This document shows, piece after piece, positions 1 to 47,611 of a DNA stretch of 47,611 bases; within the stretch, counting starts at the first letter, position 1, and each line of letters starts with the position of its first letter. The stretch lies in assembly GCA_001785115.1 (NCBI GenBank), contig MFSU01000102.1, positions 1 through 47,611 on the forward strand. The letters run 5' to 3'. The notes under the pieces were generated by a model, which was not told the origin of the DNA, made no database searches, and saw nothing but the letters and a program-made list of their open reading frames with translations. This DNA is from Candidatus Muproteobacteria bacterium RBG_16_65_34 (GTDB lineage: Bacteria; Pseudomonadota; Gammaproteobacteria; Acidiferrobacterales; Sulfurifustaceae). Made by a program: the position numbers and the translations under genes.

Positions 1-116
1 CTCCGTCATGCAGGCTTAGAGCTTTGGCGCTGGCCTTGGGCGCACTGCGTAGCTATCATCATCTTCAAGGCCGTCCCCTTACCTCCCACAGCAATCTGAC
101 CCTAAATTCACGAAAA

Positions 117-863
117 ATGCTGCGAACCCTACTTGTGTTGTCCCTGAGCGTGATGCTTTCCGGCCCCGTTCTTTCCGCAGAGCCCGATATCGACCAGCTT
201 AAGGCGGCGCTCGCCAAGACGTTTCCGGACACGGATTTTTCCGGGCTCAGGCTTACGCCTTCGGCGATACCCAGTCTGTATGAAGTGGACCTGGGCGGAC
301 AGATCTTTTATGTCAGCGCCGACGGAAAGCATCTCCTGGTCGGAGATATGATCGAAATCAACACCCACGCGAATCTGACGGAACGCAGGCGTGAGAGAGT
401 GGTTTTGAAGCTGTTTGACGAGGTCGGCGATCAAAACATGATCCTCATGGGGCCCGACAACCCCAAGCGCACGATCACCGTCTTCACCGACGTCGACTGT
501 CAGTATTGCGCCAAGCTCCACCTCGATGTACCCGAGCTTACAAAGCATGGTGTGAAGGTGCGATACCTGCTGTATCCCCGTAACGGGCTGGAGTCGGAGA
601 CCTATAAGCGCTCAGTGGCCGTATGGTGCGCGGCCGACCGGGTGAAGGCGGTCGGGATCGCCAAAGCGGGAGGTAAAGTGGAGATGAAGACCTGCAACAA
701 TCCGGTCTCCCGGATCTACTCCCTGGGCGTGCGCCTGGGCATAAGCGGCACGCCGACGATCTTCCTGGACAATGGGAAGCGCGTCCCGGGGTACGTGCCA
801 CCGGATAGATTGTTGGCGATGCTCGGCCTTAAGGCCGCGCCGCGGGCCGCCACGACGCCCTGA
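117..863 (+). CDS. dsbC: DsbC-like thiol:disulfide interchange protein (signal peptide, CQYC motif)
   Basis: ORF 24-863; internal ATG at 117 begins a signal peptide MLRTLLVLSLSVMLSGPVLS; FTDVDCQYCAKLH and GTPTIFLDNG motifs. Confidence 0.88.
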   Translation: MLRTLLVLSLSVMLSGPVLSAEPDIDQLKAALAKTFPDTDFSGLRLTPSAIPSLYEVDLGGQIFYVSADGKHLLVGDMIEINTHANLTERRRERVVLKLFDEVGDQNMILMGPDNPKRTITVFTDVDCQYCAKLHLDVPELTKHGVKVRYLLYPRNGLESETYKRSVAVWCAADRVKAVGIAKAGGKVEMKTCNNPVSRIYSLGVRLGISGTPTIFLDNGKRVPGYVPPDRLLAMLGLKAAPRAATTP

Positions 864-925
864 TCGTCGGGACTGCGGTGCTATTGGAACCTTGAGTTCG
901 CCCCGCGTCCCAAGGAGGCGTCTTT

Positions 926-1999
926 CTGGACCCAGAGATCGTAAGACTCAACAAACAGATCCGCGACAACGAACGGATCTGGTCCGGTTTCCGACGGATC
1001 GAGCTCAAAATGGTCGCCTCGCAATCCCTGCGGGAGCTGATCTCCGTGCTCATCACGGATATTCCCGGGGCCTTCCCCGGAATCGATTGTGTGACGATTG
1101 CCTGTCTCGATCCCGAGTACGAGCTGGCGCGCCTCCTGGAGCAGGGTGGTCAGCCGCAGGATTTCGAGACGAGCGCTTTTATCCCACTCACGCGTGAAGC
1201 CCTGGATGCGCTTTTCCCTGTTCCCTGGACCCCGCGGCTAGGTCGTGGGGATGAGCGGATGCGCGCGCTCCTATTCCCGGGCCTTCCCCGGCCGGCGGCG
1301 TCGATGGCGCTCGCGCCGCTGGTGCTGCGGGAGAAGCTGATCGGCTGTCTCAACCAGGCAAGTATGGATCCGCTGCATTTCGCGACGGACACGGCGACGG
1401 ACCTCCTGGAGCACCTTGCGGCGATCACCGCGTTGTGCGTCGACAATGCCGTGAGCCACGAACGCCTGAAGCTCGACGGTCTGACCGACCCGCTCACCGC
1501 CGTGGCCAACCGGCGCTTTTTCGAGCGCCGCATGGCCGAGGAGGTGGAGCGCTGGGAGCGACATCAGGAACCTCTGACGTGCATGCTGGTGGACGTCGAT
1601 CATTTCAAGCACATCAACGACCGCTACGGGCATCAGATCGGCGACAACGCACTCAAGCGGGTGGCCGAGCTGTTGGGCCAGGATCTGCGCGGCTCCGACG
1701 TACTCGCGCGTTATGGGGGAGAGGAGTTCGTGCTGCTCTTGCCCGGCACCACCGAGCAACATGGGTTCATGATCGCCGACCGTCTGCGTTCCCGGGTGGC
1801 CGCCGGAGCGTTTCCGGGGCCCGAACGAAGTCCGATCCACATCACCGTGAGCATCGGATTGGCCTGTCTAACCGCGGGCCCGGCGCCCGAGCGGGCGGCG
1901 TCGGGAGAATGGCTGTTCCGGGAGGCTGATACCGCGCTTTATGCCGCCAAGCGGACTGGGCGCAACCGCGTCGTCACTCGCTCCGAGACCCATGCTTAG
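926..1999 (+). CDS. DUF484/GAF-like sensor + GGDEF diguanylate cyclase
   Basis: GGEEF motif (ARYGGEEFVLLLP); first ATG at 1010, but in-frame homologous-looking sequence continues upstream to a CTG at 926 preceded by AAGGAGG. Confidence 0.8.
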   Translation: MDPEIVRLNKQIRDNERIWSGFRRIELKMVASQSLRELISVLITDIPGAFPGIDCVTIACLDPEYELARLLEQGGQPQDFETSAFIPLTREALDALFPVPWTPRLGRGDERMRALLFPGLPRPAASMALAPLVLREKLIGCLNQASMDPLHFATDTATDLLEHLAAITALCVDNAVSHERLKLDGLTDPLTAVANRRFFERRMAEEVERWERHQEPLTCMLVDVDHFKHINDRYGHQIGDNALKRVAELLGQDLRGSDVLARYGGEEFVLLLPGTTEQHGFMIADRLRSRVAAGAFPGPERSPIHITVSIGLACLTAGPAPERAASGEWLFREADTALYAAKRTGRNRVVTRSETHA

Positions 2000-2137
2000 A
2001 GTTCATCTGCGATTTTGGTGCGTAAATAACCCGCGGACACAGGACTTATATTCATTTTTTTGAATATAGTGTGCTATAGCCAAGTTATTGTCGTTAAAGG
2101 AAAAAAATATATTTATTGAATAGCTCCAAAGTCATTC

Positions 2138-2165
2138 TTGATTTTTTTTCCGCCCTGTCTATAGT
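2138..2165 (+). promoter_or_regulatory. candidate sigma70 promoter TTGATT-N16-TATAGT
   Basis: read directly; lies just upstream of the GGA-rich RNA candidate. Confidence 0.55.
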
Positions 2166-2171
2166 GATTGT

Positions 2172-2317
2172 CATGGCAAGGACGCCAACATGGATGTAAG
2201 CCAGATTATCACTAGAGTTTTTGCAGGGATGTCCCCATGAAGCAGGGAAGCTTCACTGGTGGAGGGTAAGTCGGTTACCCTGAAGTACCCAAAGGCGGCC
2301 GCGATGGCCGCCTTTTT
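2172..2317 (+). ncRNA. candidate GGA-rich small RNA (CsrB/RsmY/RsmZ-like)
   Basis: promoter-like element, five GGA motifs at 2180, 2192, 2227, 2246 and 2261 (several in hairpin loops), strong intrinsic terminator, convergent with fdxA so not a leader of an adjacent gene. Confidence 0.5.
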
Positions 2318-2319
2318 TT
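2292..2319 (+). terminator. intrinsic terminator ggcggcc-gcgat-ggccgcc-T7
   Basis: 7-bp perfect stem followed by ttttttt. Confidence 0.9.
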
Positions 2320-2519
2320 ATCCCGCGGTCCTTACGGACCCCCCACCCCCGATCGTTCGGGTTTTTCGGAGTGGCGGCGGCTTCGCCGTCGGGACGGTTC
2401 TCGCTGGCGAAATAAGCCGTGAAGATGCGCCGGTTGGAGAGGGCACGCGACACGCGCGGGCCTGTGGGTCGGTGAGGCGATTTGCGCGTAACGCAGAAGC
2501 GGTGCGCGCAACCGCGCGG

Positions 2520-2843
2520 TCAGCGATCGAGGTATTTGAGTTTGTCGGGTTTGTTATCCCATTCCGCAGCGTCCGGCGGCGCGTCTTTTTTCTCGGTAAT
2601 CACGGGCCATTTCTTGGCCAGCTCGGCGTTGATCGGGGTGAAGTGTTTCTGATTCTCGGGCAGGTCGTCTTCGGCGAAGATTGCGTTCACCGGGCATTCG
2701 GGCACGCACAGCGTGCAGTCGATGCACTCGTCCGGGTCGATCACCAGAAAATTCGGCCCCTCGTGGAAGCAGTCCACGGGACAGACCTCCACGCAGTCGG
2801 TGTATTTGCAGCGGATGCAGTTTTCGGTGACGACGTAAGCCAT
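2520..2843 (-). CDS. fdxA: seven-iron (3Fe-4S/4Fe-4S) ferredoxin
   Basis: [55 protein letters not shown]; internal ATG with RBS-like gagagg. Confidence 0.95.
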
Positions 2844-3177
2844 TTCCTCTCTCCAGATAAAAAAACGCGTGCGAATGATACAAACTTCGTCTGCATGGTT
2901 GAATACCCGCGAGGCGCGTACCCCGCTTGCGCGGTCGAATTGTACGGAGCGGGGCCGTATCGTAACTTGATCGCGATCAATTGGCAGTGTGCGGCCGCAG
3001 CTTTCGCCGATCGAAGCCGGGGGTTTGCACGTTGTGCGGCGCGCAAATTTCCGCACCGGCGGGTAACCTCGCGGCGCCGCGATAACCGTATGGATCGTGG
3101 CCGCGCGTGTTTCCGGTAATTATTGCCGGTGTCGCGTAGTGTATGATTGGCGCGGAAAAATTCAGTCAACTGCACCC

Positions 3178-4845
3178 ATGATCTCGGAGGCCTGTGCGGT
3201 GGAATTTACCTTCTCCATCCCGGCGAAACGAGTATCGGCCTGGAGCGCGGAGACTGAGCCGAAAGCGGCGCGCGCCTGGCTGGCAACGCTGCCGCTGGCG
3301 GATGCCGCCGAGACGGCGCGCGAACTCTACCAGTCACTCTATGCGCTTAACCGGATGAAGCTCGACGCTTCCCGGCGCTTCGACCTCATGGAGCTGCATC
3401 GCGATCCCGTGGCGCAGGTTTCCTCCGCATTGCTGTCCGACTATGCGCGGCTTCCGCTCGCGCTCACCGCCCGGATGCGACCGCGGGCTGAACTTGCACG
3501 CGAACTGCACCGGGAGATGGCCTACGGCTATAAGTGCACGTTGCAGGATATGCAGCAGTCCTGGCGGCTCCCGGGGAAACGCCGGATGCTCGCCGCATCC
3601 GCCGAGCGGGCCATGCGCGCGCTCGGCGAGGTGCTGCTGCGGTCGTATCAGGCGTACCTGCCGTATCCCGCCGGCGTCTGGAAAGAGATCCACGCGCTGT
3701 ATCTTTACTCGGAGGCGAACGGCTGGCTTGACGAGCCGCTCGATAATCCCGACGGCGGTCCGGACGTGACGCCGCTTACCCTCGAGCGGCGTTACCTCCA
3801 GATACTGCTGCTCGGCCTGTGTAACCCATACCAGTTGCCGCAGGGCGCGGGTTTCCAGATTCATCGGTTTCTGGAAACCTGGTCCGCCAAGGCGCGGTTG
3901 CAGCGAAATCGGCCCGCCGGCGCCGCAGGCTGTTTTCTCGTGGATACGTCGACGGATGCGCCTCCTTTTCCCGTCTCATCGGATACGACGCCGTCGACCG
4001 ACACGGGCCATCGCGTACTGCACACCATCGAACTCGTGCAGACGATCCACGTCTTCATGCTGCGCTTGCAAAAGGGCGAGTCCGTTTCGTCCGGGGACCT
4101 GCGTCTCGATTGCACCGGTCAGGCCTGTCTGGACCTCCTGCGCCGTATGATGCGTGCCTGGGGGGCAGCGGCGCGGCGTCAGCATACGCGCATGAAACGC
4201 CGCGGCTATCTCTCGCTGTGCTCCGGCGTGCCGGCGCTTCATTTCTTCAGCAGCGGCCGACCTGCGTCCGAACCCGCGCAGGCTGAACCGGACACCGAGG
4301 GGCACGCGTTTGCGCCAGCGGAGGAGGGCATCGCGTCCGATTCCGCGAACGCGGCGCCCGCGCGTGCACTGTATCGCATCGACCGCTGGCAGATCCGGGA
4401 CATCGGCCCGCAGGGCCTGGCGCTTTCGAGCCGCGTCGTCGACGTGGCGACGGCCGTTCGGATCGGCGACGTAATCGGTGTGCAGCGGGTCAATGCGATC
4501 GGACGCTGGAGCGCCGGTGTCGTGCGCTGGTTCAAGCATCCCGAGGTAGACCGTATTGAAATCGGCGTGGAGCTGTTGGCGCCCGAGGTCACGGCGGTGA
4601 TGGCGGCCCCGGTGTCGGAGGTTCATTCGCTGCATCCGCGCTACGCGCCGGCACTGTTGCTGCCCGCGGTAGCGGCCGTAAACAACCCGCCCGCGCTGCT
4701 CGTTTCGCGCGGACTGTATGAACCGGGAATGAGTCTGTCGCTGCGCGACGGCGATCAGTCGCTACGCACGGCGCGGTTGTTGAAATTCCTTGAGCGCGCC
4801 GACGGCTTCGACCTGTTCGCTTTCGCTGTAGCGAAACAAATTTGA
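3178..4845 (+). CDS. conserved hypothetical protein with C-terminal PilZ-like domain
   Basis: ORF; C-terminal DIGPQGLALSSR...IGVELLAP is PilZ-like. Confidence 0.6.
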   Translation: MISEACAVEFTFSIPAKRVSAWSAETEPKAARAWLATLPLADAAETARELYQSLYALNRMKLDASRRFDLMELHRDPVAQVSSALLSDYARLPLALTARMRPRAELARELHREMAYGYKCTLQDMQQSWRLPGKRRMLAASAERAMRALGEVLLRSYQAYLPYPAGVWKEIHALYLYSEANGWLDEPLDNPDGGPDVTPLTLERRYLQILLLGLCNPYQLPQGAGFQIHRFLETWSAKARLQRNRPAGAAGCFLVDTSTDAPPFPVSSDTTPSTDTGHRVLHTIELVQTIHVFMLRLQKGESVSSGDLRLDCTGQACLDLLRRMMRAWGAAARRQHTRMKRRGYLSLCSGVPALHFFSSGRPASEPAQAEPDTEGHAFAPAEEGIASDSANAAPARALYRIDRWQIRDIGPQGLALSSRVVDVATAVRIGDVIGVQRVNAIGRWSAGVVRWFKHPEVDRIEIGVELLAPEVTAVMAAPVSEVHSLHPRYAPALLLPAVAAVNNPPALLVSRGLYEPGMSLSLRDGDQSLRTARLLKFLERADGFDLFAFAVAKQI

Positions 4846-4957
4846 TCTTGAAAACTGCATCGTTAAAAAAATAGCGCGATGACCGATGACATAGTATTAG
4901 CAAATGATTATAAAGATGCGGGCCGCTCACCGGTAATGATCTTCAAAGGGTACCCGC

Positions 4958-4971
4958 TTGATGTATGTCAA
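4958..4971. promoter_or_regulatory. FNR/DNR/NnrR-type box TTGATGTATGTCAA upstream of nirK
   Basis: near-perfect match to TTGAT-N4-ATCAA. Confidence 0.65.
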
Positions 4972-5131
4972 AAAGTATCTTGAGGAAAGACCTAGTATTC
5001 CGGTCTTGGATTTGATACTAATTCCACCCGTCTGTACCCAGGCAGACTCGTGCTTCACCAGTTACCTTCGATACGCCTGAAAAATAATCCTTAAAATCCT
5101 TAATCCATAAAATCGCTTGAAGGAGATCGTA

Positions 5132-6184
5132 ATGCCAAAACAGAAAATCCTTACAGGGATCCTGCCGGGACTTGTTTCCGTGCTGGGTGTTGCGCTTGCT
5201 GGCGCCGCGCTGCCTTCCGTAGCCGCCGAGGGTGGGCTTGTCACCATCTCGCGCGATGCGGCGGATCTGCCCGGACCTCTGGCGAAGGGCGCGCCGAAAA
5301 CGCACAAGATCACGATCGAGGCCAAGGAGATTACCGCTGACCTCGGGGATGGTACGAAATATAACTTCTGGACCTTCGATGGCAAGGTTCCGGGTCGGTT
5401 CCTGCGTGTGCGCGAAGGCGACACGGTCGAACTGACCTTCAAGAACGCTCCGGACAGCAAGCTGATGCACTCCATCGACCTGCATGCCGTGACCGGTCCG
5501 GGCGGCGGCGCGGTCGCCACTCAGACTGCTCCGGGTCAGTCCAAGACCTTCAGCTTCAAGGCTCTGAATCCGGGTGTGTACGTGTATCACTGCGCGACGC
5601 ACTTGATTCACCAGCACATCTCGAACGGCATGTACGGTCTTATCATGGTCGAGCCGAAGAACGGGATGAAGAAGGTTGACCGCGAGTTCTACGTGATGCA
5701 GGGCGAGCTCTACACCGTGGAGAAGATTCGAAGCGCTCCCAAAGGCACGCTGTTGACCCACAGCCCGGATAAAATGGCCGCCGAGCAGGCGGAGTACGTG
5801 GTGTTCAACGGTCATGGCGGTGTGGCACCGCTCGACGGGAGCTCGCTCACCATGAAGGCCAAGGTTGGCGAGACGGTGCGTATCTACTGGGGTGTCGGCG
5901 GCCCGAACTATACCTCCGCCTTCCACGTGATCGGCGAGATCTTCGACCGCGTGTACAACCAGGCCTCGCTCACCGCCCCGGCGCTGACCGATGTGCAGAC
6001 CACCGTGGTGCCGCCGGGCGGCGCGACCGTGGTCGAGTTCAAGCTCGATGTCCCGGGCGCCTACCTGCTGGTGGACCATGCCCTGACCCGTCTGTACAAG
6101 GGCGGCCTCGGCATCCTGGCGGTCGAGGGGCCGGCGAATCCGGCCGTGTTCAAGGCTGAGCAGACCTCCGGTGGCGGTCACTAA
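5132..6184 (+). CDS. nirK: copper-containing nitrite reductase
   Basis: two cupredoxin domains; HSIDLHAVTGPGGG, VYHCATHLIHQHISNGMYG, AFHVIGEIFDRVY; RBS aaggag upstream of ATG 5132. Confidence 0.93.
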   Translation: MPKQKILTGILPGLVSVLGVALAGAALPSVAAEGGLVTISRDAADLPGPLAKGAPKTHKITIEAKEITADLGDGTKYNFWTFDGKVPGRFLRVREGDTVELTFKNAPDSKLMHSIDLHAVTGPGGGAVATQTAPGQSKTFSFKALNPGVYVYHCATHLIHQHISNGMYGLIMVEPKNGMKKVDREFYVMQGELYTVEKIRSAPKGTLLTHSPDKMAAEQAEYVVFNGHGGVAPLDGSSLTMKAKVGETVRIYWGVGGPNYTSAFHVIGEIFDRVYNQASLTAPALTDVQTTVVPPGGATVVEFKLDVPGAYLLVDHALTRLYKGGLGILAVEGPANPAVFKAEQTSGGGH

Positions 6185-6213
6185 GCTCTAAACCGCGTAG
6201 CCGTACAGTAAGG

Positions 6214-6249
6214 AAGCCGCCTCGTGGGTAATCCGCGAGGCGGCTTTTT
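6214..6249 (+). terminator. intrinsic terminator after nirK (gccgcctcg...cgaggcggc-TTTTT)
   Basis: 9-bp stem followed by T-run. Confidence 0.85.
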
Positions 6250-6309
6250 ATTTGCTCCGGAAATTCTCCCGCTCGGGATTGTTCGAGACTTGCGTGCCGC
6301 TAGAAGCCG

Positions 6310-7107
6310 CTACGGCTTGAGGTCCGCCGGCAGGTAGGGCTGGATGTGGCGCAGCATCTCCGCGTAGATTTTGGGATTGCCGGCCACGATGTTGCCGCTT
6401 TCGAGGTACTTCGGACCGCCGGATAAATCCCCGACCAGACCCCCCGATTCCTGAATCAGGAGACACCCCGCGGCCATGTCCCAGACGGAGAGGCCGAATT
6501 CCCAGAAGCCGTCGAAGCGTCCGCAGGCCACGTGTGCGAGATCGAGCGCGGCCGAGCCGGCGCGCCGGATGCCGCTCGTGCGCACGAGCAGCTCGCGCAG
6601 GGTATTGATCCAGACCTCGAGGTGTTCGTTCGATCGGAACGGAAAGCCGGTGCCGAGCAGGGCATGTTCGAGATTAGGCACGCGGCTGACGCGGATGCGC
6701 CGGTCGTTAAGCTGCGCGCCGTGGCCGCGCGAGGCGGTGAAGAGCTCGTTCTTGTGCGGGTCGAACACGACCGCATGCTCGAGCCGGTCCCTGTGGCGCA
6801 GCGCGATCGAAACGGCGAATTGGGGATAGCCGTGCAGGAAATTGGTCGTGCCGTCCAGCGGATCGATGATCCAGCAGTAGTCGTTTCCCGAGTGTGCCCC
6901 CGTCTCTTCGGCCAGGATGGCGTGATCCGGATAGGCCGTGCGCAACACATGAATGATCTCGGCCTCCGCCTGACGGTCGACCTCGCTGACATAGTCATTG
7001 GGTCCTTTGGACTCGACGGTGAGTCGCTCCACCCGGTCGAGGTGGCGCATAATGGTGCGGCCGGCGCGGCGCGCGGCCTTGACCGCCGTGTTGAGCAGGG
7101 GATGCAT
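6310..7107 (-). CDS. suhB: inositol monophosphatase family protein SuhB
   Basis: MHPLLNTAVKAARRAGRTI; WIIDPLDGTTNFLHGYP motif. Confidence 0.95.
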   Translation of the reverse strand: MHPLLNTAVKAARRAGRTIMRHLDRVERLTVESKGPNDYVSEVDRQAEAEIIHVLRTAYPDHAILAEETGAHSGNDYCWIIDPLDGTTNFLHGYPQFAVSIALRHRDRLEHAVVFDPHKNELFTASRGHGAQLNDRRIRVSRVPNLEHALLGTGFPFRSNEHLEVWINTLRELLVRTSGIRRAGSAALDLAHVACGRFDGFWEFGLSVWDMAAGCLLIQESGGLVGDLSGGPKYLESGNIVAGNPKIYAEMLRHIQPYLPADLKP

Positions 7108-7226
7108 GCAGAGTCTCTTTGTAAATGACGCAGAAGCGGACGGCATTGTATCGGCGCGCGCCTTCGGTTAAAAGCGCGGTGAAGAATCCGGTTTGCCGAA
7201 ACGCCCGTCTCGACCTCGAACCCGTC

Positions 7227-7952
7227 ATGGCGCTTGCAGATATCCGCATCGTGCTCGTGCACACCACGCACCCGGGCAACATCGGGGCGGCGGCGCGCGC
7301 GATGAAGAACATGGGGCTCGCCAGCCTCTGGCTGGTGGCGCCTGAATGCTTTCCGGATCCGGAGGCCACGGCGCGCGCCACCGGCGCGGTCGACATTCTG
7401 GACGGCGCGCGGGTAGCCCCGACGCTGGATGATGCGATCGCCGGCTGCCATCTCGTCATCGGCACGAGCGCCCGCGCGCGGCGCATCGAATGGCCGGCGC
7501 TCGACCCCAGGGGATGCGCGCAGAAGCTCGCGGCGGGGGCGGCGTCGGGTTCGGTGGCGCTGCTGTTCGGACAGGAGCGCACCGGGCTGACGAACGATGA
7601 GCTCGATCGCTGCCATTACCTCGTGACCGTTCCGACCTCTCCGGACTACCCCTCGCTCAACCTCGCCGCAGCGGTGCAGATACTGGCCTATGAGATTCTG
7701 CTTGCGGCGCAATCCGCGCAGTCCGATGCACGCACACATGAAGCCTCGCCCGGCACGAGCGAGGACATGCATCATCTCTATCGCCACCTCGAGCAGGTGC
7801 TGGTCGAGGTGCAGTTCCTCGATCCGGACAATCCGCGCCTGCTCATGCGCCGTCTGCGCCGGCTGTTTAACCGCGCCAACCTCAACCGGAACGAGATCAA
7901 CATCCTGCGCGGCATCCTGACCGCCATCCAGCAGTCGCGGCGCGATGCTTGA
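7227..7952 (+). CDS. trmJ: tRNA (cytidine/uridine-2'-O-)-methyltransferase TrmJ
   Basis: SPOUT motifs [31 protein letters not shown]. Confidence 0.93.
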
Positions 7953-8005
7953 CACGAACGCTTGGAACTCGGCCTAATCTCGGGTTTCACCGGATCGGCT
8001 TGGCG

Positions 8006-8800
8006 ATGTTTCAGTCGTTACGCGAATACGTTCAAAGCGTTTTTCAGCGCGACCCGGCGGCGCGGACCATGTTCGAGGTCCTCACCACGTATCCCGGGGT
8101 GCACGCGCTTGCGCTGCACCGCGTCGCGCACCGGTTTTGGCGCTGGCGCCTCAAATGGCTGGCGCGCTGGCTGTCGCTCCTCGCGCGCTGGCTCACCGGC
8201 ATCGAGATCCACCCGGCCGCCAAGATCGGCAAGCGGTTTTTCATCGACCACGGCATGGGGGTGGTGATCGGGGAGACCGCGGAGATCGGCGACGACTGCA
8301 CGCTGTACCACGGCGTGACCCTGGGCGGCACGAGCTGGCAGAAGGAGAAGCGCCATCCCACGCTCGCCAACAACGTGGTCGTGGGTGCGGGAGCGAAGAT
8401 TCTCGGGCCGGTTCACATCGGGGACAACGCCCGCATCGGCTCCAACTCCGTCGTGGTCAAATCGGTGCCGCCGGGAGCGACCGTGGTCGGAATCCCGGGG
8501 CGCGTGGTCACCCCCACGCCCACCGGTGCCAAGATGCTGCAGCGCCAGGCCATGGCAAAGAAGATCGGGTTCGATGCCTATGGCCTTACCCAGCAGGGCC
8601 AGGACCCGATTGCCCATGCCATCGACTGCATGCTGGATCACATGCATCTCGTTGATCAGAAAATGAAGATATTGTCATCGGCGCTCAAGCAGGCGGGCAT
8701 CAAGGTCAATCTGGAGCTTCCAGAACTGGACGTGGAAACACTCGAAAACGGCAACCCAACCACAGGGGATAAGCAGGGACCGCCCGAAGGTAATAGTTGA
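8006..8800 (+). CDS. cysE: serine O-acetyltransferase
   Basis: hexapeptide repeats, [29 protein letters not shown]. Confidence 0.95.
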
Positions 8801-8824
8801 CTAAAGTTATCAGGATTGTAGAAT
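8793..8824 (+). promoter_or_regulatory. iscR promoter (TTGACT-N16-TAGAAT) with overlapping IscR type 1-like site
   Basis: ATAGTTGACTAAAGTTATCAGGATT compared with ATASYYGACTRWWWYAGTCRRSTAT: about 20/25 by eye. Confidence 0.6.
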
Positions 8825-8857
8825 TATAAAGACCGCAACCCTTGTAGGATTTAAGCC

Positions 8858-9313
8858 ATGAAACTGACCACGAAAGGGCGTTACGCCGTTACCGCCATGC
8901 TGGATCTCGCTCTCCACTACGACAAGGGTGCGATTACGCTCGCCGACATCGCGCGGCGCCAGGGCATTTCCTTGTCCTATCTCGAGCAGTTGTTCGCGAA
9001 GCTGCGTCGCAGCGGGCTCGTGGACAGCGTCCGTGGCCCGGGCGGGGGTTATAATCTCGCCACGGAGCCCGCGAAAATCTCGGTGGCCGAGATCATCGTG
9101 GCGATCAACGAGAATATCGACGCCACGCGCTGCGGGGGCGAGAAGAACTGCCACGGCGACGAGGCCTGCCTGACGCATCAGCTCTGGGAAGACCTGAGCG
9201 TGCGTATCTATGAATTCCTGAGCGGCATCTCGCTGGCGGATCTGGTCTCCAAGCCGCACGTGCAGGAAGTGGCCTCGCGGTTGCAGGGCCGTATCCCGGT
9301 CGCGGCGCACTGA
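8858..9313 (+). CDS. iscR: Fe-S cluster regulator IscR
   Basis: [20 protein letters not shown], three-Cys region [16 protein letters not shown]. Confidence 0.97.
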
Positions 9314-9343
9314 GCGCGGCCGGCGAGCGGGCGCGGGGCGGTC

Positions 9344-10492
9344 ATGCCGGTTTATCTCGACCATAACGCCACCACCCCGATGGACCCGCAAGTCCTGGAA
9401 GCGATGCTTCCCTATCTGGGGGAACATTTCGGCAATCCCTCGAGCGTGCATCGGTTCGGGCGCGCCGCGCGCGCGGCCGTGGAGCGGGCACGCGCGCAGG
9501 TGGCGGAGCTGGTGCAGGCGCACCCGAGCCAGGTGATCTTCACGAGCGGCGGCACCGAGGCCAATAATCTCGCGATCAAAGGCGCGGCGGCGCTTTGTGC
9601 GCCGGGCTTGATAGCCGTCGGCGCCACCGAGCACCCCTCGGTCGCGGAAGCGGCCGGCGCGCTGCGGCGGCAAGGTTGGCGGGTCGCGACGATTCCGGTC
9701 GATACGCAGGGTCGGATCGGACCGGAGGTCATCGAGGCGACGCTGCGGCAGCGGCCGGCGCTGGTGTGCGCGATGTTGGCGAACAACGAGACCGGCGTGA
9801 TCCAGGACATCGCGCGCCTCGCCGAGGCGGCGCGCGCGAGCGGCGCCATCCTGCACACCGATGCCGTGCAGGCCGCCGGGAAGATCGAAGTGAATTTCAC
9901 CGACTCCGGCGCGCAGTCGATGAGCCTCTCGGCGCACAAGATCAACGGACCGAAGGGCGCGGGTGCGCTGATCGTGGAAAAATCGGTTGAGATCGAGCCG
10001 CTGTTGCACGGCGGCGGCCAGGAAAAAAACCGGCGCTCGGGGACGGAAAATGTCGCCGGCATCGTGGGTTTCGGCGCGGCGGCCGCGGCGGCACGCGCGC
10101 GGCTTGCGGTTTACGGCGCGCGCATGAGCGCCCTGCGCGCGCGCCTCGAGTCCGGGCTGGACACGATCGGCGGTATCGAGGTCTTTGCCGCCGGGGCGCC
10201 GCGCCTGCCGAACACCGTGTGTTTCGCCGCCGCGGGCGTCGACGGCGAGGCGCTGGTGCTCCATCTCGACAAGGCGGGCGTGGCCGTGTCGAGCGGCGCG
10301 GCCTGCGCCAGCGGCACCGCCGAGCCGAGTCCGGTGCTCACCGCGATGGGTGTCGCGGCGGAACTGGCGCGCGGCGCGCTACGCGCGAGCCTCGGCGCGG
10401 GCAATACCGAGGAAGATATCGATATCTTTATTCGCGCACTGGCGGCGCAACTTCCGCGCCTGCGCGGCTTTGCCAGGGCGGCCTCGGCCTGA
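9344..10492 (+). CDS. cysteine desulfurase, NifS-like (additional to iscS)
   Basis: YLDHNATTPMDP, SAHKINGPKG, SSGAACASG. Confidence 0.93.
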   Translation: MPVYLDHNATTPMDPQVLEAMLPYLGEHFGNPSSVHRFGRAARAAVERARAQVAELVQAHPSQVIFTSGGTEANNLAIKGAAALCAPGLIAVGATEHPSVAEAAGALRRQGWRVATIPVDTQGRIGPEVIEATLRQRPALVCAMLANNETGVIQDIARLAEAARASGAILHTDAVQAAGKIEVNFTDSGAQSMSLSAHKINGPKGAGALIVEKSVEIEPLLHGGGQEKNRRSGTENVAGIVGFGAAAAAARARLAVYGARMSALRARLESGLDTIGGIEVFAAGAPRLPNTVCFAAAGVDGEALVLHLDKAGVAVSSGAACASGTAEPSPVLTAMGVAAELARGALRASLGAGNTEEDIDIFIRALAAQLPRLRGFARAASA

Positions 10493-10531
10493 ACCGGAAA
10501 AGCGCGCACGGGTTTGCAGAACGACCGAATC

Positions 10532-11746
10532 ATGAAGCAGCCGATTTATCTGGACTATTCCGCGACCACGCCGGTGGACCCGCGCGTGGCGGAGAAGATG
10601 TGGCGCTACCTCACGCCGGACGGCGACTTCGGCAACCCGGCCTCGCGCTCGCACGTCTTCGGCTGGCGCGCCGAGGAGGCGGTCGAGGAGGCGCGGGCGA
10701 ATGTCGCGGCGCTGATCGGCGCCGACCCGAAGGAGATCGTGTGGACCTCGGGGGCGACGGAAGCGGACAACCTCGCGCTCAAGGGGGTCGCCCACTTCTA
10801 CGGCAAGAAAGGCCGGCACCTCGTCACCTGCAAGACCGAGCACAAGGCGGTGCTCGACACCTGCCGCCAACTCGAGCGCGAGGGCTTCGAGGTCACCTAT
10901 CTCGACCCCGAGCCGAGCGGGCTTGTGGATCTCGCGAAGCTCGAGGCCGCCATGCGCCCCGACACCACTCTGGTCTCCCTCATGCACGTGAACAACGAGA
11001 TCGGCGTGATCCAGGACATCGCCGCCGTCGGCGCGATGGTGCGCGCCCGGGGCGCGCTGTTTCACTCGGACGCCGCCCAAAGCGCCGGCAAGGCGCCGAT
11101 CGATGTCAACCGCATGAACGTGGATCTGCTGTCGCTCTCGGCGCACAAGATCTACGGCCCCAAGGGTATCGGCGCGCTCTACGTGCGCCGCAAGCCGCGC
11201 GTGCGCCTCGAGGCGCAGATGCACGGCGGCGGGCACGAGCGCGGCATGCGCTCGGGGACGCTCCCGACGCACCAGTGCGTCGGCATGGGCGAGGCCTTCC
11301 GGGTCGCGCGCGCGGAAATGGCCGCCGAGAACGAGCGCCTGCGCGCGCTGCGCGACCGGCTGTACCACGGGCTCAGGGACATGCCCGAGGTTTACGTGAA
11401 CGGCGATCTCGAGCAGCGTGTCGCCGGCAACCTCAACGTGAGCTTCAATTTCGTCGAGGGCGAGTCGCTCATCATGGCGCTCAGGGACATCGCCGTGTCC
11501 TCGGGCTCGGCCTGCACCTCGGCGAGCCTCGAACCCTCCTACGTGCTGCGGGCGCTCGGGCGCAACGACGAGCTTGCCCACAGCTCGATCCGCTTTACGA
11601 TCGGACGGTTCACGACGCCGCAGGAGATCGATTACACCGTAAGGCTCGTGCGCGAGAAGGTGGCGAAGCTGCGCGCGATGTCGCCGCTCTGGGAGATGTA
11701 CCAGGAGGGCGTGGACTTGAGCAAGGTACAGTGGGCGGGGCATTAA
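10532..11746 (+). CDS. iscS: cysteine desulfurase IscS
   Basis: [40 protein letters not shown]. Confidence 0.97.
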
Positions 11747-11751
11747 CAGCA

Positions 11752-11832
11752 GGTACGAGGGTCGAGATACGAGGTACGAGGGAAATGAAGGACGACTTTT
11801 TTCCTCGGCTCTCGTACCTCGCGTCTCGTACC
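11752..11832. repeat. heptad-word inverted array (TACGAGG x4 / CCTCGTA-type x4)
   Basis: tacgagg|gtcgaga|tacgagg|tacgagg facing cctcggc|tctcgta|cctcgcg|tctcgta. Confidence 0.9.
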
Positions 11833-11848
11833 GGAAGATGAGGTAAAC

Positions 11849-12259
11849 ATGGCGTATAGCGACAAGGTGCTGGATCATTACGAGAACCCGCGTAACGTGG
11901 GCGCGCTCGACAAGAACGACCCGAACGTCGGCACCGGCATGGTGGGCGCGCCGGCCTGCGGCGACGTGATGAAGCTGCAGATCAAGGTCAACGAGCAGGG
12001 CGTCATCGAGGACGCCAAGTTCAAGACCTATGGCTGCGGGAGCGCGATCGCCTCGAGCTCGCTTCTGACCGAATGGGTCAGGGGCAAGACCCTGGAGGAG
12101 GCCACGAGCATCAAGAACACCGAGATCGCCGCGGAGCTGGCGCTGCCGCCGGTGAAGATCCACTGCTCGGTGCTCGCGGAGGACGCGATCAAGGCCGCGA
12201 TCGCCGACTATCAGGCAAAGGCGGCCGCGCGCAAGAACAAGCCGGCGAACGCCGCTTGA
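11849..12259 (+). CDS. iscU: Fe-S scaffold IscU
   Basis: MAYSDKVLDHYENPRNVG, APACGDVMKLQIKV. Confidence 0.97.
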   Translation: MAYSDKVLDHYENPRNVGALDKNDPNVGTGMVGAPACGDVMKLQIKVNEQGVIEDAKFKTYGCGSAIASSSLLTEWVRGKTLEEATSIKNTEIAAELALPPVKIHCSVLAEDAIKAAIADYQAKAAARKNKPANAA

Positions 12260-12300
12260 TCCGGAATCCGTGATTCGTGATCCGTAAACCGTAAATCGTT
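12259..12300. repeat. heptad-word array (ATCCGTG-type x6)
   Basis: atccgga|atccgtg|attcgtg|atccgta|aaccgta|aatcgtt. Confidence 0.85.
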
Positions 12301-12317
12301 TTAGAGGTGCAACCAAC

Positions 12318-12641
12318 ATGGCAATTACCGTAACCCCCGCCGCGGCGGAACGCGTGCGTAACTTTCTGGAGAAGCGTGGCAAGGGCGTGGGGCTGCGCCT
12401 GGGCGTGCGCAGCTCGGGCTGCTCGGGGCAGGCCTACGTGATCGAATACGCGGACCGGGTCGAGCCGGAGGACAAAGTCTACGAGGACCAGGGGGTGAAG
12501 ATCATCGTGGACCCCAAGAGCCTCATCTACCTCGAAGGCACCCAGCTCGATTACACCCGCGAGGGCTTGAACGAGGGGTTCAAGTTCAATAACCCCAACG
12601 TGAAGGACACCTGCGGCTGCGGCGAGAGCTTCAACGTCTGA
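12318..12641 (+). CDS. iscA: A-type Fe-S carrier IscA
   Basis: [20 protein letters not shown]. Confidence 0.97.
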
Positions 12642-12655
12642 GTCCGGCGGTTCGC

Positions 12656-13186
12656 ATGCAGGCCGATCTCAGGAAAAATTATTTCGAGCTGTTCGGCCTC
12701 GCGGCCGCCTTCGATATCGATCCCGCCGATCTTGCCGCGCGCTATCGGGACCTCGCCCGGCGCCTGCATCCGGACAAGTTCGCCGCCCGCCCCGATCCCG
12801 AGCGGCGCCTTTCCTTGCAGTTGACGGCGCGGCTCAACGAGGCCTTTCAGGTGCTCAAGGACCCGATCAGGCGCGGACGCTACCTGCTGAGCCTGCGGGG
12901 CGTGGATCTCGGCGAGGAGACCGATACCGCGATGGACCCGGCGTTTCTCATGGAGCAGATGGAGCTGCGCGAGGCCCTGGCGCAGGCGCGCGGGTGCGCC
13001 GATCCGCGCACGCGGCTCGCGGAGCTGGCGAACGACATCCAGCGGCGGCTCGCGGCCAAGCTGCATACGCTCGCGGCGCAGCTTCAGCAGGACCGGAGTT
13101 CCGAGGCGCGCGCGACGCTGCGCGAGATGCAGTTTCTGGAAAGATCGCGCCGGGAAATAGACAACCTCGAAGAAGAGCTGGCCTGA
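12656..13186 (+). CDS. hscB: co-chaperone HscB
   Basis: J-domain with HPD (RRLHPDKFA). Confidence 0.95.
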   Translation: MQADLRKNYFELFGLAAAFDIDPADLAARYRDLARRLHPDKFAARPDPERRLSLQLTARLNEAFQVLKDPIRRGRYLLSLRGVDLGEETDTAMDPAFLMEQMELREALAQARGCADPRTRLAELANDIQRRLAAKLHTLAAQLQQDRSSEARATLREMQFLERSRREIDNLEEELA

Positions 13187-13247
13187 CGGGGCATCCGCCG
13201 CCGGGCCGCGCGTTAGGGCGCGGCGCTTGTAAACCCCGACGCCAACC

Positions 13248-15263
13248 GTGAACATTCGCCCCATGGCCTTGCTGCACATCAGCGAACCTGGGCGCACGCC
13301 CGCGCCGCATGCACGCCGCTACGTCCTCGGCATCGATCTGGGCACGACGAACTCGCTGGTGGCCTGCGTGCGCAGCGGCGTCGCCGAGACCCTGCCGGAC
13401 GACAACGGGCGGCATCTGCTGCCCTCGGTGGTGCGGTATCTGCGCGGCGCCGCCCCGGTCGTCGGGTACGAGGCGATCGCCGTGGCGCATGAAGACCCCT
13501 TGAACACCATCGCCTCGGTCAAGCGCCTCATGGGACGCGGGGTCGAGGACGTGAAGCGCCTGGGCCGGACGCTGCCGTACGAATTCACCCAAGCCGATTC
13601 GGCGATGCCACGCATCCGCACGGTGGCGGGCGAGCTGAGCCCGGTGGAGGTCTCGGCCGAGATCCTGAAGGAGCTGAAGCGGCGCGCGCAGGCCACACTC
13701 GGCGCGGAGGTCCGCGACGCCGTGATCACGGTGCCGGCCTACTTCGACGACGCCCAGCGCCAGGCGACCAAGGACGCCGCGCGCGTTGCCGGCCTGAACG
13801 TCCTGCGGCTCCTGAACGAGCCGACGGCCGCGGCGCTCGCCTACGGGCTCGACCGCCGGGCCGAAGGGGTTTACGTCGTCTACGACCTGGGCGGTGGCAC
13901 GTTCGATGTGTCGCTGCTGCGGCTCAACCGCGGCGTGTTCGAGGTGCTCGCGACCGCGGGCGACTCGGCCCTCGGGGGTGACGACATGGACCACGCCGTC
14001 GCCGAGTGGCTGATGCGCGCGGCCGGGATCGGCGACGACGATGTGCAGGGAGGTACCGGTGTCGGTCGCTTACAGCATCCTGCTTCTCGCGACACTGGTA
14101 CATCCCTGTACGGCGCGGGGGACAGGATGTCGGGAGCGACCGCCGATCGCAAACGGCTGCGGCGGCTCTTGCGCGATGCGCGTGCGGCGCGGGAAGCGCT
14201 GACGCAGAATTCACGCACGCCGGTGCAGGTCGCGCGGGCGGACGGCTCCGTGTGGGAGGGTGCGCTCACACGCGCGCAGCTCCAGGCGCTCGTCGAGCCC
14301 CTCATCGACCGAACGCTTCCGCCGTGCCGCCGGGTGCTGCGCGACGCCGGCCTGCGCGCGGACGAGGTGCTGGGCGTGGTGCTGGTGGGCGGGGCGACGC
14401 GCATGCCGCGCGTGCGGGAAAAGGTCGCCGAGTTCTTCGGGCGCGCGCCGCTCGCCGACATCGACCCCGACCGGGTGGTCGCCGTCGGCGCGGCCATCCA
14501 GGCCGACGCGATCGGCGGCAACCGGCGGGACGACGATCTGTTGCTGCTCGATGTCATTCCGCTCGCGCTCGGCATCGAGATCATGGGCGGCATGGTGGAG
14601 AAGATCGTTCCGCGCAACACCACGATTCCGGTGGCGCGCGCCCAAGACTTCACGACCTACAAGGACGGCCAGACGGCGCTCCTGGTTCACGTGCTGCAAG
14701 GCGAGCGCGAGCTCATCGCCGACTGCCGATCGCTCGCCCGGTTCGAGCTTCGGGGCATCCCGCCCATGGCCGCGGGCGCGGCGCGCATCCGCGTCACCTT
14801 CCAGGTGGACGCCGACGGGCTCCTGAGCGTCTCCGCACGCGAACAGACCACGGGCGCGGAGAGCCACGTCGCCGTCAAACCCTCCTACGGCCTCACGGAC
14901 GCGGAGATCGAGCGCATGCTGCGCGACTCGATCGCGCATGCGCGCGAGGACGAGGCGGCGCGGACACTTCGCGAACAGCAGGTCGAGGCGGACCGGATGA
15001 TCGAGGCGGTGACGGCGGCGCTCGCGGCCGACGGCGCGCGCCTCCTGAGCGCGGACGAGCGTGCCGCGATCGAGGCGCGCGTTGCGGAATTGAAGGTGGC
15101 GCGGGACGGGGATGAGGCGCGCGCGATCAAGCGCGCGGTCGAGGCGCTGGATGGGGCGACCGGCGGCTTCGCCGCGCGGCGCATGGACGATGCCGTGCGT
15201 GCGGCCCTGGCGGGGCATCGTCTTGAGGAATTCAGCCCGTCCCCGGAGCCGAAACCGCGCTGA
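13248..15263 (+). CDS. hscA: Fe-S chaperone HscA, carrying an in-frame palindromic insertion
   Basis: [45 protein letters not shown]; extra about 28 aa near 14061-14144. Confidence 0.96.
14063..14142. repeat. nested palindromic element inside hscA
   Basis: arms cggtcgct/agcgaccg, catcctg/caggatg and gtaca-tccc-tgtac, nearly concentric. Confidence 0.9.
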
Positions 15264-15603
15264 TATGCCGCAACTCAGCTTCCTGCCGCATCCGGAGATC
15301 TGCCCGGACGGAAAGACGATCGAGGTCGAGCCGGGCGTGAGTATCTGCGATGCGGCGTTGCGCGCCGGCATCTCAATCGAGCACGCCTGCGAGAAATCCT
15401 GCGCCTGCACCACCTGCCACGTTATTGTCCGGCGGGGCTTCGCGAGCCTGGCACCCGCCGCGGAGCCGGAGGAGGATCTGCTCGACAAGGCCTGGGGGCT
15501 CGAGCCCGAGTCACGGCTTTCCTGCCAGGCGCGGGTCGGGCGGGAGGATCTGGCGATCGAAATCCCCCGGTACACGATCAATCTTGCCTCCGAGCGCCGT
15601 TGA
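15264..15603 (+). CDS. fdx: 2Fe-2S ferredoxin, ISC type
   Basis: HACEKSCACTTCHVIV, LSCQARV. Confidence 0.95.
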
Positions 15604-15617
15604 CCGAGGAGCGACCC

Positions 15618-15821
15618 ATGGGTCTTAAATGGAACGACAGCCGTGAAATCGCGATCCGCCTGTGCGAAGCGCGTCCGGGCATCGACCCCATGACCGTGCG
15701 GTTCACCGATCTGCGGCTGTGGGTCCTGGGGCTTGCGGACTTCGAGGACGACCCGGGCCGCTCGGGCGAGAAAATCCTCGAGGCCATCCAGATGGCCTGG
15801 GCGGAGGAATTCGAGGGCTGA
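15618..15821 (+). CDS. iscX: IscX
   Basis: MGLKWNDSREIAIRL...DPMTVRFTDL...ILEAIQMAW. Confidence 0.93.
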   Translation: MGLKWNDSREIAIRLCEARPGIDPMTVRFTDLRLWVLGLADFEDDPGRSGEKILEAIQMAWAEEFEG

Positions 15822-15898
15822 AGCGCCCGCGCGTTGGTGAAATTGCTTGGCGCACAATTGTTTAGCCCCCCACAAGGCGCTAAACTATGGCGTCAAAC

Positions 15899-15944
15899 CC
15901 GGGGAAATCCCGGTTTTTTCTTTAGGCCCGGTTTTTTCTTTAGG
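15899..15944 (+). terminator. terminator-like hairpin with 18-nt tandem duplication of its 3' arm/T-run
   Basis: ccggg-gaaat-cccgg-TTTTTT, then cccggttttttctttagg repeated perfectly at 15909-15926 and 15927-15944. Confidence 0.7.
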
Positions 15945-15977
15945 CTTGACCCATTTTACCGAACCCGCGGAGCGTAT

Positions 15978-16409
15978 ATGGCCGTTGAACGCACACTTTC
16001 GATCATCAAGCCCGATGCCGTCGCCAAGAACCTGATCGGCGAGATCAACCGCCGCTTCGAGCGGGCGGGGCTGCGCATTGTCGCCGCCAGGATGCTGCAC
16101 CTGACCACGGAGCAGGCCGAGGGCTTCTACGCCGTGCACAAGGAGCGGCCGTTTTACCGCGACCTCGTGAAGTTCATGACCTCGGGGCCGGTCCTGGCGC
16201 AGGTGCTCGAGGGCGAGCGCGCGGTCGCGAAGAACCGCGAGCTGATGGGCGCCACCGACCCCAAGAAGGCCGCGCCCGGCACGATCCGCGCGGATCTCGC
16301 GTCTAACGTCGAGGAGAACGCGGTGCACGGGAGCGACGCCCCCGAGACGGCCGGGGCCGAGATCGAGTATTTCTTTCGCAACGGCGAGATCTGCCCGCGC
16401 ACGCGTTGA
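15978..16409 (+). CDS. ndk: nucleoside diphosphate kinase
   Basis: [30 protein letters not shown]. Confidence 0.97.
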
Positions 16410-17518
16410 GAAGCGACTTGGAGCACACGGACAAGACCAATCTGCTGAACCTCGATCGCCGCGGGCTCGCGGAGTTTTTCGCGGGCCACGGCGAGCGGCC
16501 GTTTCGCGCCCAGCAGGTCGTGCAGTGGATTCACCAGTACGGCGTCGACGATTTCGACGCCATGACGAACCTGGGCAAGGACCTGCGCGCGCGTCTGAAG
16601 GAGATCGCCGAGATCCGCGCGCCGGGCGTTTCGCGCGACCAGCAGGCCGAGGACGGCACGCGCAAATGGCTCCTGGGCCTCGATGCCGGCAACGGCGTGG
16701 AGACCGTATTCATTCCGGAGGACGACCGCGGCACGTTGTGCGTCTCCTCGCAGGTCGGCTGCACCCTCGCCTGTTCCTTCTGCGCCACGGGCCGCCAGGG
16801 CTTCAGCCGCAATCTCACCGTCGCCGAGATCATCGGCCAGCTCTGGCAGGCGAACCGCCTGCTGCGCGCCGACCCGAAGGCCGAGCGCGTCATCACCAAC
16901 GTCGTGTTCATGGGCATGGGCGAGCCGCTGCTCAACTTCGACAACGTGGTGACGGCCATGCGGCTCATGCTGGACGATTTCGCCTACGGGCTTTCCTGGC
17001 GCCGCGTCACGGTCAGCACCGCGGGACTGGTGCCGTTGATCGACCGGCTGCGCGCGGAATGTCCGGTGGCGCTCGCGGTGTCGCTGCACGCGCCGAACGA
17101 TGCGTTGCGCGATGAGCTGGTGCCGCTCAACAAGAAATACCCCATCCGCGAGCTGCTCGATGCCTGCAAGCGCTACACCGCCGGCGAGCCGCGGCGGCGC
17201 ATCACCTTCGAGTACGTGATGCTCGACGAAGTGAACGACTCCCTCGCGCAGGCGCGCGAACTCGTCCGGATCCTGGAGGGGGTGCCCGCGAAGGTGAACC
17301 TGATCCCGTTCAACCCGTTCCCGCAGACCGAGTACCGGCGCTCGCCGCCGGAGCGCATCGACCGGTTCCGCGATATCCTGATGCAGGCCGGGCTCATGAC
17401 CATCACGCGCAAGACCCGCGGTGAAGACATCGACGCCGCCTGCGGGCAGCTCGCCGGAAAGGTCCAGGACCGCACGCGCCGCGGCCGCCGCGCCGCGGGC
17501 CAGGCGAATCTCCCATGA
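16406..17518 (+). CDS. rlmN: 23S rRNA (adenine2503-C2)-methyltransferase RlmN
   Basis: [28 protein letters not shown]. Confidence 0.96.
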
Positions 17519-18294
17519 GCATACGTCTCCGCGCCCTGACGATGCTTGTGCTCGCGGCCGCGCTCGCGGGCTGCGTCTCGAGCGCCGAGCGCAGCGCCGA
17601 GGCCGCGCGCAAGCAGCGGCTCATCGAGACCCAGGTCCAGCTCGGCGCCGGCTACCTCCAGCGCGACCAGCCGGAGCTCGCCCTGGAGAACTTCAAGAAG
17701 GCGCTCGAGCTCGATCCGGACCATCCGCAGGCGAACAACATGATGGCCCTGCTCCAGTGGCGGCTGAAGAGCCACGACGAGGCGGAGAAATATTTCCGCA
17801 AGGCCCTGCGTGCGCGCGAGAACGATACCCCGGAGGTATGGAACAACTACGGCGCGTTTCTGTGCGACCGCGGGCGCTACGACGAATCCGTGAAGTGGTT
17901 CGAAAAGGCCGCAGGCACGCCGATGTACCGGGCGGCCGCGGGGGCGTACGAGAACGCGGGGTCGTGCCTGATGCGCAAGCCCGCGCCGGCGGCGGCGGAG
18001 AAATATTTCCGCGAGGCGCTCGGCCTCGACCCGAACCTGCCGAAGTCGCTGCAGCAGATGGCCCAAATCAGCTATGACGCGGGCCGGGCGCTTTCGGCCC
18101 GCGGCTTCATGCAGCGCTATTTCCAGGCCGTCGGCGACACGCCCGAGGCGCTCGCGCTGGCGGTGCGGATCGAGCGCGCGCTCGGCAACAAGAACGACGA
18201 GGCGAGCTTCGCGCTGCGCCTGCGCGGAAAATTCCCCGACTCCGCCGAGGCCAAGGCGTTTGCGGCCGAAGCGCGCGGCGCGAAGGGTAAGTGA
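17515..18294 (+). CDS. pilW: type IV pilus biogenesis lipoprotein PilW/PilF (TPR)
   Basis: lipobox LAGC, TPR repeats, downstream of rlmN. Confidence 0.88.
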
Positions 18295-19175
18295 CGATGG
18301 AAACCACCGCCCCGGCGACCTCCGTGACCGGCCCCGGCGCGCAACTGCGCCTGGCGCGGGAGGATCTGCGGCTGGCACCGGAGGACGTGGCGCACATCCT
18401 GCACCTTTCGCCGCGGCAGATTCTCGCCCTGGAGAACGACCGTTACGACAGCCTCCCCGGGGCGACCTACGTGCGCGGGTATCTGCGCAGCTACGCCCAA
18501 CTGCTGGGGCTGCCCGCGGACACGGTGGTGGAGGCCTACAACCGCCTGACCGCCGCCCGCAAGCCCGTGGATCTCGGAAAGCTCACGCCGCCGCCCGAGG
18601 TCCGCAGCGACCATCACGTGATCCAGATTACCAGCGTCGTGGTTATTACGATCGTCCTGGGCCTTGCGGCGGTGTGGTGGCGCGGGGAGGAGACACCTTC
18701 GCGCGCCGTCCCGGCGCCGATGCCGGAACCGACTGCGCCGGCGCCGCCCGCGGCTGCGCCGGAGCCGCCGCCGGTGGTCGCGCCCGCGGCCCCGAAACCC
18801 GCGCCGGCGGGCGCCGCCAAGACCCAGACCGGACCGCAGGTCGCGGGCGCGACCGCTCCGGCGCCGCGCACGATCGCGGCGCCGGCGGATTCCATTGCGG
18901 CCGGCGCGCCGCGCGGCCGTCTGGTGCTGCATGTGGAGCGGGAGTCCTGGGCCGATGTGCGCGACGCGCGCGACAACAGGCTGCTGTATGAAATCGTTCC
19001 CGCCGGGAGCGCGATCGCGATCGAAGGGCCGGCGCCCTTCAACGTCTTTCTCGGCAACGTCGACGGCGTGCGCGTCGAGTTCAACGGCGCGCCCTACGAC
19101 GCCCAGCGACACCGGCGCGGCGCGGTCGCGCGCTTCACCGTGGGCGAACCCACAGGCGGCAACCATGTTCCGTGA
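18291..19175 (+). CDS. rodZ: RodZ-like HTH/TM/DUF4115 protein
   Basis: HTH_25 N-terminus [28 protein letters not shown] segment, C-terminal [15 protein letters not shown]. Confidence 0.88.
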
Positions 19176-20295
19176 CAGCCCGGTCAAGCGACGCCCGAGC
19201 CGGCGCATCTCGGTCGGAGCGGTCCCCGTGGGCGGCGGCGCGCCGATCAGCGTGCAGAGCATGACCAACACCGAGACCACGGACGCCGCGGCGACCGTGG
19301 CGCAGATCCGCGCGCTCGAGGCCGCCGGCGCCGACATCGTGCGGGTCTCGGTGCCGACGATGGAGGCCGCCGAGGCCTTCGGGGCCATCAGGCGGCAGGT
19401 GCGCGTGCCGCTCGTGGCGGACATTCATTTCGACTACAAGATCGCGCTGCGCGTGGCCGAGCTCGGCGCCGATTGTCTGCGCATCAACCCCGGCAACATC
19501 GGGCGCGAGGACCGCGTGCGCGCGGTCGTGGACGCGGCGCGCGACCGCGGCATCCCGCTGCGCATCGGGGTGAACGCCGGTTCGCTCGAGAAGGACTTGC
19601 AGAAGAAATACGGCGAGCCCACGCCCGAGGCCCTGGTGGAGTCGGCCCTGCGCCACGTCGAGATCCTGGACCGGCTCGATTTCCACGACTTCAAGGTGAG
19701 CGTCAAGGCCTCGGACGTGTTCATGGCCGTGGCCGCCTACCGCAAGCTCGCCACGCTCATCGACAAGCCGCTGCACCTCGGCATCACCGAGGCCGGAGGG
19801 CTGCGTTCGGGCACGGTCAAGTCCGCGGTCGGCGTCGGCATGCTGTTGGCCGAAGGCATCGGCGATACCATCCGCATCTCGCTCGCCGCCGATCCGGTGG
19901 AGGAAGTGCGCGTGGGTTTCGACCTCCTCAGGGCCCTGCGGCTGCGCAACAAGGGCGTCAATCTGATCGCCTGTCCTTCGTGTTCGCGCCAGGAGTTCGA
20001 CGTCATCGCCACGGTCAACGCCCTCGAGGCGCGCCTCGAGGACATCCAGGAGCCGCTCGACGTGGCCGTCATCGGCTGCTGCGTCAACGGCCCCGGCGAG
20101 GCGCGCGGCGCGCAGATCGGGCTGGCGGGCGGCAACCCGAGCCTGCTCTACGTGCGCGGCAAGCCGGATCGCAAGATCGCCAACGAAAACCTCGTGGATG
20201 AGATCGAGCGCGCGGTGCGCGCGGAGCTCGAACGCCGGCGCGCGCCGCAGCCCGCGCCCGCCCCGGACGCGGTCGCCGGCACGCACCGCGGCTGA
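19165..20295 (+). CDS. ispG: 4-hydroxy-3-methylbut-2-enyl diphosphate synthase
   Basis: [38 protein letters not shown]. Confidence 0.97.
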
Positions 20296-20305
20296 GGAAT
20301 TCCTT

Positions 20306-21580
20306 TTGAGCGAGGCAATCCGGGCCGTTCGCGGCATGAATGACCTGTTGCCGGGCGCGGTCGAGCGCTGGCAACACCTGGAGGCGACCGTCCACCGGGT
20401 GCTCGCCGCCTACGGCTATCGCGAGATCCGGCTCCCCATCGTCGAAAAAACCGAGCTGTTCGCGCGCTCCATCGGCACGCACACGGATATCGTCGAGAAG
20501 GAGATGTACACCTTCGAGGACCGCAACCACGAGAGCCTGACGCTGCGGCCCGAGGGCACGGCCGGGTGCGTGCGCGCCGGCATCGAGAACGGGTTGCTGC
20601 ACAATCAGGTCCAACGCCTGTGGTACGGCGGCCCGATGTTCCGCCACGAGCGCCCGCAGAAAGGGCGCTACCGCCAGTTTCACCAGATCGGTGTCGAGGC
20701 CTTCGGCATGGAAGGGCCGGACGTCGACGCCGAGCTGATCCTGATGAATGCGCGTCTGTGGCGTGCGCTCGGCATCGACGAGCTTGTCCTGCAGCTCAAC
20801 TCCCTGGGTACGCCGCAGGCGCGCGCGGCGTATCGCGAGCAGCTCGTGCGCTATCTCGAAAGCCGCCGCGACGAGCTCGACGAGGACAGCCGGCAGCGGC
20901 TCGCGAAGAATCCGTTGCGCGTGCTCGACGGCAAGAACCCGGCGATGCAGGAGGTGATCGCCGGTGCGCCGAGTTTGCTCGATCACCTGGACGAGGCCTC
21001 GCGCCGCCATTTCGAGGGCGTGCGGGCGACGCTCGACGCCGCGGGCGTGCGCTATGCGATCAATCCGCGGCTCGTGCGCGGGCTCGACTATTACACGCGC
21101 ACCGTGTTCGAATGGACCAGCGAGCGTCTCGGCGCGCAATCGGCCGTGTGCGCAGGGGGCCGCTACGACGGATTGGTGGAGCAGCTGGGCGGCAAGAGCG
21201 CGCCGGCCGCGGGCTTCGCCCTGGGGCTGGAGCGGTTGGCCGAGCTTCTGTCCGTGCCGGCGGCGGTCGCCGCCGAGGCGAGCCCGCAGGTCTATCTCGC
21301 GCTGCCCGGGTCCGACGCCGAGCGCCCGGGGCTGCTGCTGGCAGAGCGGCTGCGCGATGGGGGTCTGCGCGTGGAGTGCCACTGCGGCGGTGGCGGCCTC
21401 AAGGCGCAGCTCAAGCGCGCCGACCGCAGCGGCGCGCGGTTTGCGCTGCTGCTCGGGGACGAGGAGTTGGCGAAGCATTGCGTCGCGGTGAAGGATCTGC
21501 GCACCGACGCGCCGCAGCATCTGGTCGCACAGGATGCGGCGGCCGATTACCTGAAACAGCGATTGTCCGCATCCGCGTGA
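20306..21580 (+). CDS. hisS: histidyl-tRNA synthetase (TTG start)
   Basis: [26 protein letters not shown]. Confidence 0.97.
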
Positions 21581-21611
21581 CGGTCGAACGGCAATAGACG
21601 GGGGGAAGATT

Positions 21612-22250
21612 GTGAGTGCCTATACGGAACAGGAAGAACTCGAAAAGCTCGCGGCCTGGTGGAAGGAGTACGGCAATTCGGTCATCGCCGGTATTCTGCT
21701 GGGCGTGGCGCTGCTGGCGGGCGTCCGCTACTGGACGCACTACCAGGAGGAGCGCCGCGAGGGCGCCGCGGCGCTCTATGAACAGATGCTGCAAGATCTG
21801 CGGCAGCACAAGGCCGAGGCCGCGCGCGGCTCGGGCGCGAAACTCCTCGGCGATTACGCCGCCACGCCCTACGCGGGGCTCGCGGCACTGATGCTGGCCA
21901 GGCAGAGCATCGAGGCCGGAGACCGGCCCGCGGCGCGCGCGCATCTGCAATGGGCGCTGGAGCATGCGGCCGATCCGGCGATCGTCCACGCCGCGCGCCT
22001 GCGTCTGGCGCGCATGCTCGTGGACGCGGGCGAGCTCGATGCCGCCGCGGCGCTGGCGAACGTCAAGGAGACGGCCGGCTTCGAGGCGGAATATCAGGAG
22101 CTGCGGGGCGACCTGCTGGCGAAACAGGGCAAGCGCGCGGAGGCGCGCGCGGCCTATGCGGCGGCCCTGAAGGATCTGCCGAGCGGATCGCCCTACCGTC
22201 CGGTGCTGGCGGCGAAGCTCGATGACCTCGGCGCGGAGCCGGCGCCGTGA
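21612..22250 (+). CDS. yfgM: YfgM/DUF2133 family tetratricopeptide protein
   Basis: YTEQEELEKLAAWWKEYGNSVIAGILLG, between hisS and bamB. Confidence 0.92.
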   Translation: MSAYTEQEELEKLAAWWKEYGNSVIAGILLGVALLAGVRYWTHYQEERREGAAALYEQMLQDLRQHKAEAARGSGAKLLGDYAATPYAGLAALMLARQSIEAGDRPAARAHLQWALEHAADPAIVHAARLRLARMLVDAGELDAAAALANVKETAGFEAEYQELRGDLLAKQGKRAEARAAYAAALKDLPSGSPYRPVLAAKLDDLGAEPAP

Positions 22251-23395
22251 GGCGTACCGCGGCCCTGTTCGCCTGCGTCTTGCTGGCCGGCGGTTGCGCC
22301 AGCGAAAGCCGGATCGAGCGCGAGCAGCCGGCCGCGCTTGCGGATTTCACGCCGCAGGCGCGCGTGCAGCAGCTGTGGTCGGCGGAGCTCGGGCCGCTCG
22401 GCGGTAAACGCGATGTGACGCTGGCGCCGGTGGTGGACGGCGACACCCTCTACTGCGCCGACACCTTCGGAGGCGTCAGCGCGCTTTCGGCGGCCGACGG
22501 CCGGCTGCTGTGGCGGACCAAGTTCGAGGCCGCGGTGACGGCGGCCACGGGGGTGGGCGAGGGTCTGGTGCTCGTCGGCACCAAGAATGGCGAGATCATC
22601 GCGCTCGACAAGGCGAGCGGCGAGCGGCGCTGGAGCGCCGTGGCGCCGAGCGAGGTGCTTGCGCCGCCGGTGGCGCAGGCGGGCGTGGTCGTGGTCCAGA
22701 CGGTGGACGGCAAGCTCACCGGCCTGAGCGCGAAGGACGGCGCGAAACTGTGGGGCTACGAGCGCAGCGAGCCGGCCCTGAGCCTGCGTGGCACCAGCAC
22801 GCCCATCGTCGTCGGCGATACCGTGCTCACCGGGTTTGCGAGCGGCAAGGTCGTGGCGCTCAGTCTGCGCGAGGGACGGCTGCTGTGGGAGCTCGCGGTG
22901 GCGCAGCCGCACGGGCGCAACGAAATCGAGCGCCTGGTCGATGTGGATGTGCCGCTGCTCGTGACCCGCGATGCGCTGTTCGCGGCGAGCTATCAGGGCA
23001 AGCTCGTGGCGATCGACGCGCAGACCGGCCGCGTCAACTGGTCACGGGATATCTCGACGTATTCCGGGATGGACGCCGACCGCAGCGCCGTGTACGCAAC
23101 CGACGAGCGCGGACAGGTGCTCGCGCTCGACCAGAAGACCGGCGCCAGTCTCTGGCGGCAGGAGAAGCTGCGCGCGCGCGCGTTGAGTGCGCCCGCCTAT
23201 TTCGACGATGCCGTGGTTGTCGGCGATTTCGAAGGCTATGTGCATTGGCTGGCACGCGACGATGGCCGCTTTATCGCCCGCTACCGCCTGAATGGGACCC
23301 CGATACGCGCCCGGGCCGTCGCCGGCGTGGACGCGCTCTACGTGGTCGACCAGGACGGCAAGATTGCGGCGCTGAGACTCGAGCGTAAGCAGTGA
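22247..23395 (+). CDS. bamB: outer membrane assembly lipoprotein BamB
   Basis: lipobox LAGGCAS, PQQ-like beta-propeller repeats. Confidence 0.94.
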   Translation: MRRTAALFACVLLAGGCASESRIEREQPAALADFTPQARVQQLWSAELGPLGGKRDVTLAPVVDGDTLYCADTFGGVSALSAADGRLLWRTKFEAAVTAATGVGEGLVLVGTKNGEIIALDKASGERRWSAVAPSEVLAPPVAQAGVVVVQTVDGKLTGLSAKDGAKLWGYERSEPALSLRGTSTPIVVGDTVLTGFASGKVVALSLREGRLLWELAVAQPHGRNEIERLVDVDVPLLVTRDALFAASYQGKLVAIDAQTGRVNWSRDISTYSGMDADRSAVYATDERGQVLALDQKTGASLWRQEKLRARALSAPAYFDDAVVVGDFEGYVHWLARDDGRFIARYRLNGTPIRARAVAGVDALYVVDQDGKIAALRLERKQ

Positions 23396-23439
23396 ACGGT
23401 AATCGGTGATCCGCTCACCGTTCACTAATCGTCATCCAT
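23392..23439. repeat. heptad-word inverted array (GTGAACG type)
   Basis: gtgaacg|gtaatcg|gtgatcc then cgctcac|cgttcac|taatcgt|catccat; 9-bp arms gtgaacggt/accgttcac. Confidence 0.75.
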
Positions 23440-23441
23440 CC

Positions 23442-24872
23442 ATGAAACCCGTCATCGCCCTCGTCGGCCGCCCGAGCGTCGGCAAGTCCACGCTGTTCAA
23501 CCGGCTCACACGCAGCCGTCTGGCGCTCGTGGCGGACGCGCCGGGACTGACCCGCGACCGCCAGTACGGCGATGGGCGCATGGGCGACCGCCCCTATCTG
23601 GTGGTGGATACCGGTGGGCTCGCGGAAGGCCTCGAGCCCACCGGTAAAGCGCCGGCCTCGATCGTGGAGCTGGTTGCGGAGCAGGCGCGTCAGGCGGTCG
23701 CCGAGGCCGACGCCGTAATCCTGCTGGTCGACGGTCGCGCGGGTCTCCATCCCCTCGATCGCGAGATCGCCAATCACCTGAGACGCCTGGGCAAGCCCGT
23801 CTGGCTCGCCGTTAACAAGACCGAAGGACTCCCGCCCGAGACCGCCGTCGCCGAATTTCATGCCCTGGGTCTGGGCCGGCCGCATGCGGTGTCGGCGGCG
23901 CACGGCGAGGGCGTGCGGGGGCTCGTGCAAGCGGTACTGGGGACGCTTGCGGTTGCGCCGGAGGAGGCGCCGGCCGAAGAGGCGCTTCCGCGCATCGCCG
24001 TAGTTGGGCGCCCGAACGCGGGCAAGTCGACGCTCGTCAATACGCTGCTCGGCGAGGAGCGCGTCATCGTCTACGATCAACCGGGCACGACGCGCGAGAG
24101 CATCTACGTGCCGCTCGAGCGCGGCGGGCGGCGCTATATCCTCATCGACACCGCCGGCGTGCGCCGGCGCGCCCGCGTCCGCGATGTGCTCGAAAAATTC
24201 TCGGTGGTGAAGACGCTGCAGGCGATCGAGGAGGCGAATGTCGTGATCCTCGTGCTCGATGCGCAGGCGGGTGTGGCCGAGCAGGATGCCACGCTCGCGG
24301 GCTACGTCCTGGAGCAGGGTCGGGCGCTCGTGGTGGCGGTGAACAAATGGGATGCGCTCGATGCGCCGGCGCGTGAGTGGCTCACGCGCGAGCTGCACCG
24401 CAAGCTCGATTTTCTGGTGTTTGCCAGCGCACATTACATCTCCGCCCTGCGCGGGGAGGGGATCGCGGCCCTGTTCCCCTCGGTGGACCGGGCCTACGCC
24501 TCGGCCCATGCGAGCCTCAGCACGCCCCGGCTCAACCGCGTGCTGCAGCAGGCGGTGCAGGCCACGCCCCCGCCGCTGATCCGCGGCCGCCGACCACGGC
24601 TCAAATACGCCCATCAGGGCGGGAAAAATCCGCCGCGGATCGTGGTGCACGGAAATCTTGTCGCGGCGTTACCGAAGGCCTACCGGCGTTACCTGGCGAA
24701 TGCCTTCCGCAAGGCGTTCCGTCTGGAGGGCGCGCCGGTGCGGATCGAGTGCCGCCAGGAGGAGAACCCGTATCGGCCGCGACCGGGTGCCACGAAAAAG
24801 ACTTCCACGAAAAAAAGCGACAGGGCCGGAGGCGGCAGGAGAGCTAGGATTTACAAAAATAAAATGGTGTAA
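23442..24872 (+). CDS. der: GTPase Der (EngA)
   Basis: two G1 motifs [12 protein letters not shown] and [12 protein letters not shown]. Confidence 0.97.
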
Positions 24873-25020
24873 TGCGTTGTCATAAAACATAAAAGTGCCG
24901 GGACAGTCATCGACTCAGGCCTTGGGCCGTAACTTGCACGATGCGCGCGCGGCGTGCGTCGGGCAAAAATGGAATTAGAGCGCGCAGCGCGCCGGGATAG
25001 AAGAACAAGCGATCGTAGCA

Positions 25021-27114
25021 ATGGGTGCCTATCACAAAGATGCCTTGCCGCCGGGCCATCAGCTGGCGGAATACCTCATCGAATCCATACTGGGATACGG
25101 CGGTTTCGGTATCACCTATCTCGCGCAGGACACCGGGCTCGGGGCCCTGGTCGCGATCAAGGAGTACTTGCCGCATGAGATGACCACGCGCGACGACAAG
25201 TACTCCGTGATTCCCAACCCTTCGCGCGAGGCGATCCGCGACTACCACTGGGGGCTCAAGAACTTCGTCAAGGAGGCGCGGGCGCTCGCCCAGTTCAAGC
25301 ATCCGAACATCGTGCGCGTGCTGCGCTTTTTCGAGGCGAACGGCACGGCCTACATGGTGATGGAGTACGAGAAGGGCGCGGGGCTGGCCGATCACCTGAA
25401 GCGCCACGGGCCGCGGCTCGACGAGTCCATGCTGCTGCGCGTGTTCATTCCGATCCTCAACGGGCTGCGCGCGGTGCATGAGGCCGGCATGCTGCACCTC
25501 GATATCAAGCCCGAGAACATCTACCTGCGCGGCGACGGCAGCCCCATGTTGATCGACTTTGGCTCCGCGCGCCAGGCGATCAGCATGGCGAGCCACGGCC
25601 AGCGCGTGGTGCTCACGCAGGGTTACGCTCCGATCGAGCAGTATCCCGACAAGGGCGCGCCGGGGGCGTGGACCGACCTCTACGCCCTCGGCGCCTCCAT
25701 GTACCGCTGTATCTCGGGCAAGCGCCCGGTGGATTCGCTCGAGCGTTACAAGGCGGTGCTCGGCTACCAGGTCGATCCGGTCCCGCCCGCGGTCAAGGTC
25801 GGAGACAAGCACTATCAGCGCGGCCTCCTGGAGTGCGTGGACTGGGCCTTGCAGATTTATCCCAAGGACCGGCCACAGTCCGCGCGCGAGCTGCAAGACA
25901 GTCTGATGGGCCAGCGGCGCGCGACGGGAAGCACCGGTTCGCGGCCCGTTCCGTCGGCCGGCGCGGCGGGCGCCGCGATGCCGCTCCCGACGCCCGCGCG
26001 AAGCGCGCCGCAAGAGCCGGATGTCGCGAGTCCGGCGCGAAGCCGGGTTACGATTATCCTGCTGCTGGTGTTGCTGCTCGTCTTTGCCGCCTATTCCCTC
26101 TGGGAGGAACTCACCGAACATTCCGCGCCCTCGGAGCCGCCCGTGCGCTCGGCCCCGCCGCCGCGAAGCGACGGCGCGAGCCCGGTGAAGGTCGCCCCGG
26201 AACCGCCGGCGCCGAGGCCCGTCGCGGAGCGATTCGCCTCCCCGGGGCTTGCGGCTACGCTGAACGGACATCGCGATTGGGTGCAGGCCGTGGCGGTCTC
26301 ACTCGACGGCAAATGGCTTGCCTCGGGCGGAGTCGATAAGACCGTCAAGCTTTGGGATGCGGCTAAGGGCAAGGCGCTGGCCACCCTGCGCGGACACGAT
26401 TCGGCGGTCAACGCCGTGGCGTTTTCGCCCGACGGCAAACGCCTCGCCTCGGTGGGCAACGACGGTGCGGTGCGGCTGTGGGAGGTCGAATCCGGCGCGG
26501 CACGCGGTGCCCTGCGCGGGTATGGCGGGGCGCTCTATGCGGTCGTTTTTTCTCCGGATGGCCGGCTCATCGCGGCCGCGGGCCGCGACCGTGCGGTGTT
26601 TTTCTGGGACACGGAGCGCGGCACGCGCCTGCGCACACTGGAAGGGCACCGGGGCGATGTGCACGCGCTTGCCTTTTCGCCCGACGGCAGGCACATCGCG
26701 TCCGCGGGCGCGGACAAGGTTATCAAGATTTGGGTGCGACAGACCGGCGAAGAGGCGACGAACCTCGTCGGCCACAGCGGTACGGTGCTCGCGCTCGCCT
26801 ACTCCCCGGATGGCAAACGACTGGCCTCGGGCGATGTCGCGGACACGGTTCGCATTTGGGATGCGCAGACGTTCGTGGTGCGGCACACCCAGCGGGGCAT
26901 GCGTCATGCGGTGCTCGCGTTGGCGTTCTCTCCGGACGGGCGCTGGCTTGCGGCCGGCATCGCCGACCCGGACGTACTGCTGCTCAACGGCGACGACGCG
27001 GAGGTGGCGCACGTAATGAGCGGCCATCGGGATTACGTGCAGGCGGTGGCGTACGCCCCGAACGGGGCTCTCGCCACCGCGAGCCGCGACACGAGCGTCA
27101 AGCTTTGGCGGTAG
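25021..27114 (+). CDS. Hanks-type Ser/Thr protein kinase with TM and seven-bladed WD40 ectodomain
   Basis: GYGGFGITYLAQD, HLDIKPENIYL, DFGSAR; TM IILLLVLLLVFAAYSLW; WD40 repeats. Confidence 0.95.
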   Translation: MGAYHKDALPPGHQLAEYLIESILGYGGFGITYLAQDTGLGALVAIKEYLPHEMTTRDDKYSVIPNPSREAIRDYHWGLKNFVKEARALAQFKHPNIVRVLRFFEANGTAYMVMEYEKGAGLADHLKRHGPRLDESMLLRVFIPILNGLRAVHEAGMLHLDIKPENIYLRGDGSPMLIDFGSARQAISMASHGQRVVLTQGYAPIEQYPDKGAPGAWTDLYALGASMYRCISGKRPVDSLERYKAVLGYQVDPVPPAVKVGDKHYQRGLLECVDWALQIYPKDRPQSARELQDSLMGQRRATGSTGSRPVPSAGAAGAAMPLPTPARSAPQEPDVASPARSRVTIILLLVLLLVFAAYSLWEELTEHSAPSEPPVRSAPPPRSDGASPVKVAPEPPAPRPVAERFASPGLAATLNGHRDWVQAVAVSLDGKWLASGGVDKTVKLWDAAKGKALATLRGHDSAVNAVAFSPDGKRLASVGNDGAVRLWEVESGAARGALRGYGGALYAVVFSPDGRLIAAAGRDRAVFFWDTERGTRLRTLEGHRGDVHALAFSPDGRHIASAGADKVIKIWVRQTGEEATNLVGHSGTVLALAYSPDGKRLASGDVADTVRIWDAQTFVVRHTQRGMRHAVLALAFSPDGRWLAAGIADPDVLLLNGDDAEVAHVMSGHRDYVQAVAYAPNGALATASRDTSVKLWR

Positions 27115-27157
27115 CCGCGCGCGGCGCGCCGAACGGTTCGTTGCAAAAGCCGCGATC

Positions 27158-28042
27158 TTAATCCCCCGCCTGTAACGTCTGGGCCGGCTGCGGGCCGGCG
27201 CCGGAGGAAACGGCGGACGGCGCCGCCCCAGGCGTGAGCAGCAGTGGATCGATAGCGGTTTTATTCAGGCTCACGGTCCAGTGCAGATGGGCGCCGGTCA
27301 CGCGGCCGGTCATCCCGACCTCGCCGATCTTCTGACCGATCGTCACGCGCGCGCCGGGCTTCACCTCGATGCGCTTGAGGTGGTTGTACATCGTGATCAA
27401 CCCCTGCCCATGGTCGAGGAAGACGGTGTTGCCGTTGAAGAAATAATCGCCCGTCTCGACCACGATGCCCGGCGCGGGCGCGGTGACGGGCGCGCCTTCC
27501 GGGGCGGCGATATCGATTCCGCTGTGGGGCTGGCGCGGCTGGTTGTTGAAGAAGCGGCGCAGCCCGAACTCGCTGCTCAGCCGTCCCTGGGCCGGCAGCG
27601 CGAAGCGCAGCGGCGGCTCGGCGGCCTCGGTCCAACTGCCGAAGGCGCGCGCAACCGCGACCTGATCGCGCTGGATGCGCTCGAGGTCCTTCGCGCCCGG
27701 ATCCACCAAGCGCTTGTTCGTGAGCGTGAGATACTGCGCGGCGTACTCCTTGGGTTGCACGGTGAAGGCATATTCGCGGCCCACGCCTTCGCGCCCCATG
27801 GCGGTGAGCTTCTGCGCGCCGGGCGCAAGGGACAGCGGCAACCCCACGACCGCGTGCCAATGGTCGTCCTGGCTGACCACCATCACCCGAGCGCCGTTGA
27901 AGTACGCGCGCGGCGGGGGCTCGCTCGCCGGCGCAAGCTTCACGGCCGCGATGCCGCCAGGGACGGGGAGCGCCCGCGGCAGTTCCTGCGCCGCCGCGAC
28001 GCCGGGGAGCAGGACGAGCAGCCACGCCGCACTAATCCGCAT
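27158..28042 (-). CDS. M23 family peptidase (LytM domain)
   Basis: PHSGIDIAAPEGAPVTAPAPGIVV, GAHLHWTV. Confidence 0.93.
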   Translation of the reverse strand: MRISAAWLLVLLPGVAAAQELPRALPVPGGIAAVKLAPASEPPPRAYFNGARVMVVSQDDHWHAVVGLPLSLAPGAQKLTAMGREGVGREYAFTVQPKEYAAQYLTLTNKRLVDPGAKDLERIQRDQVAVARAFGSWTEAAEPPLRFALPAQGRLSSEFGLRRFFNNQPRQPHSGIDIAAPEGAPVTAPAPGIVVETGDYFFNGNTVFLDHGQGLITMYNHLKRIEVKPGARVTIGQKIGEVGMTGRVTGAHLHWTVSLNKTAIDPLLLTPGAAPSAVSSGAGPQPAQTLQAGD

Positions 28043-29408
28043 GCGGGTGTACCTTCTCCACCAGACATTCGATCTCGCCGCGCGCCAGGCGCGCCCGCAC
28101 GCGCGCGCCCGGGGCGAGCGCGGTCGCGGCACGCACCAGCGCGCCCGTGTCCGCGTGCCGCACGATGGCATAGCCGCGCTCGAGGGTGGCGAGCGGGCTC
28201 AGGGCGTTGAGCGCCTGCGCCAGGCGCGTGAGCCGCTCGCGCCGGCGCTCGAGGCCGCGGCGCATGTGGCCCAGAAGCTGCGCGGCGAGATGGCGCCGCT
28301 CAAGCTCCCGCGCCTGCACCCGCGGGCCGGGCGAAACGTGCCGCAGCCGTGCGGCCAGCTCGGCGAGCAGCGCGTGGGTATGGCGCAGCCGCGTCTCCTG
28401 GGCAAGCCGCAGGCGCAGGACCGCGGCGTCCAGACGCTGGTGCAGGTGCGCGATGCGCGTGCGCGGATGGACGAGGCGGGCGTTCAGCCAGTCGAGGCGT
28501 TGATCCAGAGCGCGCAGCAGGTCGCGCATGCGCCGGGTCAGGCGCGCCCCGATGAGCCGGTATTGCGTCAGCCACTCGCTCCGATCGGGGCTCAGGAGCT
28601 CGGCCGCCGCCGTGGGCGTGGGTGCGCGCGCATCGGCGGCGAAATCGGCGATGGTGAAATCGGTTTCGTGTCCCACGCCGCAGACGATCGGGATCGGGCA
28701 GGAGTTGATCGCGCGCGCCACGATCTCCTCGTTGAACGCCCAGAGATCCTCGAGCGAGCCGCCGCCGCGCGCGAGGATCAGCGCGTCGCATTCGCGCCGC
28801 GCGCCGGCCAGCCGTAGCGCGCCGGCGATCTTCTCGGCCGCGCCTGCGCCCTGCACCGGGACCGGATAAAGCAGTACGGCGATGGCCGGGAAGCGGCGTC
28901 TGAGCGTGGCGAGGATGTCGTGCAGTACCGCCCCGGAAGGCGAGGTGAGGATTCCGATGCGCCGCGGCAACCGCGGCAGGGGTTGCTTGTGCGCGGCGTC
29001 GAACAGGCCTTCGGCGGCAAGCCGGTTCTTGAGTGTCTCGAATGCGCGCCGCAGCGCCCCCTCGCCGGCTTCCTCCAGGTATTCCACCACCAGCTGAAAG
29101 TCGCCGCGGCCCTCGTACAGACTCACCCGCACGCGCAGCAGCGCGTGCATGCCGTCGCGCGGCTCGACGCCGAGCAGCCGCAAGTGCTGCCGAAACAGCG
29201 CGCAGCTTATCTGCGCCTGACTGTCCTTTAGCGAAAAATAGACATGCCCGGAGGAGGGGCGACGCAGATTCGAGATCTCGCCTTCGATCCAGATCGGCGG
29301 GAAACTGCCCTCCAGAAGGGTTTTCGCCTCGCGATTGAGGCGCGACACCGTGTAGATGTCGCGCCAGGTCTGCGCGGCGGGCGGGGCGGCGATCCGGGAA
29401 GATTCCAT
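28032..29408 (-). CDS. xseA: exodeoxyribonuclease VII large subunit
   Basis: OB-fold WIEGEISNLRRPSSGHVYFSLKD, ARGGGSLEDLWAFN. Confidence 0.97.
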   Translation of the reverse strand: MESSRIAAPPAAQTWRDIYTVSRLNREAKTLLEGSFPPIWIEGEISNLRRPSSGHVYFSLKDSQAQISCALFRQHLRLLGVEPRDGMHALLRVRVSLYEGRGDFQLVVEYLEEAGEGALRRAFETLKNRLAAEGLFDAAHKQPLPRLPRRIGILTSPSGAVLHDILATLRRRFPAIAVLLYPVPVQGAGAAEKIAGALRLAGARRECDALILARGGGSLEDLWAFNEEIVARAINSCPIPIVCGVGHETDFTIADFAADARAPTPTAAAELLSPDRSEWLTQYRLIGARLTRRMRDLLRALDQRLDWLNARLVHPRTRIAHLHQRLDAAVLRLRLAQETRLRHTHALLAELAARLRHVSPGPRVQARELERRHLAAQLLGHMRRGLERRRERLTRLAQALNALSPLATLERGYAIVRHADTGALVRAATALAPGARVRARLARGEIECLVEKVHPHAD

Positions 29409-29429
29409 GCGGAAAACATAAACCCATTC

Positions 29430-29475
29430 CCGGAAATAAAAAAGGCCGGGGAACCCCGGCCTTTTTTATTTCCGG
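29430..29475. terminator. 46-bp perfect palindromic bidirectional terminator
   Basis: 22-bp perfect arms ccggaaataaaaaaggccgggg/ccccggccttttttatttccgg, 2-nt centre. Confidence 0.93.
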
Positions 29476-29486
29476 CGACGAGGGCC

Positions 29487-29789
29487 TTAGTTGCTGTAGC
29501 TCGGTCCGGCGCTGGCGTTGTCGCGCGCCTGCTGCTGGGCGAGTTGCGCCTCCTTCAGGGCCTTTTTGGCGAGCTTCATGGCCTTGTCGCGATCGCCGCC
29601 GGCCATGGCCTCTTTGGAATCGGCCAGGAATTTTTCCGTGTCGCGCCACAGAAATCCGGCCTTGCCCGCGAGCTTGATCTCGTTTTCGGCTTGGGCGAGG
29701 AGATTGTCGTATTCCTCGTCCTTGGACGGGCCGCCGGCGCAACCGGCCACGGAGGCCGCGAGCGCGATGAGCAGCAGGTATTTTTTCAT
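29487..29789 (-). CDS. small lipoprotein resembling SoxXA-binding protein (SoxK-like)
   Basis: MKKYLLLIALAASVAGCAGG; WRDTEKFL.DSKEAMAGGDRDKAMKLAKKALKEAQLAQQQA pattern. Confidence 0.65.
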   Translation of the reverse strand: MKKYLLLIALAASVAGCAGGPSKDEEYDNLLAQAENEIKLAGKAGFLWRDTEKFLADSKEAMAGGDRDKAMKLAKKALKEAQLAQQQARDNASAGPSYSN

Positions 29790-29949
29790 GTATTGTCCTC
29801 CTCCAGGGCGCTGACGATGATGCCGCACAGTAACCCGCGGCGCCGGCTGACGTCAACCGGCGAGGGGTGAGACGCCGCATGGCTTCATGCTATTCCGTCC
29901 CGCATGCGAACCCGTTTACCGCCGCCGGCTCCGTTCCGTATAATAGGAC

Positions 29950-31407
29950 ATGCGAATTATCCCGGAAGCCCTTACCTTCGACGATGTCCTGCTGGTTCCT
30001 GGGTATTCGAACGTCCTGCCCCGGGACGTGGAGCTGAAGACCCGCCTCACACGCACCCTTGCGCTCAACATCCCCCTGGTGTCGGCCGCCATGGACACCG
30101 TGACCGAGGCGCGTGGCGCCATCTGCCTCGCCCAGGAAGGCGGCATCGGCATTATCCACAAAAACCTCACCCCCGAGCGCCAGGCCGAGGAAGTGCGGCG
30201 CGTCAAGAAATACGAGGCCGGCATCATCGGCAACCCGATCACGGTGTCGCCCGATACCACCATCCGCAAAGTCCTCGATCTCACCCGCGCGCATCATATC
30301 TCCGGCGTGCCCGTCACGCGCGGCGGCAAGTTGGTCGGCATCGTGACCTCCCGCGACCTGCGATTCGAGACGCGCTACGACGCGCCGGTCTCCGCCATCA
30401 TGACGCCGCAGGAGAAGCTCGTGACGGTGAAGGAGGGCGCCGCGCGCGAGGAGATTCTGCGGCTCCTGCACGCGCACCGCATCGAGAAGATCCTGGTGGT
30501 GGACGACGACTTCGGCCTGAAGGGCCTCATCACCGTGAAGGATATCCAGAAGTCCACTGAATACCCGCGGTCGGTGAAGGACACCAAGGGTCGGCTGCGC
30601 GTGGGCGCGGCGGTGGGCGTGGGCAAGGGCACCGAGGAGCGCGTCGAGCAACTGATGGATGCCGAGGTGGACGTGATCGTGGTGGACACCGCCCATGGAC
30701 ACTCTCAGGGCGTTATCGACCGCGTGCGCTGGATCAGGAAACATTATCCCGATATGCCGGTGATCGGCGGCAACATCGCCACCGGCGAGGCCGCCAAGGC
30801 GCTCGCCGCGGCCGGCGCGGACGGCGTGAAGGTCGGCATCGGCCCGGGCTCGATCTGCACCACGCGCATGGTGTCGGGGGTGGGCGTGCCGCAGATCACG
30901 GCGATCGTCGATGTCGCCGAGGCGTTGCAAGGCACGGAACTCGGCATCATCGCCGACGGCGGCGTGCGCTACTCCGGCGACATCGCCAAGGCGCTCGCCG
31001 CCGGTGCCCATGCGGTCATGATCGGAAGCCTGCTGGCCGGCACCGACGAGTCCCCGGGACAGATCGAGATCTACCAGGGCCGCTCGTACAAGAGCTACCG
31101 CGGCATGGGCTCGCTCGGCGCGATGGGCGAGGGCTCGAGCGACCGCTATTTCCAGGAGGGCGCCGCCGCCGACAAGCTCGTGCCCGAGGGCGTGGAGGGA
31201 CGCGTGCCCTACAAGGGCCCGATGGTGAACGTCATCCACCAGCTCATGGGAGGGCTGCGTTCCGGCATGGGCTACACCGGCTGCGCCGACGTCGAATCGC
31301 TGCGCACCAAGACGAAGTTCGTGCGCATCACCGGCGCCGGCATCCGCGAATCGCACGTGCACGACGTGATGGTGACCAAGGAAGCGCCGAATTACCAACG
31401 AGAGTAA
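29950..31407 (+). CDS. guaB: IMP dehydrogenase
   Basis: [33 protein letters not shown]. Confidence 0.98.
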
Positions 31408-31415
31408 TAATCCGG

Positions 31416-31504
31416 AACCGCAGATGAACGCAGATAAACGCAGATAGTTAAAGATTGGTTTGTCGGTGTTTTTGATCTGCGTCCATCTGCGTTTATCTGC
31501 GGTT
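31416..31504. repeat. 10-mer word inverted array (CGCAGATGAA)
   Basis: left arm 31416-31446, right arm 31475-31504, about 28/30 complementary. Confidence 0.92.
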
Positions 31505-31519
31505 TCACGCTTTTAGCAT

Positions 31520-33094
31520 ATGACCGATCCGCATTCACAGAAAATCCTCATCCTCGATTTCGGCGCGCAGTACACCCAGCTCATCGCCCGGCGGGTGCGC
31601 GAGGCGGGCGTTTACTGCGAGATCTATCCCTACGACGTATCCGAGGCCGAGATCCGCGCGTTTGCGCCGCGCGGCGTGATTCTCTCGGGCGGACCGGAGA
31701 CGGTAACGGCGGCGCACACGCCGCGCGCTCCGGAGGCGGTGTTCCATCTGGGCGTTCCGGTGCTCGGCATCTGCTACGGCCAGCAGACCATGGCGGCGCA
31801 GCTCGGCGGCGTGGTCGAGGCCGGCGAGAAGCGCGAGTTCGGTTACGCCCGGGTGCGGCTGCACGGCCACTCGAAGCTCTTCAAGGGTATTCGCGACGAA
31901 GCGGGTGACGAGGGCGCGGAATATCTGCATGTGTGGATGAGCCATGGCGACCGGGTGACGCGCATGCCGCCGGGCTTCAAGATCGTCGCCGAGACCGGCG
32001 CCGCGCCGTTCGCGGGCATCGCCGACGAATCCCGCGGCTTCTACGGCATTCAGTTCCACCCGGAGGTGACGCACACCACGCAGGGGCGCGCGATCCTCCA
32101 GCGCTTCGTGCATGAGATCTGCGGCTGCGGCGCGCTCTGGACCCCGGGCAACATCGTCGAAGGCATGATCTCCGCGGTGCGCGCCCAAGTCGGCCGGGAT
32201 GAGGTGGTCCTGGGGCTTTCCGGCGGCGTGGACTCCTCCGTGGTCGCGGCGCTCCTGCACCGCGCCATCGGGTCGCAGCTCACCTGCATCTTCGTGGATA
32301 ACGGGCTGTTGCGCCTGAATGAGGGCGACCAGGTAATGGACACCTTCGCCGAGCACATGGGCGTCAAGGTGATCCGGGTCGATGCCGAGAACCGGTTTTT
32401 GTCCGCGTTAAAGGGCGTCGCCGACCCGGAGCAGAAGCGCAAGATCATCGGGCGCGCGTTCATCGAGGTGTTCGAGGAGCAGGCGGCGAAGATCGCGAAC
32501 GCCAGGTGGCTCGCCCAGGGCACGATCTATCCGGACGTGATCGAATCCGCGGCCGCCCGGACCCGCAAGGCCCATGTGATCAAGTCGCACCACAATGTGG
32601 GCGGGCTGCCGGAGACGATGAACCTGAAGTTGCTCGAGCCGCTGCGGGAGCTTTTCAAGGATGAAGTGCGGCGCATCGGTGAGGAGCTGGGGTTGCCGCA
32701 CCAGATGATCTACCGTCATCCCTTCCCCGGCCCGGGTCTTGGCGTGCGCATTCTGGGCGAAGTAAAAAAAGAGTACGCCGATCTGTTGCGCCGCGCCGAC
32801 GCGATTTACCTCGAAGAGCTGTATCGCCACGACCTCTACGACAAGGTGAGCCAGGCGTTCGCGGTGTTCCTGCCGGTGAAATCGGTGGCGGTGCTGGGCG
32901 ATGCGCGCGCCTACGATTACGTCATTGCGTTGCGCGCGGTCGAAACGGTGGACTTCATGACGGCGAGCTGGGCGCAGCTTCCCTACGAGGTGCTCGGCAC
33001 GATCTCCAACCGCATCATCAACGAGGTGCGCGGCGTCTCGCGCGTGGTGTACGACATCTCCGGCAAGCCGCCGGCGACGATCGAATGGGAATAG
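31520..33094 (+). CDS. guaA: GMP synthase (glutamine-hydrolysing)
   Basis: [25 protein letters not shown]. Confidence 0.98.
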
Positions 33095-33097
33095 GTT

Positions 33098-33186
33098 GAA
33101 TGCGGAGTTCGGAATGCGGAATGCGGAATGAAACAGAAAGTGGATAGGCCGTCAGAAAATTCCGCACTCCGCACTCCGCACTCCGA
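33098..33186. repeat. heptad-word inverted array (GAATGCG x5 / ACTCCGC x4)
   Basis: gaatgcg|gagttcg|gaatgcg|gaatgcg|gaatgaa facing attccgc|actccgc|actccgc|actccga. Confidence 0.92.
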
Positions 33187-33634
33187 AATAGACGTTGGGT
33201 GGATGCGTCGCGCCCTCACGCTCGCCCGCCAGGCCGAGGACGCGGGCGAGGTGCCGATCGGCGCGCTTGTCGTGTTCAACGAAGAAATCGTCGGCGAAGG
33301 CTGGAACCAGCCGATTGTCTCCAGTGACCCCACCGCGCACGCCGAGATCGGGGCGCTGCGGGCCGCGGCGGCGCGAATGCGCAACTACCGGCTGCCGGGC
33401 GCGACGCTGTACGTCACCCTCGAGCCCTGTCCCATGTGCGCCGGCGCCATCGTGCAGGCGCGTCTCGCGCGCGTCGTCTACGGCGCGCCCGATCCCAAGG
33501 CCGGCGCCGCCGGCACGCTCTTCAACCTGCTGCAATCGGAGCGCCTCAACCACCGCGCGGAAGTGACTCCCGGCGTATTGGGCGAGGAGTGCGGCGAGAT
33601 GCTTCGGTGCTTCTTTCAGGCGCGACGTGCGTAA
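33128..33634 (+). CDS. tadA: tRNA-specific adenosine deaminase TadA
   Basis: HAEIGALRAAAARM, PCPMCAGAIVQARL; N-terminus overlaps the repeat array. Confidence 0.93.
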   Translation: MKQKVDRPSENSALRTPHSEIDVGWMRRALTLARQAEDAGEVPIGALVVFNEEIVGEGWNQPIVSSDPTAHAEIGALRAAAARMRNYRLPGATLYVTLEPCPMCAGAIVQARLARVVYGAPDPKAGAAGTLFNLLQSERLNHRAEVTPGVLGEECGEMLRCFFQARRA

Positions 33635-33659
33635 GAAGCGTGAGGAGTAGCAACATCGA

Positions 33660-33741
33660 GTGCTGAGGACTGAGGACTTAGGACTGAGCAAGAACGATCC
33701 GGCCCGGAATCTTTTCTCAGTCCTCAGTCCTCAGTCCTCAC
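33660..33741. repeat. heptad-word inverted array (GGACTGA / TCAGTCC)
   Basis: gtgctga|ggactga|ggactta|ggactga facing tcagtcc x3. Confidence 0.92.
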
Positions 33742-33751
33742 GCCTCGCCTT

Positions 33752-35308
33752 TCAAATCGCTGGCACCCGCATCCGCAGCGCCTCGGTGCGGTTGCGCGTC
33801 CGTTCTTCTTCATCGATCTTCACGAGCACGTCGTAGTACATGCGCACGCGGTTTACGTAGCGCACCGCCTCGATCCCGCGCGCATATCCGTAGCGGGTGC
33901 GACCGAACCATCGGCGCTCCTCGAGTAGCGGCAACCGGTCCTTAACGTCGCTCCATTTGTTCGGATCGCCGCTCTGCGTCTGGGTGAGGATACGGGCGTC
34001 CTCGAGGTGACTGAAGCCGATGTTGTAGGCCGCAAGCGCCATCCACAGCCGGTCTGGACCCGCGATATAAGGCATGCGATCGATCATCTGGCGGATGTAA
34101 AGCGCGCCGCCGTCGATGCTGCTCTCGGGGTCCTTGCGGTCGTCGACGCCGATATGCTGCGCGGTGTCCTCCGTGAGCATCATGATGCCGCGCACGCCGG
34201 TCGGCGAGACCGCGTGCGGGTCCCAGTACGACTCCTGATAGCCCATGGCCGCGAGCAGGCGCCAGTCGAGATCGTGCTGCGCCGCGGCATTTTCAAAGTA
34301 GAGCTGGTATTCCGGCAGGCGATTGCGGATGCGCAGTTGGTACACGGTCAGATTCAAAGGCGTGGCACGGCTGGCCGGGCCATAATAGCGGTCGAACAGG
34401 CGGGCCAGTTCGCCCGAGCGGCGGTTCGCCTCCAGGAATTTCGCGGCCGCCTGATTGAGGCTGTCGTCCTCGCCGGGCGGAAAGGCCCACGCGAGCGGCT
34501 CCGGCTTCTGGAGATCGAAGGCGACCTGGAGTTCCGGGAAATACTGGCGGTTGAGCGCCACGATGTTCGAGTCGGCGATGGTGATTTCGAGCAGGCCCTC
34601 CCACACCAGTTGCAGCAGCCCTTCGGTTTCCTTGTCCTCGACCTCAACCCATTTAAGGGCCGGGTGTTGCTGCTGCAGCTCCTTGAGCCGCTCGGCGTAG
34701 CTCGTGCCGGTGTGCACCTCGATCTGGCGTCCGATAAGGCCTTCGACACCCCCGGGTTTCAGCGTTCCCTGGCGGTACACGACTTGCTGGCGGATTTCCT
34801 GGTAGGGTTGGGTGAACTTGAACCGGTCGCGGCGGCGTTCGGTGATGGTGAGACCGGCGGCGGCCATGTCGGCCTTGCCCTCGGCGAGCTGCGGCAGGAC
34901 ATCGGCGAAGCGTTCGGCCACGACGATCTTGAGCTTGACGCCCAGGGAATCGGCGAAGGCCTTGGCGAGATCGTACTCGAAGCCCGCCGGCCCCTCCGGA
35001 GTCTCATAGTACGTCGTCGGGCTCTGGCGGGTGAGTACCACGAGCTGGCCGGAGGAGCGAACCGCGGCAAGCTTGTTGTCCTCGAACAAGGTGCAGGCCG
35101 GCAAGGACAGCGCAAGCGCAAGCGCAAGCAGGGCGGTGCGGTACCGGGTACCCCGCGCGAAGCCTCCGACCCGCGGAGGAATGTTGCATCGCATCCGGCG
35201 CATGCCTTCCAGCCTAACCGCGCGGCCCGCGAATGTCACGGGCGGATGGCCGAACCGGCACGGCTGGTATAAAATCACACTCCCGCGGAGAGGTACCGAA
35301 GCGGTCAT
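33752..35308 (-). CDS. mltF: membrane-bound lytic transglycosylase MltF (SBP_bac_3 + SLT)
   Basis: periplasmic-binding domain followed by AAMGYQESYWDPHAVSPTGVRGIMMLT. Confidence 0.95.
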   Translation of the reverse strand: MTASVPLRGSVILYQPCRFGHPPVTFAGRAVRLEGMRRMRCNIPPRVGGFARGTRYRTALLALALALSLPACTLFEDNKLAAVRSSGQLVVLTRQSPTTYYETPEGPAGFEYDLAKAFADSLGVKLKIVVAERFADVLPQLAEGKADMAAAGLTITERRRDRFKFTQPYQEIRQQVVYRQGTLKPGGVEGLIGRQIEVHTGTSYAERLKELQQQHPALKWVEVEDKETEGLLQLVWEGLLEITIADSNIVALNRQYFPELQVAFDLQKPEPLAWAFPPGEDDSLNQAAAKFLEANRRSGELARLFDRYYGPASRATPLNLTVYQLRIRNRLPEYQLYFENAAAQHDLDWRLLAAMGYQESYWDPHAVSPTGVRGIMMLTEDTAQHIGVDDRKDPESSIDGGALYIRQMIDRMPYIAGPDRLWMALAAYNIGFSHLEDARILTQTQSGDPNKWSDVKDRLPLLEERRWFGRTRYGYARGIEAVRYVNRVRMYYDVLVKIDEEERTRNRTEALRMRVPAI

Positions 35309-35375
35309 AACGGCGCTGACTCGAAATCAGATGGGCGGCAACGCCACGGGGGTTCGAATCCCTCCCTCTCCGCCA
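35287..35375 (+). tRNA. tRNA-Ser(CGA), CCA encoded
   Basis: acceptor ggagagg/cctctcc, anticodon loop CTCGAAA, long variable arm, GGTTCGAATCC, CCA. Confidence 0.95.
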
Positions 35376-35597
35376 TTATCCCGCGCAGCGGGAAAATGGC
35401 TCATCATAAGCATGAGAACCCGAAGGGTGAAGAATCCTGCTGTACAGGGACGTACGAATGTCGCGGAGCGCAGGGCGAGGCGGAAAGAGACAACGGTCCA
35501 GTGGACCGTTGTCCCGCCGAGCGGGCGCGCCATGGAAGGTGCGCCCCGGGCTTTCGAGCGAAGCAGGACAGCGTAGTCGAAGAAAGCGCGGGAGCGA
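35361..35597 (+). repeat. tRNA-Ser 3'-end repeat unit A1 (237 bp)
   Basis: starts and is followed by cctccctctccgcca; shares the about 53-nt conserved block with A2 and B. Confidence 0.92.
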
Positions 35598-35752
35598 CCT
35601 CCCTCTCCGCCATTATCCCGCGCAGCGGGAAAATGGCTCATCATAATCATGAGAACCCGAAGGGTTCGACCAGCGCCGCCGGGAGCGCCGCCGAACGCCG
35701 GAGCGCAGCGACGGCGGCCCGGAGGGCGGAGGGCAGGAAGCCCGGAGTAATC
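35598..35752 (+). repeat. tRNA-Ser 3'-end repeat unit A2 (155 bp)
   Basis: cctccctctccgccattatcccgcgcagcgggaaaatggctcatcataatcatgagaacccgaagggt, then a new tRNA tail at 35753-35767. Confidence 0.92.
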
Positions 35753-35849
35753 CCTCCCTCTCCGCCATTTTCCTGCGCAGCTCGGTCCCTTCGGCACTCA
35801 CGCCCCAGACGGTTTTTGGCTAGAATGTGCCGGCCAAGACAGGGACACC

Positions 35850-36890
35850 ATGACCGAACTGGAAATCCTCAAGACGCGGGTGCCGATTAATGCCTTGACG
35901 GCGGATAATTTCAAGACGCTCGCCTCCAAGACCAAGATCGAGAAGCTGCCGGCCGGTCAGAAGCTCTTCGATATCGGTGACACCGATAATCAGACGATCT
36001 ATCTGTTGTCAGGCGAAGTCCTGCTTAAACCCGAGAGTGGCAAGGAGCGCGTCATCCAGAGCGACACCGACGCCGCGCGCTACGCGCTCGCGCAACTGAA
36101 GCCGCGCCAGTTCACCGGCGTCGCCGGCACGGAGGCCGTCATCGCGCGCGTCGATGGCGACCTGCTCGATCGGCTGCTCGCCCTGGAGCAGGCGGCGCAG
36201 GCGAGCGGGGGCATGGAGGTGGTGGAGTTCGACGGCGCGCAGGATCCGGAATGGATCATGCGCCTGCTCAGCAACGAGGCGTTTCAAAGGTTGCCGCCCT
36301 CGAACATCAACGCCATGTTCGCGCGCATGGAGCCGGTCGAGGTCAAGGCGAACCAGATCGTCATCCGCCAGGGCGATCCGGGCGATTACTACTACCTCAT
36401 CAAGAACGGGCGCGCGAGCGTTTCGCGCAAGACCGAGGCCGGCAAGGTCGTGGTGCTCGTCGAGCTCGGCGAGGGTCAGGGTGTGGGCGAGGACGCGCTG
36501 CTCTCCGGGGCGCCGCGCAACGCCACCGTGATGATGCTTACCGACGGCGTGCTCATGCGGCTCGCGAAGAAGGATTTCGACGAGCTTCTGCGGGAACCGA
36601 TGGTGCAGTCGGTGACCCAGCCGGAGGCGGTGGAGATGGTGCGCGCCGGTGCCGCGCTGATCGACGTGCGGCTGGAGGACGAACACCAGCGCGGCGCGAT
36701 CAAGGGCAGCGTCAACATGCCGCTGTACCTGCTGCGCCTGAAGGTCGCGAGCCTGGATCCCAAACGCAAGTACATCGTGTACTGCCAGACCGGGTCCCGC
36801 AGCACCGCCGCGGCCTTCCTGCTCTCGCAGCGCGGTTTCGACGTTTATGTGCTGCGCGGCGGGCTCAACGCCCTGGCCCGCGCGGCGTAA
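35850..36890 (+). CDS. cyclic-nucleotide-binding domain(s) + rhodanese protein
   Basis: IRQGDPGDYYYLIKNGRASV, RNATVMMLTDGVLMRL; rhodanese YCQTGSRSTAAAFLL. Confidence 0.92.
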   Translation: MTELEILKTRVPINALTADNFKTLASKTKIEKLPAGQKLFDIGDTDNQTIYLLSGEVLLKPESGKERVIQSDTDAARYALAQLKPRQFTGVAGTEAVIARVDGDLLDRLLALEQAAQASGGMEVVEFDGAQDPEWIMRLLSNEAFQRLPPSNINAMFARMEPVEVKANQIVIRQGDPGDYYYLIKNGRASVSRKTEAGKVVVLVELGEGQGVGEDALLSGAPRNATVMMLTDGVLMRLAKKDFDELLREPMVQSVTQPEAVEMVRAGAALIDVRLEDEHQRGAIKGSVNMPLYLLRLKVASLDPKRKYIVYCQTGSRSTAAAFLLSQRGFDVYVLRGGLNALARAA

Positions 36891-36960
36891 GCCGCGTTGC
36901 GCGGCGCGGGCATCTGGTTTAACCTTCGCCGTCCAATTTTGCCCCCGCCGACCTGTTTTC

Positions 36961-37104
36961 CCGGAGAGGTGTCCGAGTGGGCGAGCCGGAGTATTCGCGG
37001 AGGCACTTAACGTGCCTCCGCGCCGGCGAGCGCCCGCACAGGGATGTGCGGGCCGGGGCTGAGCGAAGTCGTGGTGCTGCGCCAGGGACGGCGGGTATGA
37101 AATT
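36961..37104 (+). repeat. 144-bp module flanked by duplicated tRNA-Ser 5' end
   Basis: ccggagaggtgtccgag at 36961 and again at 37105 (tRNA start); contains gcggaggcac-ttaac-gtgcctccgc and cccgcaca-ggga-tgtgcggg hairpins. Confidence 0.9.
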
Positions 37105-37106
37105 CC

Positions 37107-37310
<204 letters not shown>

Positions 37311-37500
37311 CCTCCCTCTCCGCCATTTTCCTGCACCATTTTCCTCACGGACCGTCCGCCGATTGTCACCGACACCGCGGTTATCTCGGCGCGCGGCGCA
37401 TGGTACACTGTGCGTCCCTGGCAGGTGGTTGAAAAGCAGCCTTCCAGCCGTGCCGGAACGGGTGCGGCTCGAACGGCGGGAAACCGAGTACGACAGATTA

Positions 37501-37614
37501 TGGCGGTGAGGGCCGGTCCCCTCGGCGGCGAAGGCTTGTGAACCCGGTCAGGTCCGGAAGGAAGCAGCCGCAGCAGGCGATTCGGGTGCCGGGGTGCGTC
37601 CGGCTCGAGCCGCC
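37501..37614 (+). ncRNA. ffs: SRP (4.5S) RNA
   Basis: GGTCAGGTCCGGAAGGAAGCAGCC...GGTGCCGGGGTG core with complementary ends. Confidence 0.95.
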
Positions 37615-37644
37615 ACCCGACTAGAACCTGTTTCAAAATACTTT

Positions 37645-37727
37645 AAACGCGGATGAACGCAGATTTATTCTTAGGGATGAGCGCAGATATACGAAGAATT
37701 CGTGTGAATCCGCGTTCATCTGCGTTT
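37645..37727. repeat. 10-mer word inverted array (CGCAGATGAA)
   Basis: aaacgcggatgaacgcagat / atccgcgttcatctgcgttt, 18/20 complementary. Confidence 0.88.
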
Positions 37728-37788
37728 CAGGTGTTTTTGAGATAGTTTCTGGGGCCTGAGTCCATCGCATTAACATGGCATACCGGCA

Positions 37789-39375
37789 GTGAGCTACCTG
37801 GTTCTTGCGCGCAAGTGGCGCCCGCGCAGCTTTGCGGAGCTGGTAGGCCAGGAGCACGTGGTCAAGCCGCTGGTGAACGCCCTCGACCACAACCGCCTGC
37901 ACCATGCCTTTCTCTTCACCGGCACGCGTGGCGTCGGCAAGACCACCATCGCCCGCATCCTCGCCAAATCGCTCAACTGCGAGACCGGCGTCAGCTCCAA
38001 GCCCTGCGGCACCTGCGCGGCGTGTGTGGAGGTGGACGAGGGCCGGTTCGTCGATCTCATCGAGGTGGATGCCGCCTCGCGCACCAAGGTGGATGACACG
38101 CGCGAGCTTTTGGACAACGTGCAGTACGCGCCGACGCGCGGGCGCTACAAGGTGTATCTCATCGACGAGGTGCACATGCTCTCCGGGCATAGCTTCAACG
38201 CGCTCCTGAAGACCCTCGAGGAGCCGCCGCCGCATGTCAAATTCCTGCTCGCGACCACCGACCCGCAGAAGCTGCCGGTCACGGTGCTGTCGCGCTGCCT
38301 GCAATTCAACTTGAAGCGTCTTTCCGCCGAGCTGATCGCCGGGCAGTTGCAGAAGATCCTGGACGCGGAGGGCATTTCTTATGACGCCGCCTCGACCCGC
38401 CTGCTCGCGCATGCGGCCGACGGCAGCATGCGCGACGGCCTGAGTCTCCTGGATCAGGCCATCGCCTACGGCGGCGGCAAGGTCGCCGAGGGCGAGGTGC
38501 GCGTCATGCTCGGCACGATCGACCAGGACGCGGTGGACCGGCTGCTGCGCGGGTTGGCGGCGGGGGACGCGCGGGCGTTGCTCGCTACTGTGGCCGATGT
38601 CGTGGAGCATGGAGCGGACTGCGCGGGGTTGCTGGAGGAGCTGCTGCGCGCGCTGCATCGCATCGCGCTCGCGCAGGCGGACGCGGCGCTTGCCGGCGAG
38701 GCGGACGATGCGCGGCTCAGCGCGCACGCGCAGGCGCTCGCGCCCGAGGACGTGCAGCTCTTCTATCAGATCGGGCTCATCGGGCGGCGCGATCTCGCGT
38801 TCGCCCCCGACCCGCGCGTGGGCGTGGAGATGACGCTGCTGCGCATGCTGGCGTTTCGCCCCGTGGAGGGCGGCGCGCTGGGCGCGCAGCCTGTACCGCC
38901 CGCGAGCCGGGTCGCCGAACCGGCCCCCGTGCAGGCGACCGCGGCGCCGCGTCCGGCGCCTTTGGCGGTCGCGGAGCCGGGCGTGGCCGCGGCGAGCGCG
39001 GATAACTGGAGTGAGATCCTGGGGAGCCTCAAGTTCGGCGGACTGGTGCGGGAGCTGGCGCTGCATACGACGCTCGAGGCGCGCAACGGATCGTCGTTCA
39101 ATTTGATATTGGACGAGGCCTGCGCGCAGTTGCTCAGCAAGGAGCGCGAGGCGGAGCTCAAAAAGGCGCTGGAAGTCCGTTTCGGCGGCCCGCTCAGGCT
39201 CAGTATTCGCCTGGGGAAGCCGACGGCCGAAACCCCGGCCAAAGAGCGCGCGCGGGTGCAGGACGAGCGCCAGCAGGCGGCGGTGCAGTCCATCCAGAGC
39301 GATCCGAACGTGCGCGCATTGCAGGAAACCTTCAACGCCCGGGTTAACCCGGGCTCCATTCGACCCAAGACGTGA
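37789..39375 (+). CDS. dnaX: DNA polymerase III subunits gamma and tau (GTG start)
   Basis: [37 protein letters not shown]. Confidence 0.96.
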
Positions 39376-39383
39376 GGACGGAC

Positions 39384-39704
39384 ATGAAAGGCGGACTCGG
39401 CGGTATTCTCAAACAGGCCCAGGCGATGCAGGAGAACCTGAAGCGCGCCCAGGAGGAGCTGGCGAGCATCGAAGTGACGGGCAACGCGGGCGGCGGGCTC
39501 GTGAGCGTCGTCATGACCTGCCGCCACGACGTGAAGTCGGTGAAGCTCGACCCGGGCCTGCTCAAGGAGGACCAGGAGGTGATCGAGGACCTCGTGGCAG
39601 CGGCGATGAACGACGCCGTGCGCAAGGCGGAGAAGGCGACACAGGAAAAAATGTCGGGCCTTACTTCCGGGTTGAACATCCCCGGGCTGAATTTGCCTTT
39701 TTGA
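39384..39704 (+). CDS. ybaB: YbaB/EbfC nucleoid-associated protein
   Basis: [26 protein letters not shown], downstream of dnaX. Confidence 0.95.
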
Positions 39705-39720
39705 TGAAGGCAAAAACAAT

Positions 39721-39877
39721 AGACAGGATTAACAGGATTTCTCAGGATTAACAGGATTAAACCTAGAAATGGTATTTGAACCGCCAAGGACGCCAAGATC
39801 GCCAAGAAAATCAAAACGCCAAGTAAGAATTTTCTTTTCTAATCCTGTAAATCCTGCGAAATCCTGTTAATCCTATC
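39721..39877. repeat. 9-mer word inverted array (ACAGGATTA) enclosing a second word array (CGCCAAGGA)
   Basis: left 39721-39759, right 39840-39877; inner cgccaagga|cgccaagat|cgccaagaa at about 39782-39808. Confidence 0.92.
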
Positions 39878-39892
39878 CATTTTGGTCTTGTT

Positions 39893-40489
39893 ATGAACGA
39901 TACCACCGCCCTCGAGGCGCTGAAGCAGGCGCTGCGCAAGCTCCCCGGCGTGGGGCCGAAGAGCGCGAGCCGCATGGCGTTTCATCTGCTCGAGCGCGAT
40001 CGCGAGGGCGCGCGCGCGATCGCGCAGGCGCTCACGAACGCCCTGGCGCGCGTCGTCCACTGTCGGCGCTGCAACAACTTGAGCGAATCGGAGCTGTGCG
40101 CCATTTGCGCCTCGGCGCGGCGCGACCCCGCGCTGCTGTGTGTGGTGGAATCGCCCGCGGATCTTCTGTCGCTCGAGCAGTCCGGCGCCTACAACGGGCG
40201 GTATTTCGTGCTGATGGGGCGGCTCTCGCCGCTCGATGGCGTCGGCCCCGAGGACATCGGTATCCCGCGGCTTGCGGCGCTGCTCGAGGAAGGGACCGTC
40301 AAGGAAGTGGTTCTGGCCACCAACCTCACCGTGGAGGGCGAGGCCACCGCGCATTACATCGGCGAGCTGGTGCGCGCCCGCGGCATCCGCGTCACGCGCA
40401 TCGCCTACGGCGTGCCGGTGGGCGGGGAGCTCGAGTACACCGACCGCAACACGCTGGCGCGGGCGCTGGCCGGGCGGCGGGAGGCATAA
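39893..40489 (+). CDS. recR: recombination protein RecR
   Basis: [20 protein letters not shown], Toprim domain, zinc finger [16 protein letters not shown]. Confidence 0.97.
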
Positions 40490-40494
40490 ATACA

Positions 40495-40536
40495 AGCTAC
40501 CAGCTATCAGCGGTCAGCTATCGGCTAAAAGCTAAG
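40495..40536. repeat. heptad-word array (AGCTATC-type x6)
   Basis: agctacc|agctatc|agcggtc|agctatc|ggctaaa|agctaag. Confidence 0.88.
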
Positions 40537-40560
40537 AAAGCCCCGATTAAATGAGTTTTT

Positions 40561-40646
40561 GACGCGGAGGCGCGGAGGCGCGGAGCGCAGAGATTCTTTT
40601 GTTTATTATCCGTGAGTTTTCTCCGCGTCTCTGCGCCTCTGCGTCG
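40561..40646. repeat. 8-mer word inverted array (GCGCGGAG)
   Basis: gacgcggag|gcgcggag|gcgcggag|cgcagaga facing tctccgcg|tctctgcg|cctctgcg|tc. Confidence 0.88.
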
Positions 40647-40685
40647 AATAATCATAATAAATCAGACCTTCCCTAAAGGCTTTTC

Positions 40686-41021
40686 TCATTCGCCCAGCAG
40701 CGCGTTGATCTTGGCGGCGCAGATGAAGTCGTTTTCCGAGAGTCCCTTGACGGCGTGCGTGGTGAGCCGCACGATGCAGCGGCTGTAGCCGACCTCGAGA
40801 TCGGGGTGATGGTCCTCGCGGTGGGCGATCCAGGCAGCCGCGTTCACGAACGCCATGGTCTCGTAGTAGTTCTTGAACTTGAACGTGCGGGCGATGCCGG
40901 TGGCGGTGTCGTTGAGCGTCCAGCCGGGCACCTGCGCGAGCAGCGCCTCGGCCGCGGGGCGCGCGAGCGGCGGTGTTCCAGCCTCGCAGGGTTTACAGGA
41001 TTTTTGCGTGAGATCCGACAT
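40686..41021 (-). CDS. phhB: pterin-4a-carbinolamine dehydratase
   Basis: AAWIAHREDHHPDLEVGYSRCIVRLTTHAVKGLSENDFICAAKI. Confidence 0.94.
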   Translation of the reverse strand: MSDLTQKSCKPCEAGTPPLARPAAEALLAQVPGWTLNDTATGIARTFKFKNYYETMAFVNAAAWIAHREDHHPDLEVGYSRCIVRLTTHAVKGLSENDFICAAKINALLGE

Positions 41022-41023
41022 CG

Positions 41024-41311
41024 CTACTTGAACCGGTAATAGGTGTCGTTCAGGTATTTCACCACGTCGCGCACCTCGTCGTTGGACAGGCTCTGCGGCA
41101 ACTGGTGGCTGCACATGGAGAGCTGTTCCTTCAGCGCCTCAAGCGACCCGATCCGGCGATCCGCGCGCGTGTAGACGCCCGGGTTGTGGCAGGCGAGGCA
41201 GTTCGCCTCGTGCAGTTTCTTGCCGTGCGCGGCGTCGCCCGGGAGCACGGCAGCCGGGATGGCGGTGGGAAGAAGCGACAGCGTCGACAGGACGAGAAGA
41301 CGTTTGATCAT
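41024..41311 (-). CDS. small periplasmic c-type cytochrome
   Basis: signal peptide; CLACH heme motif; VVKYLNDTYYRFK. Confidence 0.9.
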   Translation of the reverse strand: MIKRLLVLSTLSLLPTAIPAAVLPGDAAHGKKLHEANCLACHNPGVYTRADRRIGSLEALKEQLSMCSHQLPQSLSNDEVRDVVKYLNDTYYRFK

Positions 41312-41334
41312 GGCGGACTCCTTCGAATATAAGG

Positions 41335-42576
41335 TCATAGTTTTCCGAGCAGGCGTGCGATCCGCCGGGCGGCCGGCGGGTGCGAGTCGTAGAACGCCGA
41401 GTGCAGGGGATCGGGCGTGAGCGTGCTGGCGTTCTCCTTGTAGAGTTTGACCAGCGCGTTCACCAGCGCCCGCGCCGAGGTCTCTTCGGCGGCGAAGCCG
41501 TCGGCCTCGTATTCGTGCCGGCGCGATCCCCAGGCGAGCAGCGGTTGCAGGAAAAACGAGAATACCGGACCGACCAGCAGAAACAGCATGAGCGCCGCAT
41601 GCGCGGACGGATGCGCGACGCCGAGACCCCGATAGAACCAGTCCTGTGTCATGAGCCAACCGAGCGCCGCGAGCCCCGCGAAGCTCATGGCGAAAAGCAG
41701 CGCCATGCGTTTGAGGACATGGCTCAGCTTGAAATGGCCGAGCTCGTGCGCGAGCACCGCCTCGATCTCGCGCACGCTCAGGGTCTTCAGGAGGCTGTCG
41801 AAGAACACGATGCGCTTGGCGCGCCCGAGGCCCGAGAAATAGGCGTTGCCGTGGGTCGTGCGCCGGGAGCTGTCGATGACGAAAACGCCGCGGCTCCGAA
41901 AGCCGGTGCGCTTGAGCAGCGCATGGATGCGCCGGCGGATGTCGCCCTGTTTGAGCGGCGTGAAGCGGTGGAACAGCGGGGCGATGAGCGTGGGGTAGGC
42001 CCAGATCATAAACAGGCTGAATCCGACCCAGAGCAGCCAGGCGTAGAACCACCACAGCGTCCCCGTCTCCTGCATGACCCAGAGCACCGCCGCGGCGACC
42101 GGAATGCCGAGCAGCATCATGAGTACGGTTTTCTTGAGGAGATCGGCGACAAATAGCGCCGGCGTGACTCGGTTGAAGCCAAAGCGGCTCTCCAGTACGA
42201 AGGTCTGATACACGGCGGTCGGAAGCTCGATGAGCGCCATGATGACAAAGACGCTGACGAGAAACCCCGTGCCGGTCGCAAGCTCGCCGAGCCCCGATGC
42301 GCGCCAGAGGCGGTCGAGCCATTCGAGCCCGCCCCCGAGCGTCCAGGCGAGCAGCAGCGCCGCGGCCAGGACGTCCTCAACCGCCCCGAAGCGGGTGCGG
42401 GCGACGGTGTAGTCAGCGGCCTTGCGGTGCGCCTTGAGCGGCACCTTGCCGCGAAATGCGGCGGGCACGGCGCCGCGGTGCGCGGCAATGTAGCGGGCGT
42501 GCCGGCGCGCGAGCCAGAGCTGTGCCAGCAGCATCACGGCAAGCAGGGTGAGGAAGATCGTAGTGAACGTATTCAT
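41335..42576 (-). CDS. M48 family (CAAX prenyl protease-like) metallopeptidase
   Basis: VLAHELGHFKLSH, multiple TM segments. Confidence 0.95.
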   Translation of the reverse strand: MNTFTTIFLTLLAVMLLAQLWLARRHARYIAAHRGAVPAAFRGKVPLKAHRKAADYTVARTRFGAVEDVLAAALLLAWTLGGGLEWLDRLWRASGLGELATGTGFLVSVFVIMALIELPTAVYQTFVLESRFGFNRVTPALFVADLLKKTVLMMLLGIPVAAAVLWVMQETGTLWWFYAWLLWVGFSLFMIWAYPTLIAPLFHRFTPLKQGDIRRRIHALLKRTGFRSRGVFVIDSSRRTTHGNAYFSGLGRAKRIVFFDSLLKTLSVREIEAVLAHELGHFKLSHVLKRMALLFAMSFAGLAALGWLMTQDWFYRGLGVAHPSAHAALMLFLLVGPVFSFFLQPLLAWGSRRHEYEADGFAAEETSARALVNALVKLYKENASTLTPDPLHSAFYDSHPPAARRIARLLGKL

Positions 42577-42636
42577 AGACCCAGAATGCTATCATCGTAC
42601 TCTGTCGCCTTCGTCAATTAAAACGGGAGATGAGGT

Positions 42637-43200
42637 ATGTCGCAAGCGCCCGACGCGGGGCCGTCCAGCAACGGCCTGATCTGGATAGACCTGGAAATGA
42701 CAGGGTTGAATCCGGACGCCGATCGCATCATCGAGATCGCCACCATCGTCACCGACGGCGAGCTCAATCTCATCGCCGAGGGACCGGTGCTCGCGGTGCA
42801 TCAAGCGGAATCGGTGCTCTCCGGCATGGACGACTGGAACCGGCGCACCCACGGCACGACCGGGCTGATCGAGCGGGTGCGCCAGTCGACGCTCAGCGAA
42901 GCGGACGCGGAGGGGCGCACGCTCGAATTCCTTCAGAAATACGTGCCCAAGAACAAATCCCCCATGTGCGGCAACAGTATCTGCCAGGACCGGCGGTTCC
43001 TCGCGCGCCACATGCCGCAGTTCGAAGCCTGGTTTCACTACCGCAACCTCGACGTGAGCTCGATCAAGGAACTCGTGGCGCGCTGGAAGCCACAGATCGT
43101 GAACGGTTTTCAGAAGAAGAATACCCACAAGGCGCTCGATGACATCCGCGAATCGATCGAGGAGCTGAAGTATTACCGCGAGCACTTCTTCGTGAAGTAA
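42637..43200 (+). CDS. orn: oligoribonuclease
   Basis: [27 protein letters not shown]. Confidence 0.97.
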
Positions 43201-43208
43201 GAATTTCT

Positions 43209-43236
43209 CACCGCAGAGAGCGCAGAGGGCGCAGAG
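43209..43236. repeat. 9-mer word array (CGCAGAGAG x3)
   Basis: cgcagagag|cgcagaggg|cgcagagaa. Confidence 0.8.
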
Positions 43237-43251
43237 AAAACCAAGAAAAAA

Positions 43252-43388
43252 GATAGACAGGATTTACAGGATTAACAGGATTAGTTCAAAAACAAAACCG
43301 CTGCTGTCCGGTTGATCTAGAGACAAAACCCAAGAAATTCTGAACTGTTCTGGTTTAATCCTGTAAATCCTGTTAATCCTGTCTATTC
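43252..43388. repeat. 9-mer word inverted array (ACAGGATTA)
   Basis: gatagacaggatttacaggattaacaggatta / taatcctgtaaatcctgttaatcctgtctattc. Confidence 0.93.
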
Positions 43389-43394
43389 CCTTCT

Positions 43395-46190
43395 TTAAGA
43401 GGTCGCGCCTTGGCGCGCGTCGGTGTCCTCCCAGCCGGCGTTCGCGAGCCAGCGGAGCAGTTCGCCTTCGGCGAGCGGCTGGCAGATGCAGGGTCCCTGC
43501 GCCTGATCGCATCCGAGCAGGGCGAGCGCCTTGAGCATTTCCTCGCTCTCCACGCCTTCCGCCATTACCTTGAGCCCGAGCCTGCGCGCGAGCAGTACGG
43601 TGGCGCGCACGATCTCGGCGTCGCCATCGTCGCGCATCATGTTCGCAACGAACAACCTGTCGAGCTTGATCTTGTCGACCGGCAACTGCTTCAGGCAGCT
43701 CAGCGACGCATAGCCGGCGCCGAAGTCATCGATCACGAGCGTCAGCTTCATGGCGTGCAGTCGTCCGAGAATTTCCGCGGCGCGCGCGGGGTCGGATGTG
43801 ACGGCGCTTTCCGTGATCTCAAGCTCGAGGCTCTCGGGGGGGATCCCGGTCTTGTCGAGCAGGGCGGCGATGCGCTCGGGCAGGCGGCGGTCGTGCAGGC
43901 TGCCGGCGGAGAGATTCACGGCCGCCGTGAGCGGGCGGCCCTGGCGCCGCCAGGCGGCGACGCGGCTCGCGGTCTGTTCCAGAACCCACAGGGCCGGAAT
44001 GCCGACAAGCCCCATGTGCTCGGCGCGCGGTATGAAGGCTTCCGGGCCGAGCAGCCCGTGCTGGGGATGCCGCCAGCGCACCAGCGCCTCCACGCCCGAA
44101 ACGAATCCGGTGCGCAGGTTCATGATCGGCTGATAGTGGAGCAGCAACTCATCGCGCTCGACGGCTTGGCGCAATTCGGCGTCGAAGGCGGAGTAACGCT
44201 GGCTGCCCTGGCCGGGGTCGAGGTCGTAGACCGCGTAGCCGCTGCTTTGCTGGCGCGCGCGATAGAGCGCCATTTCTGCGTGCTGGACCAGGATCACGGG
44301 ATCCTCGCCGTGTTCCGGGAAGAAGGCGAAGCCCAGGCTCGCCTGGATCGGAACCGATTGCCCTCCAAGCTCGAACGGCGGCTCGAGCGCCCTGGCGATG
44401 TCGTGCGCCAGCCGCGGGAGGAGCAACGCGCCCTTGTCCGGCAAGATCAGAAAAAAGGAATCGCCCCCGGAACGCGCCACGGTATGGGTCTCCGGGCGGT
44501 CGTGCGCGAGACGCGCGGCCACCTGCTGCAGGATCAGATCGCCGCTCGGATGCCCGAAGGCCTCGTTGATCTTCGTGAAATTCTCGAGATCCAGCATCGC
44601 CACGGCCACCGGGCCGTTGTCCCGGCGGGCGCTCATGATCGCCTGGTTGAGGCGCTCGTAGAGCAGGGTGCGGTTCGGCAGCCCGGTGAGCACATCGTGC
44701 AGGGCCATGCGGGCGAGCGCGGCCTCCTGGAGCTTGCGCTCCGTGATGTCGGTCATGGAGCCGGACATGCGCAGCGCCACGCGCGTCCCCGCGCCCTCCG
44801 GCGCCGGCGCCCACAGCGCCTTGCCGCGCATCTGCGCCCACACGGCGTCGCCGTCTTTGGCGAGCATGCGGTGTTCCACCGCGAACTGCTCGCCGTGCCC
44901 CTTGAGGTAATCGTCCAGCAGGGCGAGCACCCGTTCGCGGTCGTCGGGGTGGATGCGGCTACGCCAGGTCTCGATGGAGTCCTCGAGCGGCTCGTCCGCG
45001 CGGTAGCCGAGCAGCTCCTTCCAGCGCGGCGAGAAGTAGGCCGTCCCGGCGCGAATATCCCAGTCCCAGATACCGTCGTGCGTGCCGCCGACGGCGAGCG
45101 CGAAGCGCTCTTCGCTCACGCGGCGCGCGCCCTCGGCCCGGCGCGCGCGCCGCATCTGCACGGTCGCCGCGCCGCCGGCCGCCGCCAGCGCGGCGGCGAA
45201 AAGGACTAGGGCGTAGATGATGCGCATCTTCCGCCCGAGATCGGCGGCGGCCCGGCGTGCCTTCAGGCCCTCGTCCAGGTGCGCGACCGGCGTGAACAGC
45301 GGCACGCCGAATTTCCGGTCGCCATAGCGTCCGATCAGCGCCTGGGCCTCCTCGGAGACGAGGTAATCGAGAAACAGTTCGGCCTGCTCCTGCTGCGCGC
45401 CGGGGACACGCGCGGCGCTCACCACGATCGCGCTGTAGGTGTTGCGCAGCGCCGGGTGGTCGCGAAACAGCGGAACGATTTGCTGTCCGACCGTATCGCG
45501 GTTAGCGAGATAGTTGCCCATGTCGAGAAGGGTGTAGGCCCCGAACTGCGCCGCCTGTTGCAGCGTGGCGGCCGCGCTCGTGCCGGTGTTCTCGAAGCCG
45601 ATCCAGCCGGGGGTGACACCGGCGAGATCGAAGAGTTCCATCAGCTTCTTATACGTGCCGGATTGCGGCGCGGGCGCAAGAAACGAAACCTCCTTCTCCG
45701 CCAGCGTACGTATGACCTTGGCGAAATCGCCTTGGCGCGCGAGCCCGAGCTGATCCTTCGCCGGCCCGAAGAGGGCGAACTGGTCGTACAGGATCTCCGT
45801 GTGCAGCAGCCCGTAGCCTTCCGCCACGAACATCTTCTCGCTCGGCGGATGGTGCGTGACGATGAGGTCGGCGTGTCCCCGGCGCGCTTCCTCCAGCACC
45901 GCGAGCGCCCCGTGGCTTCGGATCTCGATCGGCACCCCGGGATGGCGCGCCTCGAACTCGCGCGCCAGATCATCGAGCAGGCCGGTTTCAACGAGACTGG
46001 CGGCCACGACGATCCGCAGCGCCGGGGGGCGCTCCGCGGCCGGCGCCACGCCCGCCGCGGCGATCGTTGCACCGAGCAGCGCGCCCAGCACGCAACACCA
46101 GCGGGTGCAGCGTCCGCTCCACGGCGCTTCAAAAACGCGCCGAGCGCGAGCGCGTAAGCTGCGTACGATTCTGCGCATGAACCTCTTCAT
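43395..46190 (-). CDS. TupA-like periplasmic-binding domain + TM + PAS + degenerate GGDEF (SGGDSF) + EAL protein
   Basis: ADLIVTHHPPSEKMFVAEGYGLLHTEILYDQFALFGP; SGGDSFFLIL; EALVRWRHP; DDFGAGYASL. Confidence 0.92.
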   Translation of the reverse strand: MKRFMRRIVRSLRARARRVFEAPWSGRCTRWCCVLGALLGATIAAAGVAPAAERPPALRIVVAASLVETGLLDDLAREFEARHPGVPIEIRSHGALAVLEEARRGHADLIVTHHPPSEKMFVAEGYGLLHTEILYDQFALFGPAKDQLGLARQGDFAKVIRTLAEKEVSFLAPAPQSGTYKKLMELFDLAGVTPGWIGFENTGTSAAATLQQAAQFGAYTLLDMGNYLANRDTVGQQIVPLFRDHPALRNTYSAIVVSAARVPGAQQEQAELFLDYLVSEEAQALIGRYGDRKFGVPLFTPVAHLDEGLKARRAAADLGRKMRIIYALVLFAAALAAAGGAATVQMRRARRAEGARRVSEERFALAVGGTHDGIWDWDIRAGTAYFSPRWKELLGYRADEPLEDSIETWRSRIHPDDRERVLALLDDYLKGHGEQFAVEHRMLAKDGDAVWAQMRGKALWAPAPEGAGTRVALRMSGSMTDITERKLQEAALARMALHDVLTGLPNRTLLYERLNQAIMSARRDNGPVAVAMLDLENFTKINEAFGHPSGDLILQQVAARLAHDRPETHTVARSGGDSFFLILPDKGALLLPRLAHDIARALEPPFELGGQSVPIQASLGFAFFPEHGEDPVILVQHAEMALYRARQQSSGYAVYDLDPGQGSQRYSAFDAELRQAVERDELLLHYQPIMNLRTGFVSGVEALVRWRHPQHGLLGPEAFIPRAEHMGLVGIPALWVLEQTASRVAAWRRQGRPLTAAVNLSAGSLHDRRLPERIAALLDKTGIPPESLELEITESAVTSDPARAAEILGRLHAMKLTLVIDDFGAGYASLSCLKQLPVDKIKLDRLFVANMMRDDGDAEIVRATVLLARRLGLKVMAEGVESEEMLKALALLGCDQAQGPCICQPLAEGELLRWLANAGWEDTDARQGATS

Positions 46191-46267
46191 GATTTGATGC
46201 GGATGGCGGCCCCCGCGACCGGCCCCGCGCTATGGGGTTTTTTCCCGTAACGCCAGTGAGTTTCAGT

Positions 46268-47378
46268 CTAGTCCGCCCGCGAATGTTCGGCCATGGGCGC
46301 AAGCGGGGCGGAATCGGCACGATGTCTGGCGAGGGCCCAGGAGACATGCTCGCGCACGAGCGCGGAAGGGTGCTCGGCGCGCGCCTTCAGGGCCGCGATG
46401 ACCGCCGGATCGCGCGGGGCGTTGCCGAGGGCCACGGCGAGGTTGCGCAGCCAGCCCTCATATCCGGTGCGCCGGATGGCGGAACCTTCGGTGCGCTTGA
46501 GAAACTGCTCCTCGGTCCAGGCGAAGAGCTCAATGAGCGCCGGCGCGTCAAGCCCGTTGCGCGCTGCGAAATCCGGCTCGCCCGTCGTTTGCGCGAACCG
46601 GTTCCAAGGGCAGACAAGCTGGCAGTCGTCGCAGCCGAAGACGCGGTTGCCGATGAGCGGGCGCAGCTCCTCGGGGATCGGCCCGCGCAGCTCAATGGTG
46701 AGGTAGGAAATGCAGCGGCGCGCGTCGAGATCGTACGGCGCGACGATCGCGCCGGTCGGACAGATATCCATGCAGGCGCGGCAGGTGCCGCAGTGATTTT
46801 CGACCGGTACCTCGACCGGCAGCGGCAGGTCGGTATATATCTCGCCCAGAAAAAACCACGAACCCGCGCTGCGGTGGATCAGACAGGTGTGTTTGCCGAT
46901 CCAGCCGAGGCCCGCCTTCGCGGCGAGTGGCTTTTCCAGCACCGGGGCGCTGTCGCTGAAGACGCGGTAGCCGTAGGGGCCGACCTCGGCCTCGATCCGC
47001 TCGGCGAGCCTCTGCAACCGGTTTCGGATGAGCTTGTGGTAATCGCGCCCGAGCGCGTAGCGCGAGACGTATCCAAGCTCGGGTCGGGCGAGCACGCCTT
47101 CGGCCGCCGCGGCCTGCGGCAGGTAATCGAGGCGCGCGGAGATGACGCGCAGCGTCCCCGGCACCAGCTCCGCCGGCCGGCTGCGCCGCAGGCCGTGTGT
47201 CGCCATGTACGCCATCTCGCCGTGCCGGACCTGGGCGAGCCAGTCGAGCAGCCGCACCTCGGCCTCGGAGAGATCGGTGTCGGCGATCCCGACCTGCTGA
47301 AACCCGAGCTCGAGACCCCAGCGCTTGATGTCCGCCGCCAGGCGCGCGAAATCCGCTTCGGTGTGGCGTGCGGGCTCC
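46268..47378 (-). CDS. queG: epoxyqueuosine reductase
   Basis: CGTCRACMDICPTGAIV, GCDDCQLVCPWN. Confidence 0.96.
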
Positions 47379-47479
47379 ATGTCGGTTTTTATCATACTAT
47401 TTCGAACAGTGGAAAAGGTGACAGATTTATATTCCGCTGCTACCCTCACGCGAAACCGAACAAAAAGGCGAGGCAGCCG

Positions 47480-47611
47480 ATGCCACGGATGGCGAGAGTC
47501 GTCTTAGCGCATTATCCGCATCACATCGTCCAGCGCGGCCACAACCGCCAGGTGACCTTCGCCGAGCCAGCCGACTTCGAGCGGTATGTGGCGACGTTGC
47601 GGGAGTTCAAA
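47480..47611 (+). mobile_element. REP-associated tyrosine (Y1) transposase, 5' part; truncated by window end
   Basis: MPRMARVVLAHYPHHIVQRGHNRQVTFAEPADFERYVATLREFK; HHIVQRGHNRQ is the typical N-terminal motif; not in the ORF track because it runs off the end. Confidence 0.85.

Follow-up and report, generated by a model that had tools for sequence, protein, structure and literature searches.

Structured modules behind two tRNA-Ser genes of a Candidatus Muproteobacteria genome: probable tRNA-linked repeats with GGA hairpin loops

Two tRNA-Ser genes that lie 1.7 kb apart in a 47.6-kb stretch of Candidatus Muproteobacteria DNA (the window, i.e., the whole stretch that was analyzed) are followed by short modules, each of which is a tRNA-derived 3' segment whose T-arm is interrupted by a short insert with secondary structure. 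For module 2, this insert is the core of a tRNA-linked repeat (TLR) placed in the T-loop (GTTCGA^ATCC), and tRNA positions 58-76, which end in CCA, follow; in modules 1 and 3, a dispersed element is placed in the T-stem (GAATCC^CTCCC), and positions 62-76 follow. We consider it fairly probable that the modules are TLR/rtT-type repeats of a GGA-hairpin form and that they were inserted in spare tRNA copies; the tails are putative CsrA decoys. To our knowledge, TLR/rtT repeats, known since 1978, have no accepted function or origin.

Results

The features of the window are collected in Table 1. The 15-mer CCTCCCTCTCCGCCA occurs in it five times, always on the plus strand: at 35361 and 37183 within the two tRNAs, and at 35598, 35753 and 37311, where the match to the tRNA 3' end spans 15, 19 and 15 nt, respectively. 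Two tandem modules (35376-35612 and 35613-35767) lie behind tRNA-Ser(CGA), and a single module (37198-37325) lies behind tRNA-Ser(GGA). The preliminary description, which missed the single module, had placed repeats of the tRNA-Ser(CGA) 3' end at 35598 and 35753, and both are found there; its common block behind the first two copies is confirmed as a 68-nt direct repeat with 99% identity, and the three hairpins that it assigned to this block fold as claimed. The tail block of module 1 is repeated at 35613 and 37198. Because 35350-35471 and 37172-37293 are 99% identical over 122 nt, the tail block stands behind both tRNA-Ser genes. Chance is excluded, since the repeats measure 68 and 122 nt and the same anatomy is found in relatives. 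The 53-nt block that had been expected to lead to other genomes does occur outside the host; however, this genome and G010 alone have the exact block complete, G005 has a part of it, and the widespread unit is the core. The first hairpin of the tail block can alternatively pair with the tRNA's own CCA. Directly behind tRNA-Ser(CGA) in L023 (G017), the CCA-abutting hairpin resembles an intrinsic terminator with CCA in the stem.

Table 1. Features of the two tRNA-Ser loci and of a further dispersed-element copy in the window
Feature	Position	Strand	Basis or context
tRNA-Ser(CGA)	35287..35375	+	ARAGORN, Rfam tRNA
Module 1, tail block: CCA-abutting hairpin, CTCAT hairpin, ACCC-GAA-GGGT, then ..GAATCC	35376..35437	+	
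Module 1, dispersed GGA double-hairpin element in an enlarged form	35438..35597	+	R1 and direct sequence reading, cf. L035
tRNA-Ser 3'-end copy, 15 nt, positions 62-76	35598..35612	+	
Module 2, tail block, with T-arm sequence GGGTTCGA at its end	35613..35669	+	
Module 2, putative TLR core with four hairpins (A-D), the D loop containing GGA	35670..35749	+	R2, R3, Rfam RtT
tRNA-Ser 3'-end copy, 19 nt, positions 58-76	35749..35767	+	
tRNA-Ser copy, 5' piece, broken in the D-loop	36963..36980	+	Shares a 17-nt repeat with the 5' end of the tRNA
tRNA-Ser(GGA)	37107..37197	+	ARAGORN, Rfam tRNA
Module 3, tail block, nearly the same sequence as in module 1	37198..37259	+	122-nt repeat, 99%
Module 3, dispersed GGA double-hairpin element of 52 nt, in the T-stem at GAATCC^...^CTCCC	37260..37311	+	R1
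tRNA-Ser 3'-end copy, 15 nt	37311..37325	+	
Further dispersed-element copy	14039..14141	+	In frame in Hsp70/HscA-type gene 13248-15263
Second dispersed-element copy, nested in the preceding one	14064-14115	minus	

On strong evidence of sequence and predicted structure, module 2 appears to be a repeat of the E. coli TLR/rtT type. The Rfam RtT model (RF00391) aligns to it over the full length at 24.4 bits, under the curated cut-off of 45, which is passed in relatives (58.5 bits in G008 and 48.2 bits in G019); among 14 control genomes, E. coli was the sole match. A covariance model built from 18 cores, one of them from E. coli and none from the host's own family (R3), gives module 2 a score of 63.3 bits (35664-35752), the next match in the window scoring 14.8, and also recovers loci of the host's own family. 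The module 2 core scores 63.4 bits with R2. TLRs follow a tRNA or rRNA gene on the same strand, and their last 18-19 nt are identical to the 3' end of that gene; the modules of the window are placed in this way, and module 2 ends in 19 such nucleotides. Modules 1 and 3 share 15 nt only and contain a different insert, and we judge them to be TLR-like, not TLR. It should be noted that the folding of module 2 is no better than that of shuffled sequences (z -1.3) and that the stem of its hairpin A is imperfect. The parallel to the E. coli tyrT/rtT locus that was drawn in the preliminary description holds and is closer than was claimed: the core of the module at 35613-35767 is related in both sequence and structure. 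Rfam sX4 matched each of the two tRNA-Ser genes with a score under its cut-off (42 and 28 bits); these matches were rejected because they consist mostly of the tRNA itself, and those of BASRCI153 and of microRNAs were discarded as palindrome artefacts.

We scanned GTDB genomes with the pattern CCCGMAGGGYGARG-N8-20-GAGTAATC, which ends before the tRNA-specific part, and obtained at least 120 loci, almost all of them in Gammaproteobacteria; the others are in Mariprofundus and in a small number of odd contigs. The matches listed contain 147 modules, and for 108 of these a same-strand tRNA is located no more than 900 nt upstream; where 900 nt were on hand, 95 of the 118 modules listed are downstream of a tRNA or rRNA on the same strand. 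Among the matches listed, the last 19 nt are positions 58-76 of the module's own upstream tRNA in 74 of the 108 modules, and at least 17 of the 19 nt agree with the upstream tRNA end in 81 of 108; the exactly matching modules represent 26 distinct 19-mers and 13 tRNA kinds. Agreement at 18 or more of the 19 positions is seen for a fraction of 0.73 of these listed matches, compared to a mean of 0.12 and a maximum of 0.24 when tRNA assignments were shuffled (2000 shuffles). Matches to R2 are present in 139 of 292 genomes of the class and in 117 of 231 genera, i.e., roughly every second gammaproteobacterial genus that was sampled has TLR/rtT repeats; the number of copies recorded per genome is bounded by how many candidates were scored.

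Copy number varies, a point on which the preliminary description had made its reading depend: rtT-like DNA is present in 4710 of 5426 E. coli genomes, at 1 to 9 places each. This variation, like the near-identity of the units, would also be expected if the tRNA tail had been duplicated locally in tandem, whether through slippage or through unequal crossing-over, and no special element were involved. We regard such an origin as very unlikely: it leaves unexplained both the conserved core behind unrelated tRNAs and the copies away from tRNAs. A core common to tRNA kinds and lineages counts against local duplication, although slippage or crossing-over may still alter the copy number.

The position of the core points to insertion. 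It measures about 75-90 nt, begins directly after GTTCGA and stops directly before ATCC, within the tRNA T-loop; the context of the module 2 core is the same (GTTCGA^...^ATCC). Owing to this T-loop position, each module ends in the 3' end of its own tRNA. Once the core had been excised, ARAGORN accepted a tRNA spanning the junction in seven cases (L132, L155, L167, L178, L065, L083 and L085), and an intact tRNA with the same anticodon stands beside the interrupted one in L065, L083, L084, L085 and L254. The host genome (2.03 Mb, 75% complete) has a relative in the same family, G016, in which contig C68 carries an interrupted tRNA-Ser; the same one is found in MFTB01000068.1 (‘Candidatus Muproteobacteria bacterium RIFCSPHIGHO2_12_FULL_60_33’). 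In L036, L110 and L247, a core lies in the D-loop of a tRNA-Ser copy; further cores are found behind a tmRNA in G003, where the end of the module repeats the 3' end of the tmRNA (L072, 1516-1618, minus strand), and within an ORF of G196, where a 75-bp core at GTGGA^ATCC keeps the frame. GA precedes the stem in 52 of the 67 cores with a GGA hairpin A. The common GA^A junction and the lack of a target duplication suggest precise insertion, and it is likely that TLRs arose as insertions into spare tRNA copies. In the window, GGA-loop hairpins at about 37033-37055 and 37080-37094 follow the broken tRNA-Ser piece and precede tRNA-Ser(GGA).

The preliminary description had also suggested a ladder of target sites, and this is upheld insofar as the cores resemble precise insertions in tRNA T-loops; on the other hand, no integrase was found between the copies, and no target-site duplication was seen. 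In attachment sites located in T-loops, the identity block runs from the T-loop to CCA. The 3'-end copies share this property, and could be the attachment sites of integrative elements with an integrase that uses tRNA T-loops. However, this is extremely unlikely, given that the units of 155 and 237 bp contain no integrase, that between the tRNAs there is only a cNMP-binding/rhodanese gene, with no integrase or cargo between the copies, and that, among the matches listed, one core is found behind 13 tRNA kinds.

Several points count against our preferred explanation, insertion in spare tRNA copies. An antisense T-arm precedes the core in many classical TLRs (e.g., L056, L057 and E. coli GGGGAAGGGTGAGAACCTTCGA), and simple insertion does not account for it. 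In addition, no mobilizing protein was found. The 5' arm is only modestly more complementary to the tRNA end of its own module than to other tRNAs (7.7 vs. 5.9 bp).

Several further arrangements of the core were recorded. The antisense T-arm copy before the core is tRNA-specific in L056, L057, L063, L074 and L099. Tandem cores abut in L087, L062 and L194 (GGAGTA^CAAAATC), as though one had inserted at the end of another. Far from tRNAs, TLR cores occur in larger multi-copy repeats in G182 (L244, L257-L262), G316 (L245, L263-L269) and G207 (L270-L272); free transposition of these cores was rejected, since their flanks are common and the cores ride in the larger repeats.

The insert of modules 1 and 3 is a dispersed element of 52 nt, which is built of a hairpin, GTAC-AGGGAC-GTAC, and of an outer stem, GTCGC/GCGAC, around a second hairpin with an AGGA-type loop. 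R1 matches module 3 at 74.7 bits (37260-37312) and module 1 at 50 bits (35438-35492), the second hairpin of the latter containing an insertion of about 115 nt. The stems covary (28 both-side changes vs. 6 in shuffles); the second hairpin, most of which is outside the search query, has a variable stem and retains GGA in the loop in nearly all copies. There are at least 30 copies in this genome; among relatives, 32 of 60 have the element, and across the class it is present in 71 of 292 genomes, the copies recorded per genome again being bounded by the candidates scored. Rfam gave no match for it, and BLAST searches found none in phages and one weak match in plasmids, inside a primase gene. Its site in tRNA tails is GAATCC^CTCCC. 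Elsewhere, the element is crossed by open frames: that of the Hsp70/HscA-type gene of the window, which has an extra stretch at residues 257-304 in the alignment with DnaK, and similar ones in L012, L018, L010, L021 and L039. A nested composite similar to that of the window is found in a ZIP-type transporter gene (L012), suggesting that the composite itself was copied.

Nesting, in-frame copies and precise insertions without target duplication are also what one would expect if the GGA loops were kept not for CsrA but as sites for a transposition protein acting on single-stranded hairpins. We consider this rather unlikely, as there is no candidate protein. Y1 transposase seems a doubtful mobilizer, as its counts do not track the dispersed element: Y1_Tnp is present in the host genome and absent from G003 and G006 (both incomplete), which have at least 31 and at least 61 copies, respectively.

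A GGA in a hairpin loop is the binding motif of CsrA/Rsm proteins, and several such loops are characteristic of CsrA/Rsm decoys. The tails of the window contain seven GGA-loop hairpins, compared to 1.3 in shuffles, only one in 500 of which reaches seven. The stems of the core covary (116 both-side changes vs. 35 in shuffles), and many non-enterobacterial cores have two covarying GGA-loop hairpins. Across all 118 cores, GGA in hairpin A and GGA in hairpin D co-occur (34 with both, 8 and 17 with one, 59 with neither; p = 6e-10, with phylogeny ignored). It should be noted that alignment A2 was picked for GGA loops, and its loop conservation carries no evidential weight. The csrA gene is present in the host genome; it is found in 131 of 139 genomes with TLRs vs. 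127 of 153 without (p = 0.003, uncorrected), and in 69 of 71 genomes with the dispersed element vs. 189 of 221 without (p = 0.005, uncorrected). Several csrA-less genomes retain TLRs or dispersed elements. RrB, a TLR RNA from an E. coli rRNA operon, has GGA hairpin loops and was bound by CsrA and Hfq in vitro, whereas E. coli tRNA TLRs are predicted not to bind CsrA (PMC8144298). In our data, tRNA TLRs of Enterobacterales have no GGA loops, which fits that prediction; thus, CsrA binding is not general. For the modules of the window, we tentatively regard CsrA binding as plausible, though less likely than not.

Conversely, the modules could be kept for an RNA function, i.e., the tRNA 3' tails would be selected as CsrA/Rsm sponges, mobility would be incidental, and the tRNA 3'-end copy would be retained so that the nucleases of tRNA maturation trim the tail RNA. 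Paired GGA loops on covarying stems, the RrB precedent and the higher frequency of csrA in genomes with the elements are consistent with such selection. However, TLRs in csrA-less genomes, Enterobacterales tRNA TLRs without GGA loops, and dispersed elements inside coding genes, in either orientation, and inside one another make it unlikely as the primary explanation. As a side observation, csrA is located just upstream of tRNA-Ser(GCT)-tRNA-Arg(ACG) in L030, L036 and L059 (G005, G003 and G002), where the tails have GGA-type TLR modules; putative CsrA decoys are borne there by csrA's own neighbors.

Discussion

Insertion in spare tRNA copies, the explanation that we prefer, would involve the following steps: (i) an element likely enters a tRNA gene that is present as a spare copy or as a fragment, and no target-site duplication results; (ii) the intact tRNA is retained, while the 5' part of the hit copy probably decays, and the leftover, i.e., the core and positions 58-76, would be a TLR; (iii) modules are likely gained and lost via recombination between direct repeats. 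The modules would be transcribed by read-through from the tRNA, and the CCA-ended stem may be processed as a tRNA end would be. By analogy to RrB in vitro (PMC8144298), the paired GGA loops may bind CsrA, and the tail would then serve as a growth-coupled CsrA decoy; we leave this function open. A broader proposal, which we find somewhat doubtful, is that the TLR cores and the 52-nt element represent separate branches of one undescribed class of insertion elements of Gammaproteobacteria, below 100 nt in length and with GGA double hairpins, that enter the T-loops of tRNAs, the D-loops of tRNA-Ser and, in frame, genes without target duplication and also supply transcribed CsrA decoys. Regardless, there is a large non-enterobacterial class of TLRs with paired GGA hairpins, and its origin and the CsrA idea are now open to direct experiment.

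The E. coli TLRs were reportedly described by Egan and Landy in 1978 and by Rudd in 1999, and are said to include the tyrT repeats and RttR/rtT RNA. There are 22 of them at ten loci, with 3' 18-19 bp identical to the upstream tRNA or rRNA and with no known function (PMC8144298). The modules of the window are similar to them in the location behind a tRNA, in the tandem units, in the identity of the 3' end of module 2 to that of the upstream tRNA, in the core motifs CCCGAAGGGCGA and GAGTAATCC and, in relatives, in the antisense T-arm; they differ in the GGA loops of hairpins A and D, the host tRNAs, the other insert of modules 1 and 3, and the RtT score below the Rfam cut-off. The E. coli rrn TLR RNAs RrA, RrB and RrF (PMC8144298) likewise have GGA hairpin loops; however, these are behind 5S rRNA, whereas the window modules are behind tRNA, and CsrA binding was shown for RrB and is putative here. 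CsrA decoys of the CsrB/CsrC/RsmZ type have several GGA-loop hairpins as well, whereas each module has two or three, is tied to a tRNA gene, and has no promoter of its own shown. As for the dispersed element, Rickettsia palindromic elements are also short, palindromic and located in frame within genes; from what is generally known of them, they differ in sequence, host and length. REP/RAYT systems are comparable as short dispersed hairpin repeats, whereas here no link of the element to Y1 transposase counts and no GTAG motif were seen. New here are the exact T-loop site of the core, the paired GGA hairpins in non-enterobacterial cores, and the dispersed 52-nt element in two modules of the window.

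Follow-up and report, generated by a model that had tools for sequence, protein, structure and literature searches.

Tyrosine-integrase islands span kilobases, carry the integrase gene and in the classical case restore the 3' end of the tRNA gene into which they insert. At the tyrT locus of E. coli, rtT consists of tandem units of 100-200 bp that each carry a copy of the tRNA end, the 3' end being repeated downstream of one tRNA. Repeats of the REP/RAYT type (GTAG and CGTC families) are short hairpin DNAs with a fixed end motif that form dimers and occur both between and within genes, and REPs of the CGTC class have no dedicated transposase (PMC3733652). The Rickettsia palindromic elements are likewise small and are tolerated in frame within genes (PMC10969869).

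The window analyzed here, a whole stretch of 47,611 nt (contig MFSU01000102.1 of Candidatus Muproteobacteria bacterium RBG_16_65_34), contains a 20-nt direct repeat, CCGGAGAGGTGTCCGAG(T/C)GG, whose two copies are 95% identical and lie 144 nt apart, the right one at the start of an intact tRNA-Ser(GGA) gene (Table 1). Since the tRNA starts at 37107, each copy of the repeat includes a CC 5' of tRNA nt 1. Chance was rejected as its origin, as 100 first-order Markov shuffles of the region yielded no 20-mer repeat with one mismatch or none. The 144-nt segment folds with z = -4.2 against shuffled sequences and beats 200 of 200 shuffles, either as RNA or as DNA. The original prediction of a tRNA 5' end doubled around a hairpin module is therefore borne out, together with the two palindromes that it named, which are found at H1 and H2. 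It also described modules on both sides of the tRNA, and the tRNA 3' end does recur downstream, at 37311-37334. That a 5'-end duplication differs from the classical use of the tRNA 3' end by integrases is accepted as well. A decayed full tRNA gene upstream, named beforehand as the alternative, is ruled out, since the sequence between the copies holds no trace of a tRNA 3' part (alignment score 13, null mean 14.1, P = 0.74). Further downstream, the SRP RNA gene (37511-37608) is followed by an imperfect inverted repeat of the GCGGATGAACGCAGATT type at 37635-37737.

Table 1. Features of the tRNA-Ser(GGA) locus and of a second E copy in the window. T, copy of the tRNA 5' end; E, the dispersed element.
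Feature	Position	Strand	Basis
Promoter-like block, native to the tRNA-Ser(GGA) gene (TGGTTTAACCTTCGCCGTCC)	36914..36934	+	cross-genome conservation
Left T, copy of tRNA 5' end (CC + nt 1-18), stump of the original gene	36961..36980	+	repeat search, native context
D-loop GG, insertion point immediately 3' (GG^)	36979..36980	+	136/148 E left junctions are GG
Element E (GCGAGCCGGAG ... CGCCAGGGACGGCGGG)	36981..37095	+	covariance model, 123.7 bits
Hairpin H1, apex CACTTAACGTG, within outer stem	36996..37022	+	folding, covariation (9/11 pairs compensatory)
H1 palindrome arms	36997-37006/37012-37021		
Hairpin H2, GCCCGCACAGGGATGTGCGGGC (CANGGANG loop)	37032..37053	+	folding, covariation analysis
H2 palindrome arms	37033-37040/37045-37052		
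Hairpin H3, GCCAGGGACGGC, smaller	37081..37092	+	folding; pairs invariant
Tail/filler from E to second T (TATGAAATT)	37096..37104	+	copy comparison
Right copy T2, start of the working tRNA	37105..37124	+	repeat search
tRNA-Ser(GGA), intact	37107..37197	+	ARAGORN + Rfam
Downstream module of another type, ending with tRNA 3'-end copy (37311-37325)	37198..37334	+	repeat search
Second E, diverged, clean insertion (CGCAGG|GCGAGG) in the hairpin module downstream of tRNA-Ser(CGA); second T absent	35475..35584	+	51.8 bits

The module represents a single copy of a non-coding repeat of about 115-130 bp, here termed E, that is dispersed and conserved in structure. Its interior, taken without the tRNA, matches several other places in the same genome and sequences across the family. 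About 50 copies were gathered, and 31 of them were aligned to generate the covariance model R1, which detects 12-13 copies in the genome itself; in relatives the number reaches about 42. Changes on both sides are seen in 17 of 29 pairs, and 99.8% of cells are paired. E starts with GYGAR after a host GG, while its right end (NKG after GGC) is a putative one, placed by comparison of copies. The element is present in nearly all genomes of the window's family (Acidiferrobacterales / Ca. Muproteobacteria) and becomes thinner in other Gammaproteobacteria; among named genomes, matches to the pattern come from Acidiferrobacterales, Ca. Muproteobacteria, Sulfuricaulis and one further member of the Gammaproteobacteria. 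Sampling of the class gave E-like copies in 22 of 274 genomes, and sampling of the phylum in 6 of 299, all six belonging to the same class. The 144-bp unit is non-coding, and a comparison with plasmids and phages returned 0 matches. No known RNA family could be assigned, as hits, among them one to sX4 that overlaps the tRNA, stayed below threshold and the rtT RNA model of Rfam did not match the E unit. Scarcity of G-U pairs was discarded as a sign that the hairpins act as DNA and not as RNA, since the tRNA acceptor stems at the same loci are equal in this respect (0.7% in both). The module of the original prediction is confirmed, but it is not peculiar to this tRNA.

Comparison of orthologous loci shows E at the Ser site in G013 and G019 and an E-free site in G014, G005 and G029, and most relatives have no E at tRNA-Ser(GGA). 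A promoter-like block (TTTAMCCTTSGCC) precedes the left copy in the window, in G019 and in G013, and this same block precedes tRNA-Ser in E-free genomes, including the three just named. In the E-carrying genomes, the right copy is preceded by E and has no such block. Judged by this native context, the left copy marks where the gene originally began and the right copy is a regenerated one, so that the insertion is intragenic and the working tRNA is the regenerated copy. The duplication originally described thus stands, whereas its placement upstream of the gene does not: the interruption lies inside the gene, after the D-loop GG. In addition, G007 and G012 carry sequences resembling the E suffix immediately 5' of the tRNA, which may be decay products.

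Across 148 copies, the left junction of E is a host GG in 136 (AGG 66, TGG 35, GGG 28, CGG 7). The arrangement seen in the window, in which the GG-ending host sequence T recurs to the right of E (T-E-T), was called at a score of at least 11, an earlier null of mismatched loci having its 99th percentile at 9 and its maximum at 20. It was found in 61 of 148 copies, which is not an unbiased frequency because copies were chosen by score. Copies situated directly in recognized tRNAs make up 29 of these cases, array units 15 and others 17; the last include starts of protein genes, e.g. rng-, response-regulator- and glycosidase-like genes in G002, labels taken from the reading frame only. At tRNA 5' ends (n = 19), the junction lies at nt 18-19, the D-loop GG, in 18 cases and at nt 30 in one. 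At tRNA 3' ends E is antisense, and all ten junctions are at nt 16 from the outer (CCA) end. The outer boundary of T is in most cases 0-9 nt beyond the tRNA end, the distance being larger where a truncated older E lies in front. The genome itself provides further cases at tRNA-Thr (L040) and tRNA-Pro (L043).

At the Ser site, the E subtype of G000 differs from that of G013 and G019, and the site was therefore probably struck more than once. An array of seven units of about 145 bp stands in tandem 5' of a tRNA in G075, with the first T ending at the D-loop GG and later T at the GGG of the anticodon stem. In most tRNA cases, the sequence just 5' of T is unlike between the two copies, and plain target duplication alone is therefore insufficient. 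The duplication at E is either absent or variable, from 15 to about 80 nt, and single copies show neither the terminal inverted repeats nor the short fixed target duplication of MITEs. Tail-to-tail inverted pairs of E, bordered by ACAGGATTAACAGG and its complement, are present at L050-L052, L057, L061-L063, L066, L067, L070, L072, L074 and L075; such pairs come closer to MITE ends than single copies do.

Clean insertions also occur, gene names here being read off the sequence. Apart from the second copy in the window (Table 1), E sits in uvrC, apparently in frame and at an identical position in two genera (L045, L127), and at stop codons, where its own GTGAG apparently supplies TGA (L065, L128, L077, L145, L170, L183-L188). 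The latter concern rpmJ-, pstB- and xerD-like genes, with similar genes affected in distant genomes, and E without a second T is found at similar places in genomes that are Pseudomonas-like in gene content. Since clean insertions exist, the duplication is either not obligatory or lost where it is unneeded. At 35361-35775 of the window, tRNA-Ser(CGA) is followed by two modules in succession, both of which end in a copy of the tRNA 3' end, with the diverged E in the first. A different hairpin element, D, splits tRNA-Ser copies precisely in the T-loop (GGTTCGA^ATCC), and an intact copy follows (L013, L020).

With REP/RAYT repeats, E shares short hairpin DNA, a fixed short end motif, dimers and positions between or inside genes. 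It differs from them in its length, its three hairpins, the absence of a GTAG or CGTC tag and its sites in the tRNA D-loop and T-arm, alongside which the gene end is repeated. Tandem units with copies of tRNA ends recall rtT, but with E it is the 5' or 3' end that is repeated, at many tRNAs and also at protein genes. As with integrase islands, insertion is within the tRNA gene and a duplicated end restores it; unlike these islands, E is non-coding and is found at 5' ends no less readily than at 3' ends. Rickettsia palindromic elements resemble E in small size, palindromic sequence and tolerated in-frame insertion, whereas the review on them describes neither tRNA targeting nor a T-E-T layout, tRNA being unmentioned (PMC10969869). 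No published description of E or of T-E-T was found in the open-access literature searched, which is weak evidence of absence. E is classed here as a new variant among small palindromic mobile repeats.

The structural reading that best accounts for the junctions, and which is considered likely from sequence comparison, is that E is mobile and entered the gene with a duplication that restored it. E would then be a non-autonomous mobile element whose insertion fixes one junction only, GG|E-left. Its far end would be rejoined just 5' of the target's outer end, and everything from there to the insertion site would consequently be duplicated, giving a long and variable T. At tRNA ends only restoring events would be retained, because a clean insertion in a single-copy essential gene would be lethal. 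A fixed GG|E junction combined with a variable far junction points to a reaction that presumably begins at the host GG. That insertion is single-stranded or replicative, with the hairpins of E being recognized and the 3' end of the host GG extended or joined, is conceivable but somewhat doubtful. The sharp boundary of T at the gene end may reflect selection for the shortest restoring duplication; alternatively, the right-hand part may derive from another copy of the gene. The many E copies at old, conserved positions count against insertion by a mobile element.

The main rival, although unlikely, holds that a circular E-tail-T cassette integrates by recombination within T, which would serve as an att site as in tRNA genomic islands. 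Tandem E-T arrays, upstream sequences that are unlike between copies and occasional differences between left and right T (T/C in the window; starts GTGACACGC and ATGAAACGT at L055) would fit this model. However, this unit of about 140 bp is non-coding and contains no integrase gene, and T-less clean insertions occur; moreover, as E homologs bear many different T, the cassette would have to gain its T anew. A tandem duplication of the tRNA could also have come first, E then entering copy one and the remainder being deleted. In G002 and G011 (L013, L020), element D interrupts whole duplicated tRNA copies at the T-loop, which offers a parallel, yet in none of the inspected E cases, the window included, is any 3' part of copy one left, and the order of E, short tail and T2 recurs at very many tRNAs, which leaves this history with a low probability. 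Even less probable is a maintained regulatory leader, in which the hairpins, together with the 5' half as a decoy, govern tRNA processing or expression. The decoy is almost unchanged, H3 lies about 18-20 nt from the tRNA in many 5' cases, and H2 (37033-37052), like its counterparts in other copies, resembles a CsrA/RsmA-type hairpin motif (ACANGGANGU). This proposal explains neither spread nor junctions, and E is also found as an in-frame insertion in uvrC, at stop codons and, in antisense orientation, at the 3' ends of tRNAs, while being missing at tRNA-Ser(GGA) in most relatives.

A further alternative shares mobility with the preferred reading of a restoring insertion and differs in the enzyme and in the origin of T: E would be a REP-type element moved in trans by an IS200/605-like (Y1/RAYT) transposase, with T arising from secondary recombination. 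The hairpin architecture of E, the tail-to-tail pairs and a short host motif that is fixed next to one end are consistent with this proposal. Genes for Y1 transposases track the number of E within the family (Fisher p = 1.8e-4, with a cut picked after seeing the counts) and are present in 13 of 13 family genomes with at least 5 E. On the other hand, G020 and G036 have many Y1 genes and zero E, and the RAYT loci inspected (L108 in part) bear GTAG- or GGGTCA-type repeats with no credible E nearby. As the loci inspected hold other repeats, RAYT was rejected as the evident driver. Y1 elements are not known to produce a target duplication, which also counts against this alternative, and it is regarded as rather doubtful overall. 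Reverse transcriptase was likewise rejected as driver, being uncorrelated with E number and missing from many E-rich genomes; RVT_1 gave zero matches in G000, G011, G012, G013, G016, G018 and G019, several of which are incomplete, and its activity may belong to the past.

Essential tRNA genes are expected to be closed to small inserts. The E family appears to land where these genes are most conserved, at the D-loop GG and in the T-arm, while leaving the gene whole, and represents a testable case of target-restoring insertion. It would account for the otherwise puzzling half-tRNAs that lie 5' of tRNA genes and for arrays as series of repeated insertions at one locus. Tentatively, and with some doubt, E may stand for a hitherto undescribed class of minimal, non-coding mobile elements in Gammaproteobacteria, entering essential genes at a fixed GG, notably the invariant one of the tRNA D-loop, by a reaction that in itself re-creates the outer end of the target. 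If this is true, insertion into an essential gene would be harmless and could be repeated at one tRNA.
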